DNA from: Cytophagaceae bacterium
GTDB taxonomy: Bacteria > Bacteroidota > Bacteroidia > Cytophagales > Spirosomataceae
DNA: 49,692 bases
Reading direction: 5' to 3'
Assembly: GCA_017984215.1 (NCBI GenBank)
Contig: JAGOAA010000014.1
Coordinates: forward strand, 1 to 49,692
In this document: positions 1-49,692 of the stretch, one piece after another
Position numbering within the stretch: position 1 is the stretch's first letter
Layout of the letters: every line of letters begins with the position of its first letter
The notes under the pieces: generated by a model
Databases searched by the model: none
Told to the model about the DNA's origin: nothing
What the model saw: the letters and a program-made list of their open reading frames with translations, nothing else
Made by a program: the position numbers and the translations under genes

Positions 1-1
1 G

Positions 2-265
2 ATTAAATCGAATAATTACTTTCATTACGACGAAGTAACCGTTGAAAAATTAGAGTTCATTAGCGATGCCAAATCAGTAGGATTTACCATCAGGGAAATA
101 GGTCAAATGATTGATGCTTGGTATAACCAAAAATATACCAAGGAACAAAAACTAGAAATTCTTGATGATAAGCTGATTTCTTTAGAGCAAAAAATGAAAG
201 AGATAAAGGAAATGAAAAAGCAAATCATTGAATTTAAAGATGACGTGCTAAATGATAGGTGCTAG
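2..265 (+). CDS. MerR-family transcriptional regulator, C-terminal part (cut by window edge)
   Basis: The frame is open from the window edge to a TAG stop, giving the last 87 residues of a protein. It reads as the second half of a MerR-type DNA-binding domain (a ..FHYDEVTVEKLEFI.. stretch, then SVGFTIREIGQMID, the usual MerR helix wording) followed by a Lys/Glu-rich helix containing YTKEQKLEILDDKL and LEQKMKEIKEMKKQI, which fits the antiparallel coiled-coil dimerisation helix of the family. MerR proteins bind spaced promoters and respond to metals, oxidants or drugs through a C-terminal effector site. No Cys-rich metal loop is visible before the last residues (only one Cys, near the end), so the effector cannot be named. 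The N-terminus and promoter lie outside the window. Confidence 0.75.
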   Translation: MKSNNYFHYDEVTVEKLEFISDAKSVGFTIREIGQMIDAWYNQKYTKEQKLEILDDKLISLEQKMKEIKEMKKQIIEFKDDVLNDRC

Positions 266-316
266 AAAACTCCAATATGATATAATGGAATTAAAAAGAT
301 GCAACCACCAACCGCT

Positions 317-470
317 CTACTGACCTCGAACCACTAAATCCAACATTTAACCTTCATTTTTAGTCATTAAACCATATTTCCATTTGAAAAACGGCATTCA
401 ATCCTTCAAAATTATGGTATTGAGTTGCAGCTTTTATGAAAATCCTCCTTTTGAAAATGGAAAAGTTGCA
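317..470 (+). repeat. Degenerate two-block repeat, copy 1
   Basis: Block A is at 317-354 and block B at 451-470, separated by AT-rich sequence. In one frame block A can be read as TDLEP-x2-PT-x-NL, and the second copy (2227-2357) retains the same reading, which suggests both descend from a once-coding sequence. Neither copy has an intact reading frame around it. The origin is unknown. Confidence 0.5.
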
Positions 471-516
471 ACCACAAAAAATGTGTCTTTACAGAAATTT
501 ATGATAGTTTTTAAAC

Positions 517-546
517 AAAAAAAGAGGTCGAAATGACCTCTTTTTT
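517..546. terminator. Bidirectional hairpin terminator
   Basis: A stem AAAGAGGTC / GACCTCTTT with a five-base loop, flanked by A and T runs, lies about 80 bases past the stop of the leftward sialate O-acetylesterase. The flanking runs allow termination in both directions. Confidence 0.7.
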
Positions 547-627
547 AATCGTGCTCCCTTACTAGGTGAAATGTTGCAACCGTTTTCTTTGTTTAAATTG
601 AAAGTATTTTGTCATTCGGGAATGAAA

Positions 628-2022
628 TTAGTTATCCCAATTATCGGTTCTAAATAAATTAACAGGCAAGCCTTCTTTGGTAAATAAATTAGGCATGTCG
701 GTATTATTAAAAGCAAATCGTACAGCTACGGGATTGGTTACCTCATCTGAAGAAACGACCAAGGTGGTTCCGTCTATTTTTCCTTTTGCAGGATAAAATT
801 TCTGATCTGCCCCGGCAATCATTAAATGACTAGGTTCTGCCCCATCTTTCGTAACTAACTTACTTCCTATTTCTCGGAAATAAATTCTGATTATATTTTT
901 TTCGATTTTTAAACGATCATATTTGGGGTAAAAAATAGGGCCAACATCTTGTCCATAATTTTTAACCAAAGCTAAATTGGCAAAACGGTTTGCTACTTCG
1001 ATTTTTTGAGTAGGATGAATATTGCTAACATCGGGTACTAAATCAGTCAAAACAACCATTGCCGTATTTTCAAGGGCTAAATTTTTTGTTTGAGCTTCTC
1101 TTAATTTAGCACCAAAATTACTTGGGTATTTATCAAATGGAGCAATTTGTGCAAAGTAAAAAGGAACGTTTTTCTTAAATCCTGCTCTCCAAGAAAGAAT
1201 TAATTCATTCATTAATTCCGTGTACGTGGAATACTGACTTACATTACTTTCCCCTTGGTACCATAATACTCCTGCAATTTGATAATTCAAAATAGGTGCA
1301 ATCATGGCATTGTAATTGTCACCTGCACGGCTAGACCACCATTCGTAGGTTTGTAATTTCTTAGCTGCATTGGCCAAAGTTGGATTACTTATAACCTTAT
1401 CTTGGGGAACCCAAACCTCTGCTGGAGTTCCGCCCCAATTCGAATTAATCAAACCCATCGGTACGCCTAATTTTTCGTTGAGTTTTTTACCAAAAAAATA
1501 TCCGATAGCAGAAAATGATTTCATCGCTTCAGGATTACAAACTACCCATTTTGCCCGAACATCTTCTTGGGGGAAATCTGCAGTCGCTTTTGGAATATAA
1601 AAGAACCGAATACGCTTATTTGTTGCATTGGGCATTTCATCCAACGTTTCTCGCAAATTTTGATCACCACTCCATTCCATATTGCTTTGTCCTGAAAATA
1701 CCCAAACTTCGCCGATGAGTACATCTGAGATTTGAATGGTATTATTCGCGCCAGAAACGCTGATGCTTTGATTTTCGGAAGCTGCTGGAGTGTTTACGTC
1801 TAACATCCAGTGACCATATTTTGCATTGACTTTGTAATGTGTTGTGTCCCAAGAAACTTTTACCTGAACTGTTTCATTGGGATTCGTTGTCCATCCCCAT
1901 AATTTCACTTTACTTTTTTGTTGCAAAACCATGTGGTCGCCAATGATAGCAGGTAATTGAACATCAGCATTTGCTGAGAATTGGGCAATAATACACCCAA
2001 TAAGGAATAAGACTTTTTTCAT
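628..2022 (-). CDS. Secreted sialate O-acetylesterase (SASA family)
   Basis: 464 residues, with a Sec signal peptide at about residues 1-19 (MKKVLFLIGCIIAQFSANA). The family removes O-acetyl groups from sialic acids or other acetylated sugars, in the periplasm or at the cell surface. Family blocks are all visible: GEVWVFSGQSNMEW near residue 104 with nucleophile Ser113; LINSNWGGTPAEVW near 191; VLWYQGESN near 252; and SNIHPTQK with catalytic His336. The length is normal for the single-domain bacterial form. The gene stands alone on the left strand between two repeat-rich gaps, and no sialic acid catabolic gene is nearby. The true substrate could therefore be an acetylated plant or algal polysaccharide. 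A terminator hairpin follows at 517-546. Confidence 0.88.
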   Translation of the reverse strand: MKKVLFLIGCIIAQFSANADVQLPAIIGDHMVLQQKSKVKLWGWTTNPNETVQVKVSWDTTHYKVNAKYGHWMLDVNTPAASENQSISVSGANNTIQISDVLIGEVWVFSGQSNMEWSGDQNLRETLDEMPNATNKRIRFFYIPKATADFPQEDVRAKWVVCNPEAMKSFSAIGYFFGKKLNEKLGVPMGLINSNWGGTPAEVWVPQDKVISNPTLANAAKKLQTYEWWSSRAGDNYNAMIAPILNYQIAGVLWYQGESNVSQYSTYTELMNELILSWRAGFKKNVPFYFAQIAPFDKYPSNFGAKLREAQTKNLALENTAMVVLTDLVPDVSNIHPTQKIEVANRFANLALVKNYGQDVGPIFYPKYDRLKIEKNIIRIYFREIGSKLVTKDGAEPSHLMIAGADQKFYPAKGKIDGTTLVVSSDEVTNPVAVRFAFNNTDMPNLFTKEGLPVNLFRTDNWDN

Positions 2023-2226
2023 CTAAAATTTAGTTTAGCGTTATATACTTCATATACAAAATACCCCAATGGGGGTACACCATCGTGAATCATTTCACGG
2101 TTCGTTTGGATCGAAATTTACATATTATTCGCCAACAAAAAATACCGATTAAAACCAACTATTGGCAAAAACAGAAATTCACAGGCAAAAGCCCTAATGA
2201 AATATGTCCAATAAACACGAAACAAG

Positions 2227-2357
2227 CTACTGACCTTGAACCACAACAACCAACATTAAATCTTCCAAATGATTCAATAGACCACAGTTCTCCTCAAACC
2301 AGTGATTTAGGGTTGTAAATTCACGAAAAACGAGGTATTGAAAATGGAAAAGTTGCA
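2227..2357 (+). repeat. Degenerate two-block repeat, copy 2
   Basis: Block A (2227-2264) matches 317-354 at 32 of 38 positions and block B (2338-2357) matches 451-470 at 20 of 20. The order and approximate spacing of the blocks are the same as in copy 1, so this is a duplicated unit and not chance similarity. Confidence 0.5.
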
Positions 2358-2369
2358 GAAAGTCAATGC

Positions 2370-2402
2370 TTTGTCGTACCAAAATGAAATTAGCTACCTT
2401 TG
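2370..2402 (+). promoter_or_regulatory. Bacteroidota-type promoter of the alpha/beta hydrolase
   Basis: TTTG at 2370-2373 and TACCTTTG at 2395-2402, with 21 bases between them, match the phylum's -33/-7 consensus. The ATG is only four bases after the -7 box, so the transcript should be leaderless or nearly so. Confidence 0.6.
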
Positions 2403-2406
2403 AGGT

Positions 2407-3276
2407 ATGATGAAAGTTATCTTTTTATTACTCATACAGACGGCCATTGTTAATCAAGGTTTTGCCCAAAAATTTAACCCTGTTATAAAGCAAGATATTA
2501 TAATCAATAGTGAAGGAGCTAATCTTGCAGGAACTATATATAGACCTAAAAACGCTTATGCCTCAGTTGTAGTTGTACACGGTTCGGGCCAAGAAACTAG
2601 AATGACTGAATTCGCTGAGTTACTTGCAAATAATGGAATTTCAGTACTAACCTATGATAAACGAGGGGTTGGTAAATCTGGAGGTGTTTATGCTGGCCCA
2701 GAGGTTGGAACAAATAATGTTGATTCCCTTAATATCAATTTATTAGCCAAAGACGCACGTGCTGCATTGAATAAAATAAAAAATTATAGTAATGGTACGC
2801 CAATAGGACTTCTAGGTTTCAGTCAAGCTGGATGGATTATTCCTATTGCAGCAAATAATAATCCACTTGTGAATTTTATGGTTTTATTTAGTTGCCCTAC
2901 AATCACTTCCCTTGAACAACTTAGGTTTCAGTTTTATACCAACGGGAATACTAATTTTTGGGTAAACCATACTGAAGAAGACGTTCGAAACCATATCAAA
3001 AACGATTCAGACCGTTATCAATTTATCAGTACTGACCCAAAGGTTGCTTTAAGAAATATTTCGGCGCCATCACTTTGGCTATTTGGGGAAAAAGATATTC
3101 AGATTCCTGTAAAATTATGTATCGAACAAATCAATACCCTTAAATCAGAAGGAAAACCATTCGAATATACTTTATTCTCTAATTTAGGACACAATACTCC
3201 ATTTACTGATGACAAATCCCCTGTAGAAATTGCTATTAACTGGATAAAAGAGAAAACTAAAAATTTCAAACCTTAA
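2407..3276 (+). CDS. Secreted alpha/beta-hydrolase
   Basis: 289 residues with a signal peptide (residues 1-20, ending NQGFA before QK). It belongs to the alpha/beta-hydrolase fold: an oxyanion loop VVVHGSGQETR near residue 55, YDKRGVGKS near 83, a nucleophile elbow GFSQAG with Ser139, Asp230 in LWLFGEKD, and His262 in LGHNT. This gives a complete Ser-Asp-His triad. The layout resembles periplasmic acyl esterases or dipeptidyl-peptidase-like hydrolases; the substrate cannot be told. Translation may begin at either of two adjacent ATG codons (2407 or 2410). The gene lies alone between a repeat-rich gap and a toxin-antitoxin pair, consistent with accessory cargo near the tRNA-Asn gene. Confidence 0.85.
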   Translation: MMKVIFLLLIQTAIVNQGFAQKFNPVIKQDIIINSEGANLAGTIYRPKNAYASVVVVHGSGQETRMTEFAELLANNGISVLTYDKRGVGKSGGVYAGPEVGTNNVDSLNINLLAKDARAALNKIKNYSNGTPIGLLGFSQAGWIIPIAANNNPLVNFMVLFSCPTITSLEQLRFQFYTNGNTNFWVNHTEEDVRNHIKNDSDRYQFISTDPKVALRNISAPSLWLFGEKDIQIPVKLCIEQINTLKSEGKPFEYTLFSNLGHNTPFTDDKSPVEIAINWIKEKTKNFKP

Positions 3277-3335
3277 AATATTTTTAGTTTAAATATCTGA
3301 TTAAAAGCTGCATCTAGCCTAACTCACTGATTGAC

Positions 3336-3370
3336 AACAAAAAAGGCGTCCGTCGATTGACGGACGCCTT
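3336..3370 (-). terminator. Rho-independent terminator of the HepT/MntA operon
   Basis: A perfect 12-bp stem (AAGGCGTCCGTC / GACGGACGCCTT, four-base loop, 3343-3370) is followed on the minus strand by a T run. It lies 44 bases past the hepT stop codon. Confidence 0.8.
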
Positions 3371-3413
3371 GTGCACTTTTGCTCCCTCTCTTGTCGGAAG
3401 TTGCAACCAAAAT

Positions 3414-3743
3414 TTAAACCAATTCCTTCAAAAAATAATCTAAATCCGGAATTTTGGTTTGAATAATGTCCCAAACAATATCGTAATCAATACCAAAATA
3501 ATCATGTATTAATTTATCTCGAGTGCCCGCTATTTTCTTCCACTCAATGTGATGATTAACCGTCTTAAACTCATCATCTAATTTCTTAGATGCTTCACCG
3601 ATAATTTCAAGACTACGCACTATCGCCCGACAAAGCACATCATCATGAATGACGTCATCTTTTTCTTTATTTTCTGTATGACGTAGAATGAATGTGGTTT
3701 CAACTAAGATGTGTCGAACCAATTCTAGATTAGAGGTTGACAT
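3414..3743 (-). CDS. hepT: HepT-like HEPN ribonuclease toxin (DUF86)
   Basis: 109 residues, the normal length for DUF86/HepT. The HEPN ribonuclease motif RX4HXY is intact as RDKLIHDY, with R75, H80 and Y82. In characterised pairs this RNase is silenced when its MntA partner adds AMP to the motif tyrosine, which is present here. The gene overlaps the upstream mntA by 14 bases (3730-3743), the usual antitoxin-then-toxin order, implying translational coupling. A strong terminator follows. The two-gene unit lies just downstream of the tRNA-Asn gene, a common position for defence and addiction modules. The assignment rests on the motif and partner, and the target RNA is unknown. Confidence 0.9.
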   Translation of the reverse strand: MSTSNLELVRHILVETTFILRHTENKEKDDVIHDDVLCRAIVRSLEIIGEASKKLDDEFKTVNHHIEWKKIAGTRDKLIHDYFGIDYDIVWDIIQTKIPDLDYFLKELV

Positions 3744-4044
3744 GTTGAACCTCTTTTAAAATGTGTGGACCTATAAACTTACTCAAGGATTCAGGGGTAA
3801 CAATCTCCACTTTTCGCCCCAAGATCTCTTCTAAAAAAAACGAGAGATCCATGAAATTATCAAAGCTTTTTTTTGTTGGATCAAAATCTACGAGCAAATC
3901 TACATCACTAGATTCAGTATGAGTTCCTTTACAAAATGATCCAAAAATCCCTAAATGATTCACGCCAAACGCCTTTATTGCCACACTATGCAAAAACAAC
4001 GTGTCTAATAAATCTTGCTTTGAATGAATTCTTACCGCTTCCAT
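3730..4044 (-). CDS. mntA: MntA-like minimal nucleotidyltransferase antitoxin
   Basis: 104 residues of the DNA polymerase beta-like minimal nucleotidyltransferase family. The signature GSF-x9-DVD is seen in GIFGSFCKGTHTESSDVDLL (residues 32-51), with G35, S36 and the metal-binding D47 and D49. A third acidic position is probably in KVEIVT near residue 77, where many relatives have Asp. In the known system MntA AMPylates HepT to block its RNase activity. It is the first gene of the operon and begins 63 bases from the tRNA-Asn gene, so its promoter must sit in the short AT-rich gap 4045-4082. Confidence 0.9.
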   Translation of the reverse strand: MEAVRIHSKQDLLDTLFLHSVAIKAFGVNHLGIFGSFCKGTHTESSDVDLLVDFDPTKKSFDNFMDLSFFLEEILGRKVEIVTPESLSKFIGPHILKEVQHVNL

Positions 4045-4075
4045 GATCGGAAAAATTAGGTATTATATTTTACAA

Positions 4076-4106
4076 CACAAAAAAGCCGATCATTGCTGAC
4101 CGGCTT
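4076..4106 (-). terminator. Terminator of tRNA-Asn
   Basis: A stem AAGCCGATCA / TGACCGGCTT (one mismatch, four-base loop, 4083-4106) is followed on the minus strand by a T run. It directly abuts the tRNA 3' end. Confidence 0.7.
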
Positions 4107-4107
4107 G

Positions 4108-4181
4108 CTCCCTCTCCTGGGCTCGAACCAGGGACCCCATGATTAACAGTCATGTGCTCTAACCAACTGAGCTAAGAAGGA
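4108..4181 (-). tRNA. tRNA-Asn (anticodon GTT)
   Basis: A 74-base cloverleaf reads on the minus strand. The acceptor stem TCCTTCT pairs with AGAGGGA (one G-T pair) and the discriminator is G73. The D-arm begins GCTCAGTTGGTTAGAGC. The anticodon loop CTGTTAA contains GTT, and the T-arm is CCTGG-TTCGAGC-CCAGG. CCA is not encoded. The 3' end points left, towards the accessory region, and two short sequences like this 3' end occur at about 3380 and 555. Confidence 0.96.
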
Positions 4182-4210
4182 ATATTGTTCCTATTGGGAC
4201 TGCAAAAATA

Positions 4211-4253
4211 GGGGGACAATTCATTAAAAGCAAGATTGCCCCCCATTTTTTTT
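4211..4253 (-). terminator. Terminator after the efflux adaptor gene
   Basis: GGGGGACAA (4211-4219) pairs with TTGCCCCCC (4236-4244), with T runs on both sides when each strand is read. It separates the tRNA-Asn gene from the stop codon of the leftward adaptor gene. Confidence 0.6.
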
Positions 4254-4257
4254 GAAA

Positions 4258-5640
4258 TTATTTCTTTTCAGCCTTTTTAGCGTCCTTTTTCTTCACGACT
4301 TCACCATCCTTCAATTTCTTCGCTACCGTCGCATAAGGTCCCGAGATGATCTCTTGACCTTCCTTCAAACCCGAGATAATCTCAATGTTCTCAAAGTCCG
4401 AAATACCCGTCTTCACCACGACTTGCTTCGCCTTGCCTTTCTCTTCCACAAAAACTACTTCTTTCGTGCTCTCCTTGCGCTTCTTCGCCGTGTTAGCATC
4501 TTCTTGTGTCGTCACAACCGCAGCGTCTCCAGGCTTCTCTTCGCCTTCCTTCGCATCCTTCGGTGCGCCTAATTCACGCGTTGTCACGGATGATAATGGT
4601 ACCGTCAAGATATTCGACTTCGTGTTCGTTAAAATCTCTACAGAAGCAGTCATGCCGGGCTTCAAGGGATACGATAACTTACCTTGTATCAAATCCGCAT
4701 ACGAACTACGCAACACCCGAATCTTCACCTCAAATTCCGTGACAGCATCGGTCGTAACGGATTGCGCTGTGCCCGACGAATTTGCTGAACTAGCCACTTC
4801 ATACACCACGCCCTTAAACTTGCGCTCAGACGAAGAGAATGCATCCACATCAATCAATACCGTATCTCCCAAACTCACCCGCGTAATGTCATTTTCATTC
4901 ACATTCACACGTACTTCCATGTTATTCAAATTCGCAATGCGCAACATCTCCGTTCCCGCCATCTGCGAAGTTCCTACCACACGCTCACCCAACTCCACAT
5001 TCAACTTGGAAATTATCCCACTCTGTGGCGCATAAATCGTAGTCTTCGTCAAGTTTGTCTTCGCCTCTTTAAATGCCGCCTCCGCTGACTTTACGTTGAA
5101 GTTGGCCGCCTTTACATTCGCTTTTGCTGCTTCCAAATCTTGTTTGGCAACTAAATAGGCCGACTGGAATTGATCGAAATCTGAATCCGAAATCACCTTA
5201 TCCTTGTGTAAACGATTGTTACGATCAAAGTCAATCTTCGCCTTGCTTAAACGAGCTTCACTCTGCGCCAAAACCGCCTTGCTCTGTTCCGAACCCGCCT
5301 TCTGCGCGTTCACCTGTGCCTCCGCACGTGCTAACAATGACACATAATTGTCTGGACGAATCTTCAATAATTCCTGACCGGCAACCACTGAATCTCCCTC
5401 CGCTACCTTCAAGGAAACAATCTCACCCGAAACATCGGGAGAAACCTTCACCTCAACCTCCGGCTGAATCTTACCCGAAGCAGATACTTTCTCCACAATC
5501 GTCGCCTTCACCACTTTGGCATATTCTACCTCCGTAGGCTCCGCCTTTCCTATCCACTCCATCTTCTTCGCCAAAGCCAAGCCTCCAAAAATCAATATCA
5601 CCACACCTGCGATGATTATCCATGTTTTTTTGTTATTCAT
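4258..5640 (-). CDS. Periplasmic adaptor of a MacA/HlyD-type efflux system
   Basis: 460 residues. A single N-terminal membrane helix (about residues 7-24) anchors the protein in the inner membrane. A split biotinyl-lipoyl domain follows (VSPDVSGEIVSLKVAEGDSV near 66-85, and the second half near 205-220 with APQSGIISKLNVELGERV), flanking a long alpha-hairpin of about residues 100-195 rich in Ala, Lys and Glu. Then come the beta-barrel and membrane-proximal domains, and a Lys-rich C-terminal tail. Such adaptors bridge an inner-membrane transporter to a TolC channel. The TolC-type gene lies just upstream in the same direction, but no MacB ABC or RND pump follows: the next element is tRNA-Asn. 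The pump must be elsewhere or was lost. Confidence 0.88.
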   Translation of the reverse strand: MNNKKTWIIIAGVVILIFGGLALAKKMEWIGKAEPTEVEYAKVVKATIVEKVSASGKIQPEVEVKVSPDVSGEIVSLKVAEGDSVVAGQELLKIRPDNYVSLLARAEAQVNAQKAGSEQSKAVLAQSEARLSKAKIDFDRNNRLHKDKVISDSDFDQFQSAYLVAKQDLEAAKANVKAANFNVKSAEAAFKEAKTNLTKTTIYAPQSGIISKLNVELGERVVGTSQMAGTEMLRIANLNNMEVRVNVNENDITRVSLGDTVLIDVDAFSSSERKFKGVVYEVASSANSSGTAQSVTTDAVTEFEVKIRVLRSSYADLIQGKLSYPLKPGMTASVEILTNTKSNILTVPLSSVTTRELGAPKDAKEGEEKPGDAAVVTTQEDANTAKKRKESTKEVVFVEEKGKAKQVVVKTGISDFENIEIISGLKEGQEIISGPYATVAKKLKDGEVVKKKDAKKAEKK

Positions 5641-5653
5641 AATCTTAATTATT

Positions 5654-5735
5654 GTAGAGACGCGATACTTCGCGTCTTATGTTAAATAAATCCTTTAATG
5701 TTTTATTAATTAGACGCGAAGTATCGCGTCTCTAC
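5654..5735. repeat. Long inverted repeat of the GTAGAGACGCG family (locus 1)
   Basis: Two 24-base arms (5654-5677 and 5712-5735) are perfect reverse complements across a 34-base AT-rich spacer. Each arm is itself nearly palindromic around the core ACGCGA-N4-TCGCGT. The same arm recurs at 10728-10839 and 11465-11544. This copy fills the gap between the TolC-type and adaptor genes of one operon. Confidence 0.9.
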
Positions 5736-5744
5736 TATATCCCC

Positions 5745-7199
5745 CTAAAAAGTCAAACTCTTCCCTTGGTAATAATCCAAAATCTTCGTCCGAAACACAA
5801 AATCGTATTTCACCTGGATCAACGCCAAACGCGCCTTATCCAAATTCGTCTTCTGTAAATTATAACTTACAAAATCAATCGTTCCCGCATTAAAGCGACT
5901 TTCTGACGCCCGGAAACTTTCCTCCAAAGCCGAAACTTGTGTGGAAGATGCCTCATATTTATTCGCCGCATTCACCATATTCACATAGGCTTGCTCAATG
6001 TTTTGACGCAAAGTTAAGCGTGCGCGTTCTGCCTCAATCTCCGCATTTTCCTTCTGCAAGCCCGCCTGCGTCACCCGCGTGCGATTCGCATATTTGGCAA
6101 ATATCGGAATGTTTAAATTCAACGAAATGACCTTGTTCTGCGTGTTATTCAATTGGTCAAAATAGCCTACCGTAGACCCTTCACCATATTTAGGCTGTAC
6201 CGTCGATACCGGATAGGACGTTCCACCTATAGCCACCGAACCCAAGTTCACCGTCTGTGAACCCAATAATTCAATCGTTCGCAAAGCATTGGATTGATTT
6301 GCCGACCAGCTTCCACTCATTGATAGGGTAGGAAGACGAAAAGCCTTCGCCACAGCAACACCTTTCGACGCGCCTTGTACACGAAAATCAGCCGCGCGCA
6401 CTAAGGGTTGAATCTCGAGCGCTTTGGCATAAATCGCATCAACCGATAAATCATAGGCTTTTGAAGATGGAACCGGTACCTGAATACGCTGCAAATCAAA
6501 CATCCGAATGCTCGAATCATTTAAAAGTTGCTGCAAGGTCAATTTGTTGATGTCCAACGAACTTTGGAAGGACACGACATTGGATTCTTCATTGGCCAAC
6601 TGTGCCTTCAAATCCAACACATTCGATACGGGCAATGTACCCGCTGTCACCAATTTCTGCGTACGATCAATCTGTAATTTCGTGATTTCCGTTTGCGCTT
6701 GAGCAATGGATAATTGGTCCTCCGCATTCAAAATCGACAAATAAGACAAAACAACCTGCAGGGCAATATTCTCGCGCATCGATTGCAAATCCTGTTGCGT
6801 CGCCTTCAAAGCAAACTCATTTTGTAAAATGGTATTCCGCAATTGACCTCCATTAAATAAGGTCAAATTCGCGTTCAATCCGACGTTATTGTAATTGATG
6901 TTTCGGGAATCATATCCGTTGGTATACGGGTTAATCGACCGACCAAAACTCGCCGCCTGATTAATGTTTCCCCCCACAGATGGTAATTGGTTGTATTTCG
7001 CTTGTTGGTAAGTCAACTCCGCATTCTTCAAGTTCACCTCATACGACTTCACCGTCAAATTATGCTGCAGCGCGATATCCACCGCTTGGCTTAAACTCAA
7101 ATGAACCAATGTGGCATTGCCTTGAATCGCAGTTTGCGCGTGTGCTCCCCAGGACAATCCAGCCAACAAGGTAAGCGAAAGGTATTTTTTAATAGACAT
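5745..7199 (-). CDS. TolC-family outer-membrane efflux channel
   Basis: 484 residues when translation starts at the ATG ending at 7199, which gives a clean signal peptide (MSIKKYLSLTLLAGLSWGAHA). An upstream ATG at 7232 would add 11 residues and spoil it. Two repeated OEP halves are visible. Each has a long amphipathic helical part (LSLSQAVDIALQHNLTVKSY at the start; LRQNIEQAYVNMVNAANKYE in the second half) and short strand regions such as LNANLTLFNGGQL and LNLNIPIFAKY, the typical beta-strand signatures. It forms the trimeric outer-membrane duct for the adaptor encoded downstream. The two genes are separated by a palindromic repeat, which could affect relative expression. Confidence 0.9.
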   Translation of the reverse strand: MSIKKYLSLTLLAGLSWGAHAQTAIQGNATLVHLSLSQAVDIALQHNLTVKSYEVNLKNAELTYQQAKYNQLPSVGGNINQAASFGRSINPYTNGYDSRNINYNNVGLNANLTLFNGGQLRNTILQNEFALKATQQDLQSMRENIALQVVLSYLSILNAEDQLSIAQAQTEITKLQIDRTQKLVTAGTLPVSNVLDLKAQLANEESNVVSFQSSLDINKLTLQQLLNDSSIRMFDLQRIQVPVPSSKAYDLSVDAIYAKALEIQPLVRAADFRVQGASKGVAVAKAFRLPTLSMSGSWSANQSNALRTIELLGSQTVNLGSVAIGGTSYPVSTVQPKYGEGSTVGYFDQLNNTQNKVISLNLNIPIFAKYANRTRVTQAGLQKENAEIEAERARLTLRQNIEQAYVNMVNAANKYEASSTQVSALEESFRASESRFNAGTIDFVSYNLQKTNLDKARLALIQVKYDFVFRTKILDYYQGKSLTF

Positions 7200-7295
7200 A
7201 GGCGTCGATAGAATTAGTTCACAATAATACACAAATGCGGTTGGTACAAACTTGATTTTTGGATAAACGGCAAGAGTCGCTGATAAAATCCGCGA

Positions 7296-7964
7296 TTACT
7301 GCACAACAGGAAAACGGCGCTTCGCCTCCGCACGCGAAAACGCATTAAAATGCCACCACTCAAACTCAATGCGCATGAAGCCTGCCGACTGCATCGCCTC
7401 CCGTAAGATCAAGCGATTTTGATAGGCTTTTTGGCTCAATTTCCCAGCTGCTAGGAATTGCTTTTCTTTTGATGGATAGGCCAAATCACCAAAAAAATCA
7501 TATTTCGTTCCCATGTCCAGGGGCTTTCCGCTTGCATCCGCTACTGTTAAATCCAAAGCAGATCCATAGTTGTGAATCGAATGCTGCTTCGGGTCTGCCA
7601 CGTATTTTTGGCGTTCCGCGGGAGGATACTGCGTCAATGTATTCCACAAAACCCATTGGATGGATAGGGGGCGCGCCGCATCATAAATCAATAAATGATA
7701 GCCCGGGTGTTTTTTCTCAAGTGTTGCCTGCGCTTTCTGAAGCATCACTAACACGGGCTTTTGCACATAAGCGTGCCGCAAACAACCATAAACATCTCTA
7801 CCCATGAAATTATCTGCCGTCCCATATTTCAATTCCACGAGGACGCCGGGCGCACTTGCGCTAACTTCCACCAAGCCCTGTTTTTCCATGGCCAACTCAT
7901 ACGAACACGTCGTTTTTTGTGCCCAAGCAGCGAAGGAGAGTAGGAGGAAAGCAATCGTGCGCAT
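7296..7964 (-). CDS. D-Ala-D-Ala dipeptidase, VanX/DdpX family
   Basis: 222 residues with a signal peptide (MRTIAFLLLSFAAWA), so it acts in the periplasm. The M15D zinc dipeptidase motifs are intact: SIHNYGSALDLT gives zinc ligands H131 and D138, and EWWHF gives catalytic E202 and ligand H205. YDAARP near residue 94 holds the conserved Arg. The family cleaves D-Ala-D-Ala, in vancomycin resistance or in recycling of peptidoglycan peptides. There is no VanH, VanA or VanRS gene nearby, and glycopeptides do not normally cross the Gram-negative outer membrane. Cell-wall dipeptide scavenging is therefore the likelier role. It is divergent from the SpmAB gene, with 46 bases between them. Confidence 0.9.
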   Translation of the reverse strand: MRTIAFLLLSFAAWAQKTTCSYELAMEKQGLVEVSASAPGVLVELKYGTADNFMGRDVYGCLRHAYVQKPVLVMLQKAQATLEKKHPGYHLLIYDAARPLSIQWVLWNTLTQYPPAERQKYVADPKQHSIHNYGSALDLTVADASGKPLDMGTKYDFFGDLAYPSKEKQFLAAGKLSQKAYQNRLILREAMQSAGFMRIEFEWWHFNAFSRAEAKRRFPVVQ

Positions 7965-8010
7965 AATAATCGAAGATTTTCCCTAAATTTAACCAAATTT
8001 CCTCGACCCT

Positions 8011-9246
8011 ATGGCATTAAATTGGATTTGGTTTTTATTCTTCGGTGTGGCTTTTGTCGTCGCGATTATTCAATACATCTTCTTTGGTAATGCCGAAATA
8101 TTCAAAATCCTTGTAGACGGGATGTTCGATTCCGCCGAATTAGCCGTGATGAAAATTGCCTTGCCACTCGCGGGTGTGATGACCTTTTTCATGGGAATAT
8201 TACAAGTAGGGGAGAAGGCGGGTGCGATCCAATTTTTGGCCAAACGCATCGGACCCTTTTTCACCCGTTTATTTCCAGAAATTCCCAAAGACCATCCGGT
8301 ACACGGGCAAATGATCATGAACTTTTCAGCCAATTTATTGGGCCTCGATAATGCCGCGACGCCCTTTGGGCTAAAGGCCATGCAGAGTTTACAAGAGGTG
8401 AACCCGAATAAAGAAATAGCCTCGAACCCGCAAATCATGTTCTTGGTGTTGCACTCGGCAGGACCCGTGTTGATTCCTTTAAGTATCATGGCCCAACGGG
8501 CCATTTACGGCGCGCAAGATGCCTCTGATATCTTTATTCCCTGCCTCATGGCAACTTATGCCACGACGATTACTGGGCTAATTTTTGTGTCAATTAAACA
8601 GAAAATCAACTTATTAGAACCCGTACTTTTTGCCTGGTTGGCCGGACTATCCGCTTTTCTTGGTGCCATCTTGTGGTATTTCAGCTCCTTGCCAAAAGAG
8701 GCGATTGAGCTGCAGTCCAAAGTTATTTCAAATGGAATTCTATTCCTATTAATCTTCTCCTTCATCGCTGCCGCAATGCGCAAGAAAATCGACATTTTCG
8801 GAACCTTTGTAGAGGGTGCCAAAGGGGGATTTGAAACATCCGTGAAGATTATTCCTTACCTCGTTGGGATGCTCGTGGCCATCTCTTGCCTACGGAATTC
8901 GGGTGTTTTAGGCTATATGGTTGACGGCATTAAATACTTGGTGGATTTGTCGGGCATCGATAACCGCTGGGTGGATGCAATGCCAACCGCACTTTTGCAT
9001 CCGGTGAGTGGAAGCGGATCGCGTGCCATGATGATTGATACGATGAAAACCTTTGGTTCGGATTCGTTTGTTGGACGCCTATCCTGTGTATTCCAAGGCT
9101 CAGCCGAAACGGTTTTATACGTAGTCGCATTATACTTTGGATCCGTACAAGTGCGCAACATTCGATATACCTTGTGGGCAGGATTGCTTGCTGATTTTGT
9201 GGGTATCGTGACAGCTATTTGGGTGAGCTATTTGTTTTTTGGCTAA
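8011..9246 (+). CDS. Fused SpmA-SpmB-like membrane protein (nucleoside-recognition domains)
   Basis: 411 residues with around ten hydrophobic segments. The N-terminal half resembles SpmA (LLGLDNAATPFGLKAMQSLQ near residue 108, then a VLHSAGPVLIPLS segment). The C-terminal half resembles SpmB (LLHPVSGSGSRAMMIDTMK near 326, then FQGSAETVLYVVALYFGSV). In Bacillus the two halves are separate genes needed for spore core dehydration. Non-sporulating Bacteroidota carry this fusion, and its transported substrate is unknown. The gene converges on the Wzi-type gene, and their stop codons overlap by four bases (9243-9246), leaving no room for a shared terminator. Confidence 0.85.
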   Translation: MALNWIWFLFFGVAFVVAIIQYIFFGNAEIFKILVDGMFDSAELAVMKIALPLAGVMTFFMGILQVGEKAGAIQFLAKRIGPFFTRLFPEIPKDHPVHGQMIMNFSANLLGLDNAATPFGLKAMQSLQEVNPNKEIASNPQIMFLVLHSAGPVLIPLSIMAQRAIYGAQDASDIFIPCLMATYATTITGLIFVSIKQKINLLEPVLFAWLAGLSAFLGAILWYFSSLPKEAIELQSKVISNGILFLLIFSFIAAAMRKKIDIFGTFVEGAKGGFETSVKIIPYLVGMLVAISCLRNSGVLGYMVDGIKYLVDLSGIDNRWVDAMPTALLHPVSGSGSRAMMIDTMKTFGSDSFVGRLSCVFQGSAETVLYVVALYFGSVQVRNIRYTLWAGLLADFVGIVTAIWVSYLFFG

Positions 9247-10679
9247 TTCAAAGGCAAAACCAACGCAACATTTCCTCCGATGACATCAGGTTTCCAAAGA
9301 CCCTTATCGGCGCCTATCGATGCCTTCAATTGCGCATCATAGCCCATCAATTGAACAGGACGTTGCCATTGTAAGCCGAACGAATACTGCCTTTTTACGG
9401 GAACATTTTCTTGGCCAAACCAACCGATGGAATTGCTCATCGATCCGCGAAATGTGAAATCATTTTCACCAAATTTGGCCTGAATTCCCACATAAAATGA
9501 TTCAACTCGGTTGTTATCATAAAAGGTGCCGCTCGTAGGAGTTAATTCTGACTCCGAATCGAGGGTCATCAGTGGCGTACCAAGTCCCTTGCCGGCATAG
9601 GTCCAACCGTCCCGATAAACAGCATTGTTAAAATAATTGTCCAGCCCTCGGTTTATATTCGAGTCGTTAAACACAGATCCCCCTTGCGATGCCGAATTAA
9701 AGTATTCCAAAACGATTTTGGTAATACCTTGTTCAGCCTTGCGTGTAAAGGCGATTCCATGAAGGCCGTCGGTGATATTATTTCCGTGATAAAGCGATCC
9801 ATCCTCGTATATGCTTTGGCGGTAAAAAAAGAGCTTCGCCTTTTCCCAATCAAACTCCATGCCTACATCAATCGTTCCCAAATGATTCCCTAAGCGATTC
9901 CAGCCATCGTTGACACCGTAGGTCGCGGTATCACCGCCAACAACGTTCATACTTTGGCCAGTAATCATGTAAAAATACTCTTTTAAGCCCGTGGCGATTT
10001 TACCGTTTTTCGCAGAAAAATTACCCGGATCCGCGTATTTCAGCGTGCCGCCCCACTGTACTTGGTGATTAAATCCGCCGTAGAATTTGAAAAGCCAAGA
10101 TGGCTTACCGAGTCGGCCATAAAAGGATTTTTGATGTAAATAAAAATTTGATACGTCGCTTCGTTGGTTATCAAACCAGCCATGCGCATAATTGCCTTTA
10201 AAGCCAACGATCCCTTGAACAAATTCGGGCGCCCAATAGTCTTGAACAACGAGGTTGATCATGGGCATGGGTAAAGCATTTCCCGACCATATAAATGAAC
10301 CCGAACTTAGTGTTGAATCAACCAAGCCTTGTATTTGCTTTTTCCGTCCCGCTTGTAATTCAAAAATGCCAAATTTCCATTTTAAGTAGGCTTCTTGCAA
10401 TAATACATCCGCTTTTGTCTCCGTTAAATTGACCAAGGCGCGGACACCATACCCCCAGCTCGCTCGCTTATTTACTTGTATGAAATCGCTCATGGACACC
10501 GCCGCAGTGGCATAACTTTCCTTCGTTGGAACGGCGCCATACTGATTAGCGCGCAACCAAAATGGCGTATAAGTACCATTGGTTAAACCTGTGCCCAACT
10601 CAAGACTAGGGCCCATTTTTTCCTGCGCTGTCGCACAGAAGGCAAACAATAGTAGAAAAGAAATCGCGCGAAGCCGCAT
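9243..10679 (-). CDS. Wzi-family capsule assembly outer-membrane protein
   Basis: 478 residues. A signal peptide (MRLRAISFLLLFAFCATA) is followed by a sequence of alternating aromatic/hydrophobic beta strands typical of an outer-membrane barrel, such as WGYGVRALVNLTETKADVLLQEAYLKW broken into short strands. The opening LELGTGLTNGTYTPFWLRANQYG fits the Bacteroidota Wzi group. Wzi proteins bind surface polysaccharide and tether capsule. The context agrees: Gmd, a UDP-sugar dehydrogenase and an UpxY-type antiterminator lie upstream on the same strand, although a toxin-antitoxin module and repeats now separate them. The start was chosen at the ATG that begins the signal peptide. Confidence 0.82.
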   Translation of the reverse strand: MRLRAISFLLLFAFCATAQEKMGPSLELGTGLTNGTYTPFWLRANQYGAVPTKESYATAAVSMSDFIQVNKRASWGYGVRALVNLTETKADVLLQEAYLKWKFGIFELQAGRKKQIQGLVDSTLSSGSFIWSGNALPMPMINLVVQDYWAPEFVQGIVGFKGNYAHGWFDNQRSDVSNFYLHQKSFYGRLGKPSWLFKFYGGFNHQVQWGGTLKYADPGNFSAKNGKIATGLKEYFYMITGQSMNVVGGDTATYGVNDGWNRLGNHLGTIDVGMEFDWEKAKLFFYRQSIYEDGSLYHGNNITDGLHGIAFTRKAEQGITKIVLEYFNSASQGGSVFNDSNINRGLDNYFNNAVYRDGWTYAGKGLGTPLMTLDSESELTPTSGTFYDNNRVESFYVGIQAKFGENDFTFRGSMSNSIGWFGQENVPVKRQYSFGLQWQRPVQLMGYDAQLKASIGADKGLWKPDVIGGNVALVLPLN

Positions 10680-10727
10680 GAATAGGGGTTTAAGTATGCA
10701 AAATACGAAAAAAGTATTAACAAAGTT

Positions 10728-10839
10728 GTAGAGACGCGAGATGTCGCGCCGCTAATTTGAACAGATTTTCCGCCGTACTTTTAACTTTTAACCCCAGGCT
10801 TAAGCCTGGGGATTTAAACGCGAAATATCGCGTCTCTAC
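10728..10839. repeat. GTAGAGACGCG-family inverted repeat (locus 2) enclosing a second palindrome
   Basis: Left arm 10728-10748 and right arm 10818-10839 are diverged copies of the 24-base arm seen at 5654-5735. Between them lies a perfect 20-base palindrome, CCCCAGGCTTAAGCCTGGGG (10792-10811), which belongs to a separate repeat family that is found degenerate at 30262-30281. Confidence 0.85.
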
Positions 10840-10981
10840 AATGCTACAATCGGCTAACCAGCTTACTGATTATTTTTACCGCATTCGATAATCGAATTGA
10901 CTACGATTGGGACTCACAATACATTTGTCAAACAACCTTAACCACGACAATAGATGCTAGCCCTCAAAACGAAAAAATCGC

Positions 10982-10989
10982 TACATTTG
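10982..10989 (+). promoter_or_regulatory. Probable -7 box of the YoeB toxin-antitoxin operon
   Basis: TACATTTG matches TAnnTTTG and lies three bases before the chosen ATG (10993). No good TTTG is seen at the -33 position. If real, the mRNA is leaderless, or the box is a chance match and the promoter lies further upstream in 10840-10980. Confidence 0.4.
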
Positions 10990-10992
10990 ATT

Positions 10993-11193
10993 ATGAAAAA
11001 ACGAATTCAAATCTTTCCTCAGGATAAAAAAGAGCGCTTAGCCATAACCAAATGGCTTCGTGAAAACAATATCCGATTTGAAGAATTGGATTCAACATAT
11101 AATCCGGCAATCGTTGAAAAAGTGCTCGAAGGCAAACGCAATATCGAAGAGGGCAATTTTATCAAATTTACTCCGGACATGTTGTGGAAATAA
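10993..11193 (+). CDS. Probable antitoxin partner of YoeB (not YefM-like)
   Basis: 66 residues from the ATG at 10993. An in-frame ATG 13 codons upstream is less likely, because the sequence from MKKRIQIF onward is compact and the promoter-like box falls between them. The protein is charged, with a short basic start (QDKKERLAITKWLRENNIRF), a middle helix NPAIVEKVLEGKRNIEEG and the ending FTPDMLWK. It lacks the Phd/YefM N-terminal DNA-binding fold, so it may be a different antitoxin class, perhaps DUF2683-like (tentative). It overlaps the toxin gene by 10 bases, which couples their translation, and it precedes the toxin as antitoxins usually do. Confidence 0.6.
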   Translation: MKKRIQIFPQDKKERLAITKWLRENNIRFEELDSTYNPAIVEKVLEGKRNIEEGNFIKFTPDMLWK

Positions 11194-11444
11194 TTCTATC
11201 TCCACAAGCACAATCGGATATTATATATTGGAAATCTAGCGGCCAAAGATTGGTTCTAAAACGAATCGAGGTCCTATTGTTGTCAATTCAACAGGATGCG
11301 TTTAAAGGCATAGGCAAGCCCGAAATACTAAAATACCAGTTAGTTGGCCATTGGTCGCGGAGAACAAACGCCCAACATCGAATTATCTACGAGATAAAAT
11401 CAAATGCTGTTCATATTTTAAGCTTAAGGGGGCATTATTTGTAG
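11184..11444 (+). CDS. yoeB: YoeB/Txe-family mRNA interferase toxin
   Basis: 86 residues starting at GTG, the only start codon that fits the overlap with the antitoxin frame. The RelE-fold YoeB signature is clear: FKGIGKPEILKYQLVGHWSRR (residues 40-60), then TNAQHRIIYE and LRGHY. Residues matching the E. coli YoeB catalytic set are E47, R66, H84 and Y85. YoeB cuts mRNA in the ribosomal A site when free of its antitoxin. The stop codon TAG lies inside the first bases of a GTAGTGACGCG repeat, so the right-hand repeat abuts the gene exactly. The whole pair sits between two repeat loci and interrupts a polysaccharide region, which suggests that it was inserted there. Confidence 0.88.
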   Translation: MEIILSPQAQSDIIYWKSSGQRLVLKRIEVLLLSIQQDAFKGIGKPEILKYQLVGHWSRRTNAQHRIIYEIKSNAVHILSLRGHYL

Positions 11445-11544
11445 TGACGCGAGACCAACATTTTGTAGAGACGCGACACCTCGCGTCTTTCTTATAATCT
11501 CCGTCTTTAGGTTGGAAAACAGACGCGAAGTATCGCGTCTCTAC
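11441..11544. repeat. GTAGAGACGCG-family repeats (locus 3)
   Basis: Three arm copies occur: a partial one at 11441-11452 that contains the YoeB stop codon, one at 11465-11488 and one at 11521-11544. The last is identical to the right arm at 5712-5735. The last two form an inverted pair across a 32-base spacer. UpxY ends ten bases further right. Confidence 0.85.
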
Positions 11545-11554
11545 AATACGTCGA

Positions 11555-12025
11555 TTACTCCACCCTCGCCACCAACTCAAATCCCAAAGAATCAATCCGC
11601 AATCGAACTTCATGCCGATTTTTAATCCCCATCACTTCGGCCTTTTGGCCCTTTAAAGCACCCGCATCGATGGTAATGAAATCCCCCACTTGCAGGGCAT
11701 TTCCAAAGACTTCCACAGCCGCATGCTCCGATAAAAATTGTTGGATCGCCAGAATTTCATCGTCTTGAATGACGGCCGGCTTTTGTAACCAATAAACAAA
11801 ATTAACAACACCCAAGGTCCGACGAACCGTAGCACTTTGCTTGTCTAAATCAATGTTGACAAAAACATAGGAACGAAAAAGGGGTTCTTCGGTGACTTTA
11901 CGTCGGTCCGACCACTGTTTTTCGCGCTTATTCACGGGACAATAGGCTTCGATTCCTGCTTCTTTTAAGCGCAAGGCTACTTTTTTCTCCGTACGAGATT
12001 TCGTGTAAACTGCATACCAAGCCAT
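11555..12025 (-). CDS. UpxY-type NusG paralogue (transcription antiterminator)
   Basis: 156 residues with the NusG N-terminal domain (MAWYAVYTKSRTEKKVALRL, then EAYCPVNKR and PLFRSYVFVNID near 48-59) and a C-terminal KOW motif (VGDFITIDAGALKGQKAEVM near 114-133). Specialised NusG paralogues of this kind let RNA polymerase read through long capsule operons in Bacteroidota. The gene starts one base after the stop of the upstream UDP-sugar dehydrogenase, so it is the third gene of the gmd operon. This is odd: such regulators usually come first and are followed by the glycan genes they control. Here nothing but repeats and a toxin-antitoxin pair lies downstream. Confidence 0.88.
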   Translation of the reverse strand: MAWYAVYTKSRTEKKVALRLKEAGIEAYCPVNKREKQWSDRRKVTEEPLFRSYVFVNIDLDKQSATVRRTLGVVNFVYWLQKPAVIQDDEILAIQQFLSEHAAVEVFGNALQVGDFITIDAGALKGQKAEVMGIKNRHEVRLRIDSLGFELVARVE

Positions 12026-12026
12026 A

Positions 12027-13280
12027 TTACAAGCGGGCGTCTACGATGGATTTATCTAAAACAGATTTGATATCGAAAAGCACCCCGTCTTTGGCTTTTA
12101 ATTCGCCGAAGGCGAGATCCAAAAATTCGCGGTGCGCCACCGTTAACACAATGGCATCATACGCTTTGCCCAATTCAGAAACCAAATTGATCCCATGCTC
12201 ATGGCTGACCTCTTTCGCATTGGCCCAAGGATCATACACATCCACCTCCATACCGAAATCGATCAGTTCCTTATAGATATCAACGACACGTGAATTACGA
12301 ATATCTGGACAGTTTTCTTTGAATGTAATGCCCAACATTAAGGTTTTGGCACCCCCAATTTTCTTGCCCTTTTGAATGAGCAATTTAACCAGCTTGTTGG
12401 CCACAAAAATCCCCATGTTGTCATTCACTCGTCGGCCGGACAGAATAACCTGCGGATAATAGCCCAAACTCTCCGACTTATGCAATAAATAGTACGGGTC
12501 GACCCCAATACAGTGGCCGCCCACTAAACCGGGCTTAAAATTCAAAAAATTCCATTTGGTACCCGCCGCCTCTAAGACTTCCGTCGTGTCGATTCCCATC
12601 CGATCAAAGATCAGCGAAAGCTCATTAACAAAGGAAATATTAACGTCGCGTTGGGCATTCTCAATCGCCTTGCTCGCCTCGGCAACCTTCAAAGATGGCG
12701 CCTTGTGCGTCCCGGCTACGATAATCGATTTATATAATTGATCTACCCACTCGGCAATTTCCGGAGTAGAACCCGAAGTCACCTTTTTGATTTTCGTCAA
12801 GGTATTTACCTTATCGCCTGGATTAATCCGCTCAGGCGAATAGCCGCAGAAGAAATCTTGGTTAAAAACCAATCCCGAATGCTTTTCAAGCACCGGCACA
12901 CAATCCTCCTCCGTACAACCCGGGTATACCGTGGATTCATAAATCACGACATCTCCTTTTTTCAACACCTTTCCGATCATCTCTGAGGCCTTCAACAGCG
13001 GACTCAAATCGGGCTTTTTAAAGTGGTCAATGGGCGTGGGGACGGTAACAATAAAAGTATTGCAGGTTGACAAATCTGCCACCTGAGAAGAAAATCGCAA
13101 ATTTTTTGATTCTGCTAATTGATCCGCACTAACTTCTTGGGTGCGATCCACCCCCGACTTTAATTCATCAATACGCGAAGCGTCGATATCAAAACCCAAG
13201 GTTGGATAAATCTTTCCAAACTCCACTGCCAGCGGGAAACCCACATAGCCCAAACCTATAATCGCAATCGATGGATTCAT
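12027..13280 (-). CDS. UDP-N-acetylhexosamine 6-dehydrogenase (TviB/WbpA-like nucleotide-sugar dehydrogenase)
   Basis: 417 residues from the ATG ending at 13280, which lies one base after the gmd stop codon and gives the family N-terminus MNPSIAIIGLGYVG. A longer start at 13304 would run into gmd. The Rossmann motif GLGYVG is at residues 9-14, and the catalytic cysteine is C257 in GLVGGHCIGVDPYYL. Other family marks are YESTVYPGCTEEDCVPVL near 114 and GITFKENCPDIRNSRVVD late in the protein. These enzymes oxidise UDP-GlcNAc or UDP-GalNAc at C6 to the uronic acid. The wording is closer to the TviB/WbpA branch than to UDP-glucose dehydrogenase, but the exact sugar is an inference. It works in surface polysaccharide precursor supply with Gmd. 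Confidence 0.88.
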   Translation of the reverse strand: MNPSIAIIGLGYVGFPLAVEFGKIYPTLGFDIDASRIDELKSGVDRTQEVSADQLAESKNLRFSSQVADLSTCNTFIVTVPTPIDHFKKPDLSPLLKASEMIGKVLKKGDVVIYESTVYPGCTEEDCVPVLEKHSGLVFNQDFFCGYSPERINPGDKVNTLTKIKKVTSGSTPEIAEWVDQLYKSIIVAGTHKAPSLKVAEASKAIENAQRDVNISFVNELSLIFDRMGIDTTEVLEAAGTKWNFLNFKPGLVGGHCIGVDPYYLLHKSESLGYYPQVILSGRRVNDNMGIFVANKLVKLLIQKGKKIGGAKTLMLGITFKENCPDIRNSRVVDIYKELIDFGMEVDVYDPWANAKEVSHEHGINLVSELGKAYDAIVLTVAHREFLDLAFGELKAKDGVLFDIKSVLDKSIVDARL

Positions 13281-13281
13281 C

Positions 13282-14358
13282 CTATTTGGTAAATAATTGT
13301 ACATCCGAAGCCATCATGTCTTTCACCAAAGCCGGCAAATCATATTGCAATTTCCAACCCAATTGTTCTTTCGCCTTCGTTGGGTCGCCAATCAATAACT
13401 CCACTTCCGTAGGACGGAAATAGCGAGGGTCCACCGCAACCACCTCTTTGCCTATTTCAACTTGATACAAAGGGTTGTTACAAGACGCGATTGTCGCAAT
13501 TTCATTCACGCCTTCGCCGGTAAATTTAATTTCAATGCCCACCTCACTAAATGCCATCCGAATAAAATCGCGAACCGTTGTTGTAATACCCGTCGCAATG
13601 ACAAAATCCTCCGGTTTCTCTTGTTGCAAGATTAACCACATCGCCTCAACGTAATCTTTGGCATGACCCCAGTCGCGTTTCGCGTCTAAGTTTCCTAAGT
13701 ATAATTTATCTTGTTGGCCCATCGCAATCTGCGCGACCCCACGAGTTATTTTTCTTGTTACAAACGTTTCTCCGCGCAAAGGCGACTCGTGATTAAACAG
13801 AATTCCATTCACGGCAAACATGCCGTATGCCTCACGGTAATTCACCGTAATCCAGTAGCCATACAATTTGGCAACCGCATAAGGTGACCGCGGATAAAAA
13901 GGTGTTTTTTCTGATTGTGGTACTTCTTGTACCAAACCATATAATTCAGACGTAGACGCCTGGTAAATCTTTGTTTTTTTCGTCAAGCCCAACAAGCGAA
14001 CCGCTTCTAAAATACGCAAAGTGCCGATTCCGTCTACTTGAGCGGTATATTCCGGTTCGTCGAAAGATACTTTGACATGCGACATCGCACCCAAATTGTA
14101 AATTTCATCCGGTTGTACGTCTTGAATAATGCGAATGATATTCGTAGAATCACTTAAATCGCCATAATGCAAGTGGAAATTTGATGCATCAACATGCGGG
14201 TCTTCGTATAAATGATCAATCCGTTGCGTATTAATTAGGGAGCTTCTGCGCTTAATCCCATGAACAACATAATTCTTGCTCAACAACAATTCTGCCAAAT
14301 AGGCTCCATCCTGACCCGTAATACCCGTAATTAAGGCAACTTTTTTATGCTGTGACAT
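13282..14358 (-). CDS. gmd: GDP-mannose 4,6-dehydratase
   Basis: 358 residues, the usual length. It is an extended short-chain dehydrogenase: NADP-binding TGITGQDG at residues 11-18, catalytic Y160 and K164 in SPYAVAK, and the substrate-contact stretch QASTSELYG at 133-141. [17 protein letters not shown] near 190 is typical of Gmd. It converts GDP-mannose to GDP-4-keto-6-deoxymannose, the precursor of GDP-fucose and related 6-deoxy sugars. No fucose synthase (WcaG/Fcl) gene follows in this operon, so the next step is encoded elsewhere. It is the first gene of a three-gene leftward operon, with a promoter-like sequence just upstream. Confidence 0.95.
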
Positions 14359-14399
14359 ACATTCAATTTAATGACTCCTCGCGGAAATTTTTCAAACCC

Positions 14400-14430
14400 C
14401 AAAATTACGAAAATTTAGCAGAGCACTAAA
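14400..14430 (-). promoter_or_regulatory. Promoter of the gmd operon
   Basis: On the minus strand TAATTTTG (plus-strand 14400-14407) matches TAnnTTTG, and TTTA (14427-14430), one base off TTTG, lies 19 bases upstream of it. It sits about 40 bases before the gmd start. Confidence 0.5.
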
Positions 14431-14454
14431 GCTAATTCGTGAAAACACATTGTT

Positions 14455-16230
14455 TTATTCATACAATGCCAAAATAGCCTTTTCGTGTTTGGCATAAATC
14501 GCCTTGCGCTTCAACTTCAGCGTAGGTGTAATTTCACCATCCTGCACCGTGAATAAACGAGGTAATAAAACAAATTTCTTCACCTGTTCGTATTTCGCGA
14601 CAGAACCCATCGTTGACATAACCTCTTCCTCCAACTTCCGGAAAACATCTTTATTGTTAATCAGCTCTTCTGGCGTGCCTACAGGAATTCCGTGTTGTTT
14701 ACACCAAACGCCTAAAGCTGCAAATTCTGGAATAATCAATGCCGAAGGGAATTTTTGACCTTCACCTACAACCATGCATTGTTCGATAAACGCCGATTCT
14801 TTTAATTTATTTTCCACCAACTGGGGAGCAACATATTTACCACCCGATGTTTTGAAAATTTCCTTTTTACGATCCGTGATCTTCAAATACTTTCCATCCA
14901 CCATTTCACCGATATCCCCGGTGTGGAACCAACCGTCTTTATCAACCGCCTCGGCAGTCGCTTCCGGATTATTGTAATAACCCACCATAACAGAATCACC
15001 TCGCACACAAATTTCTCCATCCTCAGCTATTTTCAATTCCATGCTATCGACCAAAGTTCCCACACAACCGATTCGGAAATCCGGCGGGTTTACTTGTGAA
15101 ACAGAAATAACAGGGGAGGTTTCCGTTAAGCCATAACCTTCACTTACCGGAACACCAGCTGCCCAAAAAACACGCGATAATCGCGGTTGGAGCGCCGCAG
15201 ATCCCGAAGCTATTAATCGTACATTTCCTCCCAAAGCTTCACGCCATTTGCTGAAAATCAATTTCCGATAAACGGCTAATTTCATCGAGTCTACAAATCC
15301 CAATTTAACCATCGGATCATACTGTAAGCCAAATTCAATAGCACCGAAAAAGAGCTTGCGTTTGATACCTGTCAATTCATTTCCTTTGGCCAAAATTTTG
15401 TCATAAACTTTCTCCAATAAACGAGGTACCGAAGCAAACATCGATGGCTTGACTTCTTTAATGTTATCCGCAATAGTATCCATACTTTCCGCATAATATA
15501 CAGAGACGCCATAGGACATGTACATGTAAATATCAGTACGCTCGTAAATATGACAAAGTGGTAAAAAACTCAACGCTCGATCCGTCGGATATAAATCAAA
15601 AAACTTACCACGAATCAAGGCTTTTACGTTCGAGACAATATTGTGATGTGTCAACATCACACCTTTAGGCCGGCCAGTTGTACCCGACGTATAAATCAAG
15701 GTTAATAAATCACTTGGCTTTACCGCATCCTGTAAGGGTTTCAAAGGTGACCGATCTTGACCAAAACCAGCATCCTTTACATCTGTCCACATATCTGCCC
15801 CTTCGACCGGATCAAATGTGAAGACCTTTTTAATTTTACGATTTCCCTTAGAAGCTTCTTTGGCTTTCAAGTACAATTCTTCTCCCTCAACAAACACATA
15901 CTTCACCTCCGCATTCTCAAAAATGAATGCATAATCTTCAACCGTAATGGTTGGATACATCGGCACCGAAACCGCACCAATCAATTGAATGGCAAAATCG
16001 ATGAAATTCCATTCGGGTCTGTTGCCTGAAATAATGGCAATTTTATCACCTGGCTTAATCTTCAAGGCCAAGAGTCCTAAAGCCACATCCTGGATTGTCT
16101 CCAAGGTTTCTTCAGAACTATATTTCCGCCATTCACCATTTCGCTTCAAACAGAAAAGATCTGATTTCTGAAGCTGATCATAAATAGGCAATAAATCAAA
16201 TACGCGGGTGAAATTGGAAAATTCAAGCAT
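14455..16230 (-). CDS. Long-chain fatty acid-CoA ligase (AMP-forming)
   Basis: 591 residues of the ANL adenylating superfamily. The P-loop-like motif LIYTSGTTGRPKGVMLTH lies near residues 177-194, the adenine-binding GYGLTETSPV near 367, and the hinge region GWFHTGDIGE and KITDRKKEIFKTSGGKYVAP near 430-470 holds the conserved Asp, Arg and catalytic Lys. No membrane segment is seen, so it is cytoplasmic or peripheral. It activates fatty acids to acyl-CoA for breakdown or lipid synthesis. The gene stands alone, pointing away from the replication origin on its right. A TAACTTTG box (16257-16264, minus strand) lies 26 bases before the start and could be its -7 element. Confidence 0.92.
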   Translation of the reverse strand: MLEFSNFTRVFDLLPIYDQLQKSDLFCLKRNGEWRKYSSEETLETIQDVALGLLALKIKPGDKIAIISGNRPEWNFIDFAIQLIGAVSVPMYPTITVEDYAFIFENAEVKYVFVEGEELYLKAKEASKGNRKIKKVFTFDPVEGADMWTDVKDAGFGQDRSPLKPLQDAVKPSDLLTLIYTSGTTGRPKGVMLTHHNIVSNVKALIRGKFFDLYPTDRALSFLPLCHIYERTDIYMYMSYGVSVYYAESMDTIADNIKEVKPSMFASVPRLLEKVYDKILAKGNELTGIKRKLFFGAIEFGLQYDPMVKLGFVDSMKLAVYRKLIFSKWREALGGNVRLIASGSAALQPRLSRVFWAAGVPVSEGYGLTETSPVISVSQVNPPDFRIGCVGTLVDSMELKIAEDGEICVRGDSVMVGYYNNPEATAEAVDKDGWFHTGDIGEMVDGKYLKITDRKKEIFKTSGGKYVAPQLVENKLKESAFIEQCMVVGEGQKFPSALIIPEFAALGVWCKQHGIPVGTPEELINNKDVFRKLEEEVMSTMGSVAKYEQVKKFVLLPRLFTVQDGEITPTLKLKRKAIYAKHEKAILALYE

Positions 16231-16256
16231 GATTTAAGTTTGTTGGTAATGAATAT

Positions 16257-16264
16257 CAAAGTTA
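16257..16264 (-). promoter_or_regulatory. Probable -7 box of the acyl-CoA ligase gene
   Basis: TAACTTTG on the minus strand fits TAnnTTTG and lies 26 bases upstream of the ATG. No TTTG is visible at the expected -33 distance. Confidence 0.4.
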
Positions 16265-16319
16265 ACAAAAGAGCCTCTTGATTTGCACTTTTGTACGATT
16301 TTTTTGTACCAAAGAGTTC

Positions 16320-16740
16320 TTTGTCCACAAGTTATCCACAATGAGGGGGGTATTAATATGCTATTTTATCTAAAAAATAATTTTATATTAAATAAAATAT
16401 CAAAAAAGCATTAAAAGTAGCACACCCCACCAGCGTAAATTCCTTTTTCTTCTTTTATCCACACATATAAATTAAAAAAAAAAAAACTTTTTAAAATCTT
16501 TTCTTTGTTTCTCTTTGTTGTTCTATGTGGATATGTTGATAAGTCTAAAATTGATTTGTAATACCCTATTAATCAGCACGATGCTATTTCAAATTCTTTT
16601 ATTCTTATGTGGATAAGATTTCTTGATCGCGTGGATAAGTATGGACTTATACACATTCTCCACAGGGTATGTTATTTTATCCACATTCGTCCACATAGAT
16701 TGTGGATAAAATGGGGGTTTATTGGGTACTTATCAACACA
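16320..16740. other. oriC: Chromosomal replication origin (oriC)
   Basis: Exact TTATNCACA DnaA boxes occur at 16332-16340, 16455-16463, 16647-16655 and 16677-16685 on the plus strand, and at 16608-16616 and 16701-16709 on the minus strand. One-mismatch boxes lie at 16321-16329, 16526-16534, 16534-16542, 16630-16638, 16656-16664 and 16730-16738. The densest cluster is 16600-16740. To its left, 16345-16500 is extremely AT-rich, with an A13 run (16474-16486), and fits a DNA-unwinding element. Gene direction diverges around the site overall, mnmG lies 2.5 kb away and two parS sites follow at 21.1 and 22.7 kb. The last box overlaps the end of the neighbouring gene. Confidence 0.93.
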
Positions 16741-18341
16741 TCTGTAATCTGGAAATTAGCCTTCAGTTTTATCTTTCCTGGGAAGAAATAAATCGCCTCC
16801 GGTTTTTCTTTCGTTTTAAAGTTGCCTAAATCCCAAACGCCGTTTCCGTTGCGATCCTCAATGGCACGTAACTCATATAAACCTGGTTCCACGTGTTGAA
16901 AAAGGAAGGAATTTAATCCAGTTTGTTGATAAGCTAAGACCTTCGTATCCGATTTGATTAATTGAAAAATATGTTTGCCTTCAGGCGATTTGATTTGACC
17001 TGAAATACTTCCATAATTTTCTAAATCTTGAAATTCAAACGACTGTGCAAAAGTTTGCGAGGAATCTTTTTCTACGCTCACAAACGCGTGTTTAGAAAAT
17101 TTCAAATCAAATTTCGTACGTAAGGGTAGATATGATTTTTGAATACTTAATTCATTGACAAAGCTATTCCAACGATAGGCCTCGTCTGGCAGTTGCATTT
17201 CTTCATCTGGGCCCGTTACAAATGATATGGCTTTCGTGTTGATTAAAGCTATTGGTTTAGGGAATTTGATAACGATTGAATCCTCGGGACTTAACAGGTG
17301 ATTGCTGGCTGGCAAAACTTCAATACGCAAGGGTGCATTAACGACTTTTTCCTTTTTATTCGGCTCACGGAATTTTAATTTTAAGGATAAGGTCGCAATC
17401 CGATTTAGGGAATCCGTTACGGTTGCCGTTATACGTACTGTATCTTGATGTTCCACGTTGCCTACATAGAAACGTAAATTACGATTCGACTCAATTTGAT
17501 ATGCCAACGTTTTTGGTTCGATATCAATTCGCTTTACACCTCTCGATAATTCATATAAGACGGTTTTTGCCGTGCTCGTCGTCTTACTGATTTTCAAAGG
17601 ATCTTGATTCTGTAGCGCGATTTTAAAATCCTGCGTTTGGCTTTTCGTTAAGTCAATGTAGTTTTCGGTGATGAAATCAACAGGCTCTTTATTCGAATTG
17701 TAGACCAAATTATTGTTGATATCATGAAATGCCGCCATGTAATATTTGCCAGCTGCAATATTCTCAATTTGGTAATTCCCAGAAGTATCTGTTTTGGTAA
17801 AGTAATAAGGCTTGGCTTGATCGATGCGCAGTGTATCGGTGAAGGGATATAGGCCAACCAAAATCGATTCAAGTTTTTTATTTGTCTCCAAATGCTTCAC
17901 TTGGCCGCTGATTTGCAAGGAATCTATGTCGGAGCCAGAACTAAATACAAGCTTAATATTTTTACCAATATTACGTTCCGACATATCTTCAATCGCATTT
18001 CTAAAATTGAATGTGTAAGTCGTGTTTTGATGAAGCGTAGAATCTAATACCAAGGTTACACCCGTCGGGCGAATCCTTGTTTCATATGTTCCCACATTGG
18101 GAGTTATCAACAATTCTTGATTCAAATTTCGAATATTCACATATTCATTGAAATTCAGCTCAACTTTTTTGCCTGTATAGTTTTTGCTTTTGTTAAGCGG
18201 AATGCTGCTAACAATTTTAGGGGCCAAGGTATCTTTCTTCCCGCCTGGAGGACTTGCCGTTTGTGCACAGCGCTGGAACATGCTCAAACTAAGGAACAGG
18301 ATAAATGTAGCGAATGCGAGTTTGTGCAAGAATTTAGGCAT
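16719..18341 (-). CDS. Probable lipoprotein with bacterial Ig-like domain (SbsA-Ig type)
   Basis: 540 residues from the ATG ending at 18341. An earlier ATG at 18392 would lie well inside the upstream methyltransferase gene. The N-terminus MPKFLHKLAFATFILFLSLSMFQRC is a signal sequence ending in Cys, followed by QTASPPGGKKDTLAPK. The C-x-Q-x-PxGGxKD pattern before DTLAPKIVSS is typical of Bacteroidota lipoproteins, though the residues before Cys (FQR) are a poor lipobox. An Ig-like domain begins at about residue 40 (PLNKSKNYTGKKVELNFNEYV), and a carboxypeptidase-regulatory-like stretch (DTSGNYQIENIAAGKYYMAAFHD) lies near 200. Function is unknown, and it is probably anchored at the cell surface or periplasm. 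It overlaps the methyltransferase gene by 8 bases and ends inside the oriC DnaA-box cluster. Confidence 0.8.
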   Translation of the reverse strand: MPKFLHKLAFATFILFLSLSMFQRCAQTASPPGGKKDTLAPKIVSSIPLNKSKNYTGKKVELNFNEYVNIRNLNQELLITPNVGTYETRIRPTGVTLVLDSTLHQNTTYTFNFRNAIEDMSERNIGKNIKLVFSSGSDIDSLQISGQVKHLETNKKLESILVGLYPFTDTLRIDQAKPYYFTKTDTSGNYQIENIAAGKYYMAAFHDINNNLVYNSNKEPVDFITENYIDLTKSQTQDFKIALQNQDPLKISKTTSTAKTVLYELSRGVKRIDIEPKTLAYQIESNRNLRFYVGNVEHQDTVRITATVTDSLNRIATLSLKLKFREPNKKEKVVNAPLRIEVLPASNHLLSPEDSIVIKFPKPIALINTKAISFVTGPDEEMQLPDEAYRWNSFVNELSIQKSYLPLRTKFDLKFSKHAFVSVEKDSSQTFAQSFEFQDLENYGSISGQIKSPEGKHIFQLIKSDTKVLAYQQTGLNSFLFQHVEPGLYELRAIEDRNGNGVWDLGNFKTKEKPEAIYFFPGKIKLKANFQITDVLISTQ

Positions 18342-19218
18342 GTTCAAAAATATAGATATTACTTGAATAATTCCCAGTTTTAAAATAGGCAAGCATGTTC
18401 GACCAAAGACCTATGAAAAACGAGGCTACCAACTTTTTGCTCCCGGTCTTGTATTCATGACTCAAGAGCGCAATGTAAAAACTATCGAATAGCTGGCCGC
18501 GCTGTTTAGCTAATTTAAACCCATGGTTTTTTGCCAGGGATTGGATTGTCTCTGGATTGAAATGATAGATGTGGCGTGGAACATCGTAAGCCGCCCAAAA
18601 CTCCTTAAAATAAGCCGCATCAAAGGAATTCGAGTTTGGCAACGCGAGCAACAACTTCCCGTTCGGTGTGATGCGCTTTTTGAAGAAGTCGAAATAGGCG
18701 TCAATTTCATACACGTGTTCCAGAACATGCCACAAACTGATTAGTTCAAATTGCGGTTGATCTGGAATTGCCGTTAAATTTGGATAGATGTTTTGTCCTG
18801 TTAATGAAGCAGCACGTGCCGCCGTATCAGGATCTAATTCCATCCCAAAAGTATTCCACCCACGTTGCTGACATGCATGTAAAAAGTGTCCGTTTCCGCA
18901 ACCTATATCCAATAGGTTTTTTGTTCCTTGTTGGTCGCCTTGGATTAGATTCGTTTTTTGTTTTAACGTGATATTACGAACCGCATGGTAAAGTTTGTTG
19001 ATGAATCCTTTTTGCGTGTTGCTGTGCGAAATGTAGTTCTCTGATTTATAAAAATAGCCTGCTTGTTCTGCTTCGGGTCTTGGATTTGTAAACAACAAAT
19101 CACAAGCTGCGCATTGAACAATGTCAAATGTATTTTGAGATACCGTGTAATCCTTCGCCTGCAAAACACGTGTCATTTTTTGTCCTCCACACGCTGGACA
19201 GTTTTTCAGTGTTTCCAT
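18334..19218 (-). CDS. Class I SAM-dependent methyltransferase with N-terminal zinc ribbon
   Basis: 294 residues. Cys pairs C7-x2-C10 and C36-x2-C39 suggest an N-terminal zinc-binding knuckle. The SAM-binding motif LLDIGCGNGHFL is at residues 102-113, followed by the acidic residue in GMELD, and SLWHVLEHV serves as motif IV. This arrangement is common in sugar or small-molecule methyltransferases (Methyltransf_13/23 type) found near polysaccharide genes. The substrate is not known. It starts two bases after the mnmG stop codon and overlaps the next gene by 8 bases, so it is part of the yraN-ybeY-mnmG operon. Confidence 0.82.
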   Translation of the reverse strand: METLKNCPACGGQKMTRVLQAKDYTVSQNTFDIVQCAACDLLFTNPRPEAEQAGYFYKSENYISHSNTQKGFINKLYHAVRNITLKQKTNLIQGDQQGTKNLLDIGCGNGHFLHACQQRGWNTFGMELDPDTAARAASLTGQNIYPNLTAIPDQPQFELISLWHVLEHVYEIDAYFDFFKKRITPNGKLLLALPNSNSFDAAYFKEFWAAYDVPRHIYHFNPETIQSLAKNHGFKLAKQRGQLFDSFYIALLSHEYKTGSKKLVASFFIGLWSNMLAYFKTGNYSSNIYIFEHA

Positions 19219-19220
19219 AT

Positions 19221-21083
19221 TTAGCGACCCATGAATAAAAGTAAAATAGAAACGTCGGCGGCAGAAACGCCCGAGATTCGACTTGCCTGTCCGATCGTTT
19301 GTGGACGAATGGACTTCAGCTTGATCCGCGATTCTGTCGACAAGGTTTTAATTTTGTCATAATCGAAGTTGGCAGGAATCGCCAAATCTTCCATGCTCTT
19401 CATCTTGTTTACCATCAAGCGTTCTTTCTCGATATAGCTTTCGTACTTGACGATAATTTCGACTTGTTCAATTACTTCTTGTGAATAAGTTGCCTTAATG
19501 CTCTGGCCAATTTCGTGCTGAAGAATTTGCTCAAAACTTAAGTCGGAGCGCTTCAACAAATTGATCAGCGGAGCCCCCTCCTTCAGCGTCGCTGTCCCTT
19601 GGCTTTGCAACCAATCGTTTATTTCGGCAGGTTTTACTTTGGTCGTCTGTATGGTTTCAATTAACGCTGCGACCTGATCCTTCTTATTTAAATACGTATC
19701 CAAACGCTCTTGTGTTGCCAAGCCTAAGCCAAAGCCTTTTTCGGTTAGGCGTTCATCAGCATTGTCTTGTCTCAGCAAGGTTCTAAACTCTGCGCGTGAC
19801 GTAAACATACGATAAGGCTCATCCGTACCCTTGTTGATTAAATCGTCAATCAGAACCCCAATGTAAGCCTCCGATCTCGACAAAGTAAATGGCTCTTTCT
19901 TGTGTGCTTTTTGGTGCGCATTGATACCTGCCATTAAACCTTGGCAAGCCGCTTCCTCATAGCCTGTTGTACCGTTAATTTGTCCTGCAAAGTATAAACC
20001 CGAAACACGTTTGGTTTCCAAGGTCGCGTTCAATTGCGTCGGCGGGAAATAATCGTATTCAATGGCATAGCCTGGTCGGAACATTTTCGCATTTTCAAAA
20101 CCCGGGATCAACCGGATTGCTTCAAACTGTATGTCTTCGGGCAGGGAAGTCGAGAATCCATTCACATAAATTTCAACGGTATTCCAACCTTCGGGTTCAA
20201 CGAAAATTTGGTGCGAATCTTTGTCGGCAAAACGATTGATTTTATCTTCTACGGATGGGCAATAACGCGGACCCAATCCTTTGATGCGCCCCGCGAACAT
20301 GGGACTTCGATCAAAGCCTTTGCGTAAGACTTCGTGTACTTTTTCGTTCGTATGTGTAATCCAACAAGAGCGCTGTTCTTGAATGGCCGACTTGGATAAG
20401 TATGAAAATGAACTTGGGTTCTCATCGCCTTTTTGTTCTTCCATTTTGGAATAATCCAAACTACGACCGTCCACACGCGGGGGTGTTCCGGTCTTCATCC
20501 GACCCGCCTCAAATCCCAATTGGATCAGCTGTTCCGTGATACCTCCTGCCATGGGTTCGGCCATGCGCCCACCCCCAAATTGCTTTTCTCCAATGTGTAT
20601 CAATCCATTTAAAAATGTGCCGTTTGTTAACACGACCGTTGGCGCAAAATACTGCATACCTAAGCGGGTATTCACACCCTTTACTTCGTCGTTTTCAACA
20701 ATCAATCCTTCCACGGAGTCTTGCCAAAAATCGACATTGGCATTTTGTTCTAACGCCCAACGCCACTCTTCTGCAAATCGTGCTCTGTCCGACTGGCACC
20801 TTGGGGACCACATGGCTGGACCCTTCGAACGGTTTAACATGCGAAATTGAATCATCGTTTTGTCTGAAATAATTCCAGACATCCCGCCTAGTGCATCAAC
20901 CTCGCGAACGATTTGGCCCTTCGCCACACCCCCCATCGCTGGGTTGCATGACATCTGCGCAATCGTTTGCATGTTCATTGTAATCAGCAAAACCTTCGAG
21001 CCCATTTGTGCTGCTGCGTGTGCCGCTTCACAGCCCGCATGCCCCGCTCCTACTACGATTACATCATATGAATTCTGCATCAT
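19221..21083 (-). CDS. mnmG: tRNA uridine 5-carboxymethylaminomethyl modification enzyme MnmG (GidA)
   Basis: 620 residues, the full family length. It has an FAD-binding Rossmann motif [12 protein letters not shown] (residues 10-21), the downstream signature [20 protein letters not shown] near 46-65, [10 protein letters not shown] near 200 and [18 protein letters not shown] near 366. With MnmE it installs the cmnm5 group on wobble uridine 34 of several tRNAs. The start may be either of two consecutive ATG codons. The gene lies 2.5 kb from oriC, a placement seen widely in bacteria. A parS site occupies the 29-base gap to ybeY upstream. Confidence 0.97.
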
Positions 21084-21092
21084 CTTATTTTA

Positions 21093-21108
21093 TGTTTCAC
21101 GTGGAACA
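21093..21108. promoter_or_regulatory. parS: parS (ParB-binding site), intergenic
   Basis: TGTTTCACGTGGAACA is the reverse complement of TGTTCCACGTGAAACA, which fits the conserved parS consensus TGTTNCACGTGAAACA exactly. It lies in the short gap between ybeY and mnmG, 4.4 kb from oriC. Confidence 0.93.
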
Positions 21109-21112
21109 CGTT

Positions 21113-21523
21113 TTATCTTTTTGCCAAATAATAATTTTCCTTACTCGTCATCAATTCTTTATCGGCCTTCGCCTTATCCTTATAGCCACACAAGTGCAAC
21201 AATCCGTGCACCATGACGCGCTGCAATTCGCTGCTCTCGGTTCCGAATTTTGCAGCGTTTTCTAGGATTCGATCATAAGAAATGAAGATATCCCCTTCAA
21301 TGATTTTGGCGTCATCCGAATTGTCAAATGTCACGATGTCCGTATAGGTGTCGTGTTGTAAATAATTCTGGTTGATCTCCAATAGATAGCTGTCGGAGCA
21401 AAAAACATAATTTAACTCGCCAATCTTTTTTTGCTCTTCTTTCGCAACCGCTTGTAGCCATTGCTTGTGCTTGATTTTGTCTTGCAGCTTGAAAGAAACA
21501 TCTTCTGTGTGGAAACTGATCAT
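21113..21523 (-). CDS. ybeY: Endoribonuclease YbeY (rRNA maturation factor)
   Basis: 136 residues, a normal length. The metal site is HGLLHLCGYKD, giving H106, H110 and D116. In most YbeY proteins the third ligand position is His (GYDH), so this is a Bacteroidota-type variant with Asp. A supporting motif YTDIVTFDNSDDAKIIEGDIFIS reads as two adjoining blocks near residues 60-82. YbeY takes part in 16S rRNA 3'-end processing and ribosome quality control. It lies between yraN (22-base gap) and mnmG in one leftward operon. Confidence 0.93.
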   Translation of the reverse strand: MISFHTEDVSFKLQDKIKHKQWLQAVAKEEQKKIGELNYVFCSDSYLLEINQNYLQHDTYTDIVTFDNSDDAKIIEGDIFISYDRILENAAKFGTESSELQRVMVHGLLHLCGYKDKAKADKELMTSKENYYLAKR

Positions 21524-21545
21524 ATTCGTTTATTAAACCGCGAAT

Positions 21546-21899
21546 TTACGAAAAAGCATCCTCGAAATGCTCTATTTTAACAGCTTGTGGAAAAAAAGTA
21601 ATGGAAATTGAGTCAAACTGTATTTCTCCGTGCCATTTTTCTTCCAACTGAAAGCTTTCGGCGGCTTGGTGATAGCGCCGAATCTTACCCTTTCCGATTT
21701 GTTCTTCGGGTTCTCCGTAGCGCATCGACCGCTTTGATTTGATTTCAATGAAGTATAATCGGTGGCTTTTCTGCGCCACAATATCTACTTCCGCTTGCCC
21801 ACTTCGGTAGTTTTTGTCTCGTATGAAATACCCCCTTTTGCGTAAAAAATCAGTTGCCAGATATTCCGCCTTTTTTCCTAGTCTTAAATGTTTCGCCAT
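21546..21899 (-). CDS. YraN-family endonuclease-like protein (UPF0102)
   Basis: 117 residues from the ATG ending at 21899. A longer start at 21971 is rejected because the family begins with an LGKKAEYLATDFLRKRGY helix, and the extra part would overlap the lipB promoter and start. The restriction-endonuclease-like core is visible: GQAEVDIVAQ (E and D ligands near residues 34-36) and FIEIKSKR (the E-x-K element near 51-58). The family is nuclease-like, perhaps a Holliday-junction-related enzyme, and its role is unsettled. It is the first gene of the leftward operon and is divergent from lipB. Confidence 0.85.
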   Translation of the reverse strand: MAKHLRLGKKAEYLATDFLRKRGYFIRDKNYRSGQAEVDIVAQKSHRLYFIEIKSKRSMRYGEPEEQIGKGKIRRYHQAAESFQLEEKWHGEIQFDSISITFFPQAVKIEHFEDAFS

Positions 21900-21904
21900 T
21901 CTTG

Positions 21905-21912
21905 TATATTTG
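21905..21912 (+). promoter_or_regulatory. Probable -7 box of lipB
   Basis: TATATTTG fits TAnnTTTG and lies 57 bases before the lipB ATG, just past the divergent yraN start. No TTTG is present 19-21 bases upstream, so the assignment is moderate. Confidence 0.4.
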
Positions 21913-21969
21913 CTTTCCCAAAAGAACTCGTTTCTTGGGGGCTTACATAACAGTAACTTGATAATCTCC

Positions 21970-22719
21970 ATGCCAAATAAAAATGTCCAATTTGTTGATT
22001 TAGGGCTTGTGCCTTACAAGGAGACATGGGATCTACAAGAGTCCTTGATGGCACATACGGCGACGATTAAATTAGGGAATCGAAATCTCGCCGAGACAGA
22101 TGTGAGCGCCACCCCAAACTTTCTTTTGTTCTGCGAACACCCACATGTTTACACCTTGGGTAAGAGTGGCGATGAATCTCATTTGTTGATGCAAGAATCA
22201 TTTTTGCATACGATTGGTGCAAGCTTTTTCAAGATTAATCGGGGCGGCGATATTACGTATCATGGGCCAGGCCAACTGGTTGGCTACCCCATTTTTGATT
22301 TAGAAAACTTCTTTACTGATATCCATTTGTATCTCCGCATGTTGGAGGAAGCGATTATACGCACCTGTGCACATTATGGTTTAATTGCGGGGCGCATCGA
22401 AGGCCTAACAGGTGTTTGGATAGATCCTGAATCGGATAATCCGCGGAAGATTTGCGCTTTTGGCGTGAAAGCGTCTCGCTGGATTAGCATGCATGGTTTC
22501 GCTTTAAATGTTAATACAGACCTCTCCTACTTTGGTCACATTGTGCCTTGTGGAATTGCCACGAAGGGCGTAACCTCCTTGCAACAGGAACTTGGTCGCG
22601 AGGTTGATCAAGCCGAGGTCAAACTTCTTGTGTTGGCCAACCTTCAAGAGCTTTTCCAATTCAACCCCGAACATGTTTCACGTGAAACACTGCCTAAGCC
22701 CGAAATAAATGAACTTTAA
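21970..22719 (+). CDS. lipB: Octanoyltransferase LipB
   Basis: 249 residues from the ATG at 21970. An upstream in-frame start at 21814 is rejected because it runs through yraN. The family signature RGGDITYHGPGQLVGYP is at residues 91-107. The acyl-thioester cysteine is C194 in IVPCGIATKGVTSL, and the partner lysine is K167 in AFGVKASR. LipB moves octanoyl groups from acyl carrier protein to lipoyl domains of 2-oxoacid dehydrogenases and the glycine cleavage H protein. Its 3' end encodes HVSRET with the perfect palindromic parS site, and the last 11 bases overlap the next gene. Confidence 0.96.
   Translation: MPNKNVQFVDLGLVPYKETWDLQESLMAHTATIKLGNRNLAETDVSATPNFLLFCEHPHVYTLGKSGDESHLLMQESFLHTIGASFFKINRGGDITYHGPGQLVGYPIFDLENFFTDIHLYLRMLEEAIIRTCAHYGLIAGRIEGLTGVWIDPESDNPRKICAFGVKASRWISMHGFALNVNTDLSYFGHIVPCGIATKGVTSLQQELGREVDQAEVKLLVLANLQELFQFNPEHVSRETLPKPEINEL
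22674..22689. promoter_or_regulatory. parS: parS (ParB-binding site), inside lipB
   Basis: TGTTTCACGTGAAACA is the fully palindromic form of the parS consensus. It lies within the coding sequence near the C-terminus of LipB, 1.58 kb from the first parS and 6 kb from oriC. Confidence 0.95.
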
Positions 22720-23422
22720 AAACACGCTATTTCTTGATATTGAAACCGTGTCAGGAGAATCCGATTTTTCCCGAATATCGGAGCGGATGCAAGAATTCTG
22801 GCTAAAAAAAGCGAAGAGTTTATATAATGTTGATGCATTGAGCCTGGAGGATCTATATGCCGACCGTGCCGCATTGTTTGCAGAATTTGGTCGGGTGATC
22901 GTGATAGGTATGGGGTTTTTGTATGTCAACAAAGACCAGCAACTTAGCTTAAAGGTCAAAACAATTGCACATCATGACGAAAAAGAGCTTCTCAAGGAGT
23001 TTTCTGCCTTTATCAATAAGACATATAAGTCGAAAGAATTGACGTTGGTCGCACACAATGGAAAGGAGTTTGATTTTCCGTATTTGTGTAGAAGAATGTT
23101 GGCAAATAATCTCGAAATTCCTAAAGCGCTACAAGTTCAGGGTAAAAAACCATGGGAAATCATTCATCAGGATACGATGGAAATGTGGCGCTTTGGTGAC
23201 CGCAAAAACTATACTTCGCTGGAGTTACTTGCTGAAATGATGGGAATCGACGGAGCTAAATCAGATCTTTCTGGGGATCAGGTACACGATGTATACTATA
23301 AGGAGGGTAATTTGGGGCGTATTGAAGCCTATTGCATGGAGGATGTGATTGTGGTGGCCCAACTTTATTTACGGTTTCACTTTATGAACCTCGTTGAGCC
23401 ACACAACATACAAAAACTATAG
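22709..23422 (+). CDS. Predicted 3'-5' exonuclease, PolB-like DEDD family
   Basis: 237 residues. DEDD exonuclease motifs are visible: Exo I LFLDIETVSG (D10, E12), Exo II LVAHNGKEFDFPYLCRRM near 112-129, and Exo III YCMEDVIVVAQLYLRF near 208-223. The metal-binding acids D10, E12, D121 and D212 are therefore all present. There is no polymerase domain, so this is a stand-alone 3'-5' exonuclease whose DNA or RNA substrate is not known. It overlaps lipB by 11 bases and is probably co-transcribed with it. It converges with the acetyltransferase gene, overlapping it by 6 bases. Confidence 0.85.
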   Translation: MNFKNTLFLDIETVSGESDFSRISERMQEFWLKKAKSLYNVDALSLEDLYADRAALFAEFGRVIVIGMGFLYVNKDQQLSLKVKTIAHHDEKELLKEFSAFINKTYKSKELTLVAHNGKEFDFPYLCRRMLANNLEIPKALQVQGKKPWEIIHQDTMEMWRFGDRKNYTSLELLAEMMGIDGAKSDLSGDQVHDVYYKEGNLGRIEAYCMEDVIVVAQLYLRFHFMNLVEPHNIQKL

Positions 23423-24052
23423 TATTTTGGCTGGATTTCCAAAAGCACGCTTGCTTGATGGGATATTTTCTATTACAACAGAGCCTGCGCCAATAGTGGC
23501 ACCCTTCCCTATTTTGATGCTTCCCACGATGGTAGAATGGATTCCAATGAATGCATTTTTATCGATTTGGGCTTCTTTCCCGATGACAGATCCGGCGCCA
23601 ATTTGGCTAAATTCTTCAATGCTTGCGCCCGTTTCAATGATTGTTCCAGGGCCTACGATTACGTGATCTGCGATTTTTGTTTCTGCGCCAACGACCACAT
23701 TAGCCCCAATGAAAATGCCGTATGCTAAGCTTTTCACATTGGCAATTTGTGCACTTGGATGAATGGCGTGGACAGGTTTTGTCTTGCGATCTTCTTCGAT
23801 AAGTTCGATCATTTTCTTGCGTTCTGTTGGGTTTTCTAGTGCCACGAATACAGCACAAGACTTTCCGATTAAGCCCCAATAGCTCTCATCTTCTGTTGTT
23901 CCTAATACGGGAATCTCACCAATCATGGTGTCTTTTTTCTTAACATCGTCATCTAAAAAACCATAGATTACTACATTGTTTTGTTGGAATATATGCGCTA
24001 CTTCTAGTGCAAATGGATTTACTCCAATGATGATTACGGGTAATGATGTCAT
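23417..24052 (-). CDS. NeuD/PglD-like sugar O/N-acetyltransferase
   Basis: 211 residues. The N-terminal part (PVIIIGVNPFALEVAHIF, then YGFLDDD near 30-36) is the Rossmann-like PglD_N domain that binds the nucleotide-sugar. From about residue 95 the sequence is a left-handed beta-helix of hexapeptide repeats (GIFIGANVVVGAETKIADHV and GAGSVIGKEAQIDKNAFIG), which holds the acetyl-CoA site. Relatives acetylate UDP-amino sugars or sialic acid in glycan synthesis. No other glycan gene is adjacent: it is third in an operon after a CLC channel and an M14 peptidase, four bases from the latter. The substrate is unknown. Confidence 0.82.
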   Translation of the reverse strand: MTSLPVIIIGVNPFALEVAHIFQQNNVVIYGFLDDDVKKKDTMIGEIPVLGTTEDESYWGLIGKSCAVFVALENPTERKKMIELIEEDRKTKPVHAIHPSAQIANVKSLAYGIFIGANVVVGAETKIADHVIVGPGTIIETGASIEEFSQIGAGSVIGKEAQIDKNAFIGIHSTIVGSIKIGKGATIGAGSVVIENIPSSKRAFGNPAKIL

Positions 24053-24056
24053 ATGT

Positions 24057-25241
24057 TTATTTTATTTTGGCTGTAAAAGTACGTAAATCAAAGGTTGTTT
24101 CCCCTCCTTTTTTGAAGATCAAATCACTTATTTCTTCTCCTAAGTTTATTGTTTGTGTGTAATCAAATTGGCTTGCATCTACGGTATTTAGCGCATGCAT
24201 ATAGGCTAAGTTACCTATTTCTTCTATGCTCCAAGAATACTGAATATTGGTTTTGTCGGATGCGGTTTCTTTTAGGTTTATTCCTATATCAGCACGGATT
24301 TTACCTGTTGGTTCCAAGGGTGCTTTTGTTAGTTTTATATCAAATATTTGTCGTTCGTTTGTTTCTAACGCCTCATAGATGTCGGTATTTTCTTGCTGAT
24401 AATTACCAGTTGCTACGCTGTAAAATGCATCGAGCAATATGGCTGCGTTTAGTTGGCGCAAGGATTGTTTTTCCAGGTCCCATCCTGCCCCGCCCGATTC
24501 GAGTAAAAGCAATCCATATCCTCTTTGTTGGAATGTGTCACCAAAAGCGCGCGCATTAAATTCATCTGTCCATTTGGCGACTTTATTTGGAATGATTTCC
24601 TGCGTTAAGCGCGTTAAACGATTGGCTAATTTGCCCGCGCGTAGTCGAGATTCAGTCCAAGTTCCTGTTTCATCTGCAGCTGTTGCGAGGAAGGCGATAT
24701 GTGTTTGATGAGATGAATTTCCGACAGAATACAATCGATTTTGATCGTGTAAATTGAAGGCGAATGTGGGTTGGATTCGGTCTGCCCAATCTGAAAGTAG
24801 TTGAGCTTCTGGGCTATATTGGTTTTGTGCATCCCGGTTCATGTCGATGCCCAAAGCTGTTTCGCGTGTCCATCGTGCGGCTCCATCGGCGTTTAAATAA
24901 GGAATGAAGTGTATGGTCAGATTTTGATGCAATATTTCCCTTATTTCGGCAAAAGCAGGGTCATTTGAGTTGATAAAGTTGAAGATATCACACAAAGCCA
25001 TGGTTGCGGTTGCTTCATCTCCATGCATTTGTGACCAAGCAATTACTTGAATGGGTCCTTGGCCAAATGTTATTTCATGAATCGCTCTTTTTTCAAAGGT
25101 TTCTCCTATTTGTTCTACATGTAGCAAGGGCGAATTTGACCACGCTTGTACAAGTTCTTGCCAAGTATTTTCATCAAAACGGCGCTTTTGAATTCGCGCT
25201 TCTTTGTACTGTGGATAGTTGTCGAAGAAGAAATGGAACAT
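24057..25241 (-). CDS. M14-family zinc carboxypeptidase
   Basis: 394 residues from the ATG ending at 25241, one base from the upstream clc stop codon. A start at 25265 would overlap that gene. The zinc site is HGDE (H73, E76) with the third ligand in FNLHDQ near 170. Substrate-binding residues show in GIDMNRD near 142, and the catalytic Glu in LLLESGG near 262. No signal peptide is seen, so it may act in the cytoplasm, unusual for secreted carboxypeptidases. Relatives include murein-peptide amidase MpaA and succinylglutamate desuccinylase-like enzymes. The C-terminal 110 residues form a beta-rich extension. Confidence 0.83.
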   Translation of the reverse strand: MFHFFFDNYPQYKEARIQKRRFDENTWQELVQAWSNSPLLHVEQIGETFEKRAIHEITFGQGPIQVIAWSQMHGDEATATMALCDIFNFINSNDPAFAEIREILHQNLTIHFIPYLNADGAARWTRETALGIDMNRDAQNQYSPEAQLLSDWADRIQPTFAFNLHDQNRLYSVGNSSHQTHIAFLATAADETGTWTESRLRAGKLANRLTRLTQEIIPNKVAKWTDEFNARAFGDTFQQRGYGLLLLESGGAGWDLEKQSLRQLNAAILLDAFYSVATGNYQQENTDIYEALETNERQIFDIKLTKAPLEPTGKIRADIGINLKETASDKTNIQYSWSIEEIGNLAYMHALNTVDASQFDYTQTINLGEEISDLIFKKGGETTFDLRTFTAKIK

Positions 25242-25242
25242 A

Positions 25243-26436
25243 TTAAAAAGGGAGTTTGGGCACATAGTTTGCCCATGTTTGTGATTTGAAAATACCTTTG
25301 TGACCTGCTAAGTAGATAACCATAATTGTTACGATTAGGTAGCAAAACCAGGCATCATACCCAAAGAGTTCGATACCCATGCACATGGCAGCGATAGGTG
25401 TTTTGGTTAGTCCCATGTATAAACAGGTGAAACCGATGGCAGCTAAGAAGGGACCGGGTAATTCAAGTATTTGCGTAAGTCCTGCTGTTGCATGTGCCCC
25501 AATTAAAAATAAGGGTGTCGCCTCTCCCCCTTTATACCCGAGTCCAATACTTAAGCAAGTTGCGATCAGCTTTTCGATCGCAAAATATCCGGCCTTAAAA
25601 TTTTCTTCAAAGGGTCTACGTAAATATTCGGAACCCAATCCGATGCTTTCTTGAAATTCGGGAAATTGAAAGAGTGCTAGTAAAATCAGACCCGCGAGAA
25701 TCGCTTTTTGGTAAGCTTGTATGGGTAATTTATCAGACGCAGAAGAAATAATGGATTCTAAGCGCGAATAAATGCGAGCAACGAGGGCTAAAAAAAGGCC
25801 AATAAGCGCTAATTTGGCCCAAAATACGGGTGTAATCTCGGGTAGTAAAATGTGGGGATACAAAACGTGTTTTGTGCCGTACACGTGGAGACTTACTAGA
25901 TTTGCTGCAAAAGCGGAGGAGAGGCATGCGAAAAAAGAGCGAAAATGAATTTTGCCCACTTCTTTCATTTCGAGTCCGAAAAAACAGCCGGCCCAAGGTG
26001 TTCCGAAAATCGCAGCAAAGCCAGCGCTCATTCCGGCGCGCAGCCAAATGGATTTTTCTTCATGCGTTAACCCTAATCGTGCTGAACTTTCACTTGCGAT
26101 TGAGCCCCCCATGAAAACGGCTGCTCCTTCCCTTCCCACGGAGGCCCCAACAAGATGACTTAGCCAAGTGCTTACCAAGGTAAAGGGAGTTTGAAGAAAT
26201 GAGCTTGGAACGGTTTCGCCGTTTAACTGTTTGACAAAATCATTCGTGCCAACTTGTGTCACGGTCCATTTCTTGGTCCACGCAAGTAATAGTCCAAGCA
26301 GCGGAAGGCCGAATAAAAAATAAGGTTGTCGATTTTCTTCGATTAACTGCAAGCCCCAGAGGAAAAGTGATGCAACACTGCCGCTGGCGAAGGAGATGAT
26401 GGCCCATAAGAGGATTCGAATGCCCCAAATTCGCAT
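25243..26436 (-). CDS. CLC-family anion channel or antiporter, possibly fluoride-type (CLC-F)
   Basis: 397 residues from the ATG ending at 26436. The longest frame adds 45 residues with no family similarity and passes through the promoter, so it is rejected. About ten membrane segments are visible. The key loop GASVGREGAAVFMGGSIAS contains the gating Glu. It reads GREGA where chloride channels have GREGP, and the N-terminal GTNDFVKQL replaces the GSGIP chloride filter motif. Both changes recall CLC-F fluoride/proton antiporters, a point I infer from memory of the family. GYKGGEATPLFLIGA is the second anion-site region. It is first in a three-gene leftward operon. Confidence 0.82.
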   Translation of the reverse strand: MRIWGIRILLWAIISFASGSVASLFLWGLQLIEENRQPYFLFGLPLLGLLLAWTKKWTVTQVGTNDFVKQLNGETVPSSFLQTPFTLVSTWLSHLVGASVGREGAAVFMGGSIASESSARLGLTHEEKSIWLRAGMSAGFAAIFGTPWAGCFFGLEMKEVGKIHFRSFFACLSSAFAANLVSLHVYGTKHVLYPHILLPEITPVFWAKLALIGLFLALVARIYSRLESIISSASDKLPIQAYQKAILAGLILLALFQFPEFQESIGLGSEYLRRPFEENFKAGYFAIEKLIATCLSIGLGYKGGEATPLFLIGAHATAGLTQILELPGPFLAAIGFTCLYMGLTKTPIAAMCMGIELFGYDAWFCYLIVTIMVIYLAGHKGIFKSQTWANYVPKLPF

Positions 26437-26456
26437 ATTCAGAAGAATTTTTGTTT

Positions 26457-26464
26457 CAAAGGTA
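26457..26464 (-). promoter_or_regulatory. -7 box of the clc operon
   Basis: TACCTTTG on the minus strand (plus-strand CAAAGGTA) lies 20 bases before the chosen clc ATG. It is the mirror image of the box at 26482-26489. Confidence 0.5.
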
Positions 26465-26481
26465 GGGAATTTTATTTTGCC

Positions 26482-26489
26482 TACCTTTG
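26482..26489 (+). promoter_or_regulatory. -7 box of the helicase gene
   Basis: TACCTTTG fits TAnnTTTG. It lies 82 bases before the helicase ATG and forms an inverted pair with 26457-26464, so the two divergent promoters overlap in the space of their -33 regions. Confidence 0.45.
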
Positions 26490-26571
26490 TCGAGGAATTG
26501 CAATCGGGCGCCGGCAGCGCTCGTGAACGGAATTCCACGGAGGAAATTGTCCCTTCATCAATATTTATCAT

Positions 26572-27987
26572 ATGACTGATTTTTCTTCACTTGGATTAAA
26601 TCCTCAATTATGTCGTGCATGCGACGCGTTGGGATATGTTAAACCGAGTCCGATTCAAGAGAAAGCGATTCCCCTCATGTTGCAAGGCCACGATGTACTT
26701 GGTATTGCACAAACCGGAACGGGTAAAACGGCTGCTTATGCTTTGCCGATATTAATGCGTTGTAAATATGCGCAAGGAAAAAATCCACGCACCTTGATTT
26801 TGGCACCTACGCGGGAATTGGTCATGCAGATTCATGAGGTGATGGTTGGTTTGGCGGTGGAGACCGATTTGCGAATATTGGCTTTATATGGAGGTCTTGG
26901 GCCTAAAACCCAAATTCAAGCATTGGAAGCTGGTATCGATATTTTAGTATCTACGCCGGGTAGATTCTTGGAATTATATCGCAAGGACGTAATCGTTGTA
27001 AAGGAATTGAAGATTTTGATTTTAGATGAGGCGGATAAAATGATGGACATGGGTTTCATGCCGCAGATCCGTGAAATACTCGAAAAAATCCCTTATAAAA
27101 AGCGCCAAAACGGTTTGTTTTCGGCGACTTTTCCAGAAAAAGTAGAAAACTTATCGCATGAGTTTTTGGAGTTTCCTCAAAAGGTTGAAATTACCCGACA
27201 AGCCACTCCGGCCAGTCAGGTGACTCAATTTGTTTACGAAGCGCCGAACTTGAGTACAAAAATTAACGCCTTGGCCTATTTCCTGAAACAAGATCGTTTT
27301 GAACGCGTCATGGTTTTTTGTCGGAGCAAAGACGTCGCCAATCAGGTCGAAAAATATTTGATTCGCAAGGTTTTACCCGAAGACCAAGTACGTGCGATTC
27401 ACTCGAATAAGGGCCAAAATACGCGTATTAATGCCATGCAACAATTTCGCGAAGGCTTGGTTCGTGTCCTCGTGACGACCGACGTGGCTGCACGCGGAAT
27501 CGATATTCCCAAGGTTTCCCATGTGATCAACTTTGATGTGCCCTTGATTTATGAGGATTATGTTCACCGGATCGGTCGGACGGGTCGCGCGGATCAGGTA
27601 GGCGAGTCGATTACATTTATTACCTTGGCCGAACAATATCACTGGACCAAAATTGAAGAAATAATTCAGCAAACAATTGAAATTCAGGACCTTCCGGCAG
27701 AAATTAACCGTGAAGAGACGCCATTTGTTGAACAACAAGATATGTTACGTGCCGTGGATGATCAACGCAAACGCGAGGATCCCGATTTTCAAGGTGCGTT
27801 CCACGAGAAAAAATGGGTGATCAAAGCGCGGGCAAGCGGCAAAAAAGTGCCTACGCGTAAAGCGGTCACAAAAACAGGCCCCAAAGGCGGTGCCGTTTCA
27901 ACGCCAAAACCCCCTCAACGGAATAATCGCCCCGGAAAAAACGCAAAATTTCGCCCAGGAGCACCATCATCTAAAAAGAAAAGGTAG
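26572..27987 (+). CDS. DEAD-box RNA helicase (RhlE-like)
   Basis: 471 residues. All core motifs are present: the Q motif (GYVKPSPIQ), Walker A AQTGTGKT (46-53), PTRELVMQ, STPGR, DEAD (152-155), SAT (184-186), VFCRSKD, TTDVAARGIDIP and HRIGRTGR. After about residue 385 comes a basic, low-complexity tail rich in Lys, Arg, Pro and Gly (KKVPTRKAVTKTGPKGG, RNNRPGKNAKFRPG), which fits RNA binding. RhlE-type helicases unwind RNA in ribosome assembly or mRNA decay, often with cold-induced expression. The 82-base leader is long for this window and could hold regulation. The stop codon overlaps the -7 box of the next gene. Confidence 0.95.
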   Translation: MTDFSSLGLNPQLCRACDALGYVKPSPIQEKAIPLMLQGHDVLGIAQTGTGKTAAYALPILMRCKYAQGKNPRTLILAPTRELVMQIHEVMVGLAVETDLRILALYGGLGPKTQIQALEAGIDILVSTPGRFLELYRKDVIVVKELKILILDEADKMMDMGFMPQIREILEKIPYKKRQNGLFSATFPEKVENLSHEFLEFPQKVEITRQATPASQVTQFVYEAPNLSTKINALAYFLKQDRFERVMVFCRSKDVANQVEKYLIRKVLPEDQVRAIHSNKGQNTRINAMQQFREGLVRVLVTTDVAARGIDIPKVSHVINFDVPLIYEDYVHRIGRTGRADQVGESITFITLAEQYHWTKIEEIIQQTIEIQDLPAEINREETPFVEQQDMLRAVDDQRKREDPDFQGAFHEKKWVIKARASGKKVPTRKAVTKTGPKGGAVSTPKPPQRNNRPGKNAKFRPGAPSSKKKR

Positions 27988-27992
27988 ATTTG
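27985..27992 (+). promoter_or_regulatory. Probable -7 box of the TPR protein gene
   Basis: TAGATTTG fits TAnnTTTG. Its first three bases are the helicase stop codon, and the next ATG follows after five bases, again a leaderless arrangement. No clear TTTG lies at -33. Confidence 0.4.
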
Positions 27993-27997
27993 CAGCG

Positions 27998-28681
27998 ATG
28001 AAAGTACTACTAATCAGTTTGTTCATGTTTGTTGGCAGCCTCGCGATGGCCCAACAAGCTGCAGCGCCAAAAGAGGCAAAATATTTGCCACTTTATGGAC
28101 AAAAGGCATTATCAGCTAAAGACCAAAAGGAATTATCGGAGTTTGTAGAGTCGTGTGATGCCAGTTTTGGTTCACGCAAAGAGGCGGTCGAATTCTTTTC
28201 TGAGCGGGCGTGGGAGTTTGTTTCTTCGGGTTATTTGGATACCGCAACGTATCGATTTAATCTGGTGCAAGCGCTTGATAATCAGGCCGTTGATTCTTAT
28301 TGGGGCTTGGGTGTCATTACCTTTCAGCGACAAGATTTTCCAAAAGCAATCGAGTTTTTATCCAAAGGTTTGGCCTTAGATAGTACACAAAGTATACTTC
28401 GTGTGGATTTGGCGATTGTGAAATTGAGCTGTTACCTGAAAACGATGGATTGTGGGACTTTGGATGAAACAGATGCGCTTTTGCAGCAAGCCTTAGTTCA
28501 AACACCGAATTATGCAACGGCTTGGATGAAGCGTGCGCAAGTGGCGTTTTTACAAGAAAAATATGAAAACGCTTGGGCCTATTTGCACGAGTGCCGCAAG
28601 TTGGACATCACGCAACTCGATTTGAATTTAGGACATAGTTTGGCGGAAAAATTGCCTGATCCGCAAGGCGTGTTTAAGTAA
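27998..28681 (+). CDS. Secreted TPR-repeat protein
   Basis: 227 residues from the ATG at 27998, which starts a clean signal peptide (MKVLLISLFMFVGSLAMA, then QQ). The longest frame starts inside the helicase gene and is rejected. Tetratricopeptide-like helical pairs are visible: AVDSYWGLGVITFQRQDFPK and AIEFLSKGLALDSTQ (near 105-140), and later ATAWMKRAQVAFLQEKYENA and WAYLHECRKLDI. Such proteins scaffold complexes in the periplasm or outer membrane. No enzyme domain is present and no specific role can be given. It may be co-transcribed with the helicase, or read from its own box over the helicase stop codon. The GH3-family gene begins six bases later. Confidence 0.75.
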   Translation: MKVLLISLFMFVGSLAMAQQAAAPKEAKYLPLYGQKALSAKDQKELSEFVESCDASFGSRKEAVEFFSERAWEFVSSGYLDTATYRFNLVQALDNQAVDSYWGLGVITFQRQDFPKAIEFLSKGLALDSTQSILRVDLAIVKLSCYLKTMDCGTLDETDALLQQALVQTPNYATAWMKRAQVAFLQEKYENAWAYLHECRKLDITQLDLNLGHSLAEKLPDPQGVFK

Positions 28682-28687
28682 GTAATC

Positions 28688-30178
28688 ATGGGAATTAGAT
28701 CCTTTTTTGCGAAACCATTTGCGCGTAAGGTGGTAAAAAAACACCAAAAGAGTCATGCGCAGGCGATTCAAATTCAGGAAAATTGGCTCAAGAATAACCT
28801 TAAAAAGGCGGAGCAAACCATCTTTGGTCAGGCCTATGAATTCGACAAAATTCGTAATTATTTAGAATACAAAATCCGTGTTCCCATCGCTGAATACGAG
28901 GATTTAAAGACTTACATCGATGAAATGGTATTGGGTTCTCCCAATATTTTATGGCCTGGAAAGCCCGCGTATTTTGCCAAAACATCAGGTACAACCTCTG
29001 GGGCCAAATACATTCCTATTTCGAAGGAATCGATGCCTTTCCACATTTCGGGCGCGCGAGATGCTTTGTTGCATTATGTGCACTATTCTGGTAATTCTGC
29101 ATTTTTAGACCAAAAATTGATTTTTTTGTCGGGCTCTCCTGAGCTTGAGACGAAACACGGAATTCCTACGGGACGCTTGTCGGGGATTGTCAATCACCAC
29201 GTTCCGGGCTATTTGCGTAGCAATCAATTGCCAACGTATGAAACGAATTGCATCGAGGATTGGGAGGAGAAATTGGAGGCTATCGTGCAAGAAACCATGC
29301 AAGAGCGCATGGGCTTGATCTCCGGAATTCCGCCCTGGGTTCAGATGTATTTTGATCGGTTGGAAGCTTTATCTAGCCAAAAAATAGGTGATCTATTTCC
29401 CGATTTTCAATTGTTCGTCACGGGAGGCGTGAATTTTGAGCCTTATCGTCAGAAGTTGATGGATTCGATAGGCCGTGACATTGATGTCGTAGAAACCTAT
29501 CCCGCATCCGAGGGTTTCATTGCTTTTCAGGATTCGACGGGAGAGGAGGGATTGTTGTTGAATGTGGATGGCGGAATCTTCTTTGAATTTGTTCCCACAG
29601 ACACCTATTTCACAGCGACGCCAAAGCGTCTGATGCTTTCAGAGGTGCAGTTGGGCGTTAATTACGCCTTGCTCATGTCAACGAATGCAGGACTTTGGTC
29701 GTATTCGATTGGAGATACGGTGAAGTTTGTGTCATTGAATCCATTTAGGATTGTGGTGACAGGTCGGATTAAGCATTTTATTTCGGCTTTTGGGGAGCAT
29801 GTGATTGCGGAAGAGGCGGAACGCGCCATGGCCGAGGCCCTAAAGGCTTGTCCGGAGGCTTCGCTTGTTGAATTTACCTTAGCGCCGCAAGTAAACCCTT
29901 CGGCCGGAGAATTACCTTACCATGAATGGTTAGTTGAATTTGCCCAAGCTCCACAGGATCCCACGAAGTTCCAGGCCGTTTTAGAGGCCTCTATGAACGC
30001 CCAAAACATCTATTACAAGGATTTGATTACTGGAAAGGTTTTGCAGCCTTTAAAGTTGACGATTTTGCAACCCAATGCCTTTATTGATTACATGAAATCA
30101 CAAGGAAAATTAGGGGGTCAAAATAAGGTTCCACGCTTGGCGAATGATCGGGTGATTGCGGATGGATTGGTGAGCTAG
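28688..30178 (+). CDS. GH3-family acyl-adenylating enzyme (auxin-responsive GH3 fold)
   Basis: 496 residues. The sequence fits the plant GH3/JAR1 family found widely in Bacteroidota: YFAKTSGTTSGAKYIPIS (residues 96-113) as the ATP-binding motif, TYPASEGFIAFQD near 271 and a nucleotide-contact segment VTGRIKHFISAFGEHVI near 357-373. Plant members adenylate jasmonate or auxin and join them to amino acids. The bacterial substrate is unknown, though an acyl-amino acid or similar conjugate is reasonable. The start ATG follows the TPR gene by six bases, which implies one operon. No signal peptide is seen. Confidence 0.85.
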   Translation: MGIRSFFAKPFARKVVKKHQKSHAQAIQIQENWLKNNLKKAEQTIFGQAYEFDKIRNYLEYKIRVPIAEYEDLKTYIDEMVLGSPNILWPGKPAYFAKTSGTTSGAKYIPISKESMPFHISGARDALLHYVHYSGNSAFLDQKLIFLSGSPELETKHGIPTGRLSGIVNHHVPGYLRSNQLPTYETNCIEDWEEKLEAIVQETMQERMGLISGIPPWVQMYFDRLEALSSQKIGDLFPDFQLFVTGGVNFEPYRQKLMDSIGRDIDVVETYPASEGFIAFQDSTGEEGLLLNVDGGIFFEFVPTDTYFTATPKRLMLSEVQLGVNYALLMSTNAGLWSYSIGDTVKFVSLNPFRIVVTGRIKHFISAFGEHVIAEEAERAMAEALKACPEASLVEFTLAPQVNPSAGELPYHEWLVEFAQAPQDPTKFQAVLEASMNAQNIYYKDLITGKVLQPLKLTILQPNAFIDYMKSQGKLGGQNKVPRLANDRVIADGLVS

Positions 30179-30261
30179 GAGTGGTCAGTTGTCAGCCTGA
30201 AGTCCGGAGGGATATAGTCCGGAGTATAGAGAGATGATAAATTTAAATATCTTTTTCATAG

Positions 30262-30326
30262 CCCCAGACTTTAGCCTAGGGTTATAATTATCAGTCCAAC
30301 GTCTAACGTCTAATGTCCAACGTCTA
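30262..30326. repeat. Degenerate palindrome and short tandem repeats
   Basis: CCCCAGACTTTAGCCTAGGG (30262-30281) is a diverged form of the perfect palindrome at 10792-10811. Next, the unit aacgtcta or aatgtcca recurs about four times (30298-30326). A short direct repeat with core AGTCCGGAG lies just before, at about 30202-30222. The 145-base gap holds no gene. Confidence 0.65.
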
Positions 30327-30833
30327 TTTTTGCCACCCCGCATATTCCAAATAATTCATTGCCGTGCGCATGAAAACTTCGGCAGCTTCTGGGCTAACGG
30401 GCTTGAGTAATTTCGCTGGATTTCCTGCATAAATGCTGCCGGCGGGAACACGGGTATTTTGAGTCACCACGGCACCCGCTGCGATGATAGATCCTGTTTC
30501 AATCACTGCGCCATCCATGATGATTGCTCCCATACCCACGAGTACATAATCCTCAATCGTGCAACCATGAACGATCGCATTGTGCGCGATGGACACATAA
30601 TTTCCGATGTGCGTTTCTGTTTTTTGGTAGGTGCAATGAATCACAGCTCCGTCTTGTATGTTGCTGTAATTTCCGATGCGGATGCGGTTTACGTCGCCTC
30701 GAACAACCGCGTTATACCAAACCGTACAATGCGAACCAAAAGTCACATCTCCTACGATGGTCGCATTTTCAGCCTGCCAATTCTCTTCACCAAATTGCGG
30801 GGAAATACCCTTTATCGGAACAATTAATGCCAT
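30324..30833 (-). CDS. Gamma-carbonic anhydrase-family protein (PaaY/YrdA type)
   Basis: 169 residues of left-handed parallel beta-helix hexapeptide repeats, from GDVTFGSHCTVWYNAVVRGD (28-47) to GSIYAGNPAKLLKPV near the end. Zinc-ligand histidines are expected at HCTYQKTETH (71 region) and SIAHNAIVHG, two of which form the usual H-x4-H pair. Some relatives hydrate CO2 in place of classic carbonic anhydrase; others are thioesterase-linked proteins in phenylacetate breakdown. Without the acidic loop known from Cam, activity is uncertain. It starts ten bases after the kdsC stop codon and forms a two-gene leftward operon with it. Confidence 0.88.
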   Translation of the reverse strand: MALIVPIKGISPQFGEENWQAENATIVGDVTFGSHCTVWYNAVVRGDVNRIRIGNYSNIQDGAVIHCTYQKTETHIGNYVSIAHNAIVHGCTIEDYVLVGMGAIIMDGAVIETGSIIAAGAVVTQNTRVPAGSIYAGNPAKLLKPVSPEAAEVFMRTAMNYLEYAGWQK

Positions 30834-30843
30834 TTTCGTATCG

Positions 30844-31356
30844 TTAAGCAGGCCAGTTGCCTTGTAATTTCATTACTTTTTCAATCACATCCCGCACCGC
30901 ACCTTTGCCTCCGCCAAATGGCGAAACATATTTGCAGGCTTGCTGAATTTCTGGAATTGCATCTGCTGGACATGTGCTTAATAATGCCGGCCGAGAAAGA
31001 ATTTTTAAGTCGGGAACGTCATCGCCCATGTATAAAATTTCCGATTCGTCCAGGCCCATTTTATCCAACCAGCCCAGGTAAGTTTCTAGTTTATCTTTTC
31101 CGCCCAAGCCAAAATAAATATCCTGAAACTTGAGATTTTCGAGTCTTTTTTTGACCCCTTTATGGCCTCCGCCCGTAATCACGCACAAATTGTATTCCGC
31201 CTCACGCGCCTTTTCGATGGCATATCCGTCTCGAATGTGAAAGGTTCGGTAATGTTCCCCCGTTTCTAATACATGGACGCTGCCATCTGTCATGACGCCG
31301 TCTATATCGAATACAAAGGCTTTAATTTGGGCAAATTGTGTGAGTACGTTGGACAT
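30844..31356 (-). CDS. kdsC: 3-deoxy-D-manno-octulosonate 8-phosphate phosphatase (KdsC)
   Basis: 170 residues from the ATG ending at 31356. A much longer frame reaches 31662 but overlaps the divergent gene. It is a C0-type HAD phosphatase with no cap: FDIDGVMTDG gives nucleophile D17 and D19, CVITGGGHKG is motif II, K is supplied by FGLGGKDKLE, and MGDDVPDL is motif IV. The absence of a cap domain means the protein works as a tetramer, as in known KdsC. It removes phosphate from KDO-8-P in the Kdo/lipid A core pathway. KdsA and KdsB are not in this window. Confidence 0.88.
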   Translation of the reverse strand: MSNVLTQFAQIKAFVFDIDGVMTDGSVHVLETGEHYRTFHIRDGYAIEKAREAEYNLCVITGGGHKGVKKRLENLKFQDIYFGLGGKDKLETYLGWLDKMGLDESEILYMGDDVPDLKILSRPALLSTCPADAIPEIQQACKYVSPFGGGKGAVRDVIEKVMKLQGNWPA

Positions 31357-31441
31357 ATCAATGGATTTGAATGGTAATTTACATAAATCTGCGGAAAGAC
31401 TTGATGCGATTCGTGGTGGCTTTTTTGTATTTTTACCCTCT

Positions 31442-34400
31442 ATGAGGCGTTTGCGTTTATTTTTCTGGGTTGGCTTACTGGCTTTTGGGCCAGTATTGGC
31501 GCATGCCCAACAAAATACGCAAGCGACGCTCGTGTCTGAATTATGCTCAAGCATCAGCCAAAGCAAGTATTCTGATGCCCCCCTTGTCGTGAAACAATTG
31601 CAAAGCCTCTTGGCGCAAGACAGCCAGTCGGGATTCTTTGAACAGGCCCAACATATGCGCACGGCGGGATATAAAACACCTCAGTTTTCGTATTTATTTG
31701 CTCGTACTTTTTTGCAGGCAAACCCCAATTTACAGAAGGAATTACTGCGTGTCGCGGATGAACTTGCCAACCGGAAAGTAGGCAAACTCGCGATTGATTT
31801 TTACGAACAAGTGGATAGTTGGCAGTATAACCAACAACTTTTACAAACCGGAAATTACACCATCCGTGTGCAAGGAAACCTTTCGGTTCGTTGGCAGGAT
31901 GCAGATAGCACGGCTGTTCCCGCCGACAACTGGGATACGCCATCATCGGATAGTCCCGCGGAAACGTGGATTCAATATCAAGCGAAAAGCCCTGGTCCGG
32001 TTTTGGTGTGGGAGGATGCGTTTTGTCAATCTTTGATTGGCAAGGATAGTCTTCGTTTGGCCGCGAAACAGCTATTGTTCTCTGTTAAAGACCGTTTGTT
32101 TTTTGGAGAAAAAGCGATTGTGGGACAAGGAAACTTGTCGCTTCCTACCTTTCAAATTAATCCGCGTAAAGGCTATTTGCTAAGCGAGGAAATGACTTGG
32201 CAAGAAGGTAAGCAAGCCATTTTGGGAGCGCTACGGATGCAATTGAAAAAGAAGGCGGGTTCTTCTGCGTTTGACATTGAATTTCGATCCAAGCAAATTG
32301 TTTCTCAAGCTATCCAAGGAAATTACTTTAAAGGATTTGGTCGACTGCTCGTACGAGGGGATCAGCGAGGGCTGATTGGATCAAAGGATAAACCCGCACG
32401 GGTAGAGATTTGGGGGCCTCAAAGAAAGTTGGGGGAAATATGGACGACGCAAGCCTTGATGCAGCCCAACGAATCTATTCAGATTAAGGAAGGGGCTTTC
32501 GTTGGTTATGTAGGCAAAAAGGATTCTTTGTACCATGGCTTTGTTACAGCAAATTGGATTCCATCCGAAGCCGCTTGGCATTTCAAACCTACGCAGGAAG
32601 AAATACGTTTCGAGGATAGCTTTCACCAGGTTTCGATTTCGGCTGATCTAGGTGTTTTACATGCCGAAACTCAAAAGATGGATTTTTATCGCTTGTCGGG
32701 GAAAAGCCAAAATCCCGCTTGGGTGGAGTCATTTGACTTTTTTGATGCGGACCGACTGGACGCGCAGCAAGGGATTTTGACCTACGATCCGATTCGGATT
32801 TTGTATAATCATTTAGCAATCATCAAACGAAGCCAAGCGAATTTGTTTGATATCGCGGCGGCGAATAAAAAGGATCCCCAACTATTAAAGGGAGGATTTC
32901 AGCAATTCAAGCATGCGGGTTATTTGAATTTTGACGAGTCGACGGGGGAGGTTTCCTTTACACGTTTGGGGCGTCATTATGCCCAGGTGAAATATGCACA
33001 AAAGGATTTTGATCGTTTTTATGTGCCTTCGTTTGGGGGAATGTTGGCCAAGGATACGGCGAATATTTCCTTGGATTTAGGCCAACAAAAACTCGTCATT
33101 CGCGGCATTAAGGAAGTGATGGTATCGGATTCATTGAAGGCGAATTTTATTCCTTCGGATAATCAGATTGTGTTTGGCCAAGGGCGCGATTTTGATTTCA
33201 TGGGAGAAATTAAGATTGGGAATTACCGCTTCCGAGGCCAGGGATTTCGCTTTAATTTCACGGATTATTCGATTAATCTGCCCCAAATTGATTCAATTAC
33301 CTTCGTGCGAAAAGGGACAAATCGAGAACTGGGTGGACAGTTTCGTTATGAAGCGGGGCACATTTTATTAGCTCCACCGAATAATAAATCCGGCCGACTG
33401 GGACTGGCCGCCTTTCCTAAATTGATTATTCCGAAAGGCGTTGTTTCCTATTTTGATGAGCCTTGGCGTGCCACGGGCGTATATGGTAAGACGCATTATT
33501 TTCAAGTTCCACGCATTGAGCTAGACAGTTTGACTCAAAAGGAAATCACCTTTGAGGGGAGTTTTTATTCGGATGGTTTGTTTCCCACTTTCAAGTCTTC
33601 TTTGGTCCTAATGTCGGATCAAAGCTTTGGCTTCTCGTTTAATCAAAAACAGGCGCTTGCTATCTATAAATCAAAGGGAAGCTATCTATTAAAATCCCCA
33701 TTATTGATGAACAAGGGAGGGTTAAGCGCTTCGGGGACCTTAAATTATTTGGCATTGCAGGCCACCCAAAAAGAGTCCCATTTTTATCCTGATTCCTTGA
33801 TTGCAACGGGCTTGGAAGCTTCCATGCAAGGCAAAGGATTTCCAAACATGCAAATGGGCGAGCACCGTTTCACATGGATGCAGCAGCAGGATAGCCTTTG
33901 GATGCGCCCATTTAAACAGGCGATTTCCCTTTACAACAAAGAAGTGCAGTTGACCGGCTCGCTGGGTATGCACCAAAAACAAGTTTTCGGTCGGGGAAAT
34001 TTAACGTTACAAGACGGGATCATGGAGTCGTCTAATTTTCGTTTTGATGCATTATCGTGGACTGCTTCAGAAGCGAACCTGAAGATTGGCAAGCAAATGG
34101 CGCTTTTCCCGCCGGCCGTTTTCATGGATCGCGTGGCGCTGGAAGCAAATATGTCGACGCATAAAATTGTTATTCGGCCGATGAAAGGCGACATGGGTTC
34201 GGCGATTACCTTTCCTTATGTGGCCTACCAAAGTAGTCTTTCTGAGGCGACCTGGGATTTGACGAATCAACGGTTTTTGTTGGGCGGCCAACAAGGCTTT
34301 GAGCTAAAAAGTTTGGATAGCACAGGCATTGCGGGTTCTACGATTAAGGCGACAACCGCAGCGTATGACTTAAAAGCACAATATTTGGCGTTGAGTGGCG

Positions 34401-35866
34401 TGAAGGAAGTCGAGGTGGGCTCCGCGCTTTTGTATCCCGAAAAAGGTGTTTTAGGCATCCAAAAAGATGGCGCGTTTAAGCCTTTTGCTGGTGCCAAAGC
34501 GGTGCTGAATGGGAAGCATCTGTTGAAAGAGTTAAAGATAACAGAGGGAAATTCTGCCGGCTGGAAAGGGGAGGCCAACTATCAATTCCCGCGAAGTGAT
34601 GGGGACACCGTTTCTGTAGCACTTCGAAACTTTCATTTTGAGGGCAAGAATTATATTACGGCGGAAGGACTTTTGTCGGAGAAAATTCCCCTTCGTTTCA
34701 GCAAGCATCAGCAATTTAAGGGCGAGGTATTCTTGGATACACGCCTGCCTAATTTGAACTTTAAGGGATTTATTCGGCCGGTGATTGGTTTGCCAAATTT
34801 CCGTGCGGCATGGATTCCGTTTGAGAATAGTAAGGGCGAAGAGCCTCATTTGTTATTGAACAAAGATGTACACGATGAGGCCGGTCGGCCGATTACCGCG
34901 GGGATATTTATCAATGCGCAAAATAGACTGTATCCAACTTTTTTAAGTCCTCAATCGGATGATTTGGATCCTGTGTTATTTCAGGCGGAAGGGGATGTGA
35001 TTGAGGCGAATGACCGCTATGAGGTCAAAGGAAAGCAGACGCAGATGCAATTGTTTATCGATAAACACCGTGTGGAGGCGGAAGGCCCCATTCAATTGTT
35101 TACGGGGAATCAGGCCATTCGGGCTTTTGGTCATTTGACCATGTCGACGGATAGTTTATTGCCGCGACTAGACACCTGGGTGAATTTACAATTTCCGTTT
35201 CCTGCCAAATTGTTGAAAGTGATGGGGGATCGTATCGTCAAATATTTGTTGGACGAAGGCGTCCAAAGTGAGCCGGCGGATGATCCAGAACGTCGAGATG
35301 CGTATTTAAAACGAGCCGTTCAAGTACTAGGCAAGCCGATTCAAGAAGCGATGCTGACAAAAATGGATCAGGTACACATAGCGTTGGACAAGGTGGCCCC
35401 AGAATTTGCGAATTCGATTAACTTTTCGAATGTTGAGTGGGTTTGGTCTCCGAATACCTCTGCTTTCTATTCTACGGGGGGAATTCCATGGGTGAATGTG
35501 GGGCCGGTGGATATCAATGCAACGGTGAAAGGATACATGGAGGTGATCAAAAAACCGAGCAAAGAAGAGTTTTATGGGTATTGGGAATTGTCGGAAGATT
35601 TGTGGTATTATTTCGCCTATTTCAATGGCGAACTAGGCGTTTATTCGTCGGATCCGGCCTTCCTTGCGAGTATTCGAGAAGCGGTTAAATCAGATAAAAA
35701 GGGTAAATTGGCGGTCGTAGAAGCGGCAGGAGATGAGAAAGATGCATTTCTGAAGCGCTTCTTGGCATATTACCGGGGAACTACGCCTACGAAAAAAGGG
35801 AAAAAAGTGGCAGCGCCAGCTAAATCAGCAGCGCCAGCAACGAAATCGAAAAAAGGAGGATTTTAA
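31442..35866 (+). CDS. Very large secreted protein of unknown function
   Basis: 1474 residues from the ATG at 31442, chosen because it begins a signal peptide (MRRLRLFFWVGLLAFGPVLAHA, cleaved before QQ). The 50-codon upstream extension overlaps kdsC on the other strand. There is no membrane segment after the signal. The first 200 residues are mainly helical; the rest alternates short beta strands, with phrases such as KLVIRGIKEVMVSD and YDLKAQYLALSGVKEVEVGS repeating at intervals, as in long beta-rich periplasmic proteins. A Lys/Ala/Pro tail (about the last 30 residues, with KKGKKVAAPAKSAAPATK) ends it. I do not recognise the family. The acyltransferase gene starts one base after its stop codon, which hints at an envelope role. 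Confidence 0.7.
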   Translation: MRRLRLFFWVGLLAFGPVLAHAQQNTQATLVSELCSSISQSKYSDAPLVVKQLQSLLAQDSQSGFFEQAQHMRTAGYKTPQFSYLFARTFLQANPNLQKELLRVADELANRKVGKLAIDFYEQVDSWQYNQQLLQTGNYTIRVQGNLSVRWQDADSTAVPADNWDTPSSDSPAETWIQYQAKSPGPVLVWEDAFCQSLIGKDSLRLAAKQLLFSVKDRLFFGEKAIVGQGNLSLPTFQINPRKGYLLSEEMTWQEGKQAILGALRMQLKKKAGSSAFDIEFRSKQIVSQAIQGNYFKGFGRLLVRGDQRGLIGSKDKPARVEIWGPQRKLGEIWTTQALMQPNESIQIKEGAFVGYVGKKDSLYHGFVTANWIPSEAAWHFKPTQEEIRFEDSFHQVSISADLGVLHAETQKMDFYRLSGKSQNPAWVESFDFFDADRLDAQQGILTYDPIRILYNHLAIIKRSQANLFDIAAANKKDPQLLKGGFQQFKHAGYLNFDESTGEVSFTRLGRHYAQVKYAQKDFDRFYVPSFGGMLAKDTANISLDLGQQKLVIRGIKEVMVSDSLKANFIPSDNQIVFGQGRDFDFMGEIKIGNYRFRGQGFRFNFTDYSINLPQIDSITFVRKGTNRELGGQFRYEAGHILLAPPNNKSGRLGLAAFPKLIIPKGVVSYFDEPWRATGVYGKTHYFQVPRIELDSLTQKEITFEGSFYSDGLFPTFKSSLVLMSDQSFGFSFNQKQALAIYKSKGSYLLKSPLLMNKGGLSASGTLNYLALQATQKESHFYPDSLIATGLEASMQGKGFPNMQMGEHRFTWMQQQDSLWMRPFKQAISLYNKEVQLTGSLGMHQKQVFGRGNLTLQDGIMESSNFRFDALSWTASEANLKIGKQMALFPPAVFMDRVALEANMSTHKIVIRPMKGDMGSAITFPYVAYQSSLSEATWDLTNQRFLLGGQQGFELKSLDSTGIAGSTIKATTAAYDLKAQYLALSGVKEVEVGSALLYPEKGVLGIQKDGAFKPFAGAKAVLNGKHLLKELKITEGNSAGWKGEANYQFPRSDGDTVSVALRNFHFEGKNYITAEGLLSEKIPLRFSKHQQFKGEVFLDTRLPNLNFKGFIRPVIGLPNFRAAWIPFENSKGEEPHLLLNKDVHDEAGRPITAGIFINAQNRLYPTFLSPQSDDLDPVLFQAEGDVIEANDRYEVKGKQTQMQLFIDKHRVEAEGPIQLFTGNQAIRAFGHLTMSTDSLLPRLDTWVNLQFPFPAKLLKVMGDRIVKYLLDEGVQSEPADDPERRDAYLKRAVQVLGKPIQEAMLTKMDQVHIALDKVAPEFANSINFSNVEWVWSPNTSAFYSTGGIPWVNVGPVDINATVKGYMEVIKKPSKEEFYGYWELSEDLWYYFAYFNGELGVYSSDPAFLASIREAVKSDKKGKLAVVEAAGDEKDAFLKRFLAYYRGTTPTKKGKKVAAPAKSAAPATKSKKGGF

Positions 35867-35867
35867 T

Positions 35868-36647
35868 ATGAGTCAGTCAAAGTTGGCCAAAGTATTTCAT
35901 TTCATGGATACGCTCGGATTGGGTGAGCGGGACCCCTTTGGCAATCCGATTTTATTCAAGCGGATTGTGATGATGGTTTTGGGATTTATATCGTATAATC
36001 GGCTGACAGTCTACAATAAAACGAAGATTACGGGGACGGAACATTTGGAAAATTTGCCGAATGAAGGTGTCTTATTTTTGCCGAATCACCAGACCTATTT
36101 CATGGATGTGGTTTGTTTATATCACATCTTTTTCTCGGTCAAATGGGGCTTTCGCAATACGCTGAATTACCCTTTTTATTTATTGGCACCGCGCTCCAAC
36201 CTCTTTTATGTTGCTGCGTCTGAAACCATGAAAAATGATGGTTTATTGCCACGACTTTTTGCGCAAGCGGGTGCAATTTTGGTGAATCGTTCTTGGCGAG
36301 CAGAAGGTGTAGATGTGAAACGCGAGGTAGATTTGGGTGCTGTGGAGAAGATTGGCAAAGGTTTGAAATTTGGCTGGGTGGTTAGTTTTCCACAAGGAAC
36401 CACCCGTGCTTTTGCCCCTTTGCGAAAAGGAACGGCACATTTGATTAAAGGAGAAAATCCGATTGTGGTGCCGGTCCGAATTAATGGATTCCGACGGGCA
36501 TTTGATAAAAAGGGCTTATTGTGGCGGAAGCGAAATACGACCTTAACGGTCGAGTTTCGGGAGCCGATTCGCTTTGCGGCGGATGCGACAACCGAAGAGA
36601 TTTTGACTCGTTTGCAGCACGAAATCGGCCTGGATTATGCTGAATAA
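35868..36647 (+). CDS. PlsC-like 1-acylglycerol-3-phosphate acyltransferase
   Basis: 259 residues with a hydrophobic segment at about 30-45 and another near 84-105. The catalytic block reads LPNHQTYFMD (H74, D80), and the second block FPQGTTR stands for the usual FPEGTR. Both depart from the textbook motifs: H and D are separated by five residues instead of four, and Glu is Gln with an extra Thr. The pattern is consistent in both places, so the protein probably forms a distinct subfamily, not a dead copy. It should acylate lysophosphatidate or a similar glycerolipid in the inner membrane. It follows the 1474-residue gene by one base and overlaps recO by 11. Confidence 0.82.
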   Translation: MSQSKLAKVFHFMDTLGLGERDPFGNPILFKRIVMMVLGFISYNRLTVYNKTKITGTEHLENLPNEGVLFLPNHQTYFMDVVCLYHIFFSVKWGFRNTLNYPFYLLAPRSNLFYVAASETMKNDGLLPRLFAQAGAILVNRSWRAEGVDVKREVDLGAVEKIGKGLKFGWVVSFPQGTTRAFAPLRKGTAHLIKGENPIVVPVRINGFRRAFDKKGLLWRKRNTTLTVEFREPIRFAADATTEEILTRLQHEIGLDYAE

Positions 36648-37323
36648 AACGAAAGGTATTGTCATTCAATACATGAAATACAGGGAGTCGTCCTTGTTGG
36701 TGACCATTTACACCGCAGAATTTGGCATCAGCTCTTATGTGGAAAATGGGGTTCGTTCTGCGAAGGCGAAACATAAAATAGCGCTGTTCCAACCGCTCAC
36801 GTTGTTGGATTTAGAAGTGTATCACAAGCCCGGAAAAGGCTTGCATCGGATATCGGAGGCCAAATGTTATTATCCGTATCGGAAGATTCCGTTTGATATT
36901 GCTTCGTCGAGCATCGCTCTATTTTTAACGGAAGTATTGAGTAAGGTGTTGCGTGAAGAGGAGGCGAATCCGGTGTTGTTTTCGTTTTTAGAGGAATCGT
37001 TTCAGATTTTGGATCAGGGTCAGGGGCATTTGGAGAATTTTCATTTGCAGTTTTTGTGGCGTTTGAGTGAGTTTTTGGGATTTCATGCGGGTCAGGTGGG
37101 TGAGTTTTTGGAACAGTTGCGTGAGGCCGGCGTTCCAGGCATGGGCGATTTAGATGCCATAACGGTTCAGACCCTGTTTAATGCAGATTATGGAGATGGC
37201 GTTGGAGTTAATCGGGTGCAGCGCGCGGCGATTTTACGGGCTTTGATTTATTATTATGGTTTGCATATGGAGTCGTTTGGGGAGTTGAGGTCTTTGCAGG
37301 TTTTACAAGAAGTATTGTCATGA
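36637..37323 (+). CDS. recO: DNA repair protein RecO
   Basis: 228 residues, the usual length. The N-terminal OB-fold is recognisable from KTKGIVIQYMKYRESSLLVTIYT and SYVENGVRSAK (residues 3-50), followed by the helical domain (FLTEVLSKVLREEE near 107). RecO loads RecA onto SSB-coated DNA with RecR and, in many bacteria, RecF. The Bacteroidota form lacks a zinc-binding Cys cluster, as seen here. It overlaps the acyltransferase by 11 bases and the M61 peptidase by 4 (ATGA), so three or four genes are translated as one coupled operon. Confidence 0.9.
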   Translation: MLNKTKGIVIQYMKYRESSLLVTIYTAEFGISSYVENGVRSAKAKHKIALFQPLTLLDLEVYHKPGKGLHRISEAKCYYPYRKIPFDIASSSIALFLTEVLSKVLREEEANPVLFSFLEESFQILDQGQGHLENFHLQFLWRLSEFLGFHAGQVGEFLEQLREAGVPGMGDLDAITVQTLFNADYGDGVGVNRVQRAAILRALIYYYGLHMESFGELRSLQVLQEVLS

Positions 37324-38786
37324 GGACATTAACCTATCGAATTACGCCAGCGTTTCATGCGCTGGATATTGAGTTAACATTTATGCCTTCGCGGCTGGGG
37401 CCTTTGCGCATGCATTTGCCTATTTGGCGACCCGGGCGATATCAGGTGCAGTATTTTGCGAAAAACATCGCGACGGTTACGAGTACACATGGACCGGTAG
37501 TGAAGTTCGATTTGTCTACGTGGACGATTGAGGTGACGGATTTACGGCCGATTACGCTGAAATATCGATATCATGCGGAACAGCCGGATGCGGGAGGATC
37601 TTGGGTGGACGAATCGATGGTTTACATCAATTTTGTGAATTGTTTATTGTTTCCACATCGGGGGGAGAACCGCGCGTGTGAGGTGGAGGTTGTGTTGCCG
37701 CCGGCGGGTTTTTCGCCGGAGGAAAGGGTGGTTTTAGCCGGAGCATCTTCGGCGAAAATCACGCCGGCAGGGGGGTACGAAACTTCCTGTTCCTTAAGGA
37801 CTTACGGAAATAAATTTCGGGCGAAAACGTATCGCGAGCTGGTCGATTCTCCCTTTTTGGCTGCGCCTCAACTCCATACACATACTTGGAAAGCCAAAGG
37901 GGTGAAATTCTATTTACAGGGTGTCGGCCCGAAGACACATTTCTCAGATCGATTGCTGAAGGCCTACCAAAAATTTGTTGGATATCAGCTTGATTACATG
38001 GGTGAATTCCCTGTTCGTGACTATCGTTTTATGTTGTGGATTTGTCCGAAGCCCTTTTATCACGGTGTAGAACATACGAAATCCACGATGATGGTGTTGG
38101 GTCCAGAGGATCGTGATTCATATGAAGATTTGATCGGGTTGGGTTCGCATGAATTGTACCATGTGTGGAATGTGGCGACCATTCGGCCGAAAGCCTTGTT
38201 GCCTTATGATTATACGAAGGCGGTTGTTTTTGATACGGGCTGGATAATTGAGGGTATTACGACTTATTTGGGGGATTGGTTTTTGTGGGCATCGGGCGTT
38301 GTGAATGCGGAGGAGTATGTGAATTTGTTGGCCGGCAATTTGAAATTACATTTTGAGCGGGATGGTGCTTCTAAGCAGACTTTGATTGAAAGTTCAATCG
38401 ATTTGTGGCTGGACGGCTATGGCGCTGCTTTGCCCGGAAAGCGCGTGTCAATTTATTTTAAGGGGGCTTTGGCGGCCTTGGGCTTGGATCTGTTGATTCG
38501 TCGGAAATTTCAGCATGCCAAATCGCTTCGCGACGTCATGTTGTTGATGCAAAATCGCTATGGTCGTTTGAAACAGGGCTATTCCCGACAGGATTTTTAT
38601 TCGTTGGTCGAGGAAGTATATGAAGGTTCGCTGGCCGATTTCTGGACTATTTGGGTGGAATCAGCTGAGCCTTTACAATCAGCCATTGCGGATTTATTGG
38701 AAGGGGTGGGATTAAGGTTTGAGTCTGAAGGAAGTTTAACAATTGTAGATTTTAGTCGGCTTGAAGGTTTTGGAAGGTCACAATAA
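37320..38786 (+). CDS. M61-family metallopeptidase (glycyl aminopeptidase-like), no PDZ domain
   Basis: 488 residues. The zinc motif HELYH (H277, E278, H281) is followed by VWNVATIRP, close to the family's HEYFHxWNVKRIRP, and the third ligand Glu is in WIIEGITTYLGD near 310. The N-terminal half is the M61 beta-rich domain (about 1-170). Most M61 proteins carry a C-terminal PDZ domain and a signal peptide. Neither is evident, so this is a shorter, probably cytoplasmic form. The start ATG overlaps the recO stop (ATGA). Substrate preference is expected to be small N-terminal residues such as Gly, inferred from the family. Confidence 0.85.
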   Translation: MRTLTYRITPAFHALDIELTFMPSRLGPLRMHLPIWRPGRYQVQYFAKNIATVTSTHGPVVKFDLSTWTIEVTDLRPITLKYRYHAEQPDAGGSWVDESMVYINFVNCLLFPHRGENRACEVEVVLPPAGFSPEERVVLAGASSAKITPAGGYETSCSLRTYGNKFRAKTYRELVDSPFLAAPQLHTHTWKAKGVKFYLQGVGPKTHFSDRLLKAYQKFVGYQLDYMGEFPVRDYRFMLWICPKPFYHGVEHTKSTMMVLGPEDRDSYEDLIGLGSHELYHVWNVATIRPKALLPYDYTKAVVFDTGWIIEGITTYLGDWFLWASGVVNAEEYVNLLAGNLKLHFERDGASKQTLIESSIDLWLDGYGAALPGKRVSIYFKGALAALGLDLLIRRKFQHAKSLRDVMLLMQNRYGRLKQGYSRQDFYSLVEEVYEGSLADFWTIWVESAEPLQSAIADLLEGVGLRFESEGSLTIVDFSRLEGFGRSQ

Positions 38787-38802
38787 GAAATTTTATTTCG
38801 AT

Positions 38803-38832
38803 TTATGACACTTTTTGTTGTTTTGGTCATAA
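38803..38832. promoter_or_regulatory. Inverted repeat, possible operator of the HTH gene
   Basis: TTATGAC (38803-38809) and GTCATAA (38826-38832) are perfect reverse complements spaced by 16 bases. They lie 34 bases before the HTH start, where an autoregulatory dimer site would be expected. No experiment supports this. Confidence 0.4.
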
Positions 38833-38865
38833 CGTGAGAGTATATACGATTCATTATCTTGCCTT

Positions 38866-39198
38866 ATGAAAAAATATGCAACAAGACTCCGGAAGATTCG
38901 AATTTCTCACGAGTATAGCCAGGAGTATGTGGCATTGAAATTGGGTATGTCAAATTCGGCGTACTCCAAATTAGAGCAAGGCAGAACGGAAATGACCTTA
39001 ACGCGTTTGGTACAGATGTCTGAAATTTTGCAATTCAATTTATCTCAATTTTTTGATGAGGAGCCCGAAATGGAAGTTGCGGAGTCGGTCTATGCGGGCT
39101 ATGGTTTTGTGACACGCGGGGAATTTGTCCAGCATGTTGATAAATTACATTTATTGGAGCGACAATTAAGTAAGATCCTTTCCCAACTGCCGCAATAA
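38866..39198 (+). CDS. XRE-family helix-turn-helix transcriptional regulator
   Basis: 110 residues. The HTH domain occupies about residues 5-60: LRKIRISHEYSQEYVALKLGMS, then NSAYSKLEQGRTEMT, and the third helix LTRLVQMSEIL. The remaining part (DEEPEMEVAESVYAGYG onward) is acidic and then helical (HVDKLHLLERQLSKILSQL), which suggests a short coiled-coil dimer segment. There is no ligand-binding domain. The adjacent inverted repeat may be its operator. It sits alone between the recO-M61 operon and hemB, 30 bases before the hemB ATG, so it may affect hemB as well as itself. Confidence 0.85.
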   Translation: MKKYATRLRKIRISHEYSQEYVALKLGMSNSAYSKLEQGRTEMTLTRLVQMSEILQFNLSQFFDEEPEMEVAESVYAGYGFVTRGEFVQHVDKLHLLERQLSKILSQLPQ

Positions 39199-39202
39199 TT
39201 CC

Positions 39203-39210
39203 TACCTTTG
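39203..39210 (+). promoter_or_regulatory. -7 box of hemB
   Basis: TACCTTTG fits TAnnTTTG, 18 bases before the hemB ATG. The -33 position shows TTTC in place of TTTG. Confidence 0.45.
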
Positions 39211-39228
39211 TGCCTTAAATCATTCGAT

Positions 39229-40200
39229 ATGTTACAAAGGCCGCGTAGAAATCGTCAGAGTGCAGTCATTCGTGATATGGTGGAGGAGACTCGCCTGTCG
39301 GTGAAAGACATGTTATTTCCCTTGTTTGTTCAGTCGGGAACGGGTAAGCAAACGGCAATTGCATCCATGCCGGGAATTAATCGCTATTCTGTAGATTTGT
39401 TGTTGAAGGAAATAGATGCATGTGCCAATTTAGGCATTCGTTCGTTTGCATTATTTCCTCAGGTGGAGGAGTCTTTCAAGGACTCTATTGCATCTGAAAG
39501 TCACCGAAAAGGCTCTTTGTATTTAGATGCTATTCATGCGGTTTCGAGCCGTTTTCCAGAGATTTCTTTGTTGACCGACGTTGCCATGGACCCTTACAGT
39601 TCGGATGGTCACGACGGGATTGTGAAAGATGGTCAAATTTTAAATGACGAAACTTTACCGGTTTTAGCTAAGATGGCGATTGCACAAGCGCAAGCTGGCT
39701 CTCGTTTGATTGGTCCGTCGGACATGATGGATGGTCGCGTAGGGTATTTGCGTGAGGCATTGGATGGCGCGGGATTCTCAAATGTGGGCATCATGGCGTA
39801 CACGGCTAAATATGCATCTGCATTTTATGGTCCGTTCCGCGATGCGCTGGAGTCGGCACCTAAATTTGGCGATAAGAAAACATATCAAATGAATCCGGCG
39901 AATCGTCGGGAGGCCTTGATTGAATTGGAATTAGATGAGGCGGAAGGAGCTGATTTCTTGATGGTCAAACCCGCTTTGGCCTATTTGGATATCATAGCTT
40001 TGTTGCGTGAAAATAGTCATTTACCTATCGCAGCTTACAACGTGTCTGGCGAATATGCCATGATTAAGGCGGCTGCTCAAAATGGCTGGTTGGACGGCGA
40101 GAAGGCGATGTTGGAAAGTTTATTATCGATTAAACGGGCGGGTGCGCAGGTGATACTGACGTATTTTGCCAAAGAATTTGCTCAATTAAATCAAGCGTAA
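39229..40200 (+). CDS. hemB: Porphobilinogen synthase (delta-aminolevulinate dehydratase)
   Basis: 323 residues from the ATG at 39229. Seven upstream in-frame codons begin at a weaker start inside the promoter. The two Schiff-base lysines are K194 (AYTAKYASAFYGPFRDA) and K247 (FLMVKPALAY). The zinc-site cysteines of the plant/mammal-type comparison are replaced: the segment is DVAMDPYSSDGHDG (117-130), with A119, D121 and D129 in the three Cys positions. This is the magnesium/aspartate-rich type. The enzyme condenses two ALA molecules into porphobilinogen for haem synthesis. The purM gene follows by one base. Confidence 0.96.
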   Translation: MLQRPRRNRQSAVIRDMVEETRLSVKDMLFPLFVQSGTGKQTAIASMPGINRYSVDLLLKEIDACANLGIRSFALFPQVEESFKDSIASESHRKGSLYLDAIHAVSSRFPEISLLTDVAMDPYSSDGHDGIVKDGQILNDETLPVLAKMAIAQAQAGSRLIGPSDMMDGRVGYLREALDGAGFSNVGIMAYTAKYASAFYGPFRDALESAPKFGDKKTYQMNPANRREALIELELDEAEGADFLMVKPALAYLDIIALLRENSHLPIAAYNVSGEYAMIKAAAQNGWLDGEKAMLESLLSIKRAGAQVILTYFAKEFAQLNQA

Positions 40201-40201
40201 T

Positions 40202-41371
40202 ATGTCAACCGATCGCTACATGCAACGGGGAGTTTCGGCTTCTAAAGAAGATGTTCACAAGGCCATTGCCAACTTAGATAAGGGTTTGTTTCCACAGGCA
40301 TTTTGCAAGATTTCCCCGGATATTTTGGGTGGAGATGCGGATTATTGCAACATCATGCATGCCGATGGGGCAGGGACGAAGTCGTCTTTGGCCTATTTGT
40401 ATTGGAAGGAAACGGGGGATATTTCAGTTTGGAGAGGTATTGCACAGGATGCGGTTGTGATGAACACCGATGATTTGATTTGTGTCGGTGCGACGGATCA
40501 AATGCTGCTTTCGAGTACGATTGGTCGGAACAAGAACTTGATTCCGGGCGAAGTGATCGCGGAGATTATTAATGGGACCGAAGAGGTGTTGGAGATGTTG
40601 CGGGAGAATGGTTTGGGCATTTACAGCACAGGAGGAGAAACGGCAGATGTGGGTGATTTGGTGCGGACGATTATTGTGGATAGCACGGTAACAGGTCGAA
40701 TGAAGCGTTCCGATGTTATTTCGAATGGCAATATTCAGGCGGGCGATGTGATTGTTGGCCTAGCTTCAGATGGCCAAGCGACCTATGAAAAGACGTATAA
40801 TGGCGGGATGGGAAGCAATGGATTGACTTCCGCGCGCCATGATGTGTTGGGCAATTACCTAGCTGGAAAATATCCAGAGAGTTTTGATCCATCCGTTCCT
40901 GCGGATTTGGTTTATTCGGGATCACGCGCCTTGACGGAAGCAGTTCCGGGCACACCGTTGAATGTGGGCCAATTAATTTTATCGCCAACGCGTACCTATG
41001 CGCCGGTGATTAAGGCGATTTTGGGTGCCATGCGCGCACAGATACATGGGATGGTTCATTGTTCTGGTGGAGCTCAGACGAAAGTGATGCATTTTGTGGA
41101 GGGGGTTCATGTGATTAAGGACAATTTATTTCCGATTCCTCCGCTGTTTGATTTGATTCAAAAGGAGAGTGGAACAAGCTTCCAGGAGATGTATAAAGTG
41201 TTCAACATGGGTCACCGGATGGAACTTTATGTGGCACCTGAGTTTGCCGAGGAGATTATCCAGATTTCGCAATCATTTGGTATTCCAGCACAGATTGTGG
41301 GACGTGTGGAGGCCGCTCCTGCGAAGAAATTGACCATAAAAAGTACTTATGGAGAATTTATTTACGAATAA
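40202..41371 (+). CDS. purM: Phosphoribosylformylglycinamidine cyclo-ligase (AIR synthetase)
   Basis: 389 residues, long as expected for the Bacteroidota form (about 340 elsewhere). Substrate and ATP-binding segments are clear: HADGAGTKSSLAYLYWKET (residues 52-70), NTDDLICVGATD (92-103) and STGGETADVGDLVRTI (142-157), followed by GLASDGQATYEKTYNGGMGSN split into blocks. PurM converts FGAM to AIR in purine synthesis. It starts one base after hemB and ends just before the rplU promoter. No other pur gene is near, so it is isolated from its pathway. Confidence 0.9.
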   Translation: MSTDRYMQRGVSASKEDVHKAIANLDKGLFPQAFCKISPDILGGDADYCNIMHADGAGTKSSLAYLYWKETGDISVWRGIAQDAVVMNTDDLICVGATDQMLLSSTIGRNKNLIPGEVIAEIINGTEEVLEMLRENGLGIYSTGGETADVGDLVRTIIVDSTVTGRMKRSDVISNGNIQAGDVIVGLASDGQATYEKTYNGGMGSNGLTSARHDVLGNYLAGKYPESFDPSVPADLVYSGSRALTEAVPGTPLNVGQLILSPTRTYAPVIKAILGAMRAQIHGMVHCSGGAQTKVMHFVEGVHVIKDNLFPIPPLFDLIQKESGTSFQEMYKVFNMGHRMELYVAPEFAEEIIQISQSFGIPAQIVGRVEAAPAKKLTIKSTYGEFIYE

Positions 41372-41374
41372 GGC

Positions 41375-41405
41375 TTTGCTTTATAGTAAATACTTTTTAT
41401 ATTTG
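41375..41405 (+). promoter_or_regulatory. Promoter of rplU-rpmA
   Basis: TTTG (41375-41378), then 19 bases, then TATATTTG (41398-41405) matches the Bacteroidota consensus exactly. It leaves a leader of about 70 bases before the rplU ATG, in which I see no clear hairpin. Confidence 0.75.
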
Positions 41406-41478
41406 CGACCCCATTTAAAAGGCTTTGTAAAGGTAACGACCTGGCCTCGTGGGATTGTTTCACTTAAATACATATAAA

Positions 41479-41793
41479 ATGTACGCAATCGTAGAAATTG
41501 CCGGGCAGCAATTTAAAGTAGAAAAAGACCGTACCGTATACACTCACCGTTTGGCGGGTTCGGTAGGCGCTGCACTGGTTATCGACAAGGTATTACTTGT
41601 TGACAATGACGGAAAGATTTCCGTAGGAGCACCCACAGTAGCTGGTGCGACTGTTCAAGCTAAAATCGTAGCACACGTTCGTGGCGAAAAGGTTTTAGTA
41701 TTCAAAAAGAAACGTAGAAAGTCTTACCAAAAAATGAATGGACACCGTCAAGATTTGACGCAAGTGTTAATCGAAGGTATCTCAGTTAAATAA
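41479..41793 (+). CDS. rplU: 50S ribosomal protein L21
   Basis: 104 residues from the ATG at 41479. A start at 41449 would add ten residues, while the family begins MYAIVEIAGQQFKV. Other L21 marks are KDRTVYTHRL, PTVAGATVQAKIV and KVLVFKKKRRKSYQKMNGHRQDLTQVLI near the end, reading as adjoining segments. L21 binds 23S rRNA in the large subunit. It shares an operon with rpmA (38-base gap). The strong promoter and 70-base leader fit ribosomal-protein control. Confidence 0.96.
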   Translation: MYAIVEIAGQQFKVEKDRTVYTHRLAGSVGAALVIDKVLLVDNDGKISVGAPTVAGATVQAKIVAHVRGEKVLVFKKKRRKSYQKMNGHRQDLTQVLIEGISVK

Positions 41794-41831
41794 TTGAACA
41801 TTAGCGTTTTATACGCATAAAATAAAAAAAC

Positions 41832-42242
41832 ATGGCACATAAGAAAGGCGCCGGATCGTCGAAAAACGGGCGCGAGTCACATAGTAAACGCTTAGGCGTT
41901 AAGTTATTTGGAGGCCAAGCAGTTATCGCGGGGAACATCATTGTTCGTCAACGTGGAACAGCGCACAACCCAGGTGAAAATGTTGGTCTTGGAAAAGATC
42001 ATACATTATTTGCTTTAGCGGATGGTGTAGTAGCATTCAAAAAAGGATTTAAAGGTCGTTCATTTGTGCATGTATTGCCAGCAGTGGCAGCAGCAGCACC
42101 AGCGGCTCCTGTAGCGAAGAAAGCTCCAGCGAAAAAAGCAGCTCCAGCAGTGGAAGCGGCTCCAGTAGCAGAGGTTGCGGTAGAAGCAGCTCCAAAAGCG
42201 AAAAAAGCTCCAGCTAAGAAAAAAGAAGCTGCAGCTGAGTAA
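41832..42242 (+). CDS. rpmA: 50S ribosomal protein L27 with a long Ala/Lys/Pro C-terminal extension
   Basis: 136 residues against the usual 85-90. Residues 1-83 are a normal L27 ([20 protein letters not shown], then [20 protein letters not shown] and [19 protein letters not shown]). From about residue 84 the protein is low-complexity: almost only A, P, K, V and E, with the block [11 protein letters not shown] recurring. This tail resembles histone-H1-like sequences and should be disordered and basic. L27 normally places its N-terminus at the peptidyl-transferase centre. It is followed by a terminator. Confidence 0.96.
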
Positions 42243-42265
42243 TCAATTGTAGATTTCAGATAAAA

Positions 42266-42298
42266 CCTGATACGAAAGTGTCAGGTTTTTTTTATTTT
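42266..42298 (+). terminator. Rho-independent terminator of rplU-rpmA
   Basis: CCTGATAC-GAAA-GTGTCAGG forms an 8-bp stem with one G-T pair and a stable GAAA loop, followed by a run of T. It begins 24 bases after the rpmA stop codon. Confidence 0.88.
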
Positions 42299-42347
42299 TC
42301 GAAACCTTAATGGCTGTTCGGCTGTTTAGCGACTATAACTCCACCTT

Positions 42348-42941
42348 ATGCTTACCTCGACAGTTACCATTTATACAGAATCTACGCCCAATCCACATTC
42401 GATGAAATTCGTTTTTAATGTGGAATTATTGCCGGAGGGCATGTCTTTCGACTATACCCAACCCGCAGATGGCTTGACCAAAGAAAAAAATTCTCCATTA
42501 GCAGTCGCATTATTTGGCTTTGAATTTGTTCGTCGGGTCTTCATTACCAACAACTTCATCACATTGACCAAAACAGAAAATGCTGCTTGGGAAGATGAAT
42601 TGTTCGGGATTAAGCAATACCTAAAGAAATATTTCGCCGAGAAACAACCTGTTTTCTCTTTACCTGCCTCGGAATTTGCCGAAGAAGGGGAATCTTCAGA
42701 TTCAGAAATTATCACCCAAATCAAGCAAGTTTTGGAGGAATATGTGAAACCTGCTGTAGAATCAGATGGTGGAGCGATTACTTTTCATTCATTCGATGAA
42801 TCGACGGGTCAAATGAAGGTTTTGTTGCAAGGATCTTGTTCGGGTTGCCCTTCGTCTCAAATGACGCTTAAAGCGGGGATTGAGACATTGATGACACGAA
42901 TGGTGCCTGCAGTGAAAGAAGTTGTCGCAGAAGGCGTTTAA
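42348..42941 (+). CDS. Nfu-type Fe-S cluster carrier (NifU C-terminal domain)
   Basis: 197 residues in two parts. The N-terminal Nfu_N domain starts TIYTESTPNPHSMKFVFN (residues 7-24). The C-terminal NifU domain (about 118-195) has the cluster-binding CxxC as GSCSGCPSS (C164, C167) after VKPAVESDGGAITFHSFD. Nfu proteins receive Fe-S clusters from the assembly scaffold and deliver them to targets such as lipoyl synthase. It stands alone after the rplU-rpmA terminator. The Nfu_N plus NifU form is the one usual in Bacteroidota and mitochondria. Confidence 0.92.
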   Translation: MLTSTVTIYTESTPNPHSMKFVFNVELLPEGMSFDYTQPADGLTKEKNSPLAVALFGFEFVRRVFITNNFITLTKTENAAWEDELFGIKQYLKKYFAEKQPVFSLPASEFAEEGESSDSEIITQIKQVLEEYVKPAVESDGGAITFHSFDESTGQMKVLLQGSCSGCPSSQMTLKAGIETLMTRMVPAVKEVVAEGV

Positions 42942-42992
42942 ATAAGTTTATTGGACAATATAGCCCTGGCTTAATCGTTGGAGCTTGACGTA

Positions 42993-43025
42993 GACGCTGC
43001 CGGGGTCGCAGACCCCGGCAGCGTC
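42993..43025. repeat. G+C-rich palindrome GACGCTGCCGGGGTC (copy 1)
   Basis: A perfect 15-bp stem (42993-43007 and 43011-43025) encloses a three-base loop (gca). The same stem recurs at 43890-43923, and the two copies flank the HAD gene. There is no T run, so it is not a standard terminator. The rest of the 231-base gap is featureless. Confidence 0.88.
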
Positions 43026-43172
43026 ACCTTTTCACTTCCACTTCCCGGAAAAAACTTTCTGCCTAACAAACTGATTATTTTCTGCTTTTAGATTCTCTAA
43101 AGGGCAAAATCGGGCCTTAGCTTATCACATATTTGATAAACCGCCCCCGCTAATTTTTCAAATAGTTTGATT

Positions 43173-43850
43173 TTATAAAAACGAGAGAATCTCGTTTAGA
43201 TGTTCAATCTCACGAAAATTTATGTGTTCTACCGGATGGCTCACCATTTCGTGTGCCCAGGTCGTATGAAATGGAATATGTACCCCATGTCCGCCAAGCT
43301 CTAACACCGGCAAAATGTCTGATTTTAACGAGTTGCCGATCATCATAAATTGCGCGGGAGCAATGTCTAAATGACGGATTAATTTTTGATAATCTTCGGG
43401 CTTTTTGTCCGACATGATTTCAATGTGATGGAAATATTTAGCTAAACCTGATTTCTTTAACTTTCGCTCTTGATCGAGCAAATCTCCCTTGGTAGCTACT
43501 ACCAGGCGGTATTTTGTGGAAAGTGCTTCTAAGACCGCCTCGACATGTGGTAGAATTTCAATCGGTCTATCGAGTAATTCTTTCCCGATTTCTAAGATTT
43601 GTTGGGTTCCTTCGGCCGACAGATGACCATCCGTAATTCGAATAGCAGTCTCGATCATGGATAACATAAAACCTTTTACCCCATAGCCATAAAGCGCCAG
43701 GTTATCCATCTCGGTTTTGAATAATTCTTGTTGGGTTTGATGCAAGGGCAAATAGTCTTCAAACAAGGCAGCGAAGGCCTCCTCGCTCTCACGAAAATAA
43801 GGCTCATTGACCCAAAGCGTGTCATCCGCGTCAAATGCGATTACCAACAT
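43173..43850 (-). CDS. HAD-family hydrolase
   Basis: 225 residues. HAD motif I is FDADDTLWVNE (D7 nucleophile, D9), motif II is VVATKGDLL near 116, Lys is in HIEIMSDKKPEDYQ, and motif IV is MMIGNSLKSDILPVLELGG near 170-188. A C1-type helical cap (about 18-85) suits small phosphorylated substrates. The exact substrate cannot be named; the pattern resembles haloacid dehalogenase/YjjG-type phosphatases. It stands alone on the left strand, with palindromic repeats on both sides. Confidence 0.83.
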   Translation of the reverse strand: MLVIAFDADDTLWVNEPYFRESEEAFAALFEDYLPLHQTQQELFKTEMDNLALYGYGVKGFMLSMIETAIRITDGHLSAEGTQQILEIGKELLDRPIEILPHVEAVLEALSTKYRLVVATKGDLLDQERKLKKSGLAKYFHHIEIMSDKKPEDYQKLIRHLDIAPAQFMMIGNSLKSDILPVLELGGHGVHIPFHTTWAHEMVSHPVEHINFREIEHLNEILSFL

Positions 43851-43889
43851 ATTGATATACTTTTTTCGAATATAAAGCGTTCGGGGAGT

Positions 43890-43923
43890 AACGCTGCCGG
43901 GGTCTTCAGACCCCGGCAGCGTT
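43890..43923. repeat. G+C-rich palindrome AACGCTGCCGGGGTC (copy 2)
   Basis: A perfect 15-bp stem (43890-43904 and 43909-43923) with a four-base loop (ttca). It differs from copy 1 only at its outermost stem base pair (A-T instead of G-C) and in the loop. It lies in the short gap between the HAD gene and tpiA. Confidence 0.88.
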
Positions 43924-43941
43924 TACCCGCCAACACACCAA

Positions 43942-44703
43942 TTAAAACGATTTCGCAATCGTGATGAAGTCCGCCGCGATCAATGAAGCGCCACCGATCA
44001 ATCCGCCATCCACATCCGGACCCGCGAAAATCTCTTGTGCGTTTTTCGCATTACAAGATCCACCATATAAAATTGAGCAATCATCTGCTACGCTTGCGCC
44101 ATATTTGGCAGCAATGTGAACACGCAAATGTGCATGCATTTCTTGTGCTTGACCTGCCGAAGCCGTTAAACCCGTTCCAATCGCCCAAATAGGCTCATAG
44201 GCAATCACAACTTTAGCAAATTCCTCTGCCGACAAGTGAAATAAACTAGCCGTTAATTGATCCGCCACATAAGCTAAAAATTCTCCGCCTTCACGTAATT
44301 GTAAACTCTCTCCGCAGCAGAAAATCGGTGTGATACCATTCGCTAAAGCCGCATCCACTTTGGCAGCTAATTGCTCATTCGACTCCGCGAAATATTCACG
44401 ACGCTCCGAGTGACCAATCAATACGTAAGGAATCGCAGCTGATGCTAATTGCACCGCCGAAATCTCTCCTGTATACGCTCCTGATGCTTTTTCGTGGCAG
44501 TTTTGTGCCGCAACAGCTAAATTATCAATGCCCTCAACAACCTGAGAAACACCTGTCAAATATAAGGCCGGCGTCGCCATAATCACTTGTACATCCGCCG
44601 GAACCTCCGACTTCACTAATTGTGCTACTTCAGTAGCCAACACGAATGCCTCAGCAGCCGTCTTATTCATTTTCCAGTTTCCAGCAACAATTTTTTTTCT
44701 CAT
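43942..44703 (-). CDS. tpiA: Triosephosphate isomerase
   Basis: 253 residues, normal length. Catalytic residues fit: K11 (NWKMN), H98 (VLIGHSERREYF) and E170 (AYEPIWAIGTG). The phosphate-binding loop ends with YGGSCNAKNA and DGGLIGGASL. It interconverts dihydroxyacetone phosphate and glyceraldehyde 3-phosphate in glycolysis. On the minus strand, TATTTTTG (plus-strand 44724-44731) lies 20 bases before the ATG and is a likely -7 box. It is monocistronic and divergent from the GH3/beta-lactamase gene. Confidence 0.97.
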   Translation of the reverse strand: MRKKIVAGNWKMNKTAAEAFVLATEVAQLVKSEVPADVQVIMATPALYLTGVSQVVEGIDNLAVAAQNCHEKASGAYTGEISAVQLASAAIPYVLIGHSERREYFAESNEQLAAKVDAALANGITPIFCCGESLQLREGGEFLAYVADQLTASLFHLSAEEFAKVVIAYEPIWAIGTGLTASAGQAQEMHAHLRVHIAAKYGASVADDCSILYGGSCNAKNAQEIFAGPDVDGGLIGGASLIAADFITIAKSF

Positions 44704-44723
44704 ACGTTCATCTTATTAAGCTC

Positions 44724-44731
44724 CAAAAATA
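44724..44731 (-). promoter_or_regulatory. -7 box of tpiA
   Basis: Minus-strand TATTTTTG fits TAnnTTTG and lies 20 bases before the tpiA ATG. TTTC is present 21 bases upstream in place of TTTG. Confidence 0.45.
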
Positions 44732-44814
44732 CAATTCCTTTCCCGCTTACGAAAATCCAAGCAAAAAAATCCCAAAGATTCCGTATTTTCACAATCCATT
44801 ACCCCCTTTTACCC

Positions 44815-47800
44815 ATGATCAAACGCATTCTTCTTGCCTTTTTATTCATCGCCTTAGGCAAATCCGCATACAGCCAAACCGACCTTTTCCCCCACACCAA
44901 ATCGAAATGGGTGGATTCGGTCATGAAAAGCCTAACGGTCGACCAAAAAATCGGCCAAGTGCTGATGCCGCGCGGTAACACGAATGCGACTTATGACACC
45001 GCCCGACTCTATGACATCGTACGCAATTACCACGTTGGCGGATTCGTGCTATTTGCCGGTTACCCAACGAATCAAGCGCGCTTGGTCAACAAATTACAAG
45101 CCATGTCCAAAGTACCCATGTTCATCGGCATGGATTTGGAATGGGGGCTAAACATGCGCTTGGACTCAACGGTTCGCTATCCCTACCAAATGACGCTCGG
45201 CGCGATACAAGGTAATGACGCGCTCATCGAGAAAATGGGCTTCCAAATCGCCCAACAATGCAAGCGCATGGGGGTGCATATCAATTATGCACCGGTGGTC
45301 GACGTGAATAATAATCCCAACAACCCAGTCATCAACTTCCGCTCTTTCGGGGAAAACCGAGATGCGGTTACAAGTAAATCCCTTGCCTACATGCGTGGGC
45401 TTCAAAAAGGCGGAATTATCACCTCTGCCAAACATTTTCCCGGGCATGGCGACACGGGCGTCGACTCCCATTATGACATTCCGGTGTTGACGCATAGCCG
45501 CAACCGATTGGATTCTTTGGAGCTTTTTCCTTACCGTGAATTAATCAAAAAAGGCCTACAGGGTGTCATGGTAGGTCATTTAAGCATACCTGCGCTGGAC
45601 ACCACAGCCATGCTCGCATCCACGATGTCGAAACCCATTGTGACAGGCCTATTGCGTGATTCACTGAAATTTGAAGGCCTCGTATTTACGGATGCCATGG
45701 ACATGAAAGGTGCCACCAAAATGTTCCCAGAGGGGCAGGCGAATGTGAAAGCGTTCCTTGCCGGCAACGATATTTTGGAAACCTTTGTCGATGTTCCTGC
45801 TGCATTTAATGCGATCAAAAAAGCCTTAACGGAAGGCGAAATTACCGAGGCGGAACTTGACAAGCGCGTTCGTCGGATTCTGAATGCCAAAGCTTGGGCG
45901 GGCCTTGATCATTACCAACCCACCGAAATCAAAAACTTAATCGAAGAACTCAATCCACTGCAAGCGGATTTACTCAAACGCACGCTCGCAGAGAAATCGG
46001 CGACGGTGCTAAAAAACCCGTTCGATTTAATTCCTTTGCGCCGTTTGGATACTTTGAAAATTGCCACGCTGGCAATCGGTAAAGCTAATTATGGGGGCGT
46101 ATTTCCGACAGAATTCCAGAAGTTAGCCCAAAATTACGTCGAGATGGATCATTTCTATTTGGATGAATTGAGTGCCGATTCAAGCATTGTCAAGGTAGAA
46201 AATGCCTTGAAAAACTACGATGTTGTCTTGATGGGTTTACATGGAATCTCTTACCGACCGGTTAATAATTATGCGATCAAAGCCTCAATTCAAGCATTAG
46301 TCAAACGTTTTGCTACACCGAAAACCATCTTGTCTTATTTCGCCAATCCATTTACCCTGAAGTCTTTTGAGAACTTAAAGAATTTGGGCGGATTGGTATT
46401 GACGTATCAGGATGGTGTGGCCCAACAAGAAGCGGCGGCCTCGTTGATTTTCGGTGGTATCGCGGCAGAAGGGAAAATGCCTGTTAGTGCCTCGGCTGAT
46501 TATCCTGCGGGGATGGGGATTTTAACCCCGAGTTTAGGTCGTTTGCAATACAATGTGCTACCGGAGACTGTGGGAATTTCTGGGCAATATTTGAATAAGC
46601 ACGTCGATTCTTTGGCACAAAAAGCCATCGATATCAAAGGTGCTCCGGGTGTCGTGGTGTTGATTGCCAAAGAGGGCAAGGTGATTTACCACAAGGCTTT
46701 TGGTAGCCAAACGTATGAATCGAAAGAGCCTCTGAAAAAGTCTGACATCTTCGATTTAGCATCGATTACGAAAATTTCCACCTCGATTCCGGCCTTGATG
46801 AAATGGCAAGACCAAGGAAAATTCACCTTGGAAACAACGATGGGCGAACTGATTCCAGAATTCGCCCAAAGCAACAAGAAGGATTTGAAGTATTTGGACA
46901 TATTGACTCACCAAGCTCGATTGCGTGCCTGGATTCCTTTTTGGCAAGATTACATTGATAGCACCGACATGATTGTGCATAGCAAAAAGTTTAACCAGCT
47001 TTTCGCCAAAAACGACATGCAATACTCGTTCCTAGAAAAGTATTTGACGAAGGCGGCAGGAGAAGAACGTATCAAAAAAATCATTCGTACACAGAAGAAT
47101 CTTTGGGATTCCTGTGTGGACATTAAGTCGGAAGTGACGCGCTGGAAACCCAGAACGCTTTCCTACGCTTCCTCAGAAGAATATCCGATTCAGGTCGCAC
47201 CGAACCTTTGGGCGCATCGTAGCATCAGTGCACAACTAACGGATGCAATTAAAAATTCGGCATTGCGGGAGAAAAAGGAATATGTGTATTCAGATTTGTC
47301 TTACTATTTATTGCCCCAAATCGCACCGCGTATCACAGGTAAAACCTGGACAACTTACTTGGCTGAAACGTTCTATAAACCTTTAGGCGCGAGTACTTTG
47401 GTTTACCAAGCGGAGAAGTATTTTCCGATGGCGCGCATTGTCCCAACCGAATATGACTCTCTATTCCGCAAGACCTTGATTCATGGCAAAGTGCATGATG
47501 AAGGGGCTGCTTTATTGGATGGTATTAGCGGTCATGCGGGCTTGTTTGGGAATGCCAATGACCTCGCGAAATTGATGCAGATGTATTTGCAAAATGGGTA
47601 TTATGGAGGCCAACAATTTATCGAGGAAAAGACGGTGAAGCAATGGACTGCTTATCCATTTTCGATGGACGAAAATTCCCGCCGGGGAGTTGGTTTCGAT
47701 AAACCAGATCGCAAGAAACCAGGAGTCTCCGCGGCGGCATCAGCGAGTGTTGCAAGCTTTGGTCATTCCGGTTTTACGGGAACGTATACCTGGGTAGATC

Positions 47801-47934
47801 CGACGCAGGATTTGGTTTATGTATTCTTATCAAATCGTGTTTACCCAACACGAAATAACAGTAAAATATCGGATGCCAACATTCGCACGGGCATTAACGA
47901 AGTGATCTATCAGGCGATTAAAAAAGGAAATTAA
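44815..47934 (+). CDS. Fused GH3 beta-N-acetylhexosaminidase (NagZ-like) and serine beta-lactamase-type hydrolase
   Basis: 1039 residues from the ATG at 44815, which starts a signal peptide (MIKRILLAFLFIALGKSAYS). Earlier ATGs overlap tpiA and are rejected. The GH3 domain (about 25-380) has the NagZ motif SAKHFPGHGDTGVDSHYDIP (204-223) and the nucleophile D293 in FTDAMDMKG. A GH3 C-terminal-like domain spans about 390-590. The last part (about 600-1039) is a class C beta-lactamase/PBP fold, with nucleophile S650 and K653 in ASITK, YSDLSYY near 823 and HSGFTGT near 983. NagZ-type enzymes release GlcNAc from peptidoglycan fragments, and the second half may be a peptidase. Both halves fit cell-wall turnover in the periplasm. 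Confidence 0.9.
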   Translation: MIKRILLAFLFIALGKSAYSQTDLFPHTKSKWVDSVMKSLTVDQKIGQVLMPRGNTNATYDTARLYDIVRNYHVGGFVLFAGYPTNQARLVNKLQAMSKVPMFIGMDLEWGLNMRLDSTVRYPYQMTLGAIQGNDALIEKMGFQIAQQCKRMGVHINYAPVVDVNNNPNNPVINFRSFGENRDAVTSKSLAYMRGLQKGGIITSAKHFPGHGDTGVDSHYDIPVLTHSRNRLDSLELFPYRELIKKGLQGVMVGHLSIPALDTTAMLASTMSKPIVTGLLRDSLKFEGLVFTDAMDMKGATKMFPEGQANVKAFLAGNDILETFVDVPAAFNAIKKALTEGEITEAELDKRVRRILNAKAWAGLDHYQPTEIKNLIEELNPLQADLLKRTLAEKSATVLKNPFDLIPLRRLDTLKIATLAIGKANYGGVFPTEFQKLAQNYVEMDHFYLDELSADSSIVKVENALKNYDVVLMGLHGISYRPVNNYAIKASIQALVKRFATPKTILSYFANPFTLKSFENLKNLGGLVLTYQDGVAQQEAAASLIFGGIAAEGKMPVSASADYPAGMGILTPSLGRLQYNVLPETVGISGQYLNKHVDSLAQKAIDIKGAPGVVVLIAKEGKVIYHKAFGSQTYESKEPLKKSDIFDLASITKISTSIPALMKWQDQGKFTLETTMGELIPEFAQSNKKDLKYLDILTHQARLRAWIPFWQDYIDSTDMIVHSKKFNQLFAKNDMQYSFLEKYLTKAAGEERIKKIIRTQKNLWDSCVDIKSEVTRWKPRTLSYASSEEYPIQVAPNLWAHRSISAQLTDAIKNSALREKKEYVYSDLSYYLLPQIAPRITGKTWTTYLAETFYKPLGASTLVYQAEKYFPMARIVPTEYDSLFRKTLIHGKVHDEGAALLDGISGHAGLFGNANDLAKLMQMYLQNGYYGGQQFIEEKTVKQWTAYPFSMDENSRRGVGFDKPDRKKPGVSAAASASVASFGHSGFTGTYTWVDPTQDLVYVFLSNRVYPTRNNSKISDANIRTGINEVIYQAIKKGN

Positions 47935-48809
47935 TGCGCATTCTCATCACCGGCGGGTCGGGTTTTATTGGGCAAGAACTACAGGCATATTTACATGCGC
48001 TGGGTCACCAAACGCGTATTTTATCTCGTCAAGGGGGTTGGGATGTTGACAAAGCTTATCTAGCTCCTGATGCGCTGGATAACATCGATGCGATCGTGCA
48101 TTTAGCGGGTGCTGGGATTGCGGATAAACGCTGGTCGGCGGACCGGAAAAAGGAATTAATTCATTCGCGCGTGGCCTCAACGAAGCTATTAGCTGAAGCC
48201 TTAAAAACCCGAAAACACCAGGTTCACACCTTTGTATCTGCTTCTGCCATTGGTTATTATGGCGCAGATTCTGGGGATGTACTTTGTACGGAAACAACGC
48301 CTGCTGGCCAAGATTTCTTGAGTGCTTGTACTGTCGCGTGGGAAAATGCGGTGGATGAAATTCAAGGTTTGCGCGTGGTGAAACTACGTATTGGTTTAGT
48401 TCTGGGGGCAAATGGGGGCATATTCCCCGTATTGGCCCGACCGATTCGTTGGTTCGCGGGTGTCATTTTAGGCAAAGGAACACAAGGTCAATCCTGGATA
48501 CATATTCAAGACTTGGTCAAAATGTTTGCTTGTGTGTTGACAGAGGAGCACGCAACGGGTGTATATAATGCGGTTGCGCCAAATCCCGTGACGCATGCAG
48601 ACATGTCAAAACAGATTGCGGCGGCCTATCACAGACCCATTTGGTGGCCAAAAGTACCGGCATGGGCTTTGCGCTTGGTGCTGGGAGAAATGGCCGTTTT
48701 GGTTACGGGTGGAAATTTTGTTTCCTCCGAGAAAATACAAAAAGACTTACAATTTACGTTTACCTATACGCGCCTTGCGGATGCGTTAAAACAACTCATA
48801 CATGTCTAA
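47934..48809 (+). CDS. TIGR01777-family NAD(P)-dependent epimerase-like protein
   Basis: 291 residues of the extended short-chain dehydrogenase type: ITGGSGFIGQ (residues 4-13) binds NAD(P), IVHLAGAGIADKRW lies near 54-67, FVSASAIGYYG near 101-111 and LRIGLVLGANGG near 147-158. The family (including E. coli YfcH and chloroplast SulA) has no settled reaction; a role in cell division was proposed for the plastid form. Its ATG shares a base with the stop codon of the previous gene, and it overlaps the next gene by 8 bases, so it belongs to a tight four-gene operon. Confidence 0.88.
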   Translation: MRILITGGSGFIGQELQAYLHALGHQTRILSRQGGWDVDKAYLAPDALDNIDAIVHLAGAGIADKRWSADRKKELIHSRVASTKLLAEALKTRKHQVHTFVSASAIGYYGADSGDVLCTETTPAGQDFLSACTVAWENAVDEIQGLRVVKLRIGLVLGANGGIFPVLARPIRWFAGVILGKGTQGQSWIHIQDLVKMFACVLTEEHATGVYNAVAPNPVTHADMSKQIAAAYHRPIWWPKVPAWALRLVLGEMAVLVTGGNFVSSEKIQKDLQFTFTYTRLADALKQLIHV

Positions 48810-49383
48810 AACGATTTTAGTTTATTGCGGCTCATCGAAAGGCCATAACCCGATTTACGAAGCAGAGGCAAAAGCATTGATGCAGTCTTTTAAGAAGTAC
48901 GATTGCAAATTGATTTTTGGTGCAGGAAGTGTGGGTATCATGGGAGTTTTGGCGGATGAGTATTTACGTTTGGGCGGACATGTGATTGGGGTGATTCCTT
49001 CGTTTATGGAGCCTTGGGAGGTAAAGCACAAGGGAATTCAGGAATGTTATGTGACGGAAACGATGCATAGTCGGAAACAGAAAATGGCCGAACTAGCTGA
49101 TGGCGTAATTGCCTTGCCTGGGGGATTCGGAACCTTAGATGAGTTGTTTGAGATGTTGACATGGAAGCAATTGGATTTACACCAAATGCCCATTTCTGTG
49201 CTCAATACGAATGGCTATTACGATCATTTAATGGCGCAATTGCAACATATGGTGGATGAAGGATTTTTGAAATCGCCTAATTTAGAAGCTTTGCAGGTAG
49301 AGACCAATCCGGCGGTTTTGGTGGATTACATCATGGGCTACGAGCCGGAGAAAATGGAGAAAAAATGGATTTATCGCGGCTAG
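48802..49383 (+). CDS. LOG-family protein (TIGR00730, cytokinin-type phosphoribohydrolase)
   Basis: 193 residues. The family motif PGGFGTLDELFEMLTW is at about residues 105-120 and the Arg-containing MHSRKQKM block lies before it, near 89-96. VYCGSSKG near 7-14 starts the Rossmann-like fold. LOG proteins cleave the ribose-base bond of nucleoside 5'-monophosphates. Plant members make free cytokinin, while bacterial ones often act on AMP. No cytokinin synthesis gene is present, so nucleotide hydrolysis is the safer call. It overlaps its neighbours by 8 and 19 bases. Confidence 0.9.
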   Translation: MSKTILVYCGSSKGHNPIYEAEAKALMQSFKKYDCKLIFGAGSVGIMGVLADEYLRLGGHVIGVIPSFMEPWEVKHKGIQECYVTETMHSRKQKMAELADGVIALPGGFGTLDELFEMLTWKQLDLHQMPISVLNTNGYYDHLMAQLQHMVDEGFLKSPNLEALQVETNPAVLVDYIMGYEPEKMEKKWIYRG

Positions 49384-49692
49384 TTTGCGTTTTTTTATTT
49401 GTGTCTTTTATGGGTTTCGGGCAGCAAAAGCCGGAAAACCTAGGCACTGCTGTGAACTCGGAATTTGCCGAACTGAATCCCGTCATGGCGCCTGATGGCA
49501 AGACGCTTTATTTCGGCCGAAAGAGTCATCCCTCCAATCGGTTTGGGACGCAGGGTTCAGAGACCGTTTCGGGATCTCAGGATATTTGGTACAGCGAACG
49601 TGTGGGGGATGTTTGGAGTACGGCGCGCCGTATGCCGGATGTCTTGAATCGCGATCAATACAATACGATTTTATCGATTTCCCCGGATGGCC
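49365..49692 (+). CDS. PD40 beta-propeller protein, N-terminal part (cut by window edge)
   Basis: 109 residues before the window ends. The ATG at 49365 overlaps the LOG gene by 19 bases and gives a signal peptide (MDLSRLVCVFLFVSFMGFG, then QQ). The mature start has ELNPVMAPDGKTLYFGRK (near 39-56), a PD40/WD40-like repeat block, and SISPDG at the edge begins another. Bacteroidota proteins of this kind usually continue into an OmpA-like peptidoglycan-binding domain, but this part is not in view. Confidence 0.8.
   Translation, partial: MDLSRLVCVFLFVSFMGFGQQKPENLGTAVNSEFAELNPVMAPDGKTLYFGRKSHPSNRFGTQGSETVSGSQDIWYSERVGDVWSTARRMPDVLNRDQYNTILSISPDG

Follow-up and report, generated by a model that had tools for sequence, protein, structure and literature searches.

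The window analyzed here is a stretch of 49,692 bases, contig C23 of a draft genome (G000; 2.43 Mb in 70 contigs, 86.6% complete). Around the locus of interest the order is acyl-CoA ligase gene, a cluster of DnaA boxes, putative lipoprotein gene (with a Big_5 domain), methyltransferase gene, mnmG (gidA), and ybeY (Table 1). The original prediction, a replication origin at 16320-16740, described this setting well: the flanking genes are indeed an AMP-binding ligase and a Big_5-containing ORF that is a putative lipoprotein, and the nearby mnmG lies 2.5 kb from the cluster. Its appeal to gene direction stands in part, since the plus-strand share of ORF length is 15% to the left of position 16530 and 68% to the right, but the five right-hand genes between 16719 and 21971 read towards the predicted origin. 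Also near the origin, the window contains an UpxY-type antiterminator gene (11555-12025) beside nucleotide-sugar genes (a polysaccharide locus). A scan for promoters and terminators gave four promoter-like sites, where 3.5 are expected, and no terminator; the sole Rfam match at the gathering threshold is a tRNA at 4108.

Table 1. Features of the box cluster and its neighborhood (window positions).
Feature	Position	Strand	Evidence
AMP-binding acyl-CoA ligase-like gene, left neighbor	14455..16230	-	domain match
Predicted oriC: DnaA-box cluster and AT-rich unwinding region	16320..16740		boxes, skew, conservation, instability
Near DnaA box TTGTCCACA, first of left pair (11-bp period)	16321..16329	+	one-mismatch scan, alignment
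Exact DnaA box, second of left pair	16332..16340	+	exact scan, alignment
Least stable 50-bp duplex in whole window, candidate unwinding region	16351..16400		duplex stability
Exact DnaA box	16455..16463	+	exact scan, alignment
Least stable 100-bp duplex in window; contains best conserved intergenic columns	16463..16562		stability, alignment
A13 run	16474..16486	+	sequence
Conserved T-rich element adjoining central box pair; candidate single-strand DnaA contact	16488..16525	+	alignment
Near DnaA box ATATCCACA, central pair; in relatives TTATCCACA or nearly so	16526..16534	-	one-mismatch scan, alignment
Near DnaA box TTATCAACA, central pair	16534..16542	-	one-mismatch scan, alignment
Exact DnaA box	16608..16616	-	exact scan
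Near DnaA box	16630..16638	-	one-mismatch scan
Exact DnaA box TTATACACA	16647..16655	+	exact scan
Near DnaA box TTCTCCACA	16656..16664	+	one-mismatch scan
Exact DnaA box	16677..16685	+	exact scan
Exact DnaA box	16701..16709	-	exact scan
Putative lipoprotein gene with Big_5 domain, right neighbor	16719..18392	-	domain match; "lipoprotein" read from N-terminus
Near DnaA box within coding end of downstream ORF	16730..16738	+	one-mismatch scan, codon comparison
Methyltransferase gene	18334..19218	-	domain match
mnmG (gidA)	19221..21083	-	gene assignment

We counted as exact DnaA boxes all matches to TTATNCACA, the wider form; the narrower form, TTATCCACA, was scanned separately. The scan confirmed the six exact and six near boxes claimed within about 420 bases: six exact matches and six with one mismatch, all 12 in 16321-16738, with one further exact TTATNCACA in the rest of the window (at 19480, minus strand). 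Dinucleotide shuffles of the whole window have a mean of 1.9 exact matches, and the observed total of seven was reached in 1 of 100 shuffles; therefore the crowding of the boxes, not their total, is the striking part. The crowding goes beyond chance: the maximum in 200 windows simulated under a Markov-1 model was three boxes per 400 bp (in one window); when the 421-bp stretch was simulated 5000 times at its own dinucleotide composition, no run contained more than two, against the six observed.

The cluster has a G+C content of 0.292 (0.241 for 16341-16531) and contains the AT-rich stretch with an A13 run that had been described. Duplex stability, computed with nearest-neighbor energies, is lowest for the whole window inside the cluster, beside the boxes. 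We aligned 18 of the 25 genus genomes (the window's own included); in the other seven (G002, G003, G004, G009, G012, G014, and G015) the locus was cut, not found, or incomplete. The box positions are conserved across relatives in this alignment, and the best conserved intergenic windows are those of 16471-16550 (identity 0.78-0.84), compared with 0.05-0.69 for the remaining intergenic windows and 0.61-0.81 for the coding end from 16731 on. By eye, the T-rich end recurs next to the central box of Sandaracinomonas.

Two kinds of motif that might accompany such a core were examined. A DnaA-trio element was defined by at least three 3′-NAN-5′ motifs no more than 16 bp from a DnaA box, in a position that is conserved, and was scored by a scheme made for this analysis. 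Trio-like runs of three or more are present in the four genomes searched, at positions that vary between genomes, and none of these runs exceeds shuffled sequence (80-94% of 200 shuffles score as high). The strand rule for DnaA-trios agrees with the layout in T. maritima. A three-base rhythm of adenines seen by eye on the minus strand of the conserved core was rejected as a trio, since it lies on the wrong strand by the published rule (as set out in the relevant passages of PMC8287927). TTGT and TTATT motifs, known from E. coli (passages of PMC10316083), occur three or more times on the T-rich strand in 17 of the 18 genomes; these counts are barely above what composition gives (4-54% of composition shuffles reach the count, with only A. 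beregesia, G024, below 5%).

The box cluster is kept at the same place in relatives. We collected 62 loci around relatives of the lipoprotein gene and scanned 58 of them, leaving out L178, L180, L211, and L212 (partial matches). Thirty-one loci, whose lipoproteins share 57-89% identity with that of the window, are here called Aquirufa-type; six are from genomes named Aquirufa and the rest from MAGs labelled Cytophagaceae, Cytophagales, or Spirosoma fluviale. The relatives include A. nivalisilvae (G021), A. antheringensis (G020), A. rosea (G005), A. beregesia, and A. aurantiipilula (G018). Exact boxes were found within 700 bp 3′ of the lipoprotein gene in all 31 Aquirufa-type loci (6-12 boxes in 25 loci, and 2-3 in the six loci of clade C), and Sandaracinomonas has seven at the same place; the locus set and the genus-genome set share genomes and all relatives share descent, so that these counts are not independent. 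Among 26 more distant loci, three of which have less than 600 bp of sequence at the box site, Fibrella forsythiae and Fibrivirga have four exact boxes each, Fibrella rubiginis has one, and the other 23 have none.

The last boxes were said to run into the coding end of the lipoprotein gene and to constrain its 3′ end. All six exact boxes lie outside the ORF, and of the cluster's sites only the near match at 16730-16738 is inside it; here one codon supports the proposed constraint. All 31 Aquirufa-type genes (from related genomes, not 31 independent cases) use ATA for the Ile within this box, whereas ATA makes up 25% of the Ile codons in these genes (counted over 32 genes, Sandaracinomonas included). 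The preceding codon is TTG in 19 genes, TTA in one, and TGG in 11; in these 11 relatives TGG ATA forms an exact box, with Trp replacing Leu, an exchange that turns TTATCAACA into TTATCCACA. Sandaracinomonas has ATC at that Ile and has no box there. Only two of the 232 conserved-residue columns of the lipoprotein gene use a single codon throughout, the boxed Ile and column 8 (30 sequences and a gap), which is at the N-terminal end and presumably overlaps the preceding gene. Judged from codon usage, initiator boxes seem to fix coding DNA at the 3′ end of the lipoprotein gene.

A comparable overlap is found on the other side of the cluster in sister clades. Clades B and C have a TPR-like gene between the ligase gene and the origin, 503-505 codons long in its complete copies; the TPR assignment comes from one sub-threshold match, in one of two members scanned. 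The box aligned with that at 16455 overlaps the start codon of this gene (ATG TGG), and the left pair (16321/16332) aligns about 90 codons inside it; the alignment and the shared 11-bp period suggest that the window's left pair and the pair within this gene share ancestry. At the left pair, the C, G, and D columns of the gene are single-codon in 18 of 18 sequences and the V and L columns vary, with 17 of 185 scored columns single-codon over the gene as a whole; this is only suggestive of synonymous constraint. A homologue (32-35% identity) lies on the same side of the lipoprotein gene in four Fibrella/Fibrivirga loci. Among the genomes searched, some of them incomplete, the TPR-like gene is present in all three of clades B and C and in none of the seven of the window's type. 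The lipoprotein tree, which has long branches and was rooted at its midpoint, requires the full gene to have changed between present and absent three times, and well-supported branches force two of these changes; the gene has therefore likely been lost more than once. In G019 (L107, L156), an in-frame shortened TPR-like gene of 313 codons lies beside the origin, with the box-bearing 5′ part kept.

Adjacency to dnaA, a common but not obligatory property of origins, was not found, as the original prediction had said. In the genome of the window dnaA is on another contig (C65), where the 18.9 kb examined contain no exact box, and it lies away from the locus in five of five relatives, in four of them on another contig. 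The fifth, G007, is the sole single-contig genome among those examined; its 2.505-Mb sequence has dnaA at position 65 and the boxes at 1.2416-1.2420 Mb, about 1.24 Mb apart. Since G007 is numbered from dnaA, its numbering starts about half a chromosome from the predicted origin, and coverage-based estimates of replication rate that trust dnaA numbering would be centered wrongly.

Strand composition changes sign at or near the boxes. Third-position skew on the plus strand of the window is -0.235 before 16530 and +0.180 after. A minimum of cumulative GC skew had been expected within a few kb of 16.5 kb; within the window, a steep fall ends at the cluster, but the curve drops slightly further to a minimum about 6 kb away (at about 22 kb) before turning up, and the gene-by-gene sum behaves similarly, at -471 at 16.2 kb and a slightly lower -508 at 22.7 kb before rising. 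In A. nivalisilvae (C17, 779 kb), third-position skew is negative in seven of seven stretches left of the locus and positive in four of four on the right (the last only +0.027); in G016 (C8, 611 kb) it is negative in six of six and positive in three of three. In both genomes skew is close to zero in the stretch that contains the locus, and the turn is resolved to the 20-35 kb of the samples. The pattern is weaker in A. antheringensis (C2), with five of six stretches negative on the left and values near zero on the right, only two of five above it; there is no clear turn in G013 (C3). For G007, raw GC skew in 20 stretches was too noisy and third-position skew was used instead, with an ambiguous result: it is mostly positive for about 1 Mb to the right of the locus and mixed on the left. 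This genome shows another negative-to-positive change near 0.23 Mb, where no TTATCCACA cluster was found in the list of places or in the stretches sampled on either side, and a block of reversed skew at about 0.23-0.85 Mb, which suggests a large inversion or an assembly error.

The genome of the window has one other dense cluster of TTATCCACA, all 48 places considered: four exact boxes within 75 bp (C4:49442-49516), in the order GAPDH, DapD, CvfB-like, and HTH genes, boxes, PRA-PH-type pyrophosphohydrolase, response regulator, and histidine kinase. The gene junction is identical in five of five genomes examined (L002:9443-9517; L110, L111, L112, and L052), and by eye two boxes stand head to head in four of the five. 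On a further contig (C27:74288-74464), three exact TTATNCACA boxes occur within 177 bp.

Crowded boxes could in principle have causes other than an origin at this locus. Their accumulation by chance in AT-rich intergenic DNA is favored by the base composition of the stretch, but the simulations with that same composition fall well short of the observed count and the box positions are kept in relatives; conservation refutes chance, and we give this explanation a negligible probability. A stronger box cluster elsewhere in the chromosome had been named as an outcome that would speak against the predicted origin, and the C4 cluster, denser per base and with a conserved gene junction, is a candidate for one. 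At C4, however, positive skew gives way to values of about zero or slightly below, the opposite of an origin, and therefore we do not take it as an origin. The equivalent site in A. nivalisilvae (686 kb of C11) lies within negative skew, about 90-250 kb beyond the point, at roughly 0.44-0.6 Mb, where skew turns from positive to negative, and that of G007 (2.135 Mb) lies within positive skew; that C4 is the real origin is very improbable. It could be a site that regulates or titrates DnaA, or a DnaA-controlled promoter.

The same functions might be proposed for the cluster at 16320-16740, as a titrating or regulating site (like E. coli datA or DARS) or a DnaA-controlled promoter, in which case replication would start elsewhere; dense boxes alone make no origin, and C4 is a conserved dense cluster off any skew minimum. 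Against this explanation, skew changes from negative to positive within about 6 kb of the cluster in the window and within the sampling resolution in A. nivalisilvae and G016, an unstable AT-rich core lies between the boxes, and none of the other places listed (100 of 133 for TTATNCACA) or sampled combines a cluster with such a change; we consider it improbable, though less so than an origin at C4. The crowding of the boxes, the turn in skew, the conservation across the Aquirufa-type loci, the least stable duplexes inside the cluster, and the proximity of mnmG together lead us to conclude, with little doubt, that 16320-16740 is the chromosomal oriC of an Aquirufa-like bacterium (Cytophagales), at which DnaA is predicted to bind. 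The checks named with the original prediction mostly favor it. The points that weigh against oriC are the weak or mixed skew in A. antheringensis, G013, and G007, the position of the window's skew minimum off the boxes, the few exact boxes in clade C (six of 31 loci), the lack of trios above shuffles in four genomes, and TTGT/TTATT counts hardly above composition.

As an origin, the locus might work as follows. DnaA would bind the box array, coating the right-hand boxes (16608-16738) and the central pair, and the right-hand array would load the DnaA oligomer. The left pair and the central pair enclose or adjoin the two unstable stretches. The duplex would open in this AT-rich middle, with the conserved A-tract and T-rich element as the likeliest site, and helicase loading would follow. 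DnaA may contact the T-rich strand, in an arrangement most like that of E. coli (T-rich strand, then TGTGGATAA). A broader proposal, for and against which we see about equal weight, is that this origin is written into coding DNA: the outermost right box would fix codons of the lipoprotein gene; the left pair and one core box, which in sister clades fall within the opening 100 codons and on the start codon of the TPR-like gene, would mark a gene that the window's lineage and others have lost while keeping the pair; and the second, terminus-side site may tune DnaA activity.

A search of a library of papers returned nothing combining Aquirufa with oriC, nothing joining Bacteroidota, replication origin, and DnaA boxes, and nothing joining "DnaA-reactivating sequence" and Bacteroidetes; papers that pair Bacteroidetes or Cytophaga with oriC were returned, PMC2768785 among them. 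A testable origin is now proposed for a freshwater genus, with two side results: initiator boxes that seem to fix coding DNA, and a second DnaA-box site, conserved and on the terminus side. The former looks like a natural example of an initiator-binding array that constrains codon choice in its neighbor and outlives the loss of a gene which, in relatives, carries part of the array.

Within the Bacteroidota, the origin of Blattabacterium was likewise placed by a negative-to-positive skew change and not by dnaA; according to the passages of PMC2768785 that treat it, its genome is without dnaA and DnaA boxes were not detected there, unlike here. The basal unwinding system of B. subtilis (DnaA boxes and DnaA-trios, as outlined in parts of PMC8287927 and PMC6669920) likewise has tandem boxes beside an AT-rich region, but our locus has no trio run at a conserved place. 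Closer is the gidA-linked oriC of Yersinia and E. coli, located between gidA and mioC (in the section concerned of PMC10225481). There too the DnaA boxes cluster near mnmG and at a distance from dnaA, but at our locus the methyltransferase and putative lipoprotein genes separate mnmG from the origin, the left neighbor is an acyl-CoA ligase gene, and a box enters the coding sequence of the lipoprotein gene, as boxes of sister clades also do on the opposite side. In E. coli oriC, a T-rich strand runs into a TGTGGATAA box. The T-rich strand described here, with its putative single-strand contact, resembles this layout more than the trio type of B. subtilis. The locus is very probably an oriC of an ordinary kind, in an unusual place far from dnaA.
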